In this document: positions 1 to 64,000 of the stretch, one piece after another
Layout: every line of letters starts with the position of its first letter
Position numbering within the stretch: the stretch's first letter is position 1
Assembly (NCBI RefSeq): GCF_900111015.1
Contig: NZ_FOFS01000012.1
Span: 124,001-188,000, forward strand
DNA length: 64,000 nucleotides
Source of the DNA: Solimonas aquatica
Lineage (GTDB): Bacteria; Pseudomonadota; Gammaproteobacteria; Nevskiales; Nevskiaceae
Direction: 5' to 3'
Notes under the pieces: model-generated
Databases searched by the model: none
The model's input: the letters and a program-made list of their open reading frames with translations, nothing else
Told to the model about the DNA's origin: nothing
Translations under genes and position numbers: made by a program

Positions 1-381
1 CTCGCCGTGGCCGGCATCTTCTTCATGATGGGCGCGCCGTTTGCCGGTGCCCTGGAAGTGATCGTCTACGCCGGCGCGATCATGGTGCTGTTCGTGTTCG
101 TGGTGATGATGCTCAACCTCGGGCAGGCCACCGTCGATCAGGAACGCCACTGGATCCAGATGCGCTACTGGGTGGGGCCGGGGCTGCTCTCGGCGATTCT
201 GCTCGCCGGACTGCTGTTCGTACTGGGCAACGGCGGCACGCATCCGATGAGCATGACCGAGGTCAGCGCCAAGCAGGTGGGCATCCATCTGTTCGGACCT
301 TATCTGCTGGCGGTGGAACTGGCGTCGATGCTGCTGCTGGCAGCACTGGTGGCGGCCTACCACCTCGGCAAGCACGACTAA
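1..381 (+). CDS. nuoJ: NADH-quinone oxidoreductase subunit J, 5'-truncated by window edge
   Basis: Membrane subunit of proton-pumping complex I. The reading frame is open from base 1 and ends with TAA at 379-381, so the N-terminal part lies outside the window. Visible is the family core (GAPFAGALEVIVYAGAIMVL, then FVFVVMML), which forms the conserved helix near the quinone module, followed by two more hydrophobic segments and a short basic C-terminus. It lies 24 bases before nuoK in the usual nuoJ-K-L-M-N order. Identification rests on the signature helix and the context; the true start is not visible. Confidence 0.95.
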   Translation, partial: LAVAGIFFMMGAPFAGALEVIVYAGAIMVLFVFVVMMLNLGQATVDQERHWIQMRYWVGPGLLSAILLAGLLFVLGNGGTHPMSMTEVSAKQVGIHLFGPYLLAVELASMLLLAALVAAYHLGKHD

Positions 382-405
382 GCGATACGCACGGGAATAG
401 GGACG

Positions 406-729
406 ATGGAAACGACTGGGTTGGTGACAATCCCGATGGAGCACGGCCTGATTCTGGCCGCGATCCTCTTCGTGCTGGGCTTAACCGGCGTGATGGTTCG
501 GCGCAACATCCTGTTCATGCTGATGTCGCTGGAAGTGATGATGAATGCCGCGGCACTGGCCTTCGTCACCGCCGGCGCCCGCTGGCAGCAGGCTGACGGC
601 CAGATCATGTTCATCCTGGTGCTGACGCTGGCGGCCTCCGAGGCCTCCGTGGGTCTGGCCATTCTCATGCAGCTGTATCGGCGCTTCCACACCCTGGACG
701 TCGATGCCGCATCCGAACTGAAAGGGTGA
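406..729 (+). CDS. nuoK: NADH-quinone oxidoreductase subunit K
   Basis: Small three-helix antiporter-like subunit of complex I (107 residues against about 100 in E. coli). The two membrane glutamates needed for proton transfer are present as E43 (in SLEVMMN) and E79 (in AASEASVG). Their spacing of 36 matches E36 and E72 of the E. coli protein. The ATG at 406 is preceded by an AGGGA ribosome site. An internal ATG at 436 would give a shorter form. The gene stops 7 bases before the first of two tandem small reading frames that separate it from nuoL. Confidence 0.96.
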
Positions 730-734
730 GGGCG

Positions 735-972
735 CAATGAAAGCAAAGCTTTCATTGCGCCCGAACGCACGGCCAGGGATGGCCGGGCCGGGGCTCGAGT
801 TGCCGGCGAAGGTCGCGCCACGGATGGCCGCAACAATGAATTGGGAAAGCCACCAATGAAAGCAAAGCTTTCATTGCGCCCGAACGCACGGCCAGGGATG
901 GCCGGGCCGGGGCTTGAGTTGCCGGCGAAGGTCGCGCCACGGACGGCTACACATACGAATAGGGAAGCCCAC
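735..972 (+). repeat. Two perfectly abutting 119-bp tandem units with palindromes, between nuoK and nuoL
   Basis: Unit 1 is 735-853 and unit 2 is 854-972, with no spacer. About 108 of 119 positions match by eye. The first 85 or so bases differ at one site, and most mismatches lie in the last 30 bases. Each unit opens with a perfect hairpin (10-bp arms CAATGAAAGC/GCTTTCATTG, loop AAA; 735-757 and 854-876), followed by a smaller palindrome CGGCCA-GGGA-TGGCCG. The unit tail resembles the sequence just before nuoL, including its ribosome site, so the duplication probably copied the nuoL leader. It could be a REP-like element or a duplicated coding unit (see the two small reading frames). Confidence 0.9.
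737..859 (+). CDS. Possible 40-residue small protein, repeat copy 1
   Basis: Unrecognised. ATG at 737 follows a GAGGGCG ribosome-site-like stretch 7 bases after the nuoK stop. The frame reads MKAKLSLRPNARPGMAGPGL and continues to TGA at 857-859. That stop overlaps the ATG of the second copy (ATGA). The peptide is basic, rich in Pro and Gly, and has no clear membrane segment. The first 29 codons of the two copies differ by one synonymous change (CTC/CTT). Coding is inferred only from the start-stop coupling, and a non-coding palindromic repeat remains at least as likely. Confidence 0.3.
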   Translation: MKAKLSLRPNARPGMAGPGLELPAKVAPRMAATMNWESHQ

Positions 973-975
973 TGA
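856..975 (+). CDS. Possible 39-residue small protein, repeat copy 2
   Basis: Second copy of the small frame. ATG at 856 is preceded by GGGAAAG (844-850), and TGA at 973-975 shares its final A with the nuoL ATG (TGATG), as in true coupled operon genes. The first 29 residues equal copy 1, and the C-terminal ten or so have diverged. No known domain is recognised. If translated, ribosomes would pass from nuoK through both small frames into nuoL. If not, the overlap is a by-product of duplicating the nuoL leader. Confidence 0.3.
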   Translation: MKAKLSLRPNARPGMAGPGLELPAKVAPRTATHTNREAH

Positions 976-2837
976 TGCATCTCCTCTTTCTCGTCTTCCT
1001 GCTGCCGCTGCTCGGCTTCGTCACCCTGGCCCTGGGCCGCACGCGCATCTCCGAGAACGGCGGTGCGGTGATTGGCGTCGGCAGTGTCGGTCTGGCCGCC
1101 GCGATCACCGGCTTCATCGCCACGCAGTTCTATCAGCTGCCGGCCGGTGAGTCCTATACCCAGGTGCTGTGGACCTGGATGAACGTCGATGGCTTTGTGC
1201 CGCGCTTTGCCCTGCGCCTGGATCAGCTGTCGATGCTGATGATGTGCGTGATCACGGGCGTGGGCTTCTTCATCCACCTGTTCGCGTCCTGGTACATGCG
1301 CGGCGACGAGGCCTATACCCGCTTCTTCGCCTACATGAATCTGTTCGTGGCCAGCATGCTGTTCCTGGTGCTGGGCGACAACCTGCTGTTCCTGTACTTC
1401 GGCTGGGAAGGCGTGGGTCTGGCCTCCTATCTGCTGATCGGCTTCTGGTATCAGGACGCCGCCAACGGCGCGGCCGCGCGCAAGGCCTTCGTGGTCACCC
1501 GCGTTGGCGACACTTTCATGGCCATCGGCCTGTTCATTCTCTTCCATGCCCTGGGCACGCTGGAGATCCAGGAGATCCTCCGGCTGGCGCCGCAGCACTG
1601 GCAGGCCGGTGATCCGCAGCTGACGGCGGCGGCGCTGCTGCTGCTGGGCGGCGCGGTGGGCAAGTCGGCACAGCTGCCGCTGCAGACCTGGCTGCCGGAT
1701 GCCATGGCCGGTCCCACCCCGGTCTCGGCGCTGATTCACGCCGCCACCATGGTCACCGCCGGTGTGTACCTGATCGCGCGCACGCATGTGCTGTTCGAAC
1801 TCTCGCCGCTGGCGATGTCGGCGGTGGGCTGGACCGGCGGTGTGACGCTGCTGATGGCGGGCTTCATTGCGCTGACGCAGAGCGACATCAAGAAGATTCT
1901 CGCCTACTCGACCATGTCGCAGATCGGCTACATGTTCCTGGCGCTGGGCGCGGGCGCTTACCAGCCGGCGGTGTTCCATCTGATGACGCACGCCTTCTTC
2001 AAGGCGCTGCTGTTCCTCTCGGCCGGTTCGGTGATTCTGGCCTGCCATCACGAGCAGGACATCTTCAAGATGGGCGGTCTGCGCAAGCAGATTCCCTTCA
2101 CCTTCTGGGTGTTCCTGATCGGCTCGCTGGGTCTGGTGGCCTTCCCGCTGACCTCGGGTTTCTTCTCCAAGGACCAGATCCTGTTCCAGGCCTGGGCCTA
2201 TGGCCACCAGCATCTGTACTGGATGGGGCTGGCCGGCGCCTTCATGACCGGTCTGTACACCTTCCGCCTGATCTTCATCGCCTTCTTCGGCCCCACGCAG
2301 TTTGAAAGGACGGGGCACGGCCATGAGATTCACAAGCCGCACGGTGCCGATCACGGCCTGCCGCTGGCGGTGCTGGCGGTGGCGGCGCTGCTGGGCGGCT
2401 TCATCCACATCCCGCTGGACAGCGTGCTGCCGCAGCCGGCCATCGGCGAGGCGCAGGAACACGCCGAGCATGCGCTGGCCCTGCGTTCGGTGCTGGTGTC
2501 CTTTGCCGGCATCGCCCTGGCCTGGTTCTTCTTCCTGAAGAATCGCGGCCTGGCCGAGGCGATCAAGACCAGCGGCGTGGGCAATCTGCTGTTCCGCTGG
2601 TGGCGCGCCGCCTTCGGCTTCGACTGGCTCTACGACAAGCTGTTCGTGAAGCCGTATCTGTTCATTGTCCACATCAACCGTCATGACGTGGCCGACCAGC
2701 TGATCGGTCTGCTGCCGCAACTCACCATGGGCGCCAATACCGAACTCGCCGGCACGCAGAACGGCCGCCTGCGCTGGTACGCCGCAGCCACCGCTGCGGG
2801 CGCCATCCTCGTCATCGCCGCCGTGATCGTCCTATGA
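975..2837 (+). CDS. nuoL: NADH-quinone oxidoreductase subunit L
   Basis: Distal antiporter-like proton-pumping subunit of complex I, inner membrane, 620 residues (family about 610). Key residues fall almost exactly at E. coli positions: E145 in GWEGVG, K230 in VGKSAQ before the PLQTWLPDAM signature, H335 and H339 in VFHLMTHAFFK, and K399 in GFFSKDQ. The C-terminal part contains the amphipathic connecting helix and a final membrane segment. The start is preceded by AGGGAAG. The last codons overlap the nuoM start (ATGA, 2834-2837), indicating coupling. Confidence 0.97.
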   Translation: MHLLFLVFLLPLLGFVTLALGRTRISENGGAVIGVGSVGLAAAITGFIATQFYQLPAGESYTQVLWTWMNVDGFVPRFALRLDQLSMLMMCVITGVGFFIHLFASWYMRGDEAYTRFFAYMNLFVASMLFLVLGDNLLFLYFGWEGVGLASYLLIGFWYQDAANGAAARKAFVVTRVGDTFMAIGLFILFHALGTLEIQEILRLAPQHWQAGDPQLTAAALLLLGGAVGKSAQLPLQTWLPDAMAGPTPVSALIHAATMVTAGVYLIARTHVLFELSPLAMSAVGWTGGVTLLMAGFIALTQSDIKKILAYSTMSQIGYMFLALGAGAYQPAVFHLMTHAFFKALLFLSAGSVILACHHEQDIFKMGGLRKQIPFTFWVFLIGSLGLVAFPLTSGFFSKDQILFQAWAYGHQHLYWMGLAGAFMTGLYTFRLIFIAFFGPTQFERTGHGHEIHKPHGADHGLPLAVLAVAALLGGFIHIPLDSVLPQPAIGEAQEHAEHALALRSVLVSFAGIALAWFFFLKNRGLAEAIKTSGVGNLLFRWWRAAFGFDWLYDKLFVKPYLFIVHINRHDVADQLIGLLPQLTMGANTELAGTQNGRLRWYAAATAAGAILVIAAVIVL

Positions 2838-4363
2838 TTCTGCTCTGGCTGATTCTGATTCCTTTCATCGGCGGCCTGCTGAGCTGGCAGGGCGAGCGCT
2901 TCGTCGGTCGCGGCTTCCCGCGCTGGGTGGCGCTGCTGACCATGCTCTTCGCGCTGGGCATCTCGGTCTGGCTCTGGGTGGTCGGCGACTACTCGCTGCC
3001 GGCGGTGGGCGGCAAGCCGCAGTGGACCATCGAATACCAGGCGAGCTGGATTCCGCGCTTCGGCATCTCCCTGCATCTGGCGATGGACGGCCTGGCGCTG
3101 CTGCTGGTGGTGCTGACCAATCTGCTGGGCGTGATGGCGGTGGCCTGCTCCTGGCGTGAAATCGAACGCAACGTCGGCTTCTTCCATCTGAACCTGCTGT
3201 GGAACCTGGGCGGCGTGGTCGGCGTGTTCCTCACGCTGGACCTGTTCCTGTTCTTCTTCCTCTGGGAAATGATGCTGGTGCCGATGTACTTCCTGATCGC
3301 GCTCTGGGGCCATAACGCCCCGGGCGGCAAGGGACGCATCTACGCGGCCACCAAGTTCTTCATCTTCACCCAGGCCTCGGGCCTGATCATGCTGCTGGCG
3401 ATTCTGGGTCTGGTGTTCGTGCACTACCAGCAGACCGGGCACTTCAGCTTCGACTACATGGACCTGCTGGGCATGTCCATGGCGCCTTCGGTGGAAATGC
3501 TGCTGATGCTGGGCTTCTTCATCGCCTTCGCGGTGAAGACGCCGATGGTGCCTTTCCATTCCTGGCTGCCGGACGCGCACTCGCAGGCGCCCACCGCCGG
3601 CTCGGTGGATCTGGCCGGCATCCTGCTCAAGACCGCTGCCTTCGGCATGCTGCGCTTCGCGCTGCCGCTGTTTCCCAATGCCTCGCATGCCTTTGCGCCG
3701 GTGGCGATGGGCTTCGGCGTGCTGGGCATCATCTACGGCGCGTTCATGTGCTTCTCGCAGAACGACATCAAGCGCCTGGTCGCCTATTCCTCGGTGAGCC
3801 ACATGGGCTTCGTGCTGGTCGGCGTGTACGCCGGCACCCAGCAGGCGCTGCAGGGTGTGGTGGTGCAGATGCTGGCGCATGGCCTTTCGGCCGGCGCGCT
3901 GTTCATCCTCTGCGGTGAAATCTACGAACGCATCCACACCCGCGAGCTGAGCCAGATGGGCGGCCTGTGGGCGCGCTTTCCGTATCTGCCGCCGATCGCC
4001 ATGTTCTTCGCTGCCGCCTCGCTCGGTCTGCCGGGCATGGGCAATTTCGTCGGCGAATTCCTGATTCTGCTCGGCAGCTGGAACATCGCGCCGCTGACCA
4101 CGGCGCTGGCCGCCACGGGCCTGGTGATGGGCGCGGTCTACACCCTGATTCTGGTGCAGCGCGCCTTCCACGGCGCTCCGGCCGCCGGTGCGCCGCCGCT
4201 CAAGGATCTGGGCCGGCGTGAGCTGGCGATGATGGGCGTGCTCATGCTGCTGCTGCTGGGCCTGGGCGTTTATCCGCAAACCGTGCTCAACACTTCCGCC
4301 TCCGCCATGCATCAGGTGCACACGATCTACAGTGCCGCGGCCGCCACCGGAGTGGCGCCATGA
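2834..4363 (+). CDS. nuoM: NADH-quinone oxidoreductase subunit M
   Basis: Middle antiporter-like subunit of complex I, 509 residues, many membrane helices. The pumping pair E145 (FLWEMMLVP) and K235 (AVKTPMVP) is present, followed by the conserved HSWLPDAHSQAPTAGSVDLA segment. Four-base overlaps with nuoL upstream and nuoM-nuoN downstream (ATGA at 4360) place it in a coupled operon. Nothing is unusual in length or sequence. Confidence 0.97.
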   Translation: MILLWLILIPFIGGLLSWQGERFVGRGFPRWVALLTMLFALGISVWLWVVGDYSLPAVGGKPQWTIEYQASWIPRFGISLHLAMDGLALLLVVLTNLLGVMAVACSWREIERNVGFFHLNLLWNLGGVVGVFLTLDLFLFFFLWEMMLVPMYFLIALWGHNAPGGKGRIYAATKFFIFTQASGLIMLLAILGLVFVHYQQTGHFSFDYMDLLGMSMAPSVEMLLMLGFFIAFAVKTPMVPFHSWLPDAHSQAPTAGSVDLAGILLKTAAFGMLRFALPLFPNASHAFAPVAMGFGVLGIIYGAFMCFSQNDIKRLVAYSSVSHMGFVLVGVYAGTQQALQGVVVQMLAHGLSAGALFILCGEIYERIHTRELSQMGGLWARFPYLPPIAMFFAAASLGLPGMGNFVGEFLILLGSWNIAPLTTALAATGLVMGAVYTLILVQRAFHGAPAAGAPPLKDLGRRELAMMGVLMLLLLGLGVYPQTVLNTSASAMHQVHTIYSAAAATGVAP

Positions 4364-5829
4364 GCTTCAGCAATACGCAATGGCTGGCGCTCTCGCCCTT
4401 CCTGCTGCTGTCGGCGGCCATCGTCGCCCTGATGCTGTCCATCGCCTTCAAGCGTCGCCACGACGGCAACGCGACCATGGCGGTGATCGGCCTGAACTGC
4501 ACCCTGGTGCTGATTCTGGTGCTCTTGCTGATCAGCAAGGGGCGCGTGGAGCTGACCCCGCTGCTGGTAGTGGACAACTACGCCCTGTTCTACGGGGCCA
4601 TCATCCTGATGACCACGCTGGCCACCGCCACGCTCTCGCACGCCTATCTGGACGGCTTCAAGGGCGAGCGTGAGGAGATGTATCTGCTGCTGGCGATTTC
4701 CGCGCTGGGCGGTCTGGTGCTGGCCTGCGCGCAGCACTTCGCCTCCTTGTTCATCGGCCTGGAAATCCTCAGCGTGCCGCTGTACGCGATGATCGCCTAC
4801 CCGGTGAAGAAGCGGCACTCGCTGGAAGGCGGCGTGAAATATCTGGTGCTCTCGGCAGTGGCCTCGGCCTTCATGCTGTTCGGCATCGCGCTGCTCTACT
4901 CGCAGGTGGGCAGCATGGGGTTTGCTGAAGTCGGCGCCTTCTTTGCGGCGCATGACTTCGAGCTGATCAGCAACCGCGTCGCCCTGCTGGGTGGCGCGCT
5001 GCTGCTGATCGCCATTGCCTTCAAGCTCTCGCTGGTGCCCTTCCATCTCTGGACGCCGGACGTCTACGAAGGCGCGCCCGCGCCGGTCACCAGCTATCTG
5101 GCCACGGCCTCCAAGACCGCGGTGTTCGCGGTGCTGCTGCGCTACTTCGTGGAAGCCGGCGGCTATCACCAGACCGCGCTGATCGAGGTGCTGGCGGTTC
5201 TGGCCTTCGTCTCGATTCTGGTCGGCAACGTGCTGGCGGTGCGCCAGAACAACGTCAAGCGCATGATGGCCTACTCCTCCATCGCGCACTTCGGTTACTG
5301 CATGGTGGCCCTGGTGGCCGGCGGCCCGCTGGCGGTGGAGGCGGTGGGTGCATACCTGCTGTCCTATGTCATCACCACCCTGGGCGCCTTCGGTGTGCTG
5401 ACGCTCACCTCCAGCCCCATGGGCGACCGCGACGCCGATCTCAACTACGACTATCGCGGCCTGTTCTGGCGCCGGCCGTATCTGGCTTCGATCATGACCG
5501 CGATGCTGCTCTCGCTGGCGGGCATTCCCGCCACCGCCGGCTTCATCGGCAAGTTCTATGTGATTGCCGCCGGTCTGGACGCCAAGCTGTGGTGGCTGCT
5601 GGGCGCCGTGGTGGTGGGCAGCGCCATCGGCCTGTACTACTACCTGCGCCTACTGATTGCCATGTTCCTGCTCGACCCGGCGCGCCATCGCTTCAGTGCG
5701 GCGCTGGACTGGGCGCAGCATGTGGGCGGCATCATGGTGCTGCTGCTGACCCTGGCCATGATGGGCATGGGTCTGTTCCCGCAGCCCTTCATCGATCTGA
5801 TCCGCCACGCCGCGCTGCAGCCCGGTTGA
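4360..5829 (+). CDS. nuoN: NADH-quinone oxidoreductase subunit N
   Basis: Proximal antiporter-like subunit of complex I, 489 residues. E135 in FIGLEILSVPLYA and K222 in FKLSLVPFHLWTPDVYEGAP correspond to the conserved glutamate and lysine of the first half-channel. This is the last gene of the nuo operon. Its TGA is followed after 11 bases by a strong hairpin at 5841-5875. Complex I would couple NADH oxidation to quinone reduction and proton export. Confidence 0.97.
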   Translation: MSFSNTQWLALSPFLLLSAAIVALMLSIAFKRRHDGNATMAVIGLNCTLVLILVLLLISKGRVELTPLLVVDNYALFYGAIILMTTLATATLSHAYLDGFKGEREEMYLLLAISALGGLVLACAQHFASLFIGLEILSVPLYAMIAYPVKKRHSLEGGVKYLVLSAVASAFMLFGIALLYSQVGSMGFAEVGAFFAAHDFELISNRVALLGGALLLIAIAFKLSLVPFHLWTPDVYEGAPAPVTSYLATASKTAVFAVLLRYFVEAGGYHQTALIEVLAVLAFVSILVGNVLAVRQNNVKRMMAYSSIAHFGYCMVALVAGGPLAVEAVGAYLLSYVITTLGAFGVLTLTSSPMGDRDADLNYDYRGLFWRRPYLASIMTAMLLSLAGIPATAGFIGKFYVIAAGLDAKLWWLLGAVVVGSAIGLYYYLRLLIAMFLLDPARHRFSAALDWAQHVGGIMVLLLTLAMMGMGLFPQPFIDLIRHAALQPG

Positions 5830-5840
5830 TCCCGGTCATG

Positions 5841-5875
5841 AAAACCACCGGCCGCCTAGTGCGGCCGGTGGTTTT
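5841..5875 (+). terminator. Intrinsic terminator after the nuo operon
   Basis: Perfect 15-bp inverted repeat AAAACCACCGGCCGC / GCGGCCGGTGGTTTT with a 5-base loop CTAGT. The descending arm ends in TTTT and the ascending arm begins with AAAA, so it could act in both directions. Confidence 0.88.
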
Positions 5876-5932
5876 CGCATACCCTGAGTCCAAGATGCGG
5901 ACAAAGAGCCGCAGTAACAGGGATACGCGTGC

Positions 5933-6793
5933 ATGGCCGCTTCTGCAGTGATGGAAACCTTGCGTCGCCTCGGGCGGATACGCTCGCGGGATGAGCTGTA
6001 TCAGCGCATCGTCACCCCCGACATCGAGCATGCCATCGAGCGCATGCCCAAGCCGGTTGGCAGCTTTGGTTACGATGCCTGGGGTTACAACGAGGATGCC
6101 GCCAAGATCGGCCTGGGCCTGATCCGCTGGCTCTACGAAAAATACTTCCGGGTCACCGCGCATGGCCTGGAGCACATTCCGGCGCAGGGCCGGGTGCTGG
6201 TGATTGCCAATCACTCCGGGCAGCTGCCCATGGACGGCCTGCTGATCGGTTATGCCATGGCCACCAATCCCAATGGCCCGCGTGCGCCGCGCGCCATGGT
6301 CGAACGCTTCTTTCCCACGGTGCCCTGGCTGGGCAGCATGCTCACCGGCATCGGCGCGGTGATCGGTGATCCGCTCAACTGCACCAAGATGCTGGAGCAG
6401 GACGAGGCGGTGATCGTGTTTCCCGAGGGCGTGCGCGGCTCGGGCAAGCTCTACAAGCAGCGCTATCAGCTGCAGCGCTTCGGCAACGGCTTTTTGCACA
6501 TGGCGATGAACTGCCATGCGCCCATCGTGCCGGTGGGGGTGGTGGGCTGCGAGGAGACCATGCCTTCGCTGGCCAATATCGCGCCGCTGGCCAAGCTGCT
6601 GGGCATTCCCTACGTGCCCTTGGGTCCGCTGCTGCCGCTGCCGGCGCGCGTGTATCTGAATTTCGGCGAGCCGATCATCTTCGACAGTGCGCCCTGCAGC
6701 GAGGAAGAGGTCACGGAGCGCGTGGAGCGGGTCAAGACCGCGATCCGGGAGCTGATTGATCGCGGGCTCAATGAGCGGACGAGCGTGTTTTGA
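5933..6793 (+). CDS. Lysophospholipid acyltransferase family protein (PlsC/MGAT-like)
   Basis: Predicted membrane-associated acyltransferase of glycerolipid metabolism, 286 residues. The catalytic block is NHSGQLPMD (H94, D101; the longer-spaced His-Asp motif seen in the MGAT-like subgroup rather than HX4D). The FPEGVRGS substrate block has E165. The N-terminal 70 residues form an extension with no recognised domain. ATG 5933 follows AGGGATA; a second ATG at 5951 is possible. It is followed in the same direction by an atypical SDR gene. A comparable acyltransferase/epimerase pairing is known in actinobacteria, but the acyl acceptor cannot be deduced here. Confidence 0.8.
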   Translation: MAASAVMETLRRLGRIRSRDELYQRIVTPDIEHAIERMPKPVGSFGYDAWGYNEDAAKIGLGLIRWLYEKYFRVTAHGLEHIPAQGRVLVIANHSGQLPMDGLLIGYAMATNPNGPRAPRAMVERFFPTVPWLGSMLTGIGAVIGDPLNCTKMLEQDEAVIVFPEGVRGSGKLYKQRYQLQRFGNGFLHMAMNCHAPIVPVGVVGCEETMPSLANIAPLAKLLGIPYVPLGPLLPLPARVYLNFGEPIIFDSAPCSEEEVTERVERVKTAIRELIDRGLNERTSVF

Positions 6794-6960
6794 TGCTGCG
6801 GTCTGCGTGCTCTGATCGTGGTCTGAGCCTGCCCTGTTCCCGGTTTCGTGCGCCTTCAGCGCCTGCTGCTCCCGAGCCGCCCCACGATTGCCCCGCCGGC
6901 CATCGGCGCCATTGGCGCAAGATCAAAGGCCAGCCAGTAAAAACATAGCCAGCACCCACC

Positions 6961-7929
6961 ATGCCCCACACCCGCAAAACCGTCCTCGTCACCGGCGCCG
7001 CCGGCTCGCTGGCCAAGCGCGTCATCGCGCGCCTGCATGGCAAGTATCAGGTGGTGGCGGTGGACTTCCGCCGCAAGGTCGAGACCGACGCGGATATCCA
7101 GTCCTACAAGGTCGCCACGCACAAGCGTGGTTTCGAGGATGTGTTCCGCAAGCACAAGATCGACGCGGTGCTGCACCTGGGCCGCATCTTCGCGCATGAG
7201 GATGACCGCATGCGCCGCTACAACGCCAATGTGCTGGGCAGTCGCCGCCTGTTCGAGCTCTGCCGCAAATACAAGGTGGGGCAGGTGCTGGTGCACTCCA
7301 CCTACTTCGTCTACGGCGCCTCGGCCTACAACCCTGCGCTGCTCGACGAGGACGCGCCGCTCAAGGCCAGCGAGCTGACCCAGGACCTGGTGGATTCGGT
7401 GGAGCTGGAAAACCTTGCCCAGATCTACCTCTGGAAGGCGCCGGAGCTGCATATCACCATCCTGCGCCCCTGCAATGTGCTGGGCCCGGGCGTGCGCAAC
7501 ACGATGTCGCTGCTGCTGTCACGGCCGCTGGTGCCGGTGCTGCTGGGCTTCTCGCCGCTGATGCAGTTCCTGCACGTGGACGACATGGCCGATGCCATCG
7601 TGCTGGCCTTCGAGCAGAACAAGCCGGGCATCTACAACGTGGCGCCGGAAGACTATGTGACCTATCAGGTGGCGGTGGAGCAGTGCGGCTGCCGCAAGCT
7701 GCCGGTGCCTTCGATTCCGCCGCTGCTGCCGAAGATGATCAGCGGCCTGCTCAACTGGAATGCCTTCTTCCCGCCGTACCTGATCAATTACTTCAAGTAT
7801 CCGGTGATCATCGACGGCCGCCTGTTCCGCGACACCTTCGGCTTCAAGCCCAAGCGCAATCTGAACGACATCTTCAGTTACTACCGCAAGCACAAGCTGC
7901 TCAACGCCAGTGCCCCGGCGCTGCGATAG
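6961..7929 (+). CDS. Extended/atypical SDR (NAD-dependent epimerase/dehydratase family)
   Basis: Rossmann-fold protein of 322 residues. The N-terminal nucleotide-binding loop TGAAGSLA (about residues 11-18) and an HSTYFVYG strand fit the extended SDR family, as does the LRPCNVLGPG segment. Where family members carry the catalytic YxxxK, this protein reads LVDSVELEN, so both Tyr and Lys appear to be missing. It may therefore bind NAD(P) without classical SDR chemistry. The preceding acyltransferase gene (167-base gap, same strand) suggests a lipid-related role; the substrate is unknown. Confidence 0.75.
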   Translation: MPHTRKTVLVTGAAGSLAKRVIARLHGKYQVVAVDFRRKVETDADIQSYKVATHKRGFEDVFRKHKIDAVLHLGRIFAHEDDRMRRYNANVLGSRRLFELCRKYKVGQVLVHSTYFVYGASAYNPALLDEDAPLKASELTQDLVDSVELENLAQIYLWKAPELHITILRPCNVLGPGVRNTMSLLLSRPLVPVLLGFSPLMQFLHVDDMADAIVLAFEQNKPGIYNVAPEDYVTYQVAVEQCGCRKLPVPSIPPLLPKMISGLLNWNAFFPPYLINYFKYPVIIDGRLFRDTFGFKPKRNLNDIFSYYRKHKLLNASAPALR

Positions 7930-8019
7930 CCGGGCTCTGCCCAGGCCATCGAAAAGATTCATTTCCCATTTGGCGACCCGCGGCTAGACTGCCGACTCAC
8001 TCGCAGCGGAAGAGACCTC

Positions 8020-8511
8020 ATGGCCAAGAGCAAGGACAAGACGCTGAAGATCGATATCGGCATCGGCAAGGATGAGCGCAAGGCGATTGCGGAAGGCTTG
8101 TCGCGCCTGCTGGCCGATGAGTACACCCTGTATCTGAAGACCCACAACTTCCACTGGAACGTCACGGGTCCGATGTTCAACACCCTGCACCTGATGTTCG
8201 AAACGCACTACACCGAAGCGGCGCTGGCCGTGGACCTGGTGGCCGAGCGCATCCGCGCCCTGGGCTTTCCGGCGCCCGGCACCTACCAGCAGTACGCGGC
8301 GCTGTCCTCCATCGAAGAGACCGAGGGGGTGCCGGAGGCCATGGCGATGGTGCGCCTGCTGGTGAAGGGACATGAGGCCTGCGCGCGTACCGCGCGCAGT
8401 GTGTTTCCGGTGGCGGAAGCCGCGCACGATGAGCCCAGCTGCGATCTGCTGACGCAGCGGCTGCAGCTGCACGAAAAAACCGCCTGGATGCTGCGTTCGC
8501 TGCTCGAATAA
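8020..8511 (+). CDS. dps: Dps-family DNA-binding ferritin-like protein
   Basis: Predicted dodecameric mini-ferritin that oxidises and stores iron and shields DNA during stress, 163 residues. The ferroxidase region [13 protein letters not shown] (H45), LHLMFE (H57, E61) and VDLVAE (D72, E76) matches the intersubunit iron site. The usual Asp equivalent to E. coli D67 is Glu here. The Lys-rich N-terminal tail ([10 protein letters not shown]) could bind DNA. A single gene on its own, likely stress-regulated, although no operator is recognisable in the 90-base upstream gap. Its stop is 9 bases from the next start. Confidence 0.93.
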
Positions 8512-8520
8512 GGTGTGTGA

Positions 8521-9507
8521 ATGAAGAAGGTTCCGGCAGCGCCGGTTCTGCTGTCGGTCCGGCAGCTGCGTGTGGAATTCGCCTCGCGAGGCCTGCTCTG
8601 GCGCCGACAGGCGCAGCTGCCGGCGCTCGATGGTCTGAGCTTTGATCTGGCTGCGGGCGAGATACTGGCGGTGGTGGGCGAATCCGGCTCCGGCAAGTCA
8701 ACCCTGGCCCGCACGCTCATGGGTTTGCAGGCGGCCACCGCTGGCTCGCTGAGCTATCGCGGCCAGGAGTTGCGCGGTCTGGGCAAGAAGCAGTGGCGGC
8801 CGCTGCGCCGCCACATCCAGATGGTGTTCCAGGATCCGGCGGCCAGCTTCAATCCGCGTCGCCGCATCGGCCAGGCCCTGGCCGAACCCCTGCAGGCCCT
8901 GCGTCCGGAGCTGGACGCCGCCGAGCGCACGCGTCGCGTCGCGGCGATGCTGGAACGCGTGGGCCTGTCCGCCGCCGATGCCCAGCGCCGCCCGCAGGAA
9001 TTCTCCGGTGGCCAGGCGCAGCGTCTGGCCATCGCCCGCGCGCTGATCGTCGAGCCCGAGCTGCTGGTCTGCGACGAGCCGGTTTCGGCGCTGGATGTTT
9101 CGGTGCAGGCCCAGATCATCAATCTGCTGCTGGAGCTCAAGCGCGAACGCGGGCTCACGCTGTTGTTCATCGCCCACGATCTGCCGCTGGTGCGGCATGT
9201 GGCGGATCGCGTGCTGGTGCTCTACTACGGCCGGCTCATGGAGCAGGCGGCGGTTGAAACCCTGTTCGCCTATCCTCGCCATCCCTACACGCGCGCCCTG
9301 CTGGCGGCGATTCCCGACAGCGGCGTGGATGCGCAATGCCGCGCGCTCGATGGCGAACGGCCCGCGCCCGGCATGCCGGGCTGCCTGTTCACCGCGCGCT
9401 GCCCGATGGCCGATGAGCAGTGCGCGCGGCGCCCGCCGCCGTCGCGGCGCTTCGCCGGCAACAGCCTCGCCGCCTGTCATTACGCGCGCGAGGATGTGCC
9501 GGCGTAG
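8521..9507 (+). CDS. Oligopeptide/dipeptide ABC transporter ATPase (OppF/DppF type), orphan
   Basis: ABC ATPase of 328 residues: Walker A GESGSGKS (53-60), Q-loop FQDPAAS, signature FSGGQAQR (161-168), Walker B LLVCDEP. Its C-terminal extension carries the oligopeptide-transporter Cys pattern (GCLFTARC, DEQC, ACHY), typical of OppF/DppF proteins and linked to an Fe-S site in relatives. No partner ATPase, permease or binding protein lies nearby, so it either serves a transporter encoded elsewhere or is a remnant of one. It follows dps closely and is convergent with the acyl-CoA dehydrogenase, with a 5-base gap. Confidence 0.85.
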   Translation: MKKVPAAPVLLSVRQLRVEFASRGLLWRRQAQLPALDGLSFDLAAGEILAVVGESGSGKSTLARTLMGLQAATAGSLSYRGQELRGLGKKQWRPLRRHIQMVFQDPAASFNPRRRIGQALAEPLQALRPELDAAERTRRVAAMLERVGLSAADAQRRPQEFSGGQAQRLAIARALIVEPELLVCDEPVSALDVSVQAQIINLLLELKRERGLTLLFIAHDLPLVRHVADRVLVLYYGRLMEQAAVETLFAYPRHPYTRALLAAIPDSGVDAQCRALDGERPAPGMPGCLFTARCPMADEQCARRPPPSRRFAGNSLAACHYAREDVPA

Positions 9508-9512
9508 ACGCC

Positions 9513-10691
9513 TTACGCCGCCGGCTTCTTCTTGCGCGGCAGGATGTTCATGGCCTTGGCGATGATGCCCAGCATCACCTCGTCTGCACCGCCGCCGATG
9601 GAGATCAGGCGCGTGTCGCGGTAGGCGCGCGCCGCGGGGTTGTCCCACATGAAGCCCTGGCCGCCCCAGAACTGCAGGCAGGCATCGGTGACCTCGCGCG
9701 AGACGCGACCGACCTTGAGCTTGCACATGCTGGCGAGCATGGCGATCTGCAGCGGGCTCTGTTCCCCGCGCAGGTATTCCTCGGTGGTCTGATAGGTCAG
9801 CGCCCTGAGCGCCTCCACCTCGGTGCGCAACTCGGCGAGGCGGAAGTGCACGTACTGATTGTCGAGCAGGCTCTGGCCGAAGGCCTGACGCTGGCCGGTG
9901 TAGGCGATGGTCTCGTCGATCAGGTTCACCAGACCGTCGATGCCGCTGGCGGCGCCGAACAGGCGCTCCTCCTGGAACTGCAGCATCTGATAGGTGAAGC
10001 CTGCGCCTTCCTGGCCGATCAGATTGCGCACCGGCACGCGCACCTCGTCGAAGAAGATCATCGCGGTATCGGAGCTGCGCATGCCCAGCTTGTCGAGCTT
10101 GGTCTGGCGCTCCACGCCGCGCGCATCCAGCGGCACGATGATCAGGCTCTTGTTCAGATGCGGCTTGCCCTCGCTGGTGTTGACCAGGGTGCAGGCCCAG
10201 TCGGACTGCGTGCCATTGGTGATCCACATCTTCGAGCCATTGATCACGTAGTCGCCGCCATCACGCCGCGCCGTGGTCTTGATGCCCGCCACATCCGAGC
10301 CGGCACCGGCTTCGGAGACGGCGATCGACACCACCTGCTCGCCGCGGATCGCCGGTTCGAGGTATTCCTTGCGCAGCTCATGCGAGCCGAAGCGCGCCAG
10401 TGCCGGCGTCGCCATGTCGGTCTGCACGCCGATGCCCATCGGCACGCCGCCGCAGCGGCAATGCCCCAGTGCCTGCGCGAACATCAGCTGATACGAGTAA
10501 TCCAGACCCTGGCCGCCATACGCGCTGGGCTTGGTGATGCCGAGCAGGCCCAGCGCGCCCATCTTGCGCAGCACCTCGTGCGCGGGCCAGATGCCTGCGC
10601 GCTCCCAGTCGGCCACGTGCGGATTGAGTTCCTGCTCGACGAAGCTCTTCACGCTCTCGTAGAGCGCGCGATGTTCTTGGGTAAGTTGCAT
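9513..10691 (-). CDS. Acyl-CoA dehydrogenase family protein
   Basis: FAD-dependent acyl-CoA alpha,beta-desaturase, 392 residues, full length for the family. The FAD/substrate motifs SEAGAGSDVAG and WITNG are present, and the C-terminal FWGGQGFMWDNP..RAYRDTR block is conserved. The catalytic Glu found in MCAD-type enzymes (YEGT) is replaced by glycine (SIGGGAD). However QEER at 240-243 supplies Glu at the helix-G position used by isovaleryl-CoA and long-chain dehydrogenases. This suggests a branched or isoprenoid-type acyl-CoA substrate, as an inference. No beta-oxidation partners are adjacent. Confidence 0.9.
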   Translation of the reverse strand: MQLTQEHRALYESVKSFVEQELNPHVADWERAGIWPAHEVLRKMGALGLLGITKPSAYGGQGLDYSYQLMFAQALGHCRCGGVPMGIGVQTDMATPALARFGSHELRKEYLEPAIRGEQVVSIAVSEAGAGSDVAGIKTTARRDGGDYVINGSKMWITNGTQSDWACTLVNTSEGKPHLNKSLIIVPLDARGVERQTKLDKLGMRSSDTAMIFFDEVRVPVRNLIGQEGAGFTYQMLQFQEERLFGAASGIDGLVNLIDETIAYTGQRQAFGQSLLDNQYVHFRLAELRTEVEALRALTYQTTEEYLRGEQSPLQIAMLASMCKLKVGRVSREVTDACLQFWGGQGFMWDNPAARAYRDTRLISIGGGADEVMLGIIAKAMNILPRKKKPAA

Positions 10692-10790
10692 TACTGTGAG
10701 CCCGATTGAAGGATCGAGTTCGTTTTATAGGGAGCTTCTCATCCCTGCGTCAATTGCACGCACGCGCTGCGTGAAAAAAGGTAACGACGA

Positions 10791-11657
10791 TTACTGAGCG
10801 ATTGCGGAAGGCGCCTGCTCACGCGCGCTTGGCATGGGCGGGCGCTGCTTCAGGCGCAGCGCGAACAGCCAGGGCCAGCGCTTGCCGGTGACATAGAAGA
10901 CGTCGCGCTTGCGATCCCAGGCGATGCCGTTGAGCACCGCCTCGCTGTCGAAGGCCACGGCGTCCGTGCGCATCTGCTGGCGCAGCGGCGACAGATCCAG
11001 ATAGGCGCGCACCTGCCCGCTGTGCGGATCGATGAGCACGATGCGATCCGAGTGCCAGAGGTTGGCGAACACCAGACCATGCGCGTATTCGAGTTCGTTG
11101 AGTTGCGTCAGGGGCTGGCCATCGAGCCGCACTTCCAGCACGCGCGTGATCGCGAAGTCATCGGCGCGACGGAAAGTCAGACGCGCGCTGCCGTCACTCA
11201 TGATCAGGCCGCTGGCATCGTGTGTGAGGCCCCAACCTTCGCCCTCATAGTGCAAGGTCTTGAGCGTTTCGAAGCGCTCGTTGAGCACCAGGGCGCGCTG
11301 CTCGCGCCAGCTCAGCAGGTAGTAGCGCGAGTCGAAGAAAGTGAGGCCTTCGGCGAACACATCGGCCGGCAAAGGCAGGCGCAAAAGCGGCTCGACTTGC
11401 GCAATCTTGCGCAAAATCAGCGCGGAACGGCCATACAGGCCACTGCTTTCCACCAACCGTTCGTCAACCCATTCAAGCCCTTCGGTGAAGATTTCGGGGT
11501 TGTGTGGCAGGCGTGAAACGAGCTCGAAGTCAAGACGTTGAATCGAGCTGAAAGCCGCATCAATGCTACGTTTTGATGAAGGACCTTGTGCATGACTCGG
11601 CGCTCCAGTCAAGCAAAAAAACAGTAGCAGGAACAGGGGCGGGCGAACGGTCGGCAT
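10791..11657 (-). CDS. Glutaminyl-peptide cyclotransferase (bacterial beta-propeller type)
   Basis: Secreted enzyme converting N-terminal Gln (or Glu) of peptides to pyroglutamate, 288 residues. A signal peptide is evident (PPLFLLLFFCLTGAPSHAQ). Family landmarks run in order: PHNPEIFTEGLEW, ESSGLYGRS, EGLT, EGWGLT with MSDGS, LNELEY, NLWHSD, LNGIAWD and VTGKRWPWLF. Together these mark the plant/bacterial QC fold (Glu_cyclase_2) rather than the mammalian zinc form. It stands alone on the minus strand, separated by about 100 bases from the acyl-CoA dehydrogenase. Confidence 0.9.
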   Translation of the reverse strand: MPTVRPPLFLLLFFCLTGAPSHAQGPSSKRSIDAAFSSIQRLDFELVSRLPHNPEIFTEGLEWVDERLVESSGLYGRSALILRKIAQVEPLLRLPLPADVFAEGLTFFDSRYYLLSWREQRALVLNERFETLKTLHYEGEGWGLTHDASGLIMSDGSARLTFRRADDFAITRVLEVRLDGQPLTQLNELEYAHGLVFANLWHSDRIVLIDPHSGQVRAYLDLSPLRQQMRTDAVAFDSEAVLNGIAWDRKRDVFYVTGKRWPWLFALRLKQRPPMPSAREQAPSAIAQ

Positions 11658-11790
11658 GGCTTGACTGTAATAAAGACGTTGATTTGAAAACTTTTTATCA
11701 GTAAAAATTCACAACGTGGAAACGCGTATAGGTGTTTCCAAATCCGCGCGGAGAGTTCCGCGAACATGTGCATCGATGGAGAAAGTGTCA

Positions 11791-11934
11791 ATGGCGATTA
11801 AGAAAGCTGCAAAGAAGGCTGCGAAGAAGGCGACCAAGAAGGCTGCCAAGAAGGTCGCGAAGAAGGCTGTGAAGAAGGTTGCCAAGAAGGCCGCCAAGAA
11901 GGTTGCCAAGAAGGCCGCGGCGAAGAAGAAGTAA
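11791..11934 (+). CDS. Histone H1-like lysine-rich nucleoid protein, 47 residues
   Basis: Almost entirely a four-residue repeat: MAIKK followed by about ten xxKK units (AAKK, ATKK, VAKK, AVKK), ending AAAKKK. Such low-complexity Lys/Ala proteins resemble the C-terminal tail of eukaryotic histone H1 and bacterial Hc/AlgP-like proteins, and are expected to bind and compact DNA. ATG 11791 is chosen because GGAGA lies 8 bases upstream; the frame is open further upstream (ATG 11776), but that part looks non-coding. The DNA is a degenerate 12-bp repeat and so prone to length variation. Single gene in an AT-rich surrounding. Confidence 0.75.
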   Translation: MAIKKAAKKAAKKATKKAAKKVAKKAVKKVAKKAAKKVAKKAAAKKK

Positions 11935-12039
11935 GCGGATCTGTACTACCGCACGGGCGGTTGGTCAGGGAGTGTATTGGGGAAGCGACCGCCCGTTACC
12001 TACACGACAAATACCGAACGCTTTAATCTATCTTGACGC

Positions 12040-12078
12040 CGCGGCTGCCCGATCTTCGAGTAGCCGCGTTTTCTTTTT
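12040..12078 (+). terminator. Probable terminator upstream of yicC
   Basis: Seven-bp stem CGCGGCT / AGCCGCG with a 15-base loop, followed by a T-rich run (TTTTCTTTTT). It could end the H1-like transcript. Another inverted repeat (ACGGGCGGT...ACCGCCCGT, about 11953-11992) precedes it in the 238-base gap. Confidence 0.6.
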
Positions 12079-12172
12079 CCGGTGCCGCTTTCGCGCGCGC
12101 GACCGGAATCTCCCGCGGGACGGCAGCACTTTCACCGTCGCCTGATGCGGGGCCCCTGAAGGGAGACACGCC

Positions 12173-13039
12173 ATGATTCACAGCATGACCGGCTATGCAC
12201 GCGTCGAGACCACTGCGCCCTGGGGGCGGCTGAGCTGGGAGATGCGCTCGGTCAATCACCGCTATCTCGACGTGCAGCTCAAGCTGCCCGAGGACTTCCG
12301 CGTGCTGGAGGGCGAGCTGCGTCAGGCCGCCAGCGCCAGGCTCTCGCGCGGCAAGATCGAATGCGGCCTGCGCTATGTGCGCGAGTCCGCCGGCGAGGAA
12401 GCCATCGAGCTGGATCGCCGTCGCCTGGCGCAGCTCAAGGACGCGCTGGACACCGTTACCCATGAGCTGGGCGCCACCACCGCCGCTGATCCGGTGCGAG
12501 TGCTGAGCTTTCCCGGCGTGATGCGCGAGCAGCAGGCCGATTTCGCGCCCATGCTCGCGGCCGCACGCAAGCTGTTCGAGGCGGCGCTGGCCGACTTCAC
12601 CGCCATGCGCGCCCGCGAGGGCGAGCGGCTCAAGACCTACATCGAAGAGCGTTGCCAGCTGCTTGCCGAGCTGGTGGCGCAGGTGCGCGCGCGTTACCCG
12701 CTGGTGCGCGAGCAGTGGCTGCAGCGTCTGCGCGCACGCTGCGCCGAGCTGGGCGTGGAAGTGGAGCCGCAGCGGCTGGCACAGGAAGTGGCGCTCAATG
12801 CCCAGCGCCTGGATGTGGAAGAAGAGATGTCGCGCCTGCTCAGCCATCTGCAGGAAGTGCGGCAGGCCCTGGAGCGCGGCGAATCGGTGGGCCGGCGTCT
12901 GGACTTCCTGATGCAGGAGCTCAATCGCGAAGCCAACACCCTGTCTTCCAAGTCCCAGGACGCGGAGATGACGCGCTGCGCGGTGGAGATGAAGGTCGCC
13001 ATCGAACAGATCCGCGAACAGGTGCAGAACATCGAGTAA
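12173..13039 (+). CDS. yicC: YicC family endoribonuclease
   Basis: Member of the YicC/YloC family, whose E. coli protein degrades small RNAs such as RyhB. 288 residues, the usual length. The N-terminal MIHSMTGYARVE and MRSVNHRYLDVQLKLPE blocks and the C-terminal LDFLMQELNREANTLSSKSQD block are the family hallmarks. RBS GGGAG precedes the ATG. It precedes gmk, the arrangement common in many bacteria, with 98 bases between them. Confidence 0.95.
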   Translation: MIHSMTGYARVETTAPWGRLSWEMRSVNHRYLDVQLKLPEDFRVLEGELRQAASARLSRGKIECGLRYVRESAGEEAIELDRRRLAQLKDALDTVTHELGATTAADPVRVLSFPGVMREQQADFAPMLAAARKLFEAALADFTAMRAREGERLKTYIEERCQLLAELVAQVRARYPLVREQWLQRLRARCAELGVEVEPQRLAQEVALNAQRLDVEEEMSRLLSHLQEVRQALERGESVGRRLDFLMQELNREANTLSSKSQDAEMTRCAVEMKVAIEQIREQVQNIE

Positions 13040-13137
13040 GGTTGCCGGACCCGCTGAACGATTTTTCCGTCCATGCCCGTCGCACGCATCCGATCCGCCA
13101 AGGCAATGCCGCTGTCTTCTCTCCGGAGTCTGTGCCC

Positions 13138-13767
13138 ATGACCCAGGGCAGCCTGTTCATCGTCTCGGCGCCCAGCGGCGGCGGCAAGACCAGTCTCACC
13201 CGCGCGCTGCTGCCGTATCTGGCGCGGCACGGGGTGCAGGCCAGCATCTCGGTGTCCTTCACCACGCGCGCCGCACGGCCCGGTGAGCAGGCGGGCGTGC
13301 ATTACCACTTCGTCGACGAGGCGGCCTTCGTGGCGCGCATCGCGGGTGGCGGCTTTCTGGAGCACGCACAGGTCTTCGGCCGCCGCTACGGCACCGGTCT
13401 GCCGGAGACGCGCGCGCTGCTGGATGCCGGTCAGGATGTGATTCTGGATATCGACTGGCAGGGTGCGCGGCAGGTGCGTCAGCAGTGGCCGCAGGCGGTG
13501 TCGATCTTCATCCTGCCGCCTTCGGTGGCGGAGCTGGAACGGCGCCTGCGCGCGCGCAGCCAGGACAGCGAGGCGGTGATTGCGGCGCGCATGGACGAGG
13601 CGCATCAGGAGATCGCCCACCATAATGAGTACGACTACCTGATCGTGAACGAGGACTTCGATACCGCCCTGGCCGAGCTGGCGGCGGTGTTTCTGGAGCC
13701 GCGCCTGCGCGCGCGCCGGCAGAACGACCGCCACGCGGCGCTGATCGCCGCCCTGCTGGCCAATTAA
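13138..13767 (+). CDS. gmk: Guanylate kinase
   Basis: Phosphorylates GMP to GDP with ATP; 209 residues. P-loop SAPSGGGKTSL near the N-terminus, the GMP-binding SVSFTTRAARPGE and GVHYHF segments, ILDIDWQGA, and the lid-region basic stretch are all present. The frame is open far upstream, but ATG 13138 with GGAG 8 bases ahead gives the canonical length and N-terminus. Its stop lies in a small palindrome (GGCCA-ATTAA-TGGCC), 60 bases ahead of rpoZ. Confidence 0.96.
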   Translation: MTQGSLFIVSAPSGGGKTSLTRALLPYLARHGVQASISVSFTTRAARPGEQAGVHYHFVDEAAFVARIAGGGFLEHAQVFGRRYGTGLPETRALLDAGQDVILDIDWQGARQVRQQWPQAVSIFILPPSVAELERRLRARSQDSEAVIAARMDEAHQEIAHHNEYDYLIVNEDFDTALAELAAVFLEPRLRARRQNDRHAALIAALLAN

Positions 13768-13827
13768 TGGCCGGATGCGCTATATTCCGCCGCCTTTCGC
13801 TGGACCTTTCCTATTTAGAGTGATGTC

Positions 13828-14091
13828 ATGGCCCGTGTAACCGTTGAAGACTGCCTGGAACGCATCCCCAATCAGTTCGATCTGACCCTGGTCGCCGCCA
13901 AGCGCGCCCGCCAGCTGGCGCGCGGCGCCGAAGCGCATCTGCCCTGGGGCAATCACAAGTCCACGGTGCTGTCCCTGCGCGAGATCGCCGAGGGTTATAC
14001 CGACCGTGGCGTGCTGGACGAGGTCGATCTGCCGGCCGTGCAGCAGCCGAAGATGGAACTCGAAGCGCTGGATCCGTCCTTCGACGCCTGA
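13828..14091 (+). CDS. rpoZ: DNA-directed RNA polymerase omega subunit
   Basis: Omega subunit assists RNA polymerase assembly and contributes a ppGpp site. 87 residues beginning MARVTVEDCLERIPNQFDLT, the invariant family start, with ATKRARQL-type core (AAKRARQLARGA). A TATATT element at 13781-13786 may be a -10 box of its own promoter. spoT, which follows rpoZ in many gammaproteobacteria, is absent here; a terminator and convergent genes follow. Confidence 0.97.
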   Translation: MARVTVEDCLERIPNQFDLTLVAAKRARQLARGAEAHLPWGNHKSTVLSLREIAEGYTDRGVLDEVDLPAVQQPKMELEALDPSFDA

Positions 14092-14111
14092 TTCGCCGCC
14101 CGGCTTCGCAA

Positions 14112-14136
14112 GAAACCCCTCCTCGCGAGGGGTTTC
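14112..14136 (+). terminator. Terminator after rpoZ
   Basis: Perfect 10-bp stem GAAACCCCTC / GAGGGGTTTC with a 5-base loop. The T-run is short (GTTTCGTCGTT). It separates rpoZ from the convergent lipA unit. Confidence 0.75.
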
Positions 14137-14157
14137 GTCGTTATGGCGGGCGAACGC

Positions 14158-14574
14158 TCAGCGGATGCGGCGTACCCGGGTCTGCAGATTCAGCGCATCG
14201 ATCTTCAGCCAGTAGCCGCCCAGCGCGCTCTTTTCGATGGTGACGGCGGCATCACGCACCCGGAAGTACGCGGGGCGATCACCGGCGTTCTGCCAGACCT
14301 GGCCGTTCTCCAGCGTGAAGCGGGTCTTGGCGTCCCAACCCTGCAGCTCGCCCGGGATGCGGCTGTGCAGGGGCTGCTCCTGCATCTCGCTCTGGCTGTG
14401 GCCGGGCAGTTGCTCGGCGCCCAGGGATTGGTCGGCGACGGGTGCGGTGCCGGCGAGCTGGTCGTAACAGGCCAGGCGCGCGCTGTCCTCGGCGATGGCG
14501 CGGCACGACGGCCAGTCCTGGGCGAGTGCCGTCACCGGCAGCGCGGCGAACAGCAGCATCGCCGCCGGGCGCAT
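14158..14574 (-). CDS. Exported protein with C-x(11)-C motif, coupled to lipA
   Basis: 138 residues, no family named with confidence. A clear signal peptide ([18 protein letters not shown], cleavage before QDWP) is followed by a short Cys pair, CRAIAEDSARLACYDQLAG, then an acidic/polar linker. The C-terminal domain, around GWDAKTRFTLENGQVWQN, looks like a small beta-strand-rich domain. The two cysteines could form a disulfide in the periplasm. Its ATG overlaps the lipA stop (ATGA at 14571-14574 region), so it is translated from the lipA transcript; a functional link is not obvious. Confidence 0.65.
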   Translation of the reverse strand: MRPAAMLLFAALPVTALAQDWPSCRAIAEDSARLACYDQLAGTAPVADQSLGAEQLPGHSQSEMQEQPLHSRIPGELQGWDAKTRFTLENGQVWQNAGDRPAYFRVRDAAVTIEKSALGGYWLKIDALNLQTRVRRIR

Positions 14575-15551
14575 CAGCGCTCCAGCACCTGCGAGGCCTG
14601 CAGATCGGCGTGATAGCTGGAGCGCACCATCGGGCCGCTGGCCACATGCGAGAAGCCCATCTGCTCGCCGAGCACGCGCAGGCGCTCGAACTCCTCGGGG
14701 TGCACGTAGCGCGCCACCGGCAGATGATTCTTGGAAGGCTGCAGGTACTGGCCCAGCGTGAGCATGTCCACGCCGTGCGCGCGCAGATCACGCATCACCT
14801 GCTCGATCTCCTCGATCTCCTCGCCCAGGCCCAGCATCAGGCCGGACTTGGTCGGCACCTGCGGATGCAGGGTCTTGAAGCGTTCCAGCAGATCCAGCGA
14901 CCACTCGTAATCCGAACCCGGGCGCGCCTGCTTGTAGAGCCGCGGCACGGTTTCCAGATTGTGGTTGAACACATCCGGTGGCGTGTCCTTGAAGATGCTC
15001 AGCGCCGGGTCCATGCGACCGCGAAAGTCCGGCACCAGCACCTCGATGCTCAGCTCGGGCGAGAGCCGGCGCGACTCGCGGATGCAGGATGCGAAGTGCG
15101 CGGCGCCGCCGTCGGGCAGATCGTCGCGATCCACCGAGGTGATCACCACGTAACGCAGGCGCATGTCGGCGATGGTTCTGGCGAGGTTCGCCGGTTCATC
15201 CTGATCCAGCGGATTGGGCCGGCCATGCGCGACGTCGCAGAACGGGCAGCGCCGCGTGCAGATGTCGCCCATGATCATGAAGGTCGCGGTGCCCTTGCCG
15301 AAGCACTCGCCCAGATTGGGGCAGGCGGCTTCCTCGCAGACCGTGTGCAGCTTGTTGGCGCGCAGCGCTTCCTTGATGCGCGCGACTTCCGGCGTGCCCT
15401 GGCTCTTGGCGCGAATCCAGCTGGGCTTGCGCAGCGGCGTGTCGGTGACTTCGATCTTCACCGGGATGCGCGCCATCTTCTCGGCGCCGCGCAGCTTCTC
15501 GCCCTGCACGACGGGCTTGCGGACGGGATCGACGGGGGGATTGGCGCTCAT
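14574..15551 (-). CDS. lipA: Lipoyl synthase
   Basis: Radical SAM enzyme inserting two sulfurs into protein-bound octanoyl chains to make lipoate. Both cluster motifs are present: the auxiliary cluster C-x4-C-x5-C ([13 protein letters not shown]) and the radical SAM CxxxCxxC (CTRRCPFC), plus the C-terminal RSSYHA containing the auxiliary-cluster serine. Start chosen at MSANPP (325 residues); an in-frame ATG 36 bases upstream gives 337, and no strong ribosome site decides. lipB, often adjacent, is not in the window. Confidence 0.95.
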
Positions 15552-15628
15552 GGGTATCAAGCTCGGCAGCGGGAAATCAGCCGCCATTGTACCCGGGCCG
15601 CCGCAGCGGCGGCCCGCGCCGGGCCCAA

Positions 15629-16402
15629 TCAGGCCGCCAGCGACAGAGGTGCCTGCGCCTCCGGGCTCGCGTCATGGCCCAGTGCGCCGGCAATGGCCTG
15701 ACGCGCGGCTTCGGCCAGGGCGTCGCGCTCGCGGCCGGTGCTGGGCAGCGGCGCGCAGTAAATCACTTCCACCACCAGCTCGGGTTCGCGCAGCACGCGC
15801 AGCACGTGACGCAGCAGATCGTCATCGCCGATGAAGGGCGCGATCTGCCGGCCGCCACGGCCGGGCGCATAGCGCAGGGCAATCGGCTGTACCATCGCGC
15901 CACTTTCGATGGCCGCGCCCAGCAGCCGGCCATGAAACGGCAGCAGGCTGCTGCCGTCGCTGGTGGTGCCTTCCGGAAACAGGGTGATGCTGCCGCCCGC
16001 TTGCAGATGCCCCAGCAGCTGATTGAGCAGGGGCCGCGAACCGCCCTTGCCGCGCCGGATGAAGAAGGTGCCGCAGGCGCTGGCGAAGGTGCCGGCGACC
16101 GGCCAGTGGCGGATTTCCGATTTGGCGATGAACTGCGTGCGCTCGCAGGCGCCGATCAGCGGGATGTCCAGCCAGGAGACATGATTGGCCACGCTCATGC
16201 GCGTGCCGGCATGCGGCTGCCCGCTGCGCTGCACGCGCAGATTGAGAATGCGCAGCAGCCGGCCGTGCCACCATTGCGTGAGCATCAGCCGGTCGATGCG
16301 TTTGCCGCCTTCGACGGCGAGCACGCCGGCCAGGCTCAGGCCGCAGAGCAGATGCGCGCTCAGGCGCAGGGTTTTGAGCGTGACGCGAAACGCGGCCAGC
16401 AT
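15629..16402 (-). CDS. 1-acyl-glycerol-3-phosphate acyltransferase-like protein (PlsC/OlsA type)
   Basis: Inner-membrane acyltransferase, about 257 residues. It has the NHVSWLD motif (HX4D), an FIRRGKGG segment, and FPEGTTSDG, all standard for the PlsC family. An N-terminal hydrophobic helix precedes the catalytic domain. Start taken at ATG 16402, which begins [11 protein letters not shown] 14 bases after the upstream stop; a longer frame from 16444 would overlap that gene. It directly follows an OlsB-like N-acyltransferase, the order expected for ornithine-lipid type aminolipid synthesis (OlsB then OlsA), so an O-acyltransferase role on a lyso-aminolipid is inferred. A phosphatidate-forming PlsC role cannot be excluded. 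Confidence 0.82.
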
Positions 16403-16416
16403 GAGAGGCGCCGTGC

Positions 16417-17202
16417 TCAGGCCGCCAGCGCCACCGGCTCGCACTCGCGCGCCGGGCTGCCGAGGAAGTGACGTGCGTAACGCGGATTCAGATCCTGCAC
16501 ATTGAGCAGCATGAACACATCGGCGCAGTTGAACTCGCGGTCCCAGTACGCCTCGCCGCAGGCTTTGGCGCCCAGGCTCAGATAGGCCTTGAGCAGCGGC
16601 GGCAGCCTGGGCTTGTCGCTGCTGCGGCGGTCCGGCGCGGGCAGGCGGATGTAGGGCCGCACGCGCTGATAGTCCGGCGCCATGTGCCGGTCGCTGATCT
16701 GCTGCAGGATGGCCTGCGCCTGCGCGCCGCCGTCCTCCAGCCCGATGGACGCGCAGCCGAACAGGTAGTCGTAACCTTCATTGGTGATGATGCCGGCGAT
16801 GCCCTGCCAGAGCGTGGCGATCACCGCGCCGCTGCGATACTCGGCGTCGACGCAGGTGCGGCCGATTTCCATCAGTCGCCCCGGCAGGCTGTCGAGCATG
16901 GCCAGATCGAATTCGCCGGCCGAGTAGAAGCCGCCGGCGGCGGCTGCATTGACGTCACTCAGGATGCGCGTGCAGGCGATGATGCGATCCTGATCGGCAT
17001 CGCGAACCAGCAGGTGCCGGCAATGCGGGTCATACTGGTCATGATCGATGTGCTGCTGGCCGCCGTCGATCTGTGCGCCGAGTTCTTCGGCGAAGATGCG
17101 GTAGCGCAGCTGCTGGGTGGCCAGCACTTCTTGTTGCGTCTGCGCGAAGCGGACTTCGAAGCGGGGACGTCGCGGCAGATCACCGTCGATGCGTGCGGAC
17201 AT
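16417..17202 (-). CDS. OlsB/hemolysin-like GNAT N-acyltransferase
   Basis: 261 residues beginning MSARIDGDLPRRPRFEVRFA, with GGAG about 10 bases upstream. The family N-terminus (VRFAQTQQEVLATQQLRYRIFAEELGA) and core (CRHLLVRD, GRLMEIGRTCV, FGCASI) belong to the acyl-ACP-dependent GNAT subgroup. That subgroup contains ornithine N-alpha-acyltransferase OlsB. The C-terminal FNCADVFMLLNV segment is also conserved. Expected reaction: transfer of a 3-hydroxyacyl group from ACP to an amino acid. It pairs with the following PlsC-type gene. The frame extends upstream to 17331, but without a ribosome site or conserved residues. Confidence 0.82.
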   Translation of the reverse strand: MSARIDGDLPRRPRFEVRFAQTQQEVLATQQLRYRIFAEELGAQIDGGQQHIDHDQYDPHCRHLLVRDADQDRIIACTRILSDVNAAAAGGFYSAGEFDLAMLDSLPGRLMEIGRTCVDAEYRSGAVIATLWQGIAGIITNEGYDYLFGCASIGLEDGGAQAQAILQQISDRHMAPDYQRVRPYIRLPAPDRRSSDKPRLPPLLKAYLSLGAKACGEAYWDREFNCADVFMLLNVQDLNPRYARHFLGSPARECEPVALAA

Positions 17203-17364
17203 GGGCGGGGTGCTCCATCGGTCTTTTGATGGCGCGCACTCTAAGGATGAAGCGATGAATGCTCCGTGACAGCGGCATGTCGATGTGATGACATCATGCG
17301 CCGTGCATGATGCGGGCGCTGCGCGAAGCACAGATGATTTCTTGATGACAGGGGAGTGTTGGGT

Positions 17365-17940
17365 ATGGGCACGTTGATTGCGGGTCTGCTGCTTTTTCTG
17401 GGTCTACATTCGGTGCGCGTGTTCGCCGACGACTGGCGCACGGCCATGGTCGGACGCATGGGGCTGCTGCCGTGGAAGGCCAGCTATGCGCTGGTGTCGC
17501 TGATCGGCTTCGTGCTGATCGTGATCGGATATGGCGAGGCGCGGCAGCAGGCGGTCGTGCTGTGGACGCCGCCGCTGGCCTTGCGTCATCTGGCCATGCT
17601 GCTGGATCTGATCGCCTTCGTGCTGGTGGTGGCGGCCTATGTGCCGCGCAACGCGCTCAAGCTGAAGCTCAAGCATCCCATGGTGCTGGGTGTGAAGGTC
17701 TGGGCGCTGGCGCATCTGCTCAGCAAGGGCACGCTGCCGGCGGTGCTGTTGTTCGGCGCCTTCCTGCTCTGGGCGATCATCGATTTCCGCAGTCTGCGTC
17801 AGCGTCCGGTGGCGCCGGCCTTTGCCGTGTCGGCGAATCCGCTGGCCACTGCGGTGACGGTGCTGCTGGGGCTGGTCGCCGGCTTTGCGTTCGCGCGCTG
17901 GGGACACCTGGCGCTGATCGGCGTGGCGCCGCTGGGTTGA
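17365..17940 (+). CDS. NnrU family integral membrane protein
   Basis: 191 residues and about five to six hydrophobic helices. Family features include the N-terminal LFLGLHSVRVF, the conserved GRMGLLPWKASYALVSLIGF, and ALKLKLKHPMVLGVKVWALAHLL. NnrU proteins were first linked to denitrification (nitrite and NO reductase expression), but no denitrification genes are present here. Some relatives act in carotenoid isomerisation in plants, so the function stays open. Start ATG 17365 with GGGGAG upstream; GTG 17356 is a poorer choice. Confidence 0.8.
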   Translation: MGTLIAGLLLFLGLHSVRVFADDWRTAMVGRMGLLPWKASYALVSLIGFVLIVIGYGEARQQAVVLWTPPLALRHLAMLLDLIAFVLVVAAYVPRNALKLKLKHPMVLGVKVWALAHLLSKGTLPAVLLFGAFLLWAIIDFRSLRQRPVAPAFAVSANPLATAVTVLLGLVAGFAFARWGHLALIGVAPLG

Positions 17941-17958
17941 GCCGGCGCCGCAGTCTGC

Positions 17959-17993
17959 GGACTGAAGGCGGCCGTGCTGGCCGCCTTCAGTCC
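17959..17993. terminator. Bidirectional hairpin between convergent nnrU-like and lipase genes
   Basis: Perfect 15-bp stem GGACTGAAGGCGGCC / GGCCGCCTTCAGTCC with a 5-base loop GTGCT. The right arm covers the last codons and stop of the lipase gene (stop 17987-17989). No long T-run is present, so the call rests on stem strength and the convergent position. Confidence 0.7.
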
Positions 17994-19291
17994 AGGAACT
18001 GACTGCAGTTCATGGTTCCCAGCGGCAACTCCGGAATCGGAATGCCACTGAGGCGTGCCTTCAGATACAGCAGCGCCTGTGCGGCGGTGGTGATCTGGAA
18101 CAGCGTGTGTCCGCCCAGCGTGCCGCGATAGTAGCGGACCGGCGCGCCGGCCTCGCACCAGCTGCGCACCATCGCATCGGCGCCGGCAACGGGCACCAGC
18201 TCATCCATGCGCGAGTGATAGACCAGGGTGTCGGCAATCGGCGTCAGGCCCTCCTGCGGCAGGCTGATCTGCGGTCCCACCGTGCGAAAGCCGTCGGAGG
18301 CGAAAGGATCGGCGACCGTGGTGTAGTCGGCGAGATGTCCGCTGGGATTCGGTGACTGATCACCGGTGTCGCCCGCGCAGCCATCGGCCAGCGCTGCAAA
18401 AGCCGCTTTGCCGCGCGCATTGAGGATGGGCAGCAGAAACTCCGGATACTCGCGGCTGATGCCTTCCGCCGCCGACAGCAGCAGGCTGAAGTAACGCGAA
18501 TTCGTGGTGCCGGGCTGATCGCCGTTTTTCAGGATGCCGATCAGATCCGCCGGCGTGCCCCCGATCGCCACGGCGCTGATCGGCAGTTCCGGCGCATAAC
18601 GGCGCTGCAGCGCGGCGGCCCAGGCGGTCGCGATGGCGCCGCCGGAATAGCCCCACATGCCCACCGGCGTGTCACTCGACAGCCCCAGCGGGGCGAACTG
18701 CAGGGCGGCGCGAATCGCATCGAGCGTGATTCTTCCGGCCAGCGGCCCGGCGGCATAAGCGGAGCGCGGCCCCTCATGATCCGGATAGACCAGGGTCACC
18801 CCGGCTTCGAGCAAAGGCAGCGGCGTCGAGTTTTCCGCCTGGCTGATGGGATTGGCGGTGCTGCCGGTCAAGGTATGCGAAGGCGCGCACTGATTGCCCA
18901 GAGCATCCTCGGCGTACTGGAAGGACACCAGGGCGGGCTCGCTGATCGTCGGCAGCAGTCGCTTGACCACGGTGGCGATGGCGATGATCGGCCTGTCGTT
19001 GGCGTCGCGCGAGGCAAAGCGCAGCTGCCAGGCGCGGTTGGGCAGCGGCAGATTCAGCAGCGGAGCGAACGTCACCGGTCTGGAGTCGAGCAGCGTGCCG
19101 GGCGGCGCGGAGGCCTCGTCGGCGAGCTGCGCGTAGAAGGGATCGCTCTCCGCGCTGGACGGATAGGCCACCGTGGGCGTCGAGCTCGAAGAGCTGACGC
19201 TGCAAGCCTGCAGCATCAGCAGCAGGATCAGCGCCAGGACGCCGTGTACGTATCGGGGCAGGCGTGAAACGGAAAAGCGTGAGGCGTGCAT
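17987..19291 (-). CDS. Secretory lipase-family lipoprotein
   Basis: Predicted outer-membrane or secreted lipoprotein esterase, 434 residues. An N-terminal hydrophobic stretch ends in a lipobox (LQAC, Cys about 30), then a Ser-rich linker. The alpha/beta-hydrolase domain has the nucleophile elbow WGYSGGA, with candidate catalytic Asp in HSRMDELVP and His in LGGHTLFQ. This architecture matches the fungal-type secretory lipase family (LIP). Substrate unknown. It stands alone, convergent with the NnrU-like gene. Confidence 0.82.
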   Translation of the reverse strand: MHASRFSVSRLPRYVHGVLALILLLMLQACSVSSSSSTPTVAYPSSAESDPFYAQLADEASAPPGTLLDSRPVTFAPLLNLPLPNRAWQLRFASRDANDRPIIAIATVVKRLLPTISEPALVSFQYAEDALGNQCAPSHTLTGSTANPISQAENSTPLPLLEAGVTLVYPDHEGPRSAYAAGPLAGRITLDAIRAALQFAPLGLSSDTPVGMWGYSGGAIATAWAAALQRRYAPELPISAVAIGGTPADLIGILKNGDQPGTTNSRYFSLLLSAAEGISREYPEFLLPILNARGKAAFAALADGCAGDTGDQSPNPSGHLADYTTVADPFASDGFRTVGPQISLPQEGLTPIADTLVYHSRMDELVPVAGADAMVRSWCEAGAPVRYYRGTLGGHTLFQITTAAQALLYLKARLSGIPIPELPLGTMNCSQFLD

Positions 19292-19460
19292 TGTTCAGAG
19301 GGACTCGCGTGGCGGTGGGTCCGGACTCGAGGTCCGTCCACAATGGCCAGCAAAAAGGATGTCAGGGTGGCCCGAGGGCGGCCGCGTGGACGCGGATCGC
19401 GTCGCGACCGGAATGAAAACGCCAGCCTGCGCGCAGCCTCAGGCGGCGCGCAGGCCGCCC

Positions 19461-21950
19461 TCAGCGCTTGAACCAGGCCGGATGCGTGTCGGCCTGTGTC
19501 CAGATGCGCTCGTGCAGGCGCGAGAGTGCCAGCGCATCGAGCAGCAGCAGATTGCGCTGCGCCTCGCTCAGGCTCGCCGGGTCCTTGCGCGCGGCCTCGT
19601 CGGCGGCCTTGAGCAGATCGGCGCGCGCGCGCGCCGGCAGCTTCTCGCGGCGCCGGCCGACCAGGGCGGCGAGGGCATTGGCGATGGGTTGCACGGCGCT
19701 GCTGCGAAAGTCCGGATATTCCGGCGCGCGACGCAGGAAGGCTTTCAGATGGCGCAGCTCGCGCGGCGTGATCGATTCTTCCGGAATCAGGAAGAAGCGC
19801 TGCTCGCGCATGCGCCGCCCCAGCGTCGCGCGCGAACTCCACACCGACAGCGGAATGGCAATCACCAGGCTGCCGGCCACCGGCAGCAGCCACCACAGAA
19901 AGCTGGGATTGAGCCAGTACACCAGCGCCAGCCAGAACAGGCCCAGCACGCTGCCGCCACCATGACGGACGATGGCCTGACTCCAGGGCGTGGCATCGTC
20001 ATTGCGCGGCGGTGATTTCCACTGCACCGGAATGCCCAGCAGTGCCGAGACCACGTACTGCGTGTGGAACAGCATGCGGATCGGCGCCAGCAGTGCCGAG
20101 AACAGCATCTCCATCAGCAGGCTGCCGAACAGGCGCAGACGTCCGCCATAAGGGCGCGCATCTTCCTGGCGCAGCATCAGCAGCAGGGCCGAGAGCAGCT
20201 TGGGCAGGAACAGCAGGCTCATGGTGCCGGCGAACAGGCGGATCGCCCATTCCGGATGCCATTCCGGCCAGGTGGGAAAGAGCTGATAGGGCTGCGTGAA
20301 GTACTGCGGCTCGCTGAGCATGAACACCGCGAGCAGGCCGGTGGACATCGCCAGCGAGATGAACCACAGCGGCGCGGACAGGTAGGCCATCACGCCGGTC
20401 ATGAACACCGCGCGATGCGCCGGATGCAGGCCGGAAGTGAAGAACAGCTGGAAGTTCTGCAGATTGCCCTGGCACCAGCGCTGGTCGCGCTTGAGTTCGT
20501 CGAGCAGGGTGGGCGGCATCTCTTCATAGGAGCCGGGCAAATCGTAGGCGATCCATACCGCCCAGCCGGCGCGGCGCATCAGCGCCGCTTCCACGAAGTC
20601 GTGCGAGAGGATTTCACCGGACAGGCCGCCGCTGCCGGGCAGGCGGCCCAGGGCGCAGTGCTGCATGAAGGGGGCGACGCGGATGATGGCGTTGTGGCCC
20701 CAGTAGTGCGACTCGCCCAGCTGCCAGAAGTGCAGGCCGGCGGTGAACAGCGGACCGTAGACGCGCGTGGCGAACTGCTGGATGCGCGAGTACAGCGTCT
20801 CGCGGCCGGCGGCGCGCGGCGCGGTCTGGATGATGCCGGCGGAAGGATTGGCTTCCATCAGCTGCACCAGACGCTGCAGGCATTCGCCGGACATCACGCT
20901 GTCGGCGTCCAGAATCACCATGTGCTGGTACTTGCTGCCCCAGCGCCGGCACCAGTCGGCGATGTTGCCGGACTTCTTCTTGATGCGATGGATGCGGCGG
21001 CGATAGAAGATGCGGCCGAAGCCGTCCACCGCGCGGCACAGCTCCAGCCAGGCCGGCATTTCGGCGGCGCGCGCATCGGCCTTGCCGCTGTCGGAGAGGA
21101 TGTAGAAGTCGAAGTGGTCGATCAGACCACGCCGCTTCACCGACTCGATGGTGGCGCGCACGCCGGCGAAGACACGGGCGACGTCCTCGTTGCAGATCGG
21201 CACCAGAATCGCGGTGTTGCGACCGGGCTTGAGCGGGGCATCGGCCGCCGCCGTGGCGGAGATCGCGTATTTGTCGCGCTTGAACAGCAGCACGAAGAAG
21301 CCGAACACGGCGGTCCAGAAGCCCGCGGAGATCCAGGCGAACAGAATCGTGTACAGCACCAGGCTGGCCAGCTCCAGCGGATGATGGCCCTTGTAGGGCA
21401 TCACCGCCGACATCAGATAGGTGGCCACGATGGTCTGCAGGGCAATCAGCAGCACCAGCAGCGCACGGCGAATGCTGGCGCTGGTGCCCCAGGCCACTTC
21501 GGTCTGATCCAGGGCCTTGCGCTGCGGCGCGGGCGGCAGCTGGCCGTCGTGCGGACTGATGTGATGACCATTGCCCTGCGCGCGGCGCGCCAGCCAGGCC
21601 CAGAGCCGGCGGATCGGATTGTTGTTCCAGGGCAGCGGCGCCATCGAGGCGCGCAGCAGCGGCGGCGTGGTGAACAGGCGCGCGCGCGGACCGGACTGCA
21701 GCACGCTGTCCAGCCGGACATCGCCGGGCTGCGCGGGATTCAGGCTGCTGCGCAGGCGCGCTTCGCAGCTGTGCAGCGTGGCCAGTTCAGCGCTCTGCTC
21801 CTGCTGCGCGGCCAGGCGGTTGTGCAGGCCGGTGAAGCGCTCGGTGCTGGCCGGAGTCTCGTCGGCAACCGCGCCTTGCGTGAGAACCGTGGGGAGCTGC
21901 TGGAGATAGTCGGCAAGGCGACGGGCAGGCGGTGGTGCGGTTTGGTTCAC
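19461..21950 (-). CDS. mdoH: Glucans biosynthesis glucosyltransferase H
   Basis: Inner-membrane family 2 glycosyltransferase (OpgH) that polymerises UDP-glucose into the backbone of osmoregulated periplasmic glucans; 829 residues. The cytoplasmic GT domain shows ILVPICNEDV, ILDADSVM (DxD), SHDFVEAALMRRAGW and RDQRWCQGN (QxxRW). It is flanked by two N-terminal and about six C-terminal membrane helices. A long acidic/Gln-rich N-terminal tail precedes the first helix. It lies 107 bases downstream of mdoG, the usual order. Confidence 0.96.
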   Translation of the reverse strand: MNQTAPPPARRLADYLQQLPTVLTQGAVADETPASTERFTGLHNRLAAQQEQSAELATLHSCEARLRSSLNPAQPGDVRLDSVLQSGPRARLFTTPPLLRASMAPLPWNNNPIRRLWAWLARRAQGNGHHISPHDGQLPPAPQRKALDQTEVAWGTSASIRRALLVLLIALQTIVATYLMSAVMPYKGHHPLELASLVLYTILFAWISAGFWTAVFGFFVLLFKRDKYAISATAAADAPLKPGRNTAILVPICNEDVARVFAGVRATIESVKRRGLIDHFDFYILSDSGKADARAAEMPAWLELCRAVDGFGRIFYRRRIHRIKKKSGNIADWCRRWGSKYQHMVILDADSVMSGECLQRLVQLMEANPSAGIIQTAPRAAGRETLYSRIQQFATRVYGPLFTAGLHFWQLGESHYWGHNAIIRVAPFMQHCALGRLPGSGGLSGEILSHDFVEAALMRRAGWAVWIAYDLPGSYEEMPPTLLDELKRDQRWCQGNLQNFQLFFTSGLHPAHRAVFMTGVMAYLSAPLWFISLAMSTGLLAVFMLSEPQYFTQPYQLFPTWPEWHPEWAIRLFAGTMSLLFLPKLLSALLLMLRQEDARPYGGRLRLFGSLLMEMLFSALLAPIRMLFHTQYVVSALLGIPVQWKSPPRNDDATPWSQAIVRHGGGSVLGLFWLALVYWLNPSFLWWLLPVAGSLVIAIPLSVWSSRATLGRRMREQRFFLIPEESITPRELRHLKAFLRRAPEYPDFRSSAVQPIANALAALVGRRREKLPARARADLLKAADEAARKDPASLSEAQRNLLLLDALALSRLHERIWTQADTHPAWFKR

Positions 21951-22057
21951 GATGCGCGCAGGCTCTGGCGATGAGCGACCGCGGGCCTCGGCCGCCTTCT
22001 GAGGCCGCAGAGTGTAACGAAACTTGCCCGTGCGCCGCTGTCAGCGCGCGGCGCGGC

Positions 22058-23566
22058 TCAGCGCGGTTCGGGCGGCAGGATGTACGCCCAGCTTTCTGAG
22101 ATGTTGTCGTCGCCGTTGCGCAGCACGGCGCGCATCTCCAGGGGCTTGGCTTCGTCGATGCGGCGCACGCGCAGAATCAGGCGCCAGCCGCCGGTGGCAT
22201 CGTTCTTCACCACCTGACGTTCCAGCAGTTCGCCGTTGTCCGCCACCCAGACGCCGGCCAGCAGCTTCTGGTCCGACTTCAGATAGTCCAGCTGACCGCC
22301 CTGGAAGTCGACGATGTAGCGATAGCTGTTGTCGGCATTGCGCGAGCGGCGCGTCTGCGCCACCCAGGCCAGCGGCGGCTTGGTTTCCAGCCGGCCCTGC
22401 CAGAACAGGCTGTATTCCAGATCCAGCTGGCTGCCGGCGGTGGGGTTCTGCTCCGGCACCCAGTAGGCGACCACGTTGTCGTTGGTGGCGTCCTTGGTGG
22501 GAATCTGCACCAGCTCCACGCGGCCCTTGCCCCAGTCGTTCTTCGGCGCGATCCAGACGCTGGGACGCAAGTCGTAACGCGCATCCAGGTCTTCGTAATG
22601 CGCGAAGTCGCGGTCGCGCTGCATCAGGCCGAAGCCGCGCGGATTGGTGGCGGCAAAGGAGGTGATCAGCAGGCGCTTGGGATTGACCAGGGGGCGCCAG
22701 ATCCATTCCTGATCGGTCTGCAGCGACAGGCCCTCGGAGTCATGCACCTCGGGCCGGTAATCCTCGTTGGCCGAGGGCTGATGCGAGGCGAACAGGAACA
22801 TGCTGGACAGCGGCGCCACGCCCAGCTTGCCGACATCGCCACGAAAATACAGACGCGCCTTGATTTCGGTGGCGGTGGATTCGCCGGGGCGGATCTGGAA
22901 GCGGTAGGCGCCGGTGACGCGGCGCGAGTCCAGCAGCGCGTAGATGGTCAGCTCGCGGTCTTCCGGGCGCGGCCAGTGAATCCAGAATTCGCGGAAGGCC
23001 GGGAATTCCTCGCCGGACAGCTCGCCGGTGTCGATGGCCAGGCCGCGCGCCGATTCGCCGTAGACCTGGTTCTTGCCCAGCGCGCGGAAATAGCTGGCGC
23101 CCTGGAAGGCGATCAGCTCGTCCTTCACATCCTTGGCATTGAGCGGGTAGTGCACGCGAAAGCCGGCGAAGCCCAGGTTGCGCAGCTTGTCGGCATCGAT
23201 GTTGTTGCTGCCGTAGTCGAAGTTTTCCGGCTGGAAGGGAATCTTGCGCACCCCTTCGGCCGTGATCAGATTGAGCTTGACGATCTGATTGAAATACAGG
23301 CCCGGGTGATAGAACTGGATTTCAAAAGGCAGCTTGTTGCCATGCCAGAGCGCACGTTCCGGCTTGTACTGGATCTGCTTGTACTGCTCGTAGCTCAGAT
23401 CGGTGAGCGCCTTGGGCAGATCGGCATCCGGGCGGTCGTAGGGCTTGGCGGCCAGGGCCTTGGCGCGATGCGCGACATCGTCGAAGTCGAAAGCCTGCGC
23501 GGCCTGCGCCAGCAGCGTGCCGGCCAGCAACAGGGCGAAGCGATGGAGCAGTGGACGGAGGATCAC
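22058..23566 (-). CDS. mdoG: Glucans biosynthesis protein G
   Basis: Periplasmic OpgG, 502 residues, required for branching or release of osmoregulated periplasmic glucans. The start is a GTG at 23566 (V-I-L-R-P-L-L-H-R), giving a signal peptide LLHRFALLLAGTLLAQAAQA followed by the mature start FDFDDVAHRAKALAAKPY. Other family blocks seen are QIQYKPERALW, EIQFYHPGLYF and FAGFRVHYPLN. The open frame continues much further upstream over the RNase T gene in another frame, and that part is rejected. Operon with mdoH. Confidence 0.95.
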   Translation of the reverse strand: MILRPLLHRFALLLAGTLLAQAAQAFDFDDVAHRAKALAAKPYDRPDADLPKALTDLSYEQYKQIQYKPERALWHGNKLPFEIQFYHPGLYFNQIVKLNLITAEGVRKIPFQPENFDYGSNNIDADKLRNLGFAGFRVHYPLNAKDVKDELIAFQGASYFRALGKNQVYGESARGLAIDTGELSGEEFPAFREFWIHWPRPEDRELTIYALLDSRRVTGAYRFQIRPGESTATEIKARLYFRGDVGKLGVAPLSSMFLFASHQPSANEDYRPEVHDSEGLSLQTDQEWIWRPLVNPKRLLITSFAATNPRGFGLMQRDRDFAHYEDLDARYDLRPSVWIAPKNDWGKGRVELVQIPTKDATNDNVVAYWVPEQNPTAGSQLDLEYSLFWQGRLETKPPLAWVAQTRRSRNADNSYRYIVDFQGGQLDYLKSDQKLLAGVWVADNGELLERQVVKNDATGGWRLILRVRRIDEAKPLEMRAVLRNGDDNISESWAYILPPEPR

Positions 23567-23597
23567 GGGCGTGGCTTTGTAAAATGATTTTTCCGCA

Positions 23598-24257
23598 TTA
23601 TGCGGGATCGTCTCCGGCCGCGGCAGCGGCCAGGCTGGCCTCGAACAGCGGTCGGATGCGGTTGACCAGCAGACAGAACAGATCGGCGGTTTTCTCGGCA
23701 TCGTAAATCGCCGAATGCGCCGAGGCGGCGTCGTAGCCCAGACCGGAAACCTGCAGGGCGCGCGCCAGCACGGTCTGGCCCAGCGCGGCGCCGGCCAGGG
23801 TGGCGGTGTCGAAGACGCTGAAGGGGTGAAACGGGCAGCGTTTCTGGCCGGTGCGGGCCACGGCGGCGTTGACGAAGCCCAGATCGAAATGGGCGTTGTG
23901 GCCGACCAGCACCGCACGGGTGCAGCCGTTGTCGGACACCGCCTTGCGGATCGGCTTGAACAGATGATCCAGGGCCTCGCGCTCCGGCATCGCCAGACGC
24001 AGCGGGTTGTCGATCTTGATGCCGTTGACCTCCAGCGCCGCCTTCTCGATGTTGGCGCCTTCGAACGGTGTGACGTGGGCAAACACGGTTTCGCGCCGCA
24101 CCAGCTGGCCCTGCTCGTCCAGGCCCAGAATCACTGCGGCCACCTCCAGCAGGGCATCGGTCCTGGCATTGAAACCGCCGGTTTCGACATCCACCACCAC
24201 CGGCAGAAAGCCGCGAAAGCGGTGGCCGATCTTGGTCTTGGGGCTGCTGGCGTCCAT
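23598..24257 (-). CDS. rnt: Ribonuclease T
   Basis: DEDDh-type 3'-5' exoribonuclease that trims tRNA CCA ends and matures other stable RNAs; 219 residues. All five catalytic residues fall at the same positions as in the E. coli enzyme: D23 and E25 (VVDVETGGF), D125 ([10 protein letters not shown]), H181 and D186 ([12 protein letters not shown]). It is oriented toward mdoG with a 31-base gap, so the three genes may share transcription. Divergent from argG. Confidence 0.96.
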
Positions 24258-24313
24258 GGCTGGGGGGTTTTCGCGAAGCGCCTAGGATACCCGTTTTGCC
24301 ACGCCTGCCCCGC

Positions 24314-24319
24314 TATAAT
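24314..24319 (+). promoter_or_regulatory. Candidate -10 box for argG
   Basis: Perfect TATAAT 38 bases ahead of the argG start in the rnt-argG divergent gap. No good -35 lies at the correct spacing (TTGCCA at 24296-24301 is only 12 bases away), so an activator may be needed or the match may be chance. Confidence 0.45.
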
Positions 24320-24356
24320 CGCCGCCCGTTTTCGTTTATTGCCCGCGAGTATCCCC

Positions 24357-25568
24357 ATGTCCAAGTCGCGCAAGATCGCGCTCGCCTATTCCGGCGGCCT
24401 CGACACCTCGGTCATTCTCAAATGGCTGCAGGACACCTATGACGCCGAGGTGGTGACCTTCACCGCCGACATCGGCCAGGGCGAGGAGCTGGATTCCGTG
24501 CGCCCCAAGGCGCAGCAGTTCGGCGTCAAGGAAATCTTCATCGACGATCTGCGTGAAGAATTCGTGCGCGACTTCGTGTTCCCGATGTTCCGCGCCAATG
24601 CCCTCTACGAAGGCGAGTACCTGCTGGGCACTTCCATCGCCCGCCCGCTGATCGCCAAGCGCCTGGTGGAGATCGCGCGGCAGACCGGCTGCGACTCGAT
24701 CAGCCACGGCGCCACCGGCAAGGGCAATGATCAGGTGCGCTTCGAACTCGGTGCCTATGCGCTGTGGCCGGAAGTGAAGGTGATCGCGCCCTGGCGCGAG
24801 TGGGACCTCAACTCGCGCGAAAAACTGCTGGCCTATGCCGAGAAGCACGGCATTCCCATCACCAAGAAGAAGGGCGGCGGCTCGCCTTATTCGATGGACG
24901 CCAACGCCCTGCACATCTCCTACGAAGGCGGCGGTCTGGAAGATCCCTGGTGGTGCCCGCCGGATGACATCTGGCGCCTGACCAGGAACCCGGAAGATGC
25001 GCCGGCCGAAGCGCAGATCGTCACCATCGAGTTCGACAAGGGCGATGCGGTGGCGGTGGACGGCGTGCGCGGCACGCCCTTCGAAGTGCTCGACAAGCTC
25101 AATCAGCTGGGCGGCCTGCATGGCATCGGCCGGCTCGATCTGGTGGAGAACCGCTACGTCGGCATCAAGAGCCGTGGCTGCTACGAAACCCCGGGCGGTA
25201 CCATCCTGCTCAAGGCGCACCGCGCCATCGAATCGCTGTGCCTGGATCGCGAGCAGGCGCATCTGAAGGACGAGCTGATGCCCAAGTACGCCAGCCTGGT
25301 CTACAACGGCTACTGGTGGAGCCCGGAGCGTCGCGCCCTGCAGGCCCTGATCGACGCCACCCAGGAACGCGTCAACGGCGAAGTGCGCCTGAAGCTGTAC
25401 AAGGGCAATGTCTACAACGCCGGCCGCCGTTCCAAGGACTCGCTGTTCGACGCCACCCTGTCCACCTTCGAGGACGATCGCGGCGCCTACAACCAGAAGG
25501 ACGCCGAGGGCTTCATCCGCCTCAACGGCCTGCGTCTGCGCACGGGTGCCAAGCGCGATCAGCGCTGA
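24357..25568 (+). CDS. argG: Argininosuccinate synthase
   Basis: ATP-dependent condensation of citrulline and aspartate in arginine synthesis; 403 residues. PP-loop [10 protein letters not shown] at residues 8-17, then [14 protein letters not shown] and the citrulline/aspartate site [23 protein letters not shown]. This is the shorter, widespread form, not the E. coli-type 447-residue form. ATG 24357 gives [14 protein letters not shown]. Monocistronic: argH is not adjacent, and a strong terminator follows. Confidence 0.97.
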
Positions 25569-25594
25569 ATCGGGCGGCCGCGCCTGCAGACAAG

Positions 25595-25624
25595 ACGGCC
25601 TGCCTGCGCAGGCCGTTTTTTTTT
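25595..25624 (+). terminator. Intrinsic terminator after argG
   Basis: Nine-bp stem ACGGCCTGC / GCAGGCCGT, 4-base loop, followed by nine consecutive T. Textbook rho-independent terminator. Confidence 0.95.
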
Positions 25625-25651
25625 GGAGCGGATCGTCTGCTGCGGCTGACC

Positions 25652-26152
25652 TTATTCGGCTGTCCCGAACACCTTGGCCAGCACCTCGAGCTGCCGGTGC
25701 AGGTCCGGGCCGAGGACGGCGCGCAGGGAGGCGGTCTGATGGTCGGTCTTGACGCCGGCGTCGGCCAGACGGGCCTGCAGCTCGGCCGGCGACAATCCGG
25801 CGACCTGCGCCAGCACCGGCAGCGGGGCCTGCGCCAGCGCCTGCACCGGTGCGGCAAAGGCCGGCTTGCCGCCTTTGCCCTCTTCGCCGATGGGCAAAAA
25901 GCTCAGTGCCAGCACCAGCACGCCGGCGCCGATCAGCAGTTGGCCGGTGCGCGAGCGCAGATGCAGCTTGAAGCCCGGCAGATTGGCGAGCACATGCAGG
26001 AGCGCGGCTGCGACCAGCAGCCAGCTCAGCCATTCATGGGCGAGCTTGTTGGCGCCGCTGTCGAGGTGAAAGAACATCAGGATGCCGGTGATGGCCAGCA
26101 GGATGAAGCTGCCGGTCAGCAGCGGCGTGACCCATTTGCGTTGCAGGAACAT
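25652..26152 (-). CDS. DUF4405-type membrane protein
   Basis: 166 residues from ATG 26152 (AAGG upstream). The first 105 residues contain three hydrophobic helices with several membrane histidines (FFHLD, LAHEWLSW, LLHVL, FKLHLRS). This pattern is typical of DUF4405 and cytochrome b-like proteins, so heme binding is possible but not shown. The C-terminal 60 residues are a soluble Ala-rich tail ending in a helical segment. Convergent with argG and its terminator. Function unknown. Confidence 0.65.
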   Translation of the reverse strand: MFLQRKWVTPLLTGSFILLAITGILMFFHLDSGANKLAHEWLSWLLVAAALLHVLANLPGFKLHLRSRTGQLLIGAGVLVLALSFLPIGEEGKGGKPAFAAPVQALAQAPLPVLAQVAGLSPAELQARLADAGVKTDHQTASLRAVLGPDLHRQLEVLAKVFGTAE

Positions 26153-26276
26153 GTGTGACCTTGTGGTTTTTGGGGGGCGGCACTGCCAGTGATGTGGTCG
26201 CGCCATGCCTCGCAAAAGGCCCTTTACACATTTTTACCTGCCGGGCTTGCGCTGAAGCTCGGCTGCGGCATGGCCG

Positions 26277-26774
26277 CTAGCGGCTTTTCTTGATCACGCT
26301 GATGTGGCCGTCGCCTTCCAGATAGCAGCGCTCTACGTCCGATTCGCTCTCCAGGCCGTCCTGGCGCAGGCGGCTGAGCAGCTCGGCCTGACTGATCATG
26401 GCGCGGCGCAGGTTGCGCGGGCGGATGCGGCCGTCCTGGATCAGCAGCAAGGGATCGGGGTGCAGCCAGCGGCGCACGCGCGGCGAGTACAGGCTGAGGT
26501 AGTCGAGCAGGTAGTCCCAGCCCATGATGGTGAGAATCAGCAACACGCCTTCGGTGATCGAGTTGTAGGTGCCGGCCATCGCGTTCTGGGCGGCATCGGC
26601 GATGATCACGATCACCAGCACGTCGGCGATGCCGATCTGCCCGGCTTCGCGGCGCAGCGCGCGCAGCAGGAAGATCAGCAGCAGGTAGATGCAGCTGCCG
26701 CGGATGACGATCTCCAGCAGCGAGCCGCTGGGAATGAACAGGCTGCGCCAATCCACCTGCCACAAGCTGTGCAT
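26277..26774 (-). CDS. DUF421 (YetF-like) membrane protein
   Basis: 165 residues: three predicted membrane helices (EIVIRGSCIYLLLIFLL, IADVLVIVIIADAAQNAM, EGVLLILTIMGWDYLLDYL), then the soluble YetF domain ending with SVIKKSR. The RxxGQIGIADVLVIVIIAD core is the DUF421 hallmark. In Bacillus, related proteins are spore or envelope associated; a role here is unknown. A 265-bp inverted-repeat element begins 46 bases upstream of its start and could carry or block its promoter. Confidence 0.78.
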   Translation of the reverse strand: MHSLWQVDWRSLFIPSGSLLEIVIRGSCIYLLLIFLLRALRREAGQIGIADVLVIVIIADAAQNAMAGTYNSITEGVLLILTIMGWDYLLDYLSLYSPRVRRWLHPDPLLLIQDGRIRPRNLRRAMISQAELLSRLRQDGLESESDVERCYLEGDGHISVIKKSR

Positions 26775-26819
26775 GTGCTGGCCCGTGCTGACGCGGCGTG
26801 GCCCGCCGCCGGCTTTTAA

Positions 26820-27084
26820 GGTCTGTTGACATTCACTTTACCCGCTGCGACGGAGGTCGTTTTGTCGCAGTGCGGCGTTGGCAGCCGCTGGCTTGGAACC
26901 ACCAAGTGGCGCGTCTGCCGCCTTGCCCTGCGACAAAACGGCCCCGTCCCGAAGGGTTGCGCCGAAAATCGCGCCATGCGGCGTTGCGAAACTTGGTCTT
27001 GGAACCACCAAGGCCTGCGTTTCGCGCCTTGCCTGGCGCGATTTTCGGCAGCAACGCAGTGGGCAAAGTGAATGTCAACAGACC
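26820..27084. mobile_element. MITE-like element, 265 bp, 20-bp terminal inverted repeats, no transposase
   Basis: Left end GGTCTGTTGACATTCACTTT (26820-26839) and right end 27065-27084 are perfect reverse complements. Inside are two cruciform blocks. Block A has a 13-bp stem CGTTTTGTCGCAG (26858-26870 with 26928-26940). Block B has a 16-bp stem GCCGAAAATCGCGCCA (26961-26976 with 27034-27049). Each is capped by the same mini-hairpin CTTGG-AACCA-CCAAG (26892-26906, 26998-27012). No open frame for a transposase fits. No convincing target-site duplication was found at the flanks (TTTTAA left, CTAGTG right). Confidence 0.8.
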
Positions 27085-27555
27085 CTAGTGCGACAGTTCG
27101 CCGCGCTCTGCCGCCCAGAATACGCCACGCACCTGACGCAGTCCCCGGCGACGTGCCTGGCAGGCCATCTCGAAGGCGCGCTGCTTGCCGTGAATGGCGC
27201 AGGAGAAGCGCTGGTTGATGTGCTGTCCGGGCGAGGTGGGCCAGCTGGCTTCCCAGTACCACAGGCGCTTTTCGGTGCCGTCGGCCAGGTAATACTTGCA
27301 GCAGACCAGGCAGACGCCGGTGACGCCGGACTTGTTGTTGCGGCGTTTTACCTTGGCGAATTCCACACGGCTCAGCGGTGGATAGCGCTGCAGCAGGGCG
27401 TCGCGATGTGCCTTGGCGGCCTGCAGCGCCTTGCCCTTGCCCTTGAACTTGCGGTCCGGGAAGTTCTTCACCAGCATCTTGCCGCGCCGGCGCAGGCTGA
27501 CGCGCCAGGCGTGGGTGCGATGCGTTTCGTCGTCGATGCGGGAAATCCCATACAT
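27085..27555 (-). CDS. AP2-domain DNA-binding protein
   Basis: About 156 residues from ATG 27555; a TTG at 27588 would add eleven basic residues. The N-terminal part (GISRIDD, HAWRVSLRRRGK, KNFPDRKFKGKGKALQAAKAHRDALL) resembles one AP2/ERF-like beta-sheet module. The second part (RRNNKSGVTGVCL, YYWEASW-like, FSCAIHGKQRAFEMACQARR) resembles another. Bacterial AP2 proteins are usually tied to homing endonucleases or mobile elements; this one lacks an HNH motif. Its TAG stop at 27085-27087 touches the end of the inverted-repeat element, so the C-terminus may have been trimmed or set by insertion. Confidence 0.65.
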   Translation of the reverse strand: MYGISRIDDETHRTHAWRVSLRRRGKMLVKNFPDRKFKGKGKALQAAKAHRDALLQRYPPLSRVEFAKVKRRNNKSGVTGVCLVCCKYYLADGTEKRLWYWEASWPTSPGQHINQRFSCAIHGKQRAFEMACQARRRGLRQVRGVFWAAERGELSH

Positions 27556-27663
27556 CGCCTGCCCGTGTTTTTTGCCTGCGGTCTTCAATGTTATGTGTCC
27601 ATCTGCGCTTTGCCGCAGGCTCCCCAGCGCGCGGCTTGCGCTGCAATGATGCCGCAGATGAGC

Positions 27664-28395
27664 TTACAAGCGGAACTGCTGACCCAGATAAACCTTGCGC
27701 ACCGTCTCGTTATCGAGCAGTTTTTCCGGTGAACCCTCGGCAATGACCTGACCCTCGGCCAGAATGTAGGCGCGTTCGCACAAACTGAGGGTTTCACGCA
27801 CATTGTGATCGGTGATCAGCACGCCGATGCCGCGATTCTTCAGGTGGTGCACGATGGTCTGGATATCGCCCACCGCAATCGGGTCCACGCCCGCGAAGGG
27901 TTCATCGAGCAGGATGAAACGCGGATTGGCCGCCAGGGCGCGGGCAATCTCCACGCGCCGCCGCTCGCCGCCGGACAGGGCCTGGCCCTCGCTGTCGCGG
28001 ATGTGGGCGATGTGCAGTTCTTCGAGCAGGCGCTCCAGCTCTTCGTGCCGCTGGCGGCGGTCGAGATCCTTGCGCAATTCCAGAATCGCCAGGATGTTGG
28101 CCGCCACCGACAGGCTGCGGAACACGCTGGCTTCCTGCGGCAGATAGCCCACGCCCAGGCGCGCGCGGGCATGCATGGGCAGATGCGTGATGTCGGTGCC
28201 GTCGAGTTCGATGCGGCCGCCGTCCGCGGCCACCAGTCCCACCATCATGTAGAAAGAGGTGGTCTTGCCGGCGCCATTGGGGCCGAGCAGTCCGACGATC
28301 TCGCCCGAGGACACACGCAGCGATACATCGCGGACCACGGTGCGTTTCTTGAAGCGCTTGACCAGGGCCTGCGCCGAAAGCGTGGCGATGCTCAT
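27664..28395 (-). CDS. lptB: LPS export ABC transporter ATPase
   Basis: Cytoplasmic ATPase that powers LPS extraction from the inner membrane with LptFG; 243 residues. Walker [12 protein letters not shown], signature [15 protein letters not shown], Walker [14 protein letters not shown], and the family end [12 protein letters not shown] are present. ATG 28395 overlaps the lptA stop by four bases. This is the last gene of the kdsD-kdsC-lptC-lptA-lptB operon. rpoN, which commonly follows, is absent; an AP2 gene lies downstream instead. Confidence 0.96.
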
Positions 28396-28982
28396 GGCTT
28401 GGCCTCGGCGGCTGGCGCCTTCTTCTCGTCGCTCTTGCCGGCTTCGTTCTGCTTGGGCGGCGGCGGCGTGAAGATGATGGTGACCTGGCCCTGATCGTCG
28501 CCGGCGGCGCGCACGCGGCGCTGCTGCACCTCGTAGCCGATGGTGGCGCCGTGCACCTCGTCGCTGCCGCGCTTGAGATGGGCCTGGCCGATCAGCGTGA
28601 CCGTGCCGCTGCCCGAGGCGTAGCTCAGCTGCCTGGCTTCGGCGTGTACCGGCTGCGCGGTCGGCCCGGACGCGCCGGGCTGTGGCAGATGATCCAGCAC
28701 CGCCGGGGCGCCGGTGATCAGCGCTTCGAAATTGCCGTCGGCCAGCTGCTTGACGTCCATGGTCTCGCCGCTCAGGTTCAGCGTGTCGGACTGCAGGCTG
28801 ACATGGCCGCTGTATTTCATGGTGCTGTCCTGCACCCACTCGGCATGGTCGGCCTTCACCGTGACCGGACCGCTGGGGCGCAGCTCGGCGGCGGTCTGTG
28901 CCGACTTGTTTTCGTGCTTCGGCGCCTGCGCGCCGGCGGCGCAGGCGATCAGCAGCAGCGTGACGCTAGCGAGGCGGCGCAT
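28392..28982 (-). CDS. lptA: LPS transport periplasmic protein
   Basis: Periplasmic bridge protein for LPS, 196 residues. Signal peptide [19 protein letters not shown], then the OstA beta-jellyroll: [32 protein letters not shown], and a C-terminal Pro/Lys-rich tail ([17 protein letters not shown]). ATG 28982 lies inside the end of lptC (17-base overlap). The open frame continues upstream but over lptC in another frame. Confidence 0.93.
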
Positions 28983-29538
28983 CGTAGTGCATCTCCACCT
29001 GACCGTTGAGCTGGACATGATTGCCGGCGAAATCCGAGGTCCAGCTTTGCGCGCTGGCGCTGCGGCCGGGGGCCTTGGCCCGTACCGGGGATCGGGAATA
29101 AAGCTGCTGACTCTGCCAGTCCACCCACACCTCTCGTGCATTGATTTCGGTGGGCAGCGACTTCGGCGCCATGCCCTTGACCACCACATCCGGCTGCAGG
29201 CGCATGCGCGATTCGCCGGGTGGCACATAGCCCTGCGGCGCGCTGGCCTGCCAGGGACCGTTCTGGGCGCCGAGCCGGTCCAGCCGCACCTGCGTCAGCT
29301 TCATGCTGTGGTCTTCGTAGTAGTCGATGCGCTCCGCCTGGGCGCGCAACTGCGGCAGGTGGTCCTCGCCGTAACGCACCCAGGTGGCCTGATGCGCGAT
29401 GTACAGCGGCTGGGCAAGGCTCTGGTCTGCCGGGCGCGCTTCGCGCTCCACGCTCTCGCCCTGCAGGCTGATGCGCAGCAGGCCGTAGGCACACAGGCCC
29501 AGGAACGCCAGCGGCAGCAGCGCACGCAATACCTTCAC
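28966..29538 (-). CDS. lptC: LPS export periplasmic protein LptC
   Basis: Bitopic inner-membrane protein linking LptB2FG to LptA; 190 residues. One N-terminal membrane anchor (LRALLPLAFLGLCAYGLL), then a jellyroll domain: YIAHQATWVRYGEDHLPQL, ERIDYYED, and TSDFAGNHVQLNGQVEMHY at the end. It overlaps kdsC by four bases. Sequence conservation of LptC is low, so the call leans on topology and operon position. Confidence 0.9.
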   Translation of the reverse strand: MKVLRALLPLAFLGLCAYGLLRISLQGESVEREARPADQSLAQPLYIAHQATWVRYGEDHLPQLRAQAERIDYYEDHSMKLTQVRLDRLGAQNGPWQASAPQGYVPPGESRMRLQPDVVVKGMAPKSLPTEINAREVWVDWQSQQLYSRSPVRAKAPGRSASAQSWTSDFAGNHVQLNGQVEMHYDAPPR

Positions 29539-30047
29539 GCCAGACCCTGCGCTTCGAGTATCAGGTCCACGGCTTCGCGCACCGCGCCGCGTCCGCCTTC
29601 GTACTGCGACACCCAGTGCGCAGCGCGCAAGGCCTTGAGATGGGCATCGGCCACGCTCAGCGCCAGACCGCAGCGGCGCATCAGCGGCAGATCGGGCACG
29701 TCATCGCCCATGTGCGCGCACTGCGCATCGGTGAGGCCCAGGGCATCGCGGATGCGCAGATACGCCGGTTCCTTGTCCTCGGTGTCGAGCGCGATGTGCT
29801 GCACGCCCAGCCAGCTCAGGCGCTGGCGCATGGCTTCGGAAGGGCGGCCGCTGATCACCGCCACCTGCAGCCCGGCCTTGAGCATCATCTTGATGCCCAG
29901 CCCGTCACGCACGTAATTGGTCTTGATCTCTTCGCCATTGGGGCCGATGTAGAGCTTGCCGTCGGTGAGCACCCCGTCGATGTCCAGGAACAGACAGCGG
30001 ATCTGCGCCGCGCGTTCCTGAAGCTGTGTTGCGTCCGCGCGATTCAT
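29535..30047 (-). CDS. kdsC: KDO-8-phosphate phosphatase
   Basis: HAD-family phosphatase making Kdo from Kdo-8-phosphate for the LPS inner core; 170 residues. Motif I LFLDIDGVLTDG (D22 nucleophile, D24), ISGR, and GDDVPDL provide the active site. The short C0 type without a cap domain is typical of tetrameric KdsC. The start lies immediately after the kdsD stop and the end overlaps lptC by four bases. Confidence 0.95.
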   Translation of the reverse strand: MNRADATQLQERAAQIRCLFLDIDGVLTDGKLYIGPNGEEIKTNYVRDGLGIKMMLKAGLQVAVISGRPSEAMRQRLSWLGVQHIALDTEDKEPAYLRIRDALGLTDAQCAHMGDDVPDLPLMRRCGLALSVADAHLKALRAAHWVSQYEGGRGAVREAVDLILEAQGLA

Positions 30048-31031
30048 TCACACCACTCCGGCGCGCAGCAGGTCGTGCATGTGCACCACGCCCTGCAGGT
30101 GCTGCTGTGCGTCTTCCACCAGCAGCGCGGAAATCTTGTGCTTCTCCATCAGCGCCACCGCCTCGGCGGCGAGGTGTTCGGCAGCGATGCGCTTGCCGCC
30201 GCGCGTCATCACCTGCTCGATGCGCGTGCTGCGCACGTCCAGGCCCTGTTCCAGCACGCGGCGCAGGTCGCCGTCGGTGAACACGCCCTGCACGCGGTCC
30301 TGTGCATCGACGATCACCGCCAGGCCCAGGCCCTTGCGGGTCATTTCCAGCAGCGTGGCCGAGAGCGTGGTGTCGGGCGAAATGCGCGGCAGGCGTTCGC
30401 CGCTGTGCATGACATCGCTGACCCGCAGCAGCAGCTTGCGGCCCAGCGAGCCGCCGGGATGCGAAAGCGCGAAGTCCTCGGAGGTGAAGCCGCGCGCTTC
30501 CAGCAGCGCCACGGCCAGGGCATCGCCCATGGCCAGCGTGGCGGTGGTGCTGGCGGTGGGCGCGAGATTGAGCGGGCAGGCTTCCTTGGCGACCGAGACA
30601 TCCAGGTGCACGTCGGCAGCCAGCGCCAGGGTCGAGCGCGGCCGGCCGGTCATGCTGATCAGCGGCGCGCTCATGCGCTTGAACAGCGGCAGCAGCGTGA
30701 GCACCTCGGCGGTCTCGCCGGAATAGGAGATCGCCAGCACCACGTCCTGGCGCGTGATCATGCCCAGGTCGCCGTGATTGGCTTCGCCGGGATGCACGAA
30801 GAAGGACGGGCTGCCGGTGGAGGCCAGTGTCGCGGCGATCTTGCTGCCGATGTGCCCGGACTTGCCCATGCCGGTGACCACGATGCGGCCCTGGCAGGCC
30901 AGCATCAGCTCGCAGGCGTGCGCGAACGCATCGCCGATACGCGGCAGCAGCGCGCTCAAGGCATCGCGTTCGATCTCCAGGGCGCGGCGGCCGAGGGCCT
31001 GCAGCTGTGCGACATCCATCGCGGCATCCAT
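30048..31031 (-). CDS. kdsD: Arabinose-5-phosphate isomerase
   Basis: Converts ribulose-5-phosphate to arabinose-5-phosphate, first step to Kdo; 327 residues from ATG 31031 (E. coli 328). N-terminal SIS domain (VTGMGKSGHIGSKIAATLASTG, FFVHPGEANHGDLGM, AISYSGET) and two C-terminal CBS domains, with GGSLGRKLLLRVSDVMH at their junction. An upstream in-frame GTG (31049) overlaps a TATACT element at 31050-31055 and is less likely. First gene of the kds-lpt operon. Confidence 0.94.
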   Translation of the reverse strand: MDAAMDVAQLQALGRRALEIERDALSALLPRIGDAFAHACELMLACQGRIVVTGMGKSGHIGSKIAATLASTGSPSFFVHPGEANHGDLGMITRQDVVLAISYSGETAEVLTLLPLFKRMSAPLISMTGRPRSTLALAADVHLDVSVAKEACPLNLAPTASTTATLAMGDALAVALLEARGFTSEDFALSHPGGSLGRKLLLRVSDVMHSGERLPRISPDTTLSATLLEMTRKGLGLAVIVDAQDRVQGVFTDGDLRRVLEQGLDVRSTRIEQVMTRGGKRIAAEHLAAEAVALMEKHKISALLVEDAQQHLQGVVHMHDLLRAGVV

Positions 31032-31070
31032 CGATAAAAAGGGCCGCACAGTATAGCGACCGCGCCTGAC

Positions 31071-32510
31071 TCAGCTCCGGGCGGCCTTGATCGGTTCATA
31101 AGCGGCCAGTGCCCGCGCCCGGCTGGCCGCCAGGTCCACGATCGGCAGCGGATAGTCCTGATCCAGCCGCAGCTTCGCCGCGGCCAGCTGCGCGGGACTT
31201 GCGGTCCAGGGCGCATGGATCAGGGCATCGGGCAGCTGCGCCAGCTCCGGCAGCCAGCGCCGCAGATACACACCCTGGGCATCGAACTTCTGTGACTGCA
31301 GCAGGGGATTGAAGATGCGGAAGTACGGTGCGGCGTCGGCCCCGCAGCCGGCGCTCCATTGCCAGCCGAGCGTGTTGTTGGCGAGGTCGGCGTCCAGCAA
31401 GGTGTCCCAGAACCAGCGTGCGCCTTCCTGCCAGGGGATCAGCAGATTCTTGGTGAGAAAGCTCGCCACGATCATGCGCACGCGGTTGTGCATCCAGCCG
31501 CTGTGCCAGAGTTCGCGCATGCCGGCGTCGACGATGGGAATGCCGGTCAAACCCTGTTGCCAGGCGCGCAGCTGCGCTGCGTAATCGGCCGCTGCGCGCC
31601 AGGGAAAGGCCGCGAACTTCTCATACAGCGGCGCCTCGGGCGTGTGCGGGAAGTGATACAGCAGATGGTGGGCAAACTCGCGCCAGCCCAGCTCGCGCAG
31701 GAAGTGTTCGGCATCAGCGCCGGGCGCGGCGCCGGCGACACGCTGCACGGCGGCGCGGATCTGCTGGGGTGACAGCTCGCCGAAATGCAGATGCGGCGAC
31801 AGGCCCGAGACGCCGGGCTGCGCCGGAAAATCGCGCCGGGTCTTGTAGCCCGGCAGGCGCGAGTCCACGAAGCTTTCTAGCCGGCGCAGCGCGCCTTCCT
31901 CGCCGGGCTGCCAGTGCGCGGCAAAGCCATCGGCCCAGTTCAGGCGCGGCAGCAGCCGCAGCGCGTCCAGCGTTTCGCTGGCCAGGGTTTCAGGGACCGG
32001 CGGCAAGCGTGCCGGTGCCGGCTGCACATTCAGCTCGGGCAGCCGGGCGCTGAGCGCGCGCCAGAACGGCGTGAACACGCGGTAGGGCTCGCCGGCGCCG
32101 GTCTTCAGTTCCCAGGGTTCGCGCCACAGCGCGGCCCGCTGGCTGTGCACCGCCAGGCCGCGCGCCTGCAGCGCCTGCTTGATGCGGGTGTCGCGGGCGA
32201 TGGCGGCCGGCTCGTAGCAGCGGTTCCAGTGCACCGACTCGGCGCCGGTTTCGGCGAGCAGGGCTTCGAGCACGGCCAGGCTCTCGCCCGTGCGCACGAT
32301 CAGCCGGCTGCCGCGTGCGCGCAGGGCGCCGTCCAGTGCGCGCAGGCTGTGATGCAGCCACCAGCGCGCCGCGCCGCCGGCTGGCCAGGGGCTGTGGCTG
32401 GCCTCGTCGTGGATATAGACCGGAATCAGGCGGCCCTGCGTCAGCGCAGCATTCAGGGCGGGGTTGTCGGTCAGACGCAGATCGCGGCGAAACCAGAGCA
32501 GGGCAGTCAT
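31071..32510 (-). CDS. phrB: Deoxyribodipyrimidine photolyase (cryptochrome/photolyase family)
   Basis: Light-driven repair of cyclobutane pyrimidine dimers, 479 residues from ATG 32510 (MTALLWFRRDLRLTDN). The N-terminal photolyase fold (antenna domain) is followed by the FAD domain. It contains GVSGLSPHLHFGELSPQQI, LRELGWREFAHH, TGIPIVDAGMRELWHSGWMHNRVRM and DADLANNTLGWQWSAGCGADAAPYFRIFNP (quoted in parts). An extended frame upstream to 32636 overlaps the divergent ABC gene and is rejected. The gene lies alone downstream of a 55-base divergent promoter gap. Confidence 0.93.
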   Translation of the reverse strand: MTALLWFRRDLRLTDNPALNAALTQGRLIPVYIHDEASHSPWPAGGAARWWLHHSLRALDGALRARGSRLIVRTGESLAVLEALLAETGAESVHWNRCYEPAAIARDTRIKQALQARGLAVHSQRAALWREPWELKTGAGEPYRVFTPFWRALSARLPELNVQPAPARLPPVPETLASETLDALRLLPRLNWADGFAAHWQPGEEGALRRLESFVDSRLPGYKTRRDFPAQPGVSGLSPHLHFGELSPQQIRAAVQRVAGAAPGADAEHFLRELGWREFAHHLLYHFPHTPEAPLYEKFAAFPWRAAADYAAQLRAWQQGLTGIPIVDAGMRELWHSGWMHNRVRMIVASFLTKNLLIPWQEGARWFWDTLLDADLANNTLGWQWSAGCGADAAPYFRIFNPLLQSQKFDAQGVYLRRWLPELAQLPDALIHAPWTASPAQLAAAKLRLDQDYPLPIVDLAASRARALAAYEPIKAARS

Positions 32511-32542
32511 GGGGGTTCTTGCGGAATAAACCATCGGGGCCT

Positions 32543-32560
32543 CCGGCATATAATGCCGGC
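32543..32560. promoter_or_regulatory. Palindromic -10 region in the phrB/ABC divergent gap
   Basis: CCGGCAT-ATA-ATGCCGG, a perfect 7-bp palindrome containing TATAAT (32549-32554). It lies in the only gap between the two divergent starts. No -35 at proper spacing is seen on either strand. It could be a -10 box inside an operator; the match may also be chance. Confidence 0.35.
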
Positions 32561-32565
32561 CTCTT

Positions 32566-33525
32566 ATGTACTCCAATCCCCAGAAGACGGATGCAGCCGC
32601 AGGCACGGCCGCGCTGCAGATTCGTGATGTGCGCAAGCGCTACGGCAGCCTGGAAGCGCTGCGTGGCGTGAGCTTCGACATCGCGCCCGGTGAATTCTTT
32701 GCCCTGCTCGGCCCCAATGGCGCGGGCAAGTCCACGCTGATCAGCATCATCGCCGGCCTGGTCGGCGCCGATACTGGCAGCGTGGCGGTGATGGGCCATG
32801 ACACGGTGAAGGACTTCCGCGCCGCGCGCCGCAAGCTCGGCGTGGTGCCGCAGGAGCTGGTCTTCGATCCCTTCTTCAAGGTGCGCGAGCTGCTGCGCAT
32901 CCAGGCCGGCTACTACGGCTGCGGCAAGGAGTCCTGGCCCTGGATCGAGGAGATGCTGGAGCGCCTGGACCTGGCCAGCAAGACCGAGGTCTCCATGCGC
33001 GCGCTGTCCGGCGGCATGAAGCGCCGCGTGCTGATCGCGCAGGCCCTGGTGCACAAGCCGCCGCTGGTGATCCTCGATGAACCCACCGCCGGCGTGGACG
33101 TGGAGCTGCGTCGCACGCTCTGGGCGTTCATGCGCGAGCTGCACGCGCAGGGCACGACGGTGGTGCTGACCACGCACTATCTGGAAGAAGCCCAGGAGCT
33201 GTGTTCGCGCGTGGCGATTCTGGATCGCGGCGCGGTGCAGGTGATCGAACCCACGCCGCAGCTGCTGGCGCGGCATCCCTATCGCTTCCTGCGCCTGAAG
33301 CTCGCCGGCGGCGCGCAGCTGCCGGAGTCGCTGCGCGAACTGGTCACCGCCAATGTCGAGGGCGTGATGGAACTGAAGCTGGAAACGCGCCGTCATCCCA
33401 TCGGCGCGGTGTTCGAAGCCCTGCGCAGCGCGGGCTTGGCCATCGAGGATGTGCAGACCCGCGAGCCCGATCTGGAAGACATCTTCATCGAGCTGACCGG
33501 GCACAAGGCGGGGAACGGTCGATGA
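32566..33525 (+). CDS. yadG: ABC-2 type exporter ATP-binding protein (YadG-like)
   Basis: 319 residues. Walker A GPNGAGKSTL, Q-loop VVPQELVFDPFF, signature ALSGGMKRRVLIAQAL, Walker B LVILDEPTAGVD, H-loop TTHYLEE. A C-terminal extension of about 80 residues, ending DLEDIFIELTG, is typical of drug/lipid ABC-2 exporters. The substrate is unknown. Overlaps its permease partner by four bases. It begins the unit yadG-yadH-ibaG-murA, a position where many gammaproteobacteria carry the mlaFEDCB lipid-transport genes. Confidence 0.88.
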   Translation: MYSNPQKTDAAAGTAALQIRDVRKRYGSLEALRGVSFDIAPGEFFALLGPNGAGKSTLISIIAGLVGADTGSVAVMGHDTVKDFRAARRKLGVVPQELVFDPFFKVRELLRIQAGYYGCGKESWPWIEEMLERLDLASKTEVSMRALSGGMKRRVLIAQALVHKPPLVILDEPTAGVDVELRRTLWAFMRELHAQGTTVVLTTHYLEEAQELCSRVAILDRGAVQVIEPTPQLLARHPYRFLRLKLAGGAQLPESLRELVTANVEGVMELKLETRRHPIGAVFEALRSAGLAIEDVQTREPDLEDIFIELTGHKAGNGR

Positions 33526-34285
33526 CCCCTGATCAACTGGGCTTCCTGACGCTGCTGAAGAAGGAAGTGATGAGATTCTGGTCCGTGCTCGGCCAGACCG
33601 TCACCGCGCCGGTGATCACCGCGCTGCTGTATCTGCTGGTGTTCGCCCAGGCCATGGCCGGGCGTGCGCCGGTGTATCCGGGCATCGGTTACACCGAGTT
33701 CCTGATTCCGGGCCTGGTGATGATGACGGTGATTCAGAACGCCTTCGCCAACACCTCGTCCAGCCTTATGCAATCGAAGATGATGGGCAATATCGTGTTC
33801 CTGCAGATGGCGCCGCTGGGGCCGCTGCAGTGGTTCGCGGCCTACATCCTCGCTGCGATTGCGCGCTGCGCACTGGTCAGCGTGGCGATGGTGCTGGCGA
33901 CGCTGCCCTTCGTGCAGCTGCCGGTGCGTGAGCCGCTGGCGGCGCTGGCGGTGTTCCTGCTTGCCGCCGGCAGCCTCGCGGCCTTGGGCCTGATTGCCGG
34001 GATCGTGGCCGAGAAGTTCGATCACATCGCCGCCTTCACCAATTTCCTGATCACGCCGCTGTCGTTTCTCTCCGGCGTGTTCTACTCGGTGCATGCGCTG
34101 CCGCCGCTGTGGTTCAAGGCCAGCCATCTGAACCCCTTCTTCTACATGATCGACGGATTCCGCTATGGTTTCTTCGGCCATGGCGATGTGCCGATTGCCC
34201 TGAGCCTGGCCTGGAGCCTGGGATTCTTCCTGCTCGTTTCCGCCATCTGTATGTGGATGCTGGTGACGGGCTACCGCCTGAAGCG

Positions 34286-34289
<4 letters not shown>
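33522..34289 (+). CDS. yadH: ABC-2 type exporter permease (YadH-like)
   Basis: 255 residues (E. coli YadH 256), six predicted membrane helices, ABC-2 membrane family. The start MTPDQLGFLTLLKKEVMRFW has the amphipathic elbow helix; FLSGVFYSVHALPPLWFKASHLNPFFYMIDGFRYG (quoted as FLSGVFYS and NPFFYMIDGFRYG) is the conserved C-terminal block. Translationally coupled to the ATPase (ATGA). The next gene start overlaps its stop. Confidence 0.9.
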
Positions 34290-35795
<1,506 letters not shown>

Positions 35796-35798
35796 GCT

Positions 35799-35886
35799 TG
35801 TCATGCCCGCGCAAGCGGGAATCCAGCACCCCGTTTCGGCAGGCGATGCGCCTGATCACGGGATGCCCGCCTGCGCGGGCATGACA
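35799..35886. repeat. REP-like palindromic element between murA and hisG
   Basis: Perfect 14-bp outer arms TGTCATGCCCGCGC (35799-35812) and GCGCGGGCATGACA (35873-35886). The core has GCGGGAATCCAG and CACGGGATGCCCGCC as inner arms. It belongs by appearance to the widespread GTCATxCCCGCG...GCGGGAAT class of dispersed repeats (dRS3-like). Read in frame, it gives the artefact MPAQAGIQ...ACAGMT that often lengthens gene predictions, as it would here for hisG. Confidence 0.8.
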
Positions 35887-35952
35887 GTCTGCTGTGGCGC
35901 GGGTCTCGGATGTGGCTGCGCCGCGGGTCTGACGCGCCCCGCGCCGCCCGGC

Positions 35953-35958
35953 TACAAT
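35953..35958 (+). promoter_or_regulatory. Candidate -10 box for hisG
   Basis: TACAAT 31 bases upstream of the hisG ATG and downstream of the REP-like element. It could give hisG-hisD its own start of transcription. No convincing -35. Confidence 0.4.
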
Positions 35959-35988
35959 CGCGGCCCTTGTAAATCCGCAGCGCGCGCG

Positions 35989-36630
35989 ATGACCGTTCTC
36001 ACCCTGGCCCTGTCCAAGGGCCGCATCCTGGAAGAAAGCCTGCCCATGCTGGCCAAGGTGGGCCTGGACCCGGCCGGCGATATCGACCGCCTCCTGCGCG
36101 TGCCCTCGCGTACGCCCGGCGTCTCGCTGCTGATCATCCGTCCCGCCGATGTGCCGACCTATGTGGCCTATGGCGCAGCCGACCTGGGCATCGTCGGCAA
36201 GGACGTGCTGATGGAGAACGGCTCGGCCGATCTCTACGAGCCCCTGGACCTGGACATCGCCAAGTGCCGGCTGTCGGTGGCGGCGAAGAAGGACGCGCCC
36301 GCGCGCGATCCGCGCCGCCGTCTGCGCGTGGCCACCAAGTATCCGGAAATCGCGCGCCGCCACTTCGCTGCCAAGGGCGAGCAGGTGGAAATCATCAAGC
36401 TCTACGGCTCCATGGAGCTGGCGCCGCTGGTGGGGCTGTCGGACGTGATCGTCGATCTGGTCGCCACCGGCGGCACGCTGCGCGCCAATGGCCTGATCGA
36501 AACCGAAATCATCTGCCAGGTCAGCTCGCGCATCGTGGTCAACAAGGCGGCGATGAAGACCAAGCACGCCGCGATCCAGGGCCTGCTCGACAAGCTGGCG
36601 CGCAGCGGCGGCAAGCGCAAGGCGGCCTGA
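35989..36630 (+). CDS. hisG: ATP phosphoribosyltransferase, short form
   Basis: First enzyme of histidine synthesis. 213 residues from ATG 35989 ([21 protein letters not shown]). Motifs [32 protein letters not shown] and [14 protein letters not shown] are conserved. It lacks the C-terminal regulatory ACT-like domain of the long form, so activity should need the HisRS-like partner HisZ, which is not in the window. The longer frame starting at 35803 runs through the REP-like repeat and is rejected. Shares TGATG with hisD. Confidence 0.95.
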
Positions 36631-37922
36631 TGCAGATCCGCAGGCTCGATACGCAGGCGGCGGATTTTTCGGCGCAGCTGGACGCGCTGCTGGACCGCGC
36701 GCCGGAACTCGGCGCCGAAGTCACGCGCGCGGTGGACGAGATCATCGCGCAGGTGCGTGCGCGCGGTGACGCGGCGCTGCTCGAATACACGCAGCGTTTC
36801 GACCGTCGCAGCCTGAGCGGTGTCGCCGAACTGGAAGTGCCCAGGGCGCAGTGGCAGGCAGCCTGGGAGGCACAGCCGCAGGATTTGCGCGAAGCCCTGC
36901 AGGCCGCGGCCACGCGCATCCGCGCCTACGCCGAGCAGCAGAAGATCGCGCCGTTTGAATTCACCGATGCCCTGGGCAATCGCCTGGGCCAGCAGCTGCG
37001 GCCTCTGGACCGCGTCGGCATCTATGTACCGGGCGGCAAGGCTGCGTATCCGTCCTCGGTGCTGATGAACGCCATTCCCGCCAAGGTCGCGGGCGTGCCG
37101 GAAATCATCATGGTGGTGCCGGCACCGGGCGGCGAGCTCAATACCGTGGTGCTGGCAGCTGCGCATCTGGCCGGTGTGGATCGCATCTTCACCATCGGCG
37201 GTGCGCAGGCGGTGGCAGCCCTGGCCTATGGCACCGCGAGCGTGCCGGCGGTGGACAAGATCGTGGGGCCGGGCAATGCCTATGTGGCGGCGGCCAAGCG
37301 CGCGGTGTTCGGGCGCGTGGGCATCGATTCCATCGCCGGGCCCTCCGAGATTCTGGTGATCAGCGACGCTGGCTCCAATCCCGACTGGATGGCCATGGAT
37401 CTGTTCTCGCAGGCCGAGCATGGCGAGGATTCCGAGTCCATCCTGATCTCGCCGGATGCTGATTTCCTGGACCGCGTGGCCGAGGCCATGCAGCGCCGCG
37501 TGCAGAGCCTGCCGCGCGCGCAGACCGTGCGGGCGTCCATCGAAGGTCGCGGCGCGCTGATCAAGGTGCGTGATCTGGCCGAGGCCTGCGCCATCTCCAA
37601 TCACATCGCGCCCGAGCATCTCGAACTGGCAGTGGAAGAGCCGCGCGCGCTGCTGCCGCAGATCCGCCATGCCGGCGCGATCTTCATCGGCCGTCACACG
37701 CCCGAGGCTTTCGGCGATTACTGCGCCGGGCCCAATCACGTGCTGCCCACCTCGCGTGCGGCGCGCTACGCCAATCCGCTGGGCGTGTATGAGTTCCAGA
37801 AGCGCAGCAGCCTGATCGAATGCACGCCGCAGGGTGCCCAGGCGCTGGCGCAGATCGCCGGGCGCATCGCCGATGCCGAAGGCCTGCAGGCGCACGCGCA
37901 GAGCGCGCGCGATCGCGGCTGA
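36630..37922 (+). CDS. hisD: Histidinol dehydrogenase
   Basis: NAD- and zinc-dependent oxidation of L-histidinol to histidine, 430 residues. Signature [15 protein letters not shown], then [16 protein letters not shown] and [11 protein letters not shown], with catalytic EH in IAPEHLE and metal-binding His in [12 protein letters not shown] and [11 protein letters not shown] 36630 shares one base with the hisG stop. The rest of the his genes are elsewhere. Ends 4 bases from a convergent gene. Confidence 0.96.
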
Positions 37923-37926
37923 AGAT

Positions 37927-38688
37927 TCAGCGCGCGCAGCTTGCGATGGCCGCGCGCAGCTGCTGATAGCCCTGCACCAGACGCGGGCCCGGGCGGCCCA
38001 GAAACGCCTCGCTGATCGCCACCACGTTCTGTTGTTGCACCGCGCGAACCGACTGCCAGTGTTCGCGGCGCAGCACGACATCGCGCCGGTACTTGTCCGC
38101 TTTCACGCCGCACCAGCTCATCGCGATCAGATCGATGGGCATCGTGGGGGCGTCGGTCATGCTCAGGGTCTGTGACGCGCAGTCGGCCAGCGCATTGTGG
38201 CCGCCGGCGCGTTCGATCAGATCATGCACCCAGCTGCGCCGCGCGGCGCCGATCACCGGCTTGGGCCACCACTCCACCAGCACGCGCGGTGACTGCGCGT
38301 CGCGCGCTTGTGGCGGCATCGCCTCCTGCATCTGCGCGACCAGCGCATCACCACGCGCCGGCAGCGCGAGCGCCTCGGCGATGCGGCGGATGTCGGCGAA
38401 GACATCCGCGAGACTCTGCGGATTGCAGACCAGCACCGGCAGGCCGCGCGCTTCGAGCGCGGCGAGGATGCGTTCGTGACCGGGAACGGTGAGTGAGCTG
38501 AGCACCAGATCGGGCTTGAGCGCTGCCAGGGCATCCACGTCCAGCTGCAGGTCGCGGCCCAGCTGCGGCAGCGCGCGCACCACTTCGGGCGGATGATCCG
38601 AGTCGCTGTCCACCGCAATCAGATGCTGCTGGGCCCCGAGCGCGCAGACGATCTCGGTGTTGGAGCAGGTGTGGGAGACCAGACGCAT
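37927..38688 (-). CDS. Cobalamin-binding/BtuF-like periplasmic-binding-fold protein without signal peptide
   Basis: 253 residues, class III binding protein fold (Peripla_BP_2). RLVSHTCSNTEIVCALGAQQHLIAVD is the family N-terminus (in part: RLVSHTCSNTEIVCALG), followed by LKPDLVLSS and VLVCNPQSLADVFADIRRIAEAL. No signal peptide or lipobox is visible, since the protein starts directly in the fold. It may therefore be cytoplasmic, or its export signal may be missing. No BtuCD genes are nearby. Overlaps the SRPBCC gene by one base. Confidence 0.78.
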   Translation of the reverse strand: MRLVSHTCSNTEIVCALGAQQHLIAVDSDSDHPPEVVRALPQLGRDLQLDVDALAALKPDLVLSSLTVPGHERILAALEARGLPVLVCNPQSLADVFADIRRIAEALALPARGDALVAQMQEAMPPQARDAQSPRVLVEWWPKPVIGAARRSWVHDLIERAGGHNALADCASQTLSMTDAPTMPIDLIAMSWCGVKADKYRRDVVLRREHWQSVRAVQQQNVVAISEAFLGRPGPRLVQGYQQLRAAIASCAR

Positions 38689-39131
38689 CAGCCGCCGCTG
38701 CGCTCCAGCTCGCGCAGACGCGCCCGGGCATTGCGGCGCCAGGCCTCGCGCAGGGCCGCGGCGACCAGCTTGCCGACCAGCGGCAGGCGGCCCTCGAAGC
38801 GGATGATGTAGTCCAGCCTCGTGCCGCCGCCTTGCGCGCTGAGACGCAGACTGCCGAGGTGATTCTTCAGGGGGCTGCCACGGCTGATCACGTAGTCGAT
38901 GCGCGTGGGACGCTCGAAGTGCACGATGGTTTCATCGAAGCTCAGCGCGCCGGGGCCGATGCGCCGCACCGAGCCGCAGCCATTGGGTTCGGCGCGATCA
39001 TCGCCCGGACGCGTCACCGTGCACTGGCTGCCGAACAGCGCCACGAAGCGCTGATGATCGGCCAGCAGCTCGAACACGCTCTCGATCGGGGCGGCGATCT
39101 GCTCTTCAAACCGCAATTCCTGTTGCGACAT
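38688..39131 (-). CDS. SRPBCC family (polyketide cyclase/START-like) protein
   Basis: 147 residues with a helix-grip fold. N-terminal EEQIAAPIESVFELLADHQRF is typical, the rest matches ligand-binding hydrophobic pocket proteins (GALSFDETIVHFERP, LDYIIRFEGRLPLVG). Ligand unknown. One-base overlap with the downstream BtuF-like gene suggests co-translation. Divergent from rnpB. Confidence 0.8.
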   Translation of the reverse strand: MSQQELRFEEQIAAPIESVFELLADHQRFVALFGSQCTVTRPGDDRAEPNGCGSVRRIGPGALSFDETIVHFERPTRIDYVISRGSPLKNHLGSLRLSAQGGGTRLDYIIRFEGRLPLVGKLVAAALREAWRRNARARLRELERSGG

Positions 39132-39189
39132 GGTGGATCAAATCCAAAAAAGGCCGCGACAGCATGGCGGCGATGCGCCGATAATAGCG

Positions 39190-39577
39190 GTCGGAGTCGG
39201 CCGGGTAACCGCTGCCGCGCATGCGCGGGGGAGGAAAGTCCGGGCTCCACAGGGCAAGGTGCCAGGTAACGCCTGGGCGGCGTGAGCCGACGGAAAGTGC
39301 AACAGAGAACAGACCGCCGAAGCTCCGCAAGGAGCTGGCAAGGGTGAAACGGTGCGGTAAGAGCGCACCGCGGGGCTGGCAACAGCAACGGCATGGCAAA
39401 CCCCACCTGGAGCAAGGCCAAATAGGGAAGGACTCGCCGGCAACGGCGAAACGCGCGGCCCGCGCGCCTTCCGGGTAGGTCGCTGGAGCGGCGTAGCGAT
39501 GCGTCGCCTAGAGGAATGGTTGCCGGGGCGTGATGAGCGCCCGCACAGAACCCGGCTTACAGGCCGACTCCGATTTT
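39190..39577 (+). ncRNA. rnpB: RNase P RNA, bacterial class A
   Basis: Catalytic RNA for tRNA 5' maturation. The P1 helix is visible: TCGGAGTCGGCC at 39191-39202 pairs with GGCCGACTCCGA at 39562-39573, followed by TTTTT as terminator. Conserved blocks run in order: GAGGAAAGTCCGGGCTCC, GGTGCCAGGTAACGCCTGG, GTGCAACAGAGA, GGTGCGGTAAGAGCGCACCG, GGAGCAAGGCCAAATAGG and ACAGAACCCGGCTTA. A GATAAT -10 box sits at 39180-39185. Location upstream of mraZ matches Pseudomonas and relatives. Confidence 0.98.
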
Positions 39578-39701
39578 TCTGGCAGGGCATGATGTTTTAA
39601 AAGCTTGTATAAATGTTCTTTGTTGAGTTTTTGCCAAACAGCCACCGCTCATCCCGGCCCGAACTACCGCTCGTCCTGGGCGTTACTTTAAGTTTTGGGC
39701 T

Positions 39702-39766
39702 TAAGCTGCTGTTTCAAAAAGAATCATCGAACATAGTGCGATAAGTCTCGCTAAGCCGCTGTTTCA
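39702..39766 (+). repeat. 15-bp direct repeat pair upstream of mraZ
   Basis: TAAGCTGCTGTTTCA at 39702-39716 recurs as TAAGCCGCTGTTTCA at 39752-39766 (14 of 15 identical), start points 50 bases apart (about five helical turns). It lies in the 203-base gap between rnpB and the mraZ promoter. Possibly a regulator's binding sites; otherwise the gap shows only AT-rich sequence. Confidence 0.5.
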
Positions 39767-39779
39767 TCATGGATTTTGC

Positions 39780-39808
39780 TTGCGTGCGCTAGGGCGCTCG
39801 GATATAGT
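39780..39808 (+). promoter_or_regulatory. mraZ (dcw cluster) promoter
   Basis: TTGCGT (39780-39785) and TATAGT (39803-39808) with a 17-base spacer, about 10 bases before the MraZ boxes. Good sigma70-type match and correct position to drive the whole dcw cluster. Confidence 0.65.
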
Positions 39809-39818
39809 GCATCGCATC

Positions 39819-39844
39819 GTGGTGGAAAGTGGGAGAAAGTGGGG
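39819..39844 (+). promoter_or_regulatory. MraZ operator: three GTGGNN boxes
   Basis: GTGGTG (39819-39824), GTGGGA (39829-39834), GTGGGG (39839-39844), repeating exactly every 10 bases just downstream of the promoter. MraZ of other bacteria binds such boxes to repress its own cluster. A 6-bp hairpin GGGGAA-GTGTT-TTCCCC (39841-39857) overlaps the last box and precedes the start. Confidence 0.85.
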
Positions 39845-39864
39845 AAGTGTTTTCCCCAAGCGCT

Positions 39865-40311
39865 ATGTTTGCCGGCTCGCATCAAGTCTCGATTGACGAT
39901 AAGGGTCGCCTGGCGATCCCTGCGCGTTTTCGTCAGTCGCTCAGCGAAAGCTGCGGCGGGCGGCTGGTGCTGACCACGGGCCCCGATCCCTGCGTGGAGA
40001 TTTATCCGCAGCCCGAGTTCGAGCGCATCGTGCGCGACATCGAGGCCATGGAAGACCGCCTGATCGCCGAACGCCTGAAGAAGGTGGTGATCGGTTTCGC
40101 CGTGGAAACCACCATGGATGCGCAAGGACGCGTGCTGTTGCAACCCATGCTGCGCAAGCGCGCCCGCACCGATCCCAGCAGCGAAGCCGTGCTGATGGGT
40201 CAGCACACCCGTTTCGATCTGTGGTCGCAGGCGCTGTGGGATGAGCGCTTCGGCGAAGGCTCCGATCTCTTCGGCTCGCTCGAAGATGCGTTCCGGACGC
40301 TGAAGCGGTGA
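39865..40311 (+). CDS. mraZ: Transcriptional regulator MraZ
   Basis: AbrB-like DNA-binding repressor of the dcw cluster, 148 residues. Duplicated SpoVT/AbrB motifs: MFAGSHQVSIDDKGRLAIPARFR at the N-terminus (quoted: DDKGRLAIPARFR) and TTMDAQGRVLLQPMLRKRA in the second half, both with the conserved DxxGR. ATG 39865 chosen for the canonical MFxGxH start. The frame extends to 39829, but that includes the operator boxes. Followed after 9 bases by rsmH. Confidence 0.95.
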   Translation: MFAGSHQVSIDDKGRLAIPARFRQSLSESCGGRLVLTTGPDPCVEIYPQPEFERIVRDIEAMEDRLIAERLKKVVIGFAVETTMDAQGRVLLQPMLRKRARTDPSSEAVLMGQHTRFDLWSQALWDERFGEGSDLFGSLEDAFRTLKR

Positions 40312-40320
40312 GGCGCGGCC

Positions 40321-41265
40321 ATGCCCTTCGATATCGCCTCGGCCCGGATTGTCCTCGGGATTGACGCCACCGTGAATTCGCACAAGCCGGTGATGCTCAA
40401 GGAAGCCCTCGCCGGACTTGCCCTCCGCAGCGATGGTTTTTACCTGGACGGCACTTTCGGCCGTGGTGGTCACAGCGCCGCGATTCTCGAACAGCTGGGC
40501 CCCGAAGGCCGCCTGCTGGCGCTGGATCAGGACCCGCAGGCCGTCGCGCACGCGCAAGCCCGTTTTGCCGACGAGCCGCGCTTTTCGATCCGTCACTGCA
40601 ACTTCGCCGAGCTCGCCAGCGCCGTGCATGCGCAGTTCGGTGCACGCGGCGCGGACGGCATCCTGCTGGATCTGGGTGTGTCCTCACCGCAGCTGGATGA
40701 TGCGCAGCGCGGCTTTTCCTTCTCCAAGGATGGCCCGCTGGACATGCGCATGAATCCGCAGGCCGGCGAATCCGCTGCAGCCTGGCTCGCGCGCGCGCGC
40801 GAGGAAGAGATCGCCGATGTGCTCTGGCAGTACGGCGAGGAGCGCAACAGCCGCCGCATCGCGCGGCGCATCGTCGAAACGCGTGGCGCCACGCCGCTCA
40901 CCGGCACTGCGCAGCTGGCGGCGCTGATCGCCTCGGTGCCGGGCCCGCGCTCGCGCACGATTCATCCGGCCACGCGCAGCTTTCAGGCGATCCGCATCTA
41001 CATCAATCGCGAACTCGAAGTGCTGCGCAGCGCGCTGGCACAGGCCGTGGACGCGCTGGCACCGGGCGGGCGCCTGGTGGTGATCAGCTTCCATTCGCTG
41101 GAAGACCGCATCGTCAAGCATTTCCTGCGCGACGCCGCACGGGCCGAAGTGCCGCGGCTCAAGCTGCACGGCAAGCAGTTCCCTGATCGCGACGAAGAGC
41201 GCGAGAACCCGCGCGCGCGCAGCGCCGTGCTGCGCATCGCCGAGAAACTGGAGGCGCGTGCATGA
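40321..41265 (+). CDS. rsmH: 16S rRNA (cytosine-1402-N4)-methyltransferase
   Basis: SAM-dependent methyltransferase (MraW) acting on the ribosomal P site, 314 residues. [24 protein letters not shown] (SAM loop), [20 protein letters not shown], and [12 protein letters not shown] are the family blocks. The ATG used gives 17 residues more than E. coli before HKPVML; a GTG at 40372 (VNSHKPVML) is an alternative. GAGGCG precedes the ATG. Overlaps ftsL by four bases. Confidence 0.96.
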
Positions 41266-41534
41266 GGCGCGGTTCCACCTGGCTGCCTTTGCTGCTGATT
41301 CTGGCCATCGTGGTTTCGGCGCTGGCGGTGGTGCGCACCAAGCACGAGAACCGCGCGCTGATCAGCGAGCTCGACAGCCTGCGCGCCGAACGCGAGCGCC
41401 TGGACATGGAATGGGCGCAGCTGCAGCTGGAGGAAGCCTCGCTCGCCGCCAACAACCGTGTGGAGGCGATGGCCCGTGCCCAGCTCGGCATGACGGAGCC
41501 GCGCGCCTACGAAATCGTCGAGGCCGGACCGTGA
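41262..41534 (+). CDS. ftsL: Cell division protein FtsL
   Basis: Bitopic septal protein of the FtsQLB complex, 90 residues. One membrane segment ([19 protein letters not shown]) followed by a periplasmic coiled coil ([28 protein letters not shown] in part). Family features such as LGMTEP near the C-terminus support the call. Sequence is poorly conserved; position between rsmH and ftsI and topology decide. Shares GTGA with ftsI. Confidence 0.93.
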
Positions 41535-43309
41535 GGCATCGGCAAGACAAGGCTTCCGCCCGCGTGGCGCGCAGCGCCGCGCCGGTCAGCGCCTGGCGCC
41601 GCGTGGCGGTGCTGAGCGCGCTGCTGCTCGGCGCTTTCGGCGTGCTCGGCCGCGCCTTCCAGCTGCAGGTGATCGATCAGGATTTTCTTGCTGCCGAAGG
41701 CAGCAAGCGCTTCATCCGCAAGCTCGGCATTCCGGCGCATCGCGGTGCGATTCTGGATCGTCGCGGCGAGCCGCTGGCGCTGTCGGCGCCGGTGGAATCA
41801 CTGTGGGCGGTGCCGCAGGATCTGCTCGACTCCCCCAAGCATGTGGAGGCGGTGGCGCAGCTGCTGGGGCGCAGGCCGGATGAGTTTCGTAGTTATCTGA
41901 AAGCACGCGCCGACCGCAAGTTCGTCTACATCAGCGATCCGCTCTCGCCCACCGAAGCCAAGCGCGTGCTCTCGCTGGGCGCGCCGGGGGTGTTCTCCGA
42001 TCCTTCCTATGCGCGCTACTACCCGGCCGGCGAAGTCGCCGGTCAGCTGGTGGGTTTCTGTGGCCGCGACACCACCGGCCTGGAAGGCATCGAGAAGGCG
42101 CAGGAGAGCGTGCTGCGCGGCAGCCCGGGCGCGCGCCGCGTGATCCGTGACCGCGCCGGCCATGTGGTGGAAGACAATCTCGAATACGTGCCGGCGCAGT
42201 CGGGTCAGGACGTGCAGCTGACCATCGATCTGCGCATCCAGTACCTGGCCTATCGCGAGCTGAAGAACGCGGTGGCGCAGCACAATGCGCGCGGCGGCAT
42301 GATCGTGATTGCCGACGCCGGCACCGGCGAGGTGCTGGCCATCGCCTCGCAGCCCGGCTTCAATCCCAACAATCCGGCCGAGCGCCGTCCGCCGGGCACG
42401 CGCAATCGCGTGATCACCGATTCGCTGGAGCCGGGTTCCACCGCCAAGCCGCTGCTGGTGGCGCAGGCCCTGGAGCTGGGGCTGTTCCGGCCGAGTTCCA
42501 CGGTCGACACCGGTCCCGGCTGGTTCAAGGTCGGCGCGCTGACCGTGCACGATGTGCATCCGGGCGGCGTGATGGATCTGGCCACCATCCTGGCGAAATC
42601 CAGCAACGTCGGCGCCGCCAAGATCGGGCTCACGCTCGGCCCGCAGGCGGTGTGGTCGGGCTTCCAGCGCTTCGGCATCAATGAACCGGTCTACACCGGC
42701 TTTCCGGGCGAAGTGGGCTCGGTGCTGCGCAATTACAGCAGCTGGGGCGAGATCGCCACCGCCACGGCTTCCTATGGCTATGGCTGGTCGGTGAGCGCGC
42801 TGCATCTGCTGCGCGCCTACGCGGCTCTGGCCAACGACGGTCTGATGCCGCAGATCCGCCTGATCAAGAACGGTCGCAGCGTGCCGCCGCAACGCGCCAT
42901 CTCCGCCAACACCGCGCGCGAAGTGCGGCACATGATGGAGAACGTGGTGGCGCCCGGCGGCAGCGCGCTCAAGGCTTCGATCCAGGGCTACAAGGTGGCG
43001 GGCAAGACCGGCACCACGCGCAAGCTCGCCGAAGGCGGTGGCTATGACGGCAATCGCCATGAAGCCCTGTTCGTGGGCATGGTGCCGGCCGAGCGTCCGC
43101 GTCTGGTGGGGCTGGTGATCATCGACGACCCCAGTGAAGGCGCCTACTACGGCGGTCTGGTGGCGGCGCCGGTGTTCTCCAGCGTGATGCAGGGCGCGGC
43201 GCGCCTGCTGCAGATTTCTCCCGATGGCACGCAGATGCCGGAGGACGCGGCGCCGAGCACCACGGCGCGCGCGCCGCTGCTGCTCGACAGCAAGGGGCCC
43301 AAGACATGA
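41531..43309 (+). CDS. ftsI: Peptidoglycan D,D-transpeptidase (penicillin-binding protein 3)
   Basis: Septal transpeptidase, 592 residues. GTG start overlapping the ftsL stop; an upstream open frame is a shadow. A basic cytoplasmic tail, one membrane helix (VLSALLLGAFGVLG), the pedestal domain with HRGAILDRRGEPLA, then the transpeptidase domain: STAK with Ser303, SSN at 357-359, and KTGT at 492-495. C-terminal tail beyond residue 560 is Ala/Pro-rich. All catalytic motifs are intact, so it should be a beta-lactam target. Confidence 0.97.
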   Translation: MRHRQDKASARVARSAAPVSAWRRVAVLSALLLGAFGVLGRAFQLQVIDQDFLAAEGSKRFIRKLGIPAHRGAILDRRGEPLALSAPVESLWAVPQDLLDSPKHVEAVAQLLGRRPDEFRSYLKARADRKFVYISDPLSPTEAKRVLSLGAPGVFSDPSYARYYPAGEVAGQLVGFCGRDTTGLEGIEKAQESVLRGSPGARRVIRDRAGHVVEDNLEYVPAQSGQDVQLTIDLRIQYLAYRELKNAVAQHNARGGMIVIADAGTGEVLAIASQPGFNPNNPAERRPPGTRNRVITDSLEPGSTAKPLLVAQALELGLFRPSSTVDTGPGWFKVGALTVHDVHPGGVMDLATILAKSSNVGAAKIGLTLGPQAVWSGFQRFGINEPVYTGFPGEVGSVLRNYSSWGEIATATASYGYGWSVSALHLLRAYAALANDGLMPQIRLIKNGRSVPPQRAISANTAREVRHMMENVVAPGGSALKASIQGYKVAGKTGTTRKLAEGGGYDGNRHEALFVGMVPAERPRLVGLVIIDDPSEGAYYGGLVAAPVFSSVMQGAARLLQISPDGTQMPEDAAPSTTARAPLLLDSKGPKT

Positions 43310-44802
43310 GCGCGCCCATGCCGCTCAGCACGCTGCTCGCCGGCTATGCCGAGGCGATTCCGGCGGTGACCGTGTCCGGGCTGCAGCTGGATTCGCGGCG
43401 CATCGCGCGCGGCGAGCTGTTTCTGGCCTGCCGTGGCAGCGGCAACACGCATGGCCTGCAGCATCTGGCGCAGGCACAGGCGCGTGGTGCGGTGGCTCTG
43501 GCCTGGGAGCCGGCGCCGCAGGTCGAAGCGCCGCAGACCAGCCTGCCGCAGGTCGCGGTGCCGGCGCTGGCGCGTCGCGCCGGCGAGATCGCGGCTCGCT
43601 TTTACGGGCAGCCCGGCGAAGCGCTGTTCTGCACCGGCATCACCGGTACCGACGGCAAGACTTCCACTGCGTATCTGCTGGCGCAGGCGCTGGAGACGCT
43701 GGGCCAGCCCTGCGGCTACATCGGCACCATCGGCCTGGGCCGCGTCGGCGCGCTGGACACCGCCACGCACACCACGCCCGATCCGGTGCAGCTGCAGGCG
43801 CGGCTGGCGGCATTTCGCGACGAGGGTCTGCAGGCCTGTGCGATGGAAGTCTCCTCGCACGCCCTGGATCAGTCGCGTGTCGCCGGTCTGCGTTTCGACA
43901 CCGCCGTGCTGAGCAATATCACGCGCGATCATCTCGACTATCATGGCACCGTGGAACGCTACGCTGCCGCCAAGCGGCGCCTGTTCGAGCAGGAGGGCCT
44001 GCGCTGCGCAGTGCTCAACCGCGATGATGAACACGGCGCGTGCTGGCTGCAGCAGCTGGCGCCGCATCTGCAGACCACTGCGTATGGAATCGAAGGCGCG
44101 CCGCCGCCAGGGCACTACGTGCTGGCCCGCGATCTGGCGCTGAGCGTGCAGGGCATCGCCTTCACGCTCGATACGCACGAGGGCAATGCCCGCGTGCACA
44201 GCGGCCTGCTGGGCCGCTTCAATGTCTACAACCTCGCGGCGGTGGCGGCGGTGCTGCTGGGGCGCGGCGAGAAGATTGCGCGCATCGCCCAGGCTCTGAG
44301 CGCGGTGCATACCGTGCCGGGACGCATGGAAGGTTTTCGTGGCGCTGCGCAGCAGCCCTTGGTGATCGTCGATTACGCGCACACGCCCGAGGCCCTGCAG
44401 CAGATCCTGCGCGCGGCGCGCGCGCATACCACCGGCAAGCTCTCTTGCGTGTTCGGCTGTGGCGGTGATCGTGATCGTGGCAAGCGTCCGCTGATGGGCG
44501 CGGCGGCGCAGGCGCTGGCGGACCGTGTGATCGTCACCGACGACAATCCGCGCAGCGAGGCGCCGCAGGCCATCGTCGCCGATATTCTCGCCGGCATGAA
44601 CGCGGCGCAGACGCGTGTGGTGCATGAGCGCAGCGCCGCCATCGCCGAAGCGATTGCCGCGGCCGGTGCCGACGACGTCGTGGTGATTGCCGGCAAGGGG
44701 CATGAGGACTACCAGATCATCGGCAGCGAGCGGCGCAGTTTCAGTGATCGCGCCGAAGTGGCGCGTCTGCTGGGTCTGCCGCTGGCGGAGCACAAGCCAT
44801 GA
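43306..44802 (+). CDS. murE: UDP-MurNAc-tripeptide synthetase (meso-diaminopimelate ligase)
   Basis: Cytoplasmic Mur ligase adding the third residue of the stem peptide, 498 residues. P-loop TGTDGKTS (113-120), the lysine expected to be carbamylated in RYAAAKRR (about 223), and DNPR at 413-416, the meso-DAP-specific motif. This indicates Gram-negative type A1-gamma peptidoglycan. Four-base overlaps with ftsI and murF. Confidence 0.97.
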   Translation: MSAPMPLSTLLAGYAEAIPAVTVSGLQLDSRRIARGELFLACRGSGNTHGLQHLAQAQARGAVALAWEPAPQVEAPQTSLPQVAVPALARRAGEIAARFYGQPGEALFCTGITGTDGKTSTAYLLAQALETLGQPCGYIGTIGLGRVGALDTATHTTPDPVQLQARLAAFRDEGLQACAMEVSSHALDQSRVAGLRFDTAVLSNITRDHLDYHGTVERYAAAKRRLFEQEGLRCAVLNRDDEHGACWLQQLAPHLQTTAYGIEGAPPPGHYVLARDLALSVQGIAFTLDTHEGNARVHSGLLGRFNVYNLAAVAAVLLGRGEKIARIAQALSAVHTVPGRMEGFRGAAQQPLVIVDYAHTPEALQQILRAARAHTTGKLSCVFGCGGDRDRGKRPLMGAAAQALADRVIVTDDNPRSEAPQAIVADILAGMNAAQTRVVHERSAAIAEAIAAAGADDVVVIAGKGHEDYQIIGSERRSFSDRAEVARLLGLPLAEHKP

Positions 44803-46163
44803 ATCTGCGGCTGAGCGAAATGGCCTCGGCGCTGAACGCCGAAATGCGGGGCGAGGACGTGATCGTCAGCGCGGTGGATAGCGACAGCCGCAAGCTCGCG
44901 CCCGGCAGCCTGTTCGTGGCGCTGCAGGGTGAGCGCTTCGACGGCCATGCCTTCCTGAGCGCCGCGCAAGGCAGCGGCGCCGCGGCCGCGCTGGTCTCGC
45001 GCTGGGTCGAGGACTCGGCGCTGCCGCAACTGAAAGTTGCCGACACGCTCGCCGGTCTGCAGCAGCTGGCCGCCTGGTGGCGGCAGCGCTTCAGCCTGCC
45101 GGTGATCGGCCTCACCGGCAGCAACGGCAAGACCACCAGCAAGCAGATGCTGGCCGCGATCTTTGCCACGCGCGGGCCGGTGCTGGCCACGCAGGGCAAT
45201 CTCAACAATCACATCGGCGTGCCTCTCACGCTGCTGTGCCTGCGCGCGCAGCACCGCACGGCGGTGATCGAGATGGGCGCCAACCATCTGCGCGAGATCG
45301 CGCTGCTGACCGGCATCGTGCAGCCCGACGTCGGGCTGGTGACGCAGGCCGGCGATGCGCATCTGGAAGGTTTTGGCTCACGCGAAGGCGTGGCGCGCGG
45401 CAAGGGCGAGCTGTATGAGGGCCTGCGTGTCGGCGCCTGCGCCATCATCAACGCCGACGATGCCTACGCGCCGCTGTGGCGGCAGTTCGCCGCGCACACG
45501 CACATCAGCAGCTTCGGCATGAGCCCGGCGGCGGAGGTGCGGGGCAGCGATATCCGCAGCCTGGACAATGGCTCGCAGCGTTTCCGTCTGCACTGTGCGC
45601 AGGGGGACGTGGACGTCAGCCTGCCCTTGCCGGGCCGCCACAACGTGATGAACGCACTGGGTGCGGCGGCCTGCGCGCTGGCGGTGGGCTTGAGCCCGCA
45701 GGAGATCGCCGCAGGTCTGGCGCAGCTGCAGCCGCCGCCGGGGCGGGTCAGCCGCCAGCGCACGCCGCAGAACGCGCTGCTGATCGACGACAGCTACAAC
45801 GCCAATCCCAGCTCCCTGCGCGCTGGCATGGAACTGCTGGCGCTGCAGCCACGGCGCAAGCTGCTGGCGCTGGGCAATATGGCCGAGCTTGGCGTGGATG
45901 CCGAGCGCCTGCACCGCGAAGCCGGCGCACTGGCGCGCGCGCTGGGCATCGACAAGCTGTACGCCTTGGGGGATCTCGCCGGTCTGGCCGCCGATGCATT
46001 CGGTAGTGGTGGCCTGCGTTTCGACACGGCGGAGGCACTGGCTGCGGCACTTGCGGCCGATCTGAATCCAAACGATACCGTGCTGGTCAAGGGTTCGCGC
46101 AGCGCGCGCATGGAGCGCGTGGTCGCGGCCTTGCTGGGCACTGCGCCGGGGGCGCAACACTGA
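44799..46163 (+). CDS. murF: UDP-MurNAc-tripeptide-D-alanyl-D-alanine ligase
   Basis: Adds D-Ala-D-Ala to the tripeptide precursor, 454 residues. P-loop GLTGSNGKTTSKQML, the conserved NLNNHIGVP, MGANHLREI, and DDSYNANPSS mark the MurF subgroup. Starts with MNLRLSEMASAL. ATGA overlap with murE; 3 bases separate it from mraY. Confidence 0.97.
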   Translation: MNLRLSEMASALNAEMRGEDVIVSAVDSDSRKLAPGSLFVALQGERFDGHAFLSAAQGSGAAAALVSRWVEDSALPQLKVADTLAGLQQLAAWWRQRFSLPVIGLTGSNGKTTSKQMLAAIFATRGPVLATQGNLNNHIGVPLTLLCLRAQHRTAVIEMGANHLREIALLTGIVQPDVGLVTQAGDAHLEGFGSREGVARGKGELYEGLRVGACAIINADDAYAPLWRQFAAHTHISSFGMSPAAEVRGSDIRSLDNGSQRFRLHCAQGDVDVSLPLPGRHNVMNALGAAACALAVGLSPQEIAAGLAQLQPPPGRVSRQRTPQNALLIDDSYNANPSSLRAGMELLALQPRRKLLALGNMAELGVDAERLHREAGALARALGIDKLYALGDLAGLAADAFGSGGLRFDTAEALAAALAADLNPNDTVLVKGSRSARMERVVAALLGTAPGAQH

Positions 46164-46166
46164 CTC

Positions 46167-47252
46167 ATGCTTTACTACCTCGCCGACTATCTGAAGCAGT
46201 TCGTGAGCGGCTTCAATGTCTTCACGTATCTGACCTTCCGCAGTGTGCTGGGCATCCTCACCGCGCTGATCTTCAGCTTCGCTTTCGGGCCGCTGATGAT
46301 CGAGCGCCTGTACCGTTTCAAGTTCGGTCAGCCGGTGCGTGAGGATGGTCCGCAGACGCATCTGAAGAAGACCGGCACGCCGACCATGGGCGGCGTGCTG
46401 ATTCTCTGTGCGATCAGCGTCGCGACCCTGATGTGGGCCGATCTGGGCAACCGCTTCGTGTGGTTCTCGCTGTTCGTGACCCTGGCCTTCGGCGCCGTGG
46501 GCTTTGCCGACGACTACATCAAGATTCGCCGCAAGGACCCCAAGGGCCTGCCGGCGAAGCAGAAGTATTTCTGGCTGTCGCTGGCCGGCTTCACCGTGGC
46601 GACGCTGATCTTCGCCACGCACAAGGCGCCGGCGGAAACCACGCTGATCTTCCCCTTCGTGAAGAATGCCGCGATCTCGCTGGGCATCTTCTTCATCCCC
46701 TGGGCCTATCTGGTGATCGTCGGTTCCAGCAATGCGGTGAACCTCACCGATGGCCTGGATGGCCTGGCCATCATGCCCACGGTGCTGGTGGCCTCGGCGC
46801 TGGCGGTGTTCGCCTATGCCAGCGGCAATGCCAAGTTCGCCGCGTATCTGGCCATCCCTTACATCCCCGGTTGCGGCGAACTGGCGATCTTCTGCGCCTC
46901 GATTGCCGGTGCCGGTCTGGGCTTTCTCTGGTTCAACACCTATCCCGCACAGGTGTTCATGGGCGACGTGGGCGCGCTGGCGCTGGGCGCGGCGCTGGGT
47001 GTGGTGGCGGTGCTGGTGCGACAGGAACTGGTGCTGGCGATCATGGGCGGCGTGTTCGTGGCCGAGACCGTGTCGGTGGCGCTGCAGGTGATGTACTTCA
47101 AGTACAGCGGCGGCAAGCGCATTTTCCGCATGGCACCGCTGCATCACCACTATGAACTCAAGGGCTGGCCGGAGCCCAAGATCATCGTGCGCTTCTGGAT
47201 CATCACGCTGATTCTGGTGTTGATCGGCTTGTCTTCTCTAAAGGTACGTTGA
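46167..47252 (+). CDS. mraY: Phospho-N-acetylmuramoyl-pentapeptide transferase
   Basis: Integral membrane enzyme making lipid I, 361 residues with ten predicted helices. Active-site motifs: FADDYIKI (catalytic Asp pair), [24 protein letters not shown] and [12 protein letters not shown]. Length and N-terminus equal the E. coli protein (about 360). Its TGA overlaps the murD ATG. Confidence 0.97.
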
Positions 47253-48625
47253 TGCTGGAGTATCAGGGACAGTCGATTCTGATTGTGGGGCTGGGCGCCA
47301 GCGGCGCCTCCAGCCTGCGCCATCTCGCGCCGCTGGGCGCGCGACTGACCGTGACCGACAGCCGCGCCACGCCGCCGGGCGTGGACGCGCTGCGCACACA
47401 ATATCCGGACGTGAGGTTCGTGCTCGGCGGCTTCGCCGCGCCGCAGCCGCTGTCGCAGTTCAAGCTTGCGGTGGTCTCGCCCGGCGTTTCGCTGGACGAG
47501 CCTTTCGTGCGTGAACTCGCCGCTGCCGGCGTGGCCATCATCGGCGACATCGAACTGTTCGCGCGCGCGCTGCAGGCGCAGGCTTCGGGCTCGGCGCCTC
47601 AGGTCGTCGCCATCACCGGCTCCAATGGCAAGTCCACCACCACCACGCTGGTGGGCGAGATGGCCAAGGCCGCCGGTCTGCGCGTGGCGGTGGGCGGCAA
47701 TCTCGGTCTGCCGGCGCTGGACCTGCTGGCCGCAGACATCGAGCTGTACGTGCTGGAACTGTCCAGCTTCCAGCTGGAAACCACGCACAGCCTGCGCTGC
47801 AAGGCCGCGGCGTTTCTGAATCTGTCGCAGGATCATCTCGATCGTCACGGCAGCATGGCGCATTACGGCGATGTGAAGGCGCGGATCTTCGAAGGCTGCG
47901 AAACCGCCGTGGTCAATCGCGAAGACCCCGCCACCTGGCGCGCGAGCGCCGCGACGCGCACCCTCAGCTTCGGCGTGAACGATGCCGCCGAGGGGCAATA
48001 CGGTCTGCGCCAGATCGAAAGCGACGCCTGGCTCTGCGCACCGGACCCGCAGACCCATCTCACCGCGCAGGCCTTGCGCCTCGCGGACCTGAAGATTTTC
48101 GGCCTGCACAACGCTGCGAACGCGCTGGCCGCGCTGGCGCTGGCCGATGCCGCCGGCATTGCGCGCGAGGCCAGCCTGCGCGCGCTGCGCGAGTTCAAGG
48201 GCCTGGCCCATCGCTGCGAGTTCGTGGCCAGCGTCGCGGGCGTGGATTACTTCAACGATTCCAAGGGCACCAATGTCGGTTCGACGCTGGCGGCCCTGCT
48301 GGGTCTGCCGGCCCCCATCGTCTGGCTCGGCGGCGGGCAGGGCAAGGGTCAGTCCTTCATCGAGCTGCGTGCGGCGCTGGCGCAGAAGAGCCGCGCCGCT
48401 GTGCTGTTCGGCGAAGACGCCGCGCGCATCGAAGCCGATGTGTCCGGTGCCGCACCCATCTATCGCGAGCCGGACCTGCGTGCGGCCCTGGCGCGGGCAC
48501 GCACGCTGGCGCAGCCCGGCGATCGCGTGCTGCTCTCGCCGGCCTGCGCGAGCTTCGATCAGTTCAAGAGCTATGTGGATCGCGGCGAGCAGTTCCGCGC
48601 CGCGGTGCGGGAGCTGGAAGCATGA
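47252..48625 (+). CDS. murD: UDP-MurNAc-L-alanine:D-glutamate ligase
   Basis: Cytoplasmic Mur ligase adding D-glutamate, 457 residues. N-terminal ILIVGLGASGASSLRHL, P-loop ITGSNGKSTTTTL, GGNLGLPALDLL, LELSSFQLE, DHLDRHG, and the C-terminal YFNDSKGTN block. ATG 47252 is chosen (one-base overlap with mraY); a TTG three bases upstream would add one residue. Overlaps ftsW by four bases. Confidence 0.96.
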   Translation: MLEYQGQSILIVGLGASGASSLRHLAPLGARLTVTDSRATPPGVDALRTQYPDVRFVLGGFAAPQPLSQFKLAVVSPGVSLDEPFVRELAAAGVAIIGDIELFARALQAQASGSAPQVVAITGSNGKSTTTTLVGEMAKAAGLRVAVGGNLGLPALDLLAADIELYVLELSSFQLETTHSLRCKAAAFLNLSQDHLDRHGSMAHYGDVKARIFEGCETAVVNREDPATWRASAATRTLSFGVNDAAEGQYGLRQIESDAWLCAPDPQTHLTAQALRLADLKIFGLHNAANALAALALADAAGIAREASLRALREFKGLAHRCEFVASVAGVDYFNDSKGTNVGSTLAALLGLPAPIVWLGGGQGKGQSFIELRAALAQKSRAAVLFGEDAARIEADVSGAAPIYREPDLRAALARARTLAQPGDRVLLSPACASFDQFKSYVDRGEQFRAAVRELEA

Positions 48626-49794
48626 GCGCGCTCGCCGCCGTGTTTTCCATGCCACGCGCACGCTACGGCCTCGACAACTGGCTGTGCGGCGCGGTGCTGG
48701 CGCTGATGATCTGGGGCCTGGTGATGGTGGCCTCGGCTTCGGTGGCGCAGGCCACCAAGCTCAGCGGTGATCCCTTTTACTTCTTCTATCGCCAGCTGCT
48801 GTTCCTGGCGATGGGCCTGAGCGCCGGCATGCTGCTGTACTGCGTGCCCAGCGCGATCTGGCAGCGCAGCAGCACCCTGCTGTATCTCGGCGCGCTGGCG
48901 CTGCTGATTCTGGTGCTGATCCCGCATGTGGGCCTGAAGATCAATGCCGCGCGGCGCTGGATCGATCTGGGCGTGTTCCGCCTGCAGGCCTCCGAGCCGG
49001 CGCGTCTGGCGGTGATCATCTATGTCGCCGGTTATATCGCGCGTCGGCAGCTGGCCCTGCAGGACAGCTTGAAAGGCATGGCCATGCCGCTGCTCGCCAC
49101 CGCGCTGCCCTGCGTGCTGCTGCTCGCCGAGCCGGACTTCGGCGCCACCGCGATTCTGGTCGGCGTGGTGTTCCTGATGCTGTTTCTGGGCGGCGCGCGC
49201 GTGCATTACTACATCGGCCTGGTGCTGCTGGCGGCCGTGGGCATGGCGGTGCTGGCCTTCGCCGAGCCGTATCGCGTCAAGCGCCTGATGAACTTCATGA
49301 ACCCCTGGGCCGATGTCGAGAACGCCGGCTGGCAGCTGGCGCAATCGCTGATTGCGGTGGGGCGCGGCGAATGGTTCGGCGTGGGCCTGGGCAACAGCAT
49401 CCAGAAGCTGCTGTATCTGCCGGAGATGCACACCGACTTCATCTTCGCGATTCTCGCCGAGGAGTTCGGCCTCATCGGCATCGCGCTGCTGATCAGCCTG
49501 TTCGGCATCGTGGTCTGGCGCGGCTTTCGCATCGCGCGCGCGGCCGAGCAGCAGGCGCGGCACTTCCAGGCCTATCTGGCTTACGGCCTCACCTCCTGGA
49601 TCGGCCTGCAGGCGCTGATCAACATGGCGGTGAACATGGGCCTGCTGCCCACCAAGGGGCTGACCCTGCCGCTGCTCTCTTACGGCGGCTCTTCGCTGAT
49701 CACGGTCTGCGCGATGCTGGGCCTGCTGCTGCGCGTGGATTACGAGAATCGCGCGCTGGCTTTCGGCAGCCGCTCGGCGGAGGACGAGGCATGA
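48622..49794 (+). CDS. ftsW: SEDS family peptidoglycan glycosyltransferase FtsW
   Basis: Septal glycan polymerase working with FtsI, inner membrane, 390 residues, about ten helices. SEDS hallmarks: NAARRWIDLG, LQASEPARLAVI, AEPDFGATAIL (the catalytic Asp), MHTDFIFAILAEEFG, LPLLSYGGSSLI. Short cytoplasmic N-terminus. Four-base overlaps on both sides. Confidence 0.96.
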   Translation: MSALAAVFSMPRARYGLDNWLCGAVLALMIWGLVMVASASVAQATKLSGDPFYFFYRQLLFLAMGLSAGMLLYCVPSAIWQRSSTLLYLGALALLILVLIPHVGLKINAARRWIDLGVFRLQASEPARLAVIIYVAGYIARRQLALQDSLKGMAMPLLATALPCVLLLAEPDFGATAILVGVVFLMLFLGGARVHYYIGLVLLAAVGMAVLAFAEPYRVKRLMNFMNPWADVENAGWQLAQSLIAVGRGEWFGVGLGNSIQKLLYLPEMHTDFIFAILAEEFGLIGIALLISLFGIVVWRGFRIARAAEQQARHFQAYLAYGLTSWIGLQALINMAVNMGLLPTKGLTLPLLSYGGSSLITVCAMLGLLLRVDYENRALAFGSRSAEDEA

Positions 49795-50867
49795 GCGCCG
49801 CCACGCGTGCACGCCGCTTCGTGGTGATGGCCGGGGGCACCGGCGGGCATGTCTATCCAGGGCTTGCTGTGGCGCAGTGGCTGCGCGAGCGCGGCCATGA
49901 GGTGGTGTGGATGGGCACGCCCGACAGTTTCGAGTCCCGCGCCGTGCCCAAGCAGGGCTTCGCGCTGGAATACGTGCGCATCTCCGGCGTGCGCGGCAAG
50001 GGGGTGCTCAAGCTGCTGCAGGCGCCGCTGCTGATCGCGCGGGCCATCTGGCAGGCGCGCAGCATCCTCAAGCGCCTCAAGCCCGACGCGGTGCTGGGCA
50101 TGGGCGGTTTTGTTTCCGGGCCTGGCGGCCTCGCAGCCTGGCTGGGCGGCTGGCCGCTGCTGATTCACGAACAGAACGCGGCGGCCGGCATGACCAATCG
50201 CGTGCTCGCGCAGCTGGCGCGCGTCGCGCTGCAGGCTTTCCCGAATACCTTCGCGCAGGCCCGCACCGTGGGCAATCCGGTGCGCAGCGGTTTTGCCGAG
50301 CTGCCGCCGCCGGCGCAGCGTCAGCAGCACGAAGGGCCGCTGCGGGTGCTGGTGGTCGGCGGCTCGCAGGGTGCGCGTGCGCTCAATGAACAAGTGCCGC
50401 GCGCCATCGCGCGTCTGCTGCCGGCCGAACGTCCGCTGCTGCGCCATCAGGGCGGCCGCACGGTGGAAATCGCACAGCGTGCTTATGCCGAGGCACAGGT
50501 GCAGGCCGAGATCACGGCCTTCATTGACGATATGCCGGCGGCCTATGCCTGGGCGGATCTGGTGATCTGCCGCGCCGGTGCCTCCACCATCGCCGAACTC
50601 AGTGCCGCAGGTTGCGCCAGCGTGCTGGTGCCGTTTCCGGCGGCGGTGGACGATCACCAGACGCGCAATGCGCAGTATCTGGTGGCGGCGGGCGCCGCTC
50701 TGCTGCTGCCCGAAGCGCAGCTCAGTCCCGATTCTCTGGCCAGTGTGCTGCGCGAGCTGATGGCGGATCGCGCGCGGCTCACGCGCATGGCCGAAGCCGC
50801 GCGCACGCGCGCCTGGCCACAAGCGACCGAGACCATCGCGCAAGCCTGTCTGGAGCTGGCCGCATGA
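49791..50867 (+). CDS. murG: UDP-GlcNAc:lipid I N-acetylglucosaminyltransferase
   Basis: Peripheral membrane GT-B enzyme making lipid II, 358 residues. [16 protein letters not shown] (first donor/acceptor G loop), [40 protein letters not shown], and [11 protein letters not shown] are conserved. The frame is open upstream over ftsW; ATG 49791 overlapping the ftsW stop is taken. Overlaps murC by four bases. Confidence 0.97.
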
Positions 50868-52306
50868 GCACGGTGATGAATCTCATGTCCCTGCCGATGC
50901 GCCGCGTGCGGCGCATCCACATGCTCGGGATCGGCGGTTCCGGCATGGCCGGCATCGCCGAGGTGCTGATCAATCTCGGCTATCAGGTCAGCGGCACGGA
51001 TCTGAAGGAAAGCGCGGCCGTGCAGCGCCTGCGCGAGCTGGGTGCCACGGTGTTCATCGGTCATGCCGAGAGCAATGCTCATGGCGCCGACGCCATCGTC
51101 GTCTCCACGGCGGTGAAGGCCGACAATCCCGAACTGGTCTACGCGCACGCGCAGCGCATTCCGGTGGTGCGGCGCGCCGAGATGCTGGCCGAACTGATGC
51201 GCTTCCGCTACGGCATCGCCATCGCCGGCACGCATGGCAAGACCACCACCACCAGTCTGGTGGCGAGCGTGCTGGGCGAGGCCGAGCTGGACCCCACCTA
51301 CGTGATCGGCGGCAAGCTCAAGAGCGCGGGCAGCAATGCGCGCCTGGGTTCGGGCGGCTATCTGGTGGCCGAGGCCGACGAGAGCGATGCCTCCTTCCTG
51401 CATCTCTCGCCGCTGCTGGCGGTGGTCACCAATATCGACGCCGATCATCTGGAAACCTACGGCCACGACTTCAAGAAGCTGCGTGCGACCTTCGTGGAGT
51501 TTCTGCATCGTCTGCCGTTCTACGGCCTGGCGGTGCTGTGCATCGACGATCCGGTGGTGCGCGAAACCATTCCCGAAGTCGGCCGCCCGGTGTTCACCTA
51601 CGGCTTTGCCGAGGACGCCGATCTGCGCGCGCTGGATGTGCGCCCGGAGGGCAGCGGCGCGCATTTCACGGTGGCGTTTCGCGATGCCGATGGTCAGCTG
51701 CGGCATGAGGAATTCCATCTCAATCTGCCCGGCCGGCACAATGTGCAGAACGCGCTGGCCGCGATCGCCATCGGCCGCGAGCTGGGCGTGAACTTCGAGG
51801 CCATGCGCCGCGCCTTCACCGGCTTCGGCGGCGTGGGCCGGCGCTGTGAGCCGCATGGTGAACTCGCGCTGCCGCAGGGCCGCGTGCTGCTGGTGGATGA
51901 CTACGGTCATCACCCGCGCGAAATCGCCGCCACCTTCCAGGCCATGCGCGCCGCGCATCCCACGCGCCGTCTGGTGGTGGTGTTCCAGCCGCATCGCTAC
52001 TCGCGCACGCGCGATCTGTTCGAAGATTTCTGTGCGGTGCTGAGCGAGGCCGATGCCGTGCTGCTGGCCGAGGTCTATGCCGCAGGCGAAGCGCCCATCG
52101 AAGCCGCAGATGGTCGCGCCCTGGCGCGCGGCATCCGCGCACGCGGCAAGGTGGAGCCGGTGTTCGTGCCCACCATCGCCGAGATGCCGGATGCCTTGTC
52201 GCGCCTGCTGCGCGATGGCGATCTGCTGCTCACGCTCGGTGCCGGCGATGTCGGTGGTCTGCCGGCCCTGCTCACGCAGCGCTTCCGCAGTGGAGGTGGC
52301 GCGTGA
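50864..52306 (+). CDS. murC: UDP-N-acetylmuramate:L-alanine ligase
   Basis: First Mur ligase, 480 residues. [18 protein letters not shown] at the N-terminus, P-loop [34 protein letters not shown], and [11 protein letters not shown] with [12 protein letters not shown] in the C-terminal domain. ATG 50864 overlaps the murG stop. The stop overlaps a GTG start of murB. Confidence 0.97.
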
Positions 52307-53211
52307 ACGCGACAGCCCGTCACGACCCGGTTGCGCTGCGCGGCCGGCTGCTGCTCGGCGAATCGCTGGCGGCGCATACCTCCTGGCGTGTCGGTGGCAA
52401 GGCGGATCGCTATTACGAGCCGGCCGATCTGGCGGATCTGTCTGCTTTCGTGGCCAGCCTGCCGGCGGATGAGCCGCTGCTGTGGCTGGGCCTGGGCAGC
52501 AATCTGCTGGTGCGCGACGGCGGTGTGCGCGGTACGGTCATCGCCCTGCATGGCGCGCTGGACGATCTGAAGCATTACGACGAAACCTGCATCGAGGCGC
52601 AGGCCGGCGTGCATTGCGCGCGTCTGGCCAAGTTCGTGGTGGGCCACAAGCTGGCCGGTGCCGGCTTCTTCGCTGGCATTCCCGGCACCGTGGGCGGGGC
52701 GCTGGCGATGAACGCCGGTGCGCACGGCGGCGAGACTTGGCGCGTGGTCAGCGAGGTGCAGATCATGCGCCGCGACGGCAGCACGGTCTGGCTGCCCAAG
52801 TCCGAATTCGTTTACGGCTACCGGCACGTGGCGATGCCGCGCGACTTCGCCGGTTTCATCGCCGCGCGTTTCGTCTTCGAGCGTGATGCCGACGGCAGCG
52901 CCGAGGCCGACATGAAAACCTGGCTGGCGCGGCGCAAGGCCACGCAGCCGGTGGGCAAGCCTTCGGCCGGCAGCACCTTCCGCAATCCGCCGGACGATCA
53001 TGCCGCGCGTCTGATCGAAGCCTGCGGCCTGAAGGGCCATCGCGTCGGCGGCGCCGAGGTCTCCACGCTGCACGCCAATTTCATCATCACCGACGAGGCC
53101 GCCCGCGCCGCCGATGTCGAACAGCTGATCGCGCACATCCAGCAGCGCGTGTTCGAGCAGACCGGTGTGCATCTGCATCCGGAAGTACGGGTGGTAGGGG
53201 AACCGGCATGA
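52303..53211 (+). CDS. murB: UDP-N-acetylenolpyruvoylglucosamine reductase, type II
   Basis: FAD/NADPH reductase giving UDP-MurNAc, 302 residues. GTG start coupled to mur[17 protein letters not shown] and [15 protein letters not shown] bind FAD; the AGSTFRNP serine and the compact length indicate a type II MurB, lacking the extra loop of the 340-residue E. coli type I enzyme. Presence in the dcw cluster between murC and ddl is the ancestral arrangement, lost in enterics and pseudomonads. Overlaps ddl by four bases. Confidence 0.95.
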
Positions 53212-54164
53212 GGCGCACGAACAATCCCAAGGACTTCGGCCGCGTTGCACTGCTGATGGGTGGTTGGTCCTCCGAACGCCAGGTCGCGCTCTGGAGCGGG
53301 CAGGGCATCGAGGCCGCGCTCAAGGCGCGCGGCGTGGATGTCACCGCCATCGATGCCACGCCGGAGCAGGTGCTGAATCTCGGCCGCCTAGGCTTCGACC
53401 GCGTGTTCAACATCCTGCACGGCACCGGCGGTGAGGACGGCACGGTGCAGGCGGCGCTGCAGCTGCAGAAGATTCCGTACACCGGCAGCGGCGTGCTGGC
53501 CTGCGCGCTGGCCATGGACAAGCTGCGCACCAAGCGCATCTGGAAGGCCGAGGGCCTGCCGACGCCGGACTGGCTGTGGGTCGAGCAGGAGTCCGATCTG
53601 CAGCGCGCGGCGCAGCAGTTCGGCTATCCCTTCATCGTCAAGCCTTCGGATGAAGGCTCCAGCGTCGGCGTGAGCAAGGTCAAGCGTGCGGAAGATCTGC
53701 ACGCGGCCTGGCTGTCTGCGCGCGGCGAACAAGGCCGCACGGTGATGGCGGAACGCTTCATCGCCGGTGGTGCCGGCGGCCACGAGTTCACCTGCGCGAT
53801 TCTCGGCGAGGAGGCCTTGCCGCTGATCCGTATCGAGCCGGAAGGCGAGTTCTACGATTACCACGCCAAGTATCTCTCCGATAACACCCGCTACCACTGC
53901 CCGAGTGGCCTGGATGCGGCGCTGGAGAACGAGATTCGCGGCATCTGCCTGCGCGCCTTCCAGCTGCTGGGTGCGCGCGGCTGGGGCCGCGTGGACTTCA
54001 TGCTCGATGCACAGAACCGGCCCTGGCTGATCGAAGCCAATCTGGTGCCGGGCATGACCTCGCACAGCCTGGTGCCGATGGCGGCGAGGGCGCGCGGCAT
54101 CGATTACGAAACCCTGTGCTGGCGCATTCTCGAAGACACCCTCGACGCGGAGGGCGGCGGATGA
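53208..54164 (+). CDS. ddl: D-alanine-D-alanine ligase
   Basis: ATP-grasp enzyme making D-Ala-D-Ala, 318 residues, DdlB type. HGTGGEDGTVQ near the N-terminus, YTGSGVLACALAMDK, VKPSDEGSSVGVSKV, and EANLVPGMTSHSLVPMAA (C-terminal Mg/phosphate binding; quoted in part EANLVPGMTSHS). Overlaps murB and ftsQ by four bases. Confidence 0.96.
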   Translation: MRRTNNPKDFGRVALLMGGWSSERQVALWSGQGIEAALKARGVDVTAIDATPEQVLNLGRLGFDRVFNILHGTGGEDGTVQAALQLQKIPYTGSGVLACALAMDKLRTKRIWKAEGLPTPDWLWVEQESDLQRAAQQFGYPFIVKPSDEGSSVGVSKVKRAEDLHAAWLSARGEQGRTVMAERFIAGGAGGHEFTCAILGEEALPLIRIEPEGEFYDYHAKYLSDNTRYHCPSGLDAALENEIRGICLRAFQLLGARGWGRVDFMLDAQNRPWLIEANLVPGMTSHSLVPMAARARGIDYETLCWRILEDTLDAEGGG

Positions 54165-54937
54165 CCGCGATGGTGATGACGGCCGACGAACTGCCCGCCG
54201 ATGAAACCCCTGCCCTGCGCCTGCCGCGCGCGCTGCTGTTTGCGCTCGGTCTGCTGGTGCTGCTGATGGCGGCCCTGCTGCTGCTCTCGGGTGCGCGCTG
54301 GGTGGGGCGCCAGGATGTGGCGCGCCTGCAGATCGAAGGTCGCTTCACGCATCTGAAGGTGAGCGATATCGAAGCCGTGCTGCGGCCGCAGGTGCAGCGC
54401 CGCTTCGGTGAACTGGATCTGGCGGCGCTGCGCGCATCGGTGCAGCAGCTGCCCTGGGTGGCGCAGGCCAGCGTCGAGCGCGTCTGGCCGGGCACGGTGC
54501 GTGTGCGCGCCGTGGAGCGCATGCCCTTCGCGCGCTGGAACAACGATCAGCTGCTCGACAGCCAGTCGCAGGCGTTCACGCCGGCGCCGGCGGAGATCGC
54601 GCAGAACCTGCCGCAGCTCGGCGGCACCGCCGGCAAGGAGGCGATGGTGGCGGAGATGTTCCGCGCGCTCAGCAGCCAGCTCAAGGATTCGGCTTTCGCA
54701 CTCTCCGGCCTGTCGCGCGATGCGCGCGGCGAATGGCTGGGACACACGCAGAGCGGCGTGGAACTGCGTCTGGGTCGTGACGATCCGCAGAACGCAGTGG
54801 CGACCCTGCTGGGGCCGGCCGAACGTTTATTCAAGAACCGGGTTTCGGAAGTGAAGTACATCGATCTGCGCTACACCAATGGTTTTTCCGTCGGCTGGCA
54901 AGCCGCTCCGTCTGCGCAACGTAAGGAGGCGCCCTGA
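54161..54937 (+). CDS. ftsQ: Cell division protein FtsQ
   Basis: Bitopic septal scaffold protein, 258 residues. Cytoplasmic tail of about 25 residues, one membrane helix (LLFALGLLVLLMAALLLL), POTRA domain (VARLQIEGRFTHLKVSDIEAVL in part), WVAQASVERVWPGTVRVRAVER, and the FtsQ beta domain ending YIDLRYTNGFSVGW. ATG 54161 overlaps the ddl stop; the frame is open further upstream over ddl. Confidence 0.95.
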   Translation: MTAMVMTADELPADETPALRLPRALLFALGLLVLLMAALLLLSGARWVGRQDVARLQIEGRFTHLKVSDIEAVLRPQVQRRFGELDLAALRASVQQLPWVAQASVERVWPGTVRVRAVERMPFARWNNDQLLDSQSQAFTPAPAEIAQNLPQLGGTAGKEAMVAEMFRALSSQLKDSAFALSGLSRDARGEWLGHTQSGVELRLGRDDPQNAVATLLGPAERLFKNRVSEVKYIDLRYTNGFSVGWQAAPSAQRKEAP

Positions 54938-54939
54938 GC

Positions 54940-56169
54940 ATGGCACGTCGTGAAGAACGCAATCTGCTGGTCGGCATCGACATCGGCACTTCCAAGTGCG
55001 TGGCGGTGGTCGGGCAGCTGATGCCGGAAGGCAATATCGAAATCGTCGGCTACGGCGAAGCGCCCTCGCGCGGCATGAACCGCGGCGATGTGGTCAACAT
55101 CGAGCTCACCACGCAGGCCATCAAGCGCGCCGTGGAAAACGCCGAGCACATGGCGGGCTGCCGCGCGCAGTCGGTGTACGTGGGCATTTCCGGCACGCAT
55201 ATCCGCAGCCTCAATTCCGCCGGCGTGGCGCCGGTGCGCGCGGGCAGCGTCTCCGAGCGCGATGTCGACAGCGTGATGGACGCGGCGCGCGCCATCGCCA
55301 TTCCGGCGGATCAGAAGATCCTGCACGTGATTCCGCAGGAGTTCGTGGTCGATGGCCGCGAAGGCATCCACGATCCGGTGGGTATGCACGGCGTGCGCCT
55401 GGAAGCCAAGGTGCACATCGTCACCGGCTCGATCTCGGCGGCGCAGAACATCTACAAGTGCGTGGAGAGCTGCGGCCTGAAGGTGGACAAGCTGATTCTC
55501 CAGCACCTGGCGTCCAGCTACGCCACGCTGTTGCCGGATGAGCGCGAGCTGGGCGTGTGCATGGTGGATATCGGTGGCGGCACGTCCGATATCGCGGTGT
55601 TCAAGGGCGGCACCATCCGCCACACCGCCGTGCTGCCGATCGCCGGCAACCAGGTCACCAACGACATCAGCGTCGCCTTCCGCACCCCGGCGCCGTATGC
55701 CGAGGAACTGAAGGTGCAGCACGGCGTGGCGCTGCCGCAGTTCGCGGCGAGCCATGAGGAGATCGAGGTCAAGGGCGTGGGTGATGCGCCGGCGCGGCGG
55801 CTGTCGCGCCTGACGCTCGCGGAGGTGATCAAGCCGCGCTACGAGGAACTGTTCCGCTTCATCCGCAAGGAGCTGCATCGCGCTGACTGGTACGAGCTGG
55901 CCGCCGGCGGCGTGGTGCTCACCGGAGGCGCCGCGCAGATGCCGGGGGTGATCGAACTGGCCGAGAGCGTGTTCGAGCTGCCGGTGCGTCTGGGCGTGCC
56001 GCAGAACGTGGGCGGACTCAAGGAAGTTGCGCGCAATCCGGCCTGCGCCACGGCGGTGGGACTTTTGATGTACGGGCGGCAGAACCTGCCGCAGGTGCCG
56101 GCCGCCAGCGGCGAAGGGATCGGGCACTGGTTCGGGCGCATCAGCGACTGGATCAAGGGCAGTTTTTAA
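54940..56169 (+). CDS. ftsA: Cell division protein FtsA
   Basis: Actin-like ATPase that ties FtsZ filaments to the membrane, 409 residues. LLVGIDIGTSKCVAVVG (phosphate 1), MVDIGGGTSDIAVF (phosphate 2), VVLTGGAAQMPG (adenosine), and the C-terminal amphipathic membrane-targeting helix WFGRISDWIKGSF. A strong ribosome site AAGGAGG lies 10 bases before ATG, suggesting a high translation rate. Preceded by 2 bases after ftsQ; followed by a 234-base gap. Confidence 0.97.
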   Translation: MARREERNLLVGIDIGTSKCVAVVGQLMPEGNIEIVGYGEAPSRGMNRGDVVNIELTTQAIKRAVENAEHMAGCRAQSVYVGISGTHIRSLNSAGVAPVRAGSVSERDVDSVMDAARAIAIPADQKILHVIPQEFVVDGREGIHDPVGMHGVRLEAKVHIVTGSISAAQNIYKCVESCGLKVDKLILQHLASSYATLLPDERELGVCMVDIGGGTSDIAVFKGGTIRHTAVLPIAGNQVTNDISVAFRTPAPYAEELKVQHGVALPQFAASHEEIEVKGVGDAPARRLSRLTLAEVIKPRYEELFRFIRKELHRADWYELAAGGVVLTGGAAQMPGVIELAESVFELPVRLGVPQNVGGLKEVARNPACATAVGLLMYGRQNLPQVPAASGEGIGHWFGRISDWIKGSF

Positions 56170-56236
56170 AGGCGCATGAAGGCGCTGAAGCGACAAGTTG
56201 AAGTGTTTTTTTTGAGAGGTTTCTGAGTTTTTGTTG

Positions 56237-56265
56237 TTGACATCGGCACAGTGATGAAGTATTTT
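56237..56265 (+). promoter_or_regulatory. ftsZ promoter
   Basis: Consensus TTGACA (56237-56242), 17-base spacer, TATTTT (56260-56265). It sits in the AT-rich ftsA-ftsZ gap. Transcription from here would give an untranslated leader of about 130 bases ending at the ftsZ ATG (56404). Confidence 0.75.
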
Positions 56266-56270
56266 ACTTT

Positions 56271-56392
56271 CGCGAAATTGTTTTTCTTTGGAAACAAATT
56301 TCGCGCGCCGGGTCTGGCAGGAATTCGTGACCAGTTGCGCGAACATGCGCGCTTTATGAATGATCTGTGACGAAGAGCGCTCGCAAGAGCGC
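56271..56392 (+). promoter_or_regulatory. Structured 5' leader of ftsZ
   Basis: Hairpin 1: CGCGAAATTGTTT (56271-56283) with AAACAAATTTCGCG (56292-56305), one-base bulge. Hairpin 2: GCGCTC-GCAA-GAGCGC (56377-56392), a GNRA-type tetraloop, ending right before the ribosome site GGGAG (56393-56397). The second hairpin's closeness to the ribosome site suggests an effect on initiation; this is inference. Confidence 0.5.
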
Positions 56393-56403
56393 GGGAGCAA
56401 GAC

Positions 56404-57642
56404 ATGAGCGGACAGACACGGGAAATTTTCGAGCTGATGGACGGACAACGGAAGCGCGCGGTGATCCGCGTGATCGGCGTGGGTGGCGGTGGCTGCAACA
56501 CCGTCAATCAGATGGCCCAGGCGGGCATCGACAGCGTGGATTTCATCTGCGCCAACACTGACCGCGACCATCTCGAACGCTGCGTGCCGACCAATCAGCT
56601 GCAGCTCGGCGCCGAGGTCACGCGCGGTCTGGGCGCCGGCTCCGATCCGGCCGTGGGCCGTCAGGCTGCCGAGGAAGACCGCGACCGCATCCGCGAGATG
56701 GTGGCGGGCGCCGATCTGCTGTTCATCACCGCCGGCATGGGTGGCGGCACCGGCACCGGCGCCGCGCCGGTGATCGCCGAGGTGGCCAAGGAGCTCAACA
56801 TCCTCACCGTGGCGGTGGTCACCAAGCCCTTCGCGCATGAGGGCAAGAAGCGTCTGGCGGTGGCGATGCGCGGCATCGACGAGCTGCGCCAGTACACCGA
56901 CTCGCTGATCCTGATCCCCAACGAAAAGCTGTCGCTGGTGCTGGGCAAGAAGGTCACGCTGCTCAACTGCTTCCGCGCCGCCAACGACGTGCTGCAGAAC
57001 GCGGTGCAGGGCATTTCCGATCTGATCACCCGTCCGGGCCTGATCAACGTCGACTTCGCCGACGTCAAGACCGTGATGTCCAACCGCGGCATGGCGATGA
57101 TGGGCATCGGCGCCGCCAGCGGCGAAGACCGCGCCCAGCGCGCGGTGGAAATGGCCCTGTCCAGCCCGCTGCTCGACGATATCGAGCTGCACGGCGCGCG
57201 CGGCCTGCTGGTCAACGTCACCTGCGACGAAACCCTGCTCTCGGAAGAGTATGAGTTCATCAGCGCGCGGGTCGGCGAGATCGCGGCCGACGAGGCCGAC
57301 GCCAAGATCGGCATGTCCATCAATCCGAATCTGAACGGCGAGCTGCGCGTGACCGTGGTGGCCACCGGCCTCAACGGCAACCGCCAGATGCAGACCCTGC
57401 CGCTGCAGCAGCCGGCGATGGCTGCCGCACACGCCAATCCGCGGGTGGCGCAGTTCATCCGCCCGGAAGGTGCGGCTGGTTTCGGCGGCGTGCCCACGCT
57501 CAACACCGCCAATCTGGAAATTCCGGCGGTGCAGCGCCAGCAGCCGCGCAAGGTCGCGGCGGCCGGCGGCAGCGCTTTCCCGCTGGGTCTGGACGAAGAC
57601 ATCATCAACATCCCGGCCTTCCTGCGAAACCAGGCCGATTGA
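56404..57642 (+). CDS. ftsZ: Cell division protein FtsZ
   Basis: Tubulin-like GTPase forming the Z ring, 412 residues. The GTP-binding signature GGGTGTG is at 113-119; VGGGGCNTVNQM and the T7 region (NVDFADVKTVM) complete the site. A variable linker of about 60 residues leads to the conserved C-terminal peptide (DIINIPAFLRNQAD), which binds FtsA and ZipA. Ribosome site GGGAG 6 bases upstream. Unlike its neighbours it has its own promoter. Confidence 0.98.
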   Translation: MSGQTREIFELMDGQRKRAVIRVIGVGGGGCNTVNQMAQAGIDSVDFICANTDRDHLERCVPTNQLQLGAEVTRGLGAGSDPAVGRQAAEEDRDRIREMVAGADLLFITAGMGGGTGTGAAPVIAEVAKELNILTVAVVTKPFAHEGKKRLAVAMRGIDELRQYTDSLILIPNEKLSLVLGKKVTLLNCFRAANDVLQNAVQGISDLITRPGLINVDFADVKTVMSNRGMAMMGIGAASGEDRAQRAVEMALSSPLLDDIELHGARGLLVNVTCDETLLSEEYEFISARVGEIAADEADAKIGMSINPNLNGELRVTVVATGLNGNRQMQTLPLQQPAMAAAHANPRVAQFIRPEGAAGFGGVPTLNTANLEIPAVQRQQPRKVAAAGGSAFPLGLDEDIINIPAFLRNQAD

Positions 57643-57709
57643 GCCCACCCGGGGCGCAGCCCCGCGGGGAGCGTTCAGACTGGCATGTTAAGATTCTGTG
57701 AATTCGAAG

Positions 57710-57737
57710 GGGCGTCCGTAGCGGGACGCCCTCTTTC
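57710..57737 (+). terminator. Hairpin after ftsZ
   Basis: Eight-bp stem GGGCGTCC / GGACGCCC, 6-base loop, followed by TCTTTCG. May end or attenuate ftsZ transcription before lpxC. The T-run is weak. Confidence 0.55.
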
Positions 57738-57773
57738 GTGATCTCTCAGACCTCGAACAGCACCGGCAAGACC

Positions 57774-58700
57774 ATGGTCCGACAGCGCACTCTGAAACAG
57801 GCAATCCGCGCCAGCGGCATCGGCCTGCACTCCGGCCGCAAGGTCTATATGTCGCTGCTGCCGGCCGGGCCGGACACCGGCATCCTGTTCCGTCGCACGG
57901 ACCTCGCGCCCGCCGTGGAAGTGCCCTGCGCCGCCCATCTGCTGCGCGAGGCGGTGATGTGCAGCACCCTGGTCAGCGACGCCGGCGTGAAGGTCGCCAC
58001 CGTCGAGCATCTGATGTCGGCCTTTGCCGGCCTGGGCATCGACAACTGCGTGGTGGAACTGTCCTCGGCCGAGCTGCCGATCATGGACGGCAGCTCCGGG
58101 CCCTTCGTGTACCTGATCCAGTCGGCCGGCATTCACGAGCAGGACGCGCCCAAGAAGTTCATCCGCATCCGTCAGCCGGTGCAGGTGGCCGAGGCCGACA
58201 AGTGGGCGCGCTTCGAGCCCTACGAGGGCTATCGCCTGAGCTTCGCCATCGACTTCAAGCACCCGGTGTTCAAGGCCAGCGCCCAGAACGCCGTGGTGGA
58301 GTTCTCCACCGCCAATTACGTCAAGGAAGTGGCGCGCGCCCGCACCTTCGGCTTCTTGCGCGAACTGGACACCCTGCGCGCCAACAACCTGGGCCTGGGC
58401 GCCAGCCTGGACAATGTCGTGGCCCTGGATGATTTCCGCGTGGTCAATCACGACGGCTTGCGCTACGACGACGAATTCGTGCGCCACAAGATTCTCGACG
58501 CGGTGGGCGATCTCTATCTGCTCGGCCATCCGGTGATCGGCGCCTACACCGCCTACAAGTCCGGCCACGCGCTCAACAACAAGCTGGTGCGCGCGGTGCT
58601 GGACGATCCGCAGGCCTACGAGATCGTGACCTTCGAAAACAGCGACCAGCCGGCGCCGATCAGCTTCGTGCGCGGCAGCAATCTCGCCGCAGCCGCCTGA
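57774..58700 (+). CDS. lpxC: UDP-3-O-acyl-N-acetylglucosamine deacetylase
   Basis: Zinc deacetylase, committed step of lipid A synthesis, 308 residues. Residues fall at the E. coli positions: C63, H79 ([11 protein letters not shown]), H238, D242 ([13 protein letters not shown]) and H265 (KSGHALNN). ATG 57774 gives [11 protein letters not shown], the normal start; a GTG at 57738 would add 12 residues lying over the preceding hairpin. Convergent with dciA. Confidence 0.96.
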
Positions 58701-58714
58701 AGTCCGGGGCTGCC

Positions 58715-59065
58715 TCAGCGCGGCCGCACGCTCAGCGCCAGGCGCTGGCAGTCCAGGCCGTGGTAATCCTTGAGCCAGCGCAGGAAGGCGTTGCTGCGGT
58801 GACGCAGCGGCACCAGCGCCGTGGCCGAGGCCGAGTACACCACCACCACGCCCTCGCGCAGGTTCGCCACCCGCAGCTGTTTCACCCAGGGCTCGGCACA
58901 CCATTGCGGCAGGCTCTGGTTGATGGCCTGCAGCTGCCGCAAGCGCGCCAGCCAGCCGCCGCCATCGTGGGCGGCAAGGTTCAGGACCTGCGACAAGGGC
59001 TGTGGATCGCGCATGCTGGGGGGGCTCGCAAAACCGGGCTGCGGGCTTGAAAAGCGGGTTGTCAT
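58715..59065 (-). CDS. dciA: DUF721 (DciA-like) protein
   Basis: Up to 116 residues from ATG 59065, or 99 from ATG 59014 (MRDPQPLSQVL). The single domain, PLSQVLNLAAHDGG with LPQWC..W, LREGVVVVYSASATALVPLRHRSNAFLRWLK (in part), fits DUF721. DciA proteins load the replicative helicase in bacteria lacking DnaC. The lpxC-dciA-secA context is the same as in Pseudomonas. The longer start overlaps the secA promoter area. Functional assignment is from family and context. Confidence 0.75.
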   Translation of the reverse strand: MTTRFSSPQPGFASPPSMRDPQPLSQVLNLAAHDGGGWLARLRQLQAINQSLPQWCAEPWVKQLRVANLREGVVVVYSASATALVPLRHRSNAFLRWLKDYHGLDCQRLALSVRPR

Positions 59066-59160
59066 CCCAAGCAAGGCATAATACGCCCCCTTTGACGCCC
59101 GCCACGGCCCGCACCTCCGTGGACCGGTTCTGATTTTCGATCTTTCTTTCAAGAGTTGCC

Positions 59161-61923
<2,763 letters not shown>

Positions 61924-61950
61924 GCAGGATGAATCGGCGGCAGGGGCCTC

Positions 61951-61979
61951 TTGCTCTACCGCCGCCCTGCTGGCACAAT
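61951..61979 (+). promoter_or_regulatory. Candidate promoter of rpmB-rpmG
   Basis: TTGCTC (61951-61956), 17-base spacer, CACAAT (61974-61979), followed by a palindrome GTGACC-CCTG-GGTCAC (61993-62008) about 35 bases before the rpmB ATG. The palindrome could be an operator or a leader hairpin. Confidence 0.5.
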
Positions 61980-62042
61980 TGCGCCCCTTTTCGTGACCCC
62001 TGGGTCACGCACAAGTCCAAATTCCCTCAAGGGTTTCGTGTC

Positions 62043-62279
62043 ATGTCGAAAGTCTGTCAGGTTACCGGCAAGCGCCCCATCGTGGGCAACACCGTTTCGC
62101 ACGCCAACAACAAGCGCCGTCGCCGGTTCGAGCCGAACCTGCACACGCACCGCTTCTGGCTGGAGTCCGAGAAGCGCTTCGTGTCCCTGCGTGTGTCCGC
62201 CAACGGCATGCGCATCATCGACAAGAAGGGCGTCGAGGTCGTGATCGCCGAGCTGCGCGCCCGCGGCGAGAAGCTCTAA
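62043..62279 (+). CDS. rpmB: 50S ribosomal protein L28
   Basis: 78 residues, the canonical length. [29 protein letters not shown] (quoted in part: [12 protein letters not shown]) and [21 protein letters not shown] are invariant in the family. No four-Cys zinc motif, so it is the zinc-free type. The upstream part of the open frame is not coding. First gene of the rpmB-rpmG operon. Confidence 0.98.
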
Positions 62280-62311
62280 TCTCCCTTCCAACGGATTAAG
62301 GACCGCAAGCA

Positions 62312-62482
62312 ATGGCCAAGAAAAAAGACGTTGAGAAGGTGAAGCTGGTGTCGACCGCCGACACGGGCTATTTCTACACCACCACCAAGAATCGCAAGAA
62401 CACGCCGGACAAGTTCGAGTTCAAGAAGTACGATCCGGTGGCGCGCAAGCACGTCGCCTTCAAGGAAGCGAAGATCAAGTAA
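62312..62482 (+). CDS. rpmG: 50S ribosomal protein L33
   Basis: 56 residues: [20 protein letters not shown], then [20 protein letters not shown] and [16 protein letters not shown]. Cysteine-free form. It begins 32 bases after rpmB, with TAAGGA ahead of the ATG. The standard rpmB-rpmG pair. Followed by a terminator. Confidence 0.98.
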
Positions 62483-62508
62483 GCCCGATCTCGCGCTGTC
62501 CGCGCCAG

Positions 62509-62535
62509 AACGCCGCCCTTCGAGGCGGCGTTTTG
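62509..62535 (+). terminator. Terminator after rpmG
   Basis: Nine-bp stem AACGCCGCC / GGCGGCGTT with a 6-base loop CTTCGA, followed by TTTGCGTTT. Confidence 0.85.
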
Positions 62536-62570
62536 CGTTTGGACGCACGCGCGAGCGGGGGGCGCACCAA

Positions 62571-62600
62571 CAAAAACGCCGCCCGGTTGAGGGGCGGCGT
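62571..62600 (-). terminator. Terminator of the Pro/Tyr-rich protein gene
   Basis: On the minus strand: 9-bp stem ACGCCGCCC / GGGCGGCGT, 6-base loop, followed by five T. Serves the gene at 62621-62941; the two terminators form a convergent pair. Confidence 0.85.
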
Positions 62601-62620
62601 CGGGGTTTCCCGCTGGCGGC

Positions 62621-62941
62621 TCAGTAGTAGTAGCCGCGACCGATGTTGGCTTCGATGCTCAGCGAGGGCCGGTAGTAGGGACGCGGGTAGACCACGCGGG
62701 GCGCGTAGTAGACCGGGGCCGGGGCCACGTAGGCCGGGCGGTACACCACGCGCGGCGCCGGGGCGTAATAGACCGGCGGCGGGGGCGGGTCGTAGTAGAC
62801 CGGAGCCGGGGCCACATAGACCGGGGCCGGAACGCCCAGGCCGATGCTCACGCCGACATTGGCATGGGCCATGGCAGGGGCCGAAAGGCTGGCCAGCAGC
62901 AGGGCGCCGGCAGCGAAGATCGCTTTGCTCGAGGTTTTCAT
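62621..62941 (-). CDS. Secreted Pro/Tyr-rich repeat protein
   Basis: 106 residues from ATG 62941 (GGAG 8 bases upstream). Signal peptide KAIFAAGALLLASLSAPAMA, mature protein begins NVGVSIGLGVPAPVY. The rest is low complexity, repeating APAPVYY, PPPPPVYYAP and RVVYRP, ending in RGYYY. Similar Pro/Val/Tyr-rich envelope proteins are common in gammaproteobacteria but lack a defined function. Periplasmic or surface location inferred. Confidence 0.7.
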   Translation of the reverse strand: MKTSSKAIFAAGALLLASLSAPAMAHANVGVSIGLGVPAPVYVAPAPVYYDPPPPPVYYAPAPRVVYRPAYVAPAPVYYAPRVVYPRPYYRPSLSIEANIGRGYYY

Positions 62942-63063
62942 TTTGCACTCCACTCTGGTGATGTGGCCTCAGAATAGAGTTGTCAACTGAATTGGTTCTG
63001 AACCCTGCGGCCGCGGGGTCCGGCGCGAACGCCGGCTGAATGAGGCGGGAAAGGAAGGCTGTC

Positions 63064-63273
63064 ATGAACGAGGAAGAACGCTTCATCGCCCTGGAAACGC
63101 GGCTGAGCTATCTGGACGCCACCGTCCAGGATCTCAACGCCGTGATCACCGCCCAGCAACAGCAGCTGCAAGCCATGGAGCGGCTCTGTGCGCTGATGGG
63201 CGAGCGCCTGGCGCGCATGGGCCAGGATCTTTACAAGGGCACGGCCGCGGACGAGGTGCCCCCGCACTACTGA
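63064..63273 (+). CDS. slyX: SlyX family protein
   Basis: 69 residues, a continuous coiled coil (ERFIALETRLSYLDATVQDL, AVITAQQQQLQAMERL) and the signature C-terminus PPHY. Strong ribosome site AAGGAAGG before ATG 63064. Function unknown; the E. coli gene lies beside slyD. The last 7 bases overlap the convergent DUF3016 gene. Confidence 0.9.
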   Translation: MNEEERFIALETRLSYLDATVQDLNAVITAQQQQLQAMERLCALMGERLARMGQDLYKGTAADEVPPHY

Positions 63274-63782
63274 GCCTTGGTCTGGCGCTCGGCAAAGCTG
63301 TTCTTGAACCACTCGGCCAGCATGCGCTTCTCATAGCCCAAGGGCTGCGAGCTGTAGCTGGAACGGGCTTTCTGCAGGTAATTCATGTCGGCGATGTTGG
63401 CGTCCGCCTCGCGCAGCAGCTGGCCCTGTACGCTGAGCCGGTAGTGCAGCTGGATGCGCGGCCAGTCGGCCTCGCGCTGCATGCGCACCCATTCGGACGG
63501 TCGGCCCGGCATGGGGTCGAAACGACCGGCGAGGTCGATGTTGCGGATCTCGATGCTCAGCTGCTGGCCGGCCGGCAGGTACTGCGCACCCAGTTTTTCC
63601 AGAAAGCTCTTGATGTCGTTCAGCACGCGCGGGCTGGAGCCCATGCCCAGGCCCTGGTCGCTGGCGTCGATGAATTTTTCCGGTTTGATGAAGCTGACCA
63701 GGGTGTTGGGTTCGGGCGTCTGCGCCTGCAGGCCGGCCGACAGCAGCAGGGCCAGTGTGCCGCCAAGAAGGATACGGTTCAT
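63267..63782 (-). CDS. DUF3016 periplasmic protein
   Basis: 171 residues. Signal peptide MNRILLGGTLALLLSAGLQAQ, then the DUF3016 pattern: VSFIKPEKFIDASD, IKSFLEKLGAQYLPAGQQLSIEI (in part), IRNIDLAGRFDP, WPRIQLHYRLSVQGQLLRE, ADMNYLQ. Family function unknown; likely envelope. C-terminal RMLAEWFKNSF is conserved. Confidence 0.82.
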   Translation of the reverse strand: MNRILLGGTLALLLSAGLQAQTPEPNTLVSFIKPEKFIDASDQGLGMGSSPRVLNDIKSFLEKLGAQYLPAGQQLSIEIRNIDLAGRFDPMPGRPSEWVRMQREADWPRIQLHYRLSVQGQLLREADANIADMNYLQKARSSYSSQPLGYEKRMLAEWFKNSFAERQTKAQ

Positions 63783-63845
63783 GAGCTTGCGCCTCCCGAT
63801 TGCCGATGCCGCCGCCAGTGTAGACCGTCGTTTTGGGCTGACGTT

Positions 63846-64000
63846 TCAATCTTCGGTTTCCGCCTCGGCGCTGGCCAGCAGCCGGCTTTCCTCGGCATAG
63901 GCGCGGGCGATGGCGGCGCGAAAGCCTTCGTGCTCGAACCAGTGCGCCGAATGCGCCAGCGCCGCATCGAAGCCGCGCAGGCGCTTGTGGCCGCCCTGCA
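63846..64000 (-). CDS. GNAT/FemAB-like peptidogalycan biosynthesis protein, C-terminal fragment
   Basis: Only the last 50 or so codons are in the window; the gene starts beyond its end. The minus-strand frame reads QGGHKRLRGFDAALAHSAHW, then FEHEGFRAAIARAYAEESRL and an acidic tail with TGA at 63846-63848. GxHKxxRGF followed by SAHW matches the end of the DUF482 family (GNAT fold, peptidogalycan biosynthesis). Other frames here are shadows. Confidence 0.7.
   Translation of the reverse strand, partial: QGGHKRLRGFDAALAHSAHWFEHEGFRAAIARAYAEESRLLASAEAETED

Follow-up and report, generated by a model that had tools for sequence, protein, structure and literature searches.

Copies of a dispersed three-hairpin element between nuoK and nuoL of Solimonas aquatica and their likely retention as a ribosome bridge

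In translationally coupled operon junctions, the stop codon of one frame overlaps the start codon of the next, as in ATGA and TGATG. RNAs of the CsrB/RsmZ type carry GGA in short hairpin loops that are repeated within one RNA. Among dispersed palindromic sequences, the GTAG REPs of E. coli, Pseudomonas, Stenotrophomonas, and others occur in many copies that prefer gene 3' ends, where their termini give stop codons; tandem groups and some intragenic copies are also reported (PMC3733652). These REPs are defined by a GT[AG]G tetranucleotide at the foot of the hairpin (PMC6006769). Rickettsia palindromic elements (RPE) can lie in frame within protein genes (PMC3733652).

The window analysed here is a stretch of 64,000 nt from Solimonas aquatica (contig NZ_FOFS01000012.1, positions 124,001 to 188,000, forward strand). 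Its nuoK is closest among named relatives to those of S. variicoloris (86%) and S. flava (84%). An earlier note, made from the letters of this DNA, described two 119-bp tandem units between nuoK and nuoL with coupled frames at 737-859 and 856-975 that overlap as ATGA and TGATG; these coordinates are correct, as is its observation that the two frames begin with 29 codons specifying 29 identical residues (Table 1). The insert between nuoK and nuoL consists of copies of a widespread dispersed hairpin element that is not confined to nuo. The ATG of frame 1 lies inside the 5' arm of hairpin 1 of the first copy, and the predicted fold of positions 727-840 has a z score of -4.35; hairpin 3 of this copy is absent from the minimum free energy fold of that segment folded alone. 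The second copy lacks the 5' end, with GTGAG and the base of hairpin 1 gone, so that its hairpin 1 is reduced to 10 bp at 854-876. The tandem array (735-972) has a TRF score of 406.

Table 1 Features of the nuoK-nuoL junction in the window (positions count from the first letter of the window)
Feature	Position	Strand	Basis and remarks
nuoK	406..729	+	Pfam Oxidored_q2 match; last Gly codon and TGA stop (724-729) form the GGGTGAG start of the element
Element copy 1, full length	724..828	+	Covariance model R1, 90.5 bits; G000:C30:124724-124828
Order of parts in copy 1: GG/GTGAG, hairpin 1, GAACGC, hairpin 2, spacer, hairpin 3	724..828	+	
Hairpin 1, copy 1	730..762	+	Inverted repeat; perfect 15-bp stem 730-744/748-762, AAA loop
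Tandem unit 1, 119 nt	735..853	+	Direct repeat search; TRF
Bridging frame 1, 40 codons	737..859	+	Stop overlaps frame 2 start as ATGA; ATG 7 nt past the nuoK stop
Hairpin 2, copy 1	770..785	+	Loop region CAGGGATG, CsrA/RsmA-like CANGGANG; from sequence and family structure
Hairpin 3, copy 1	817..828	+	Loop region CACGGATG; from sequence and family structure
Element copy 2, tandem	843..947	+	Covariance model R1, 65.3 bits
Tandem unit 2, 119 nt	854..972	+	Direct repeat search; TRF; 91% identical to unit 1
Bridging frame 2, 39 codons	856..975	+	Stop overlaps nuoL start as TGATG
nuoL	975..2837	+	Start overlaps the frame 2 stop as TGATG

The element is dispersed in the genome of S. aquatica and beyond it. 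A BLAST search with positions 720-1000 finds 22 places in the same genome, not counting the window copies. A core pattern allowing at most one mismatch has 22 matches there, two of which are the window copies, and 65 matches over 7 of the 11 genomes of the genus, compared with 0 for a reversed-pattern control. Covariance model R1 returns 41 matches in this genome (G000) at E ≤ 0.01, again including the two window copies. With S. aquatica counted in both cases, the element is present in 53 of the 58 family genomes (covariance model) and in 34 of 276 sampled genomes of the class, or 31 of 216 genera; the family and class scans scored 64 and 13 candidates per genome, respectively, so copy numbers are lower bounds. 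The earlier note had held that a unit recurring at many unrelated sites would mean a dispersed non-coding repeat. It recurs at such sites in the same genome, in the family, and in the class, and by the note's own criterion the small-protein reading is not supported.

A search of Rfam 15 gave no match to the element in window positions 1-3000 (E ≤ 1) or in 10 loci (E ≤ 0.5). No plasmid match to a window copy was found and viral contigs contained 0 exact matches of one core pattern, and a plasmid or viral carrier was rejected on these grounds. The literature search met no account of a three-hairpin element of this kind; subscription journals were largely beyond its reach, so the element may be known under another name.

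Full copies usually consist of GG/GTGAG (more rarely GCGAG), a long and very variable hairpin, GAACGC, a GC-rich hairpin with a CANGGANG loop, roughly 20 nt of spacer, and a short third hairpin with a CANGGANG loop. The typical size is about 105 nt, and aligned copies with three hairpins range from 87 to 125 nt. The helices covary. Over 85 distinct aligned copies, 96.5% of 1316 cells are paired, 187 cells show double changes compared with 35.6 in shuffles, and double changes occur in 13 of 16 pairs, in an alignment that was fitted to model R1 and so favours its structure. Among the 83 copies with letters at the pair beside the foot, this pair is UA in 70, CG in 10, UG in 2, and another combination in 1. 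The foot itself reads GUGA/GAAC, or GCGA/GAGC in the 10 copies where the pair switches from U-A to C-G, a pattern from which we infer tandem G.A mismatches. For model R1, 39 of 62 copies had GTGAG at most 62 nt upstream of the core; five of the 39 were dropped by name and one near-duplicate was omitted, and the model was built from the 33 that remained and were aligned. Since the model copies were chosen for GTGAG, this start is partly a product of construction. Hammerhead and HDV ribozymes, the 5' end of group II introns (GUGYG), attC sites, and kink-turns did not fit the element by eye, and Rfam gave no match.

The GGA loops of hairpins 2 and 3 raise the possibility that the element in the nuo mRNA is a putative CsrA/RsmA-binding RNA, in which a pair of CANGGANG-loop hairpins spaced by about 44 nt would bind CsrA and control nuoL translation or mRNA decay. 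Among the 133 copies of at least 80 nt, 114 contain the motif CA(N)GGANG in the segment of hairpin 2, compared with 152 of 2660 shuffles of that segment. (A cruder count of 86 of 130, in which the anchor often fell on hairpin 1, is superseded by this one.) Hairpin 3 likewise has the motif in 114 of 133 copies. Both hairpins carry it in 101 of 133, and in 87 of these 101 the two occurrences are 44 or 45 nt apart. Such a role would also fit the covarying stems, the csrA gene in 11 of 11 genomes of the genus, and the resemblance of the loop motif to the CsrA SELEX consensus RUACARGGAUGU, in which ACA and GGA are fully conserved (PMC4347634). However, the first A of the consensus ACA is mostly C in aligned copies, the nuo copy of G003 has GGG instead of GGA in hairpin 2, and the spread of the element itself is an equally possible function of the loops. 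The element resembles CsrB/RsmZ-type RNAs in its repeated GGA loops in short hairpins, a likeness predicted by sequence; it differs from them in that its hairpins belong to a sequence dispersed within genes and beside tRNAs rather than to a dedicated small RNA gene. We regard control of nuoL through CsrA/RsmA as unlikely, and it would be compatible with the bridge explanation given below.

Several properties suggest an ordinary REP element moved by a RAYT (Y1_Tnp) transposase. Like the GTAG REPs described in PMC3733652, the element is dispersed and palindromic, often lies at gene 3' ends where it gives the stop codon, and forms tandem groups. It also has a tag-like GTGA at the hairpin foot, and Y1_Tnp is present in 28 of the 34 element-positive genomes of the class. 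However, Y1_Tnp also occurs in 161 of 242 element-negative genomes, a weak association (Fisher P 0.076, tallied by eye), and it has 0 matches at E ≤ 0.001 in G000 (98.4% complete) and in G004, both of which are rich in copies. The CCANGGAYGG motif is missing from 12 of the 13 Y1_Tnp loci of the genus, and the long target duplications described below also argue against this mode of spread, which we consider very improbable. GTAG REPs and the element share the supply of stop codons at gene 3' ends. They differ in the foot (GT[AG]G in REPs, G(T/C)GA...GA(A/G)C in the element) and in size and form, a single palindrome of 20-40 bp as opposed to about 105 nt with three hairpins. The element further has no visible dependence on RAYT and, in 35 of 131 copies, is accompanied by direct target duplications 16-116 nt long. 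It can be described as a variant among dispersed palindromic elements whose foot, size, and transposase are not those of the GTAG REPs.

A reverse transcriptase partner was also considered and rejected, since RVT_1 has no match at E ≤ 0.001 in eight family genomes that carry the element (G001, G003, G004, G008, G010, G024, G035, and G049, each with 13-48 element matches). Among the two enzyme families searched, Y1_Tnp and RVT_1, no consistent mover was found. The S. aquatica genome has a reverse transcriptase domain match in two overlapping frames at G000:C21:165950-166572.

The sites of insertion were examined in a set of 135 copies, made up of 73 of 89 and 45 of 63 hits from two model scans together with earlier copies not yet included; the hits omitted were repeats across loci or weaker. 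Four of the 135 were left out of the duplication test because of too little flank or repeats. In 35 of the remaining 131, the DNA that ends at GG before the element is repeated behind it over 16-116 nt, and some of these 35 are units of tandem arrays; in the other 96, target duplication was below the threshold used. Swapped flanks gave a duplication in 6 of 1295 cases. A second control, in which the upstream flank was moved by 20-50 nt, gave 34 of 524, a high value because long duplications and arrays match even after the shift. Examples include mutL (109 nt), a glycine riboswitch (68 nt), ddl, and mtnC, with protein names assigned by eye. At the riboswitch locus (L027:1413-1705), Rfam recognizes a weak aptamer (33.6 bits) before the element and a full aptamer (67.8 bits) after it.

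The upstream flank ends in ...AGCTCAG..GG in 10 of 29 class-wide loci, interpreted here as the D-loop GG of a tRNA. In ten loci (L234, L236, L240, L242, L245, L246, L247, L253, L254, and L259, at about 1400-1750, and in L246 also at about 1770-1960), the element follows the apparent D-loop GG of tRNAs for Phe, His, Lys, Arg, and Asn identified with ARAGORN; the 5' part of the tRNA is duplicated and an intact tRNA lies downstream. Among 19 loci picked for a suspected RNA gene, ARAGORN places a tRNA or tmRNA gene next to the element in 18. At the ends of protein genes, 93 copies had sufficient upstream DNA for a count. In 51 of them, an open frame of 100 codons or more reaches the GTGA junction in the TGA frame, and 49 of these 51 stop at the junction; the counts in the other two frames are 14 and 33. 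In locus L030 (G004), the element lies in frame within a purT-like gene (named by eye) as part of a single 451-aa frame, similar to RPE. Set beside RPE by description rather than sequence, the element differs in occupying, for the most part, the ends and starts of genes as well as RNA genes. In two genera (L239 and L257), it is located at the apparent 3' end of a xerC/xerD-type recombinase gene, identified by eye.

We consider it quite possible, if somewhat short of probable, that the element represents an undescribed mobile kind distributed across the class Gammaproteobacteria. Such an element would be about 105 nt long and fold into three hairpins with covarying stems, with tandem G.A mismatches at the foot and two CsrA-like GGA loops. 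It would insert after GG in tRNA D-loops, the riboswitch, gene starts, and stop codons, its long direct duplications would restore the gene it hits, and its spread would depend on neither RAYT nor reverse transcriptase. It would also have invaded the nuoK-nuoL junction repeatedly, with selection there for translation across the insert. The duplication often leaves an intact gene or tRNA, and if this reading is true, self-repairing insertion, with the upstream target copied behind the element, would explain how important genes and tRNAs survive its entry. Numerous small frames and tandem repeats that are puzzling in gammaproteobacterial operons and near tRNA genes would then be accounted for by a single structured mobile element.

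A search for nuoK in the family gave 53 matches in 50 genomes, of which one was read per genome; one locus (L306) had no nuoL hit, leaving 49 junctions. The view that nuoK and nuoL usually lie close together holds, with a 4-nt overlap in 75 of 80 named relatives, mostly Pseudomonas, and a gap of 2-17 nt in 34 of the 40 family junctions without the element. The latter distances do not support the alternative origin suggested in the earlier note, a duplicated nuoL leader, and relatives show no such leader. The element occupies 9 of the 49 junctions, namely those of G000 (two copies), G003, G008, G024, G026, G028, G031, G035 (three copies), and G041, where it is strongly diverged (46.9 bits). In G041 (L313), a diverged GC-rich array of short hairpin-like units takes the place of the element, and an 88-codon frame ends as TGATG on nuoL. 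The nuoK stop after Gly is TGA in 9 of 9 element junctions; in the other 40 it is TAA in 20, TGA in 17, and TAG in 3. An empty site in G004 reads AGGGGC/TGAGACGATG.

The earlier note took the coupled frames for new small proteins of complex I. Its proposed comparison of synonymous and non-synonymous change, run over three genomes, shows no conservation of the peptide. Comparison of both window copies and the inserts at the orthologous site in G003 and G008 gives pN/pS values of 0.87-1.14 for the proposed frame, a range that does not fall below that of the other two frames (0.58-1.27). The nuoK genes of G003 and G008 have a pN of 0.07 and a pS of 0.41 (pN/pS about 0.2), so a ratio near 1 in the insert gives no sign of a peptide conserved as a protein. 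Real small proteins that join complex I or regulate its assembly would be consistent with the 39-codon frames (counting an inner ATG in G003; 40 codons for window frame 1) that end as TGATG on nuoL at the same site in three genomes of the genus. However, in addition to the pN/pS values, the sequence is part of a dispersed element, the peptides at this place differ in other genomes, and the frames have no Pfam match, and we consider such proteins highly improbable.

The point at which the frames end is not trivial. A frame ends on the nuoL start in 8 of the 9 element junctions (TGATG in six, ATGCTGA in two), the exception being G024 (L345), whereas 13 of 79 copies outside nuo end near the start of an open reading frame of at least 80 codons. 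The nuoK-nuoL gap is at least 50 nt in 15 of 49 junctions, which comprise the nine with the element and six with other inserts deemed element-free by eye rather than by the model. Of the six, four (L300, L341, L346, and L348) also have a frame, of 36-77 codons, that ends on the nuoL start, and two (L299 and L349) have no bridging frame. Thus, 4 of the 12 bridging junctions are inserts without the element, and the frame seems to follow from the operon rather than from the peptide. In dinucleotide shuffles with nuoL fixed, a frame that covers at least half of the insert and ends at the nuoL start is expected in 2.3 of the 15 junctions, compared with the 12 found. Counted by presumed event, the result is 8 of 11 compared with 1.83 expected (P about 2e-6), where the grouping into 11 events is our judgement from genus and hairpin similarity. 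Requiring coverage of 60% or 75% gives 11 of 15 (1.95 and 1.33 expected) and, by event, 7 of 11 (1.6 and 1.1 expected); G000 drops out at these thresholds because two frames share its insert.

This excess suggests that the frames are probably translated bridges rather than complex I proteins, with the encoded peptides probably by-products. The stop-to-start coupling pointed out in the earlier note finds support as a translation bridge but not as a feature of complex I proteins. In the explanation that we consider likely, a non-autonomous mobile element of about 105 nt would have entered nuoK after the GG of its final glycine codon, and the element's GTGAG would then have provided the nuoK stop. 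In this genome, a tandem duplication would have followed later, giving a second copy without the 5' end. Insertion would place over 100 nt between nuoK and nuoL, two genes that normally lie close together (a gap of 2-17 nt in most of the family and a 4-nt overlap in Pseudomonas), and the resulting loss of coupling would be the selective force. Survivors would be those in which a frame stays open between the vicinity of the nuoK stop and the nuoL start. Ribosomes that terminate there could then restart, traverse the insert, and pass to nuoL at TGATG. We infer translation, re-initiation, the selective force, and the order of events in this scheme. The 119-nt unit is not a multiple of three, which accounts for two relayed frames in place of one long one in the window. 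The stop/start overlaps between frame 1, frame 2, and nuoL are like those of known coupled junctions; the difference is that coupling here seemingly runs through a foreign insert by way of a frame without a conserved peptide.

A rival explanation is a purely non-coding insertion, in which the frames and their overlaps with nuoL arose by chance in GC-rich DNA and nuoL is initiated independently. This would be in line with the frame being open inside the element in 81 of 106 copies outside nuo (20 of the 135 copies, three of them the nuo copies of L340, were dropped from this count because the frame anchor was not found); since the element is generally open in this frame, openness inside it is weak evidence. 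At some nuoL starts, the TGA in ATGCTGA or ATGA is likewise independent of any insert. However, the 12 of 15 junctions stand against 2.3 expected when the nuoL start is held fixed in the shuffles, and they include inserts free of the element, so that we judge chance frames to be rather unlikely. The 13 of 79 copies outside nuo whose frame also ends near a start, from an end-point test on 104 distinct copies, count against the bridge.

If the inserted frames are kept as a ribosome bridge, the nuoK-nuoL junctions of this family form a natural experiment, with inserts of different origin whose frames end on the nuoL start, in which the importance of coupling in complex I operons is testable. Two features of the element junctions speak against a bridge. 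Starts near the nuoK stop lie in the 5' arm of hairpin 1, as judged by eye and folded for the window alone, and in four of these junctions (L302, L311, L314, and L340), the only start near the nuoK stop is a TTG. The insert of G035, in which the copies are 111 nt apart at the last step, is crossed by one 117-codon frame from TTG. Elsewhere in the window, positions 11800-11915 contain a tandem repeat of period 12 (AAGAAGGCTGCC, 9.7 copies), perhaps encoding a lysine/alanine-rich protein tail.
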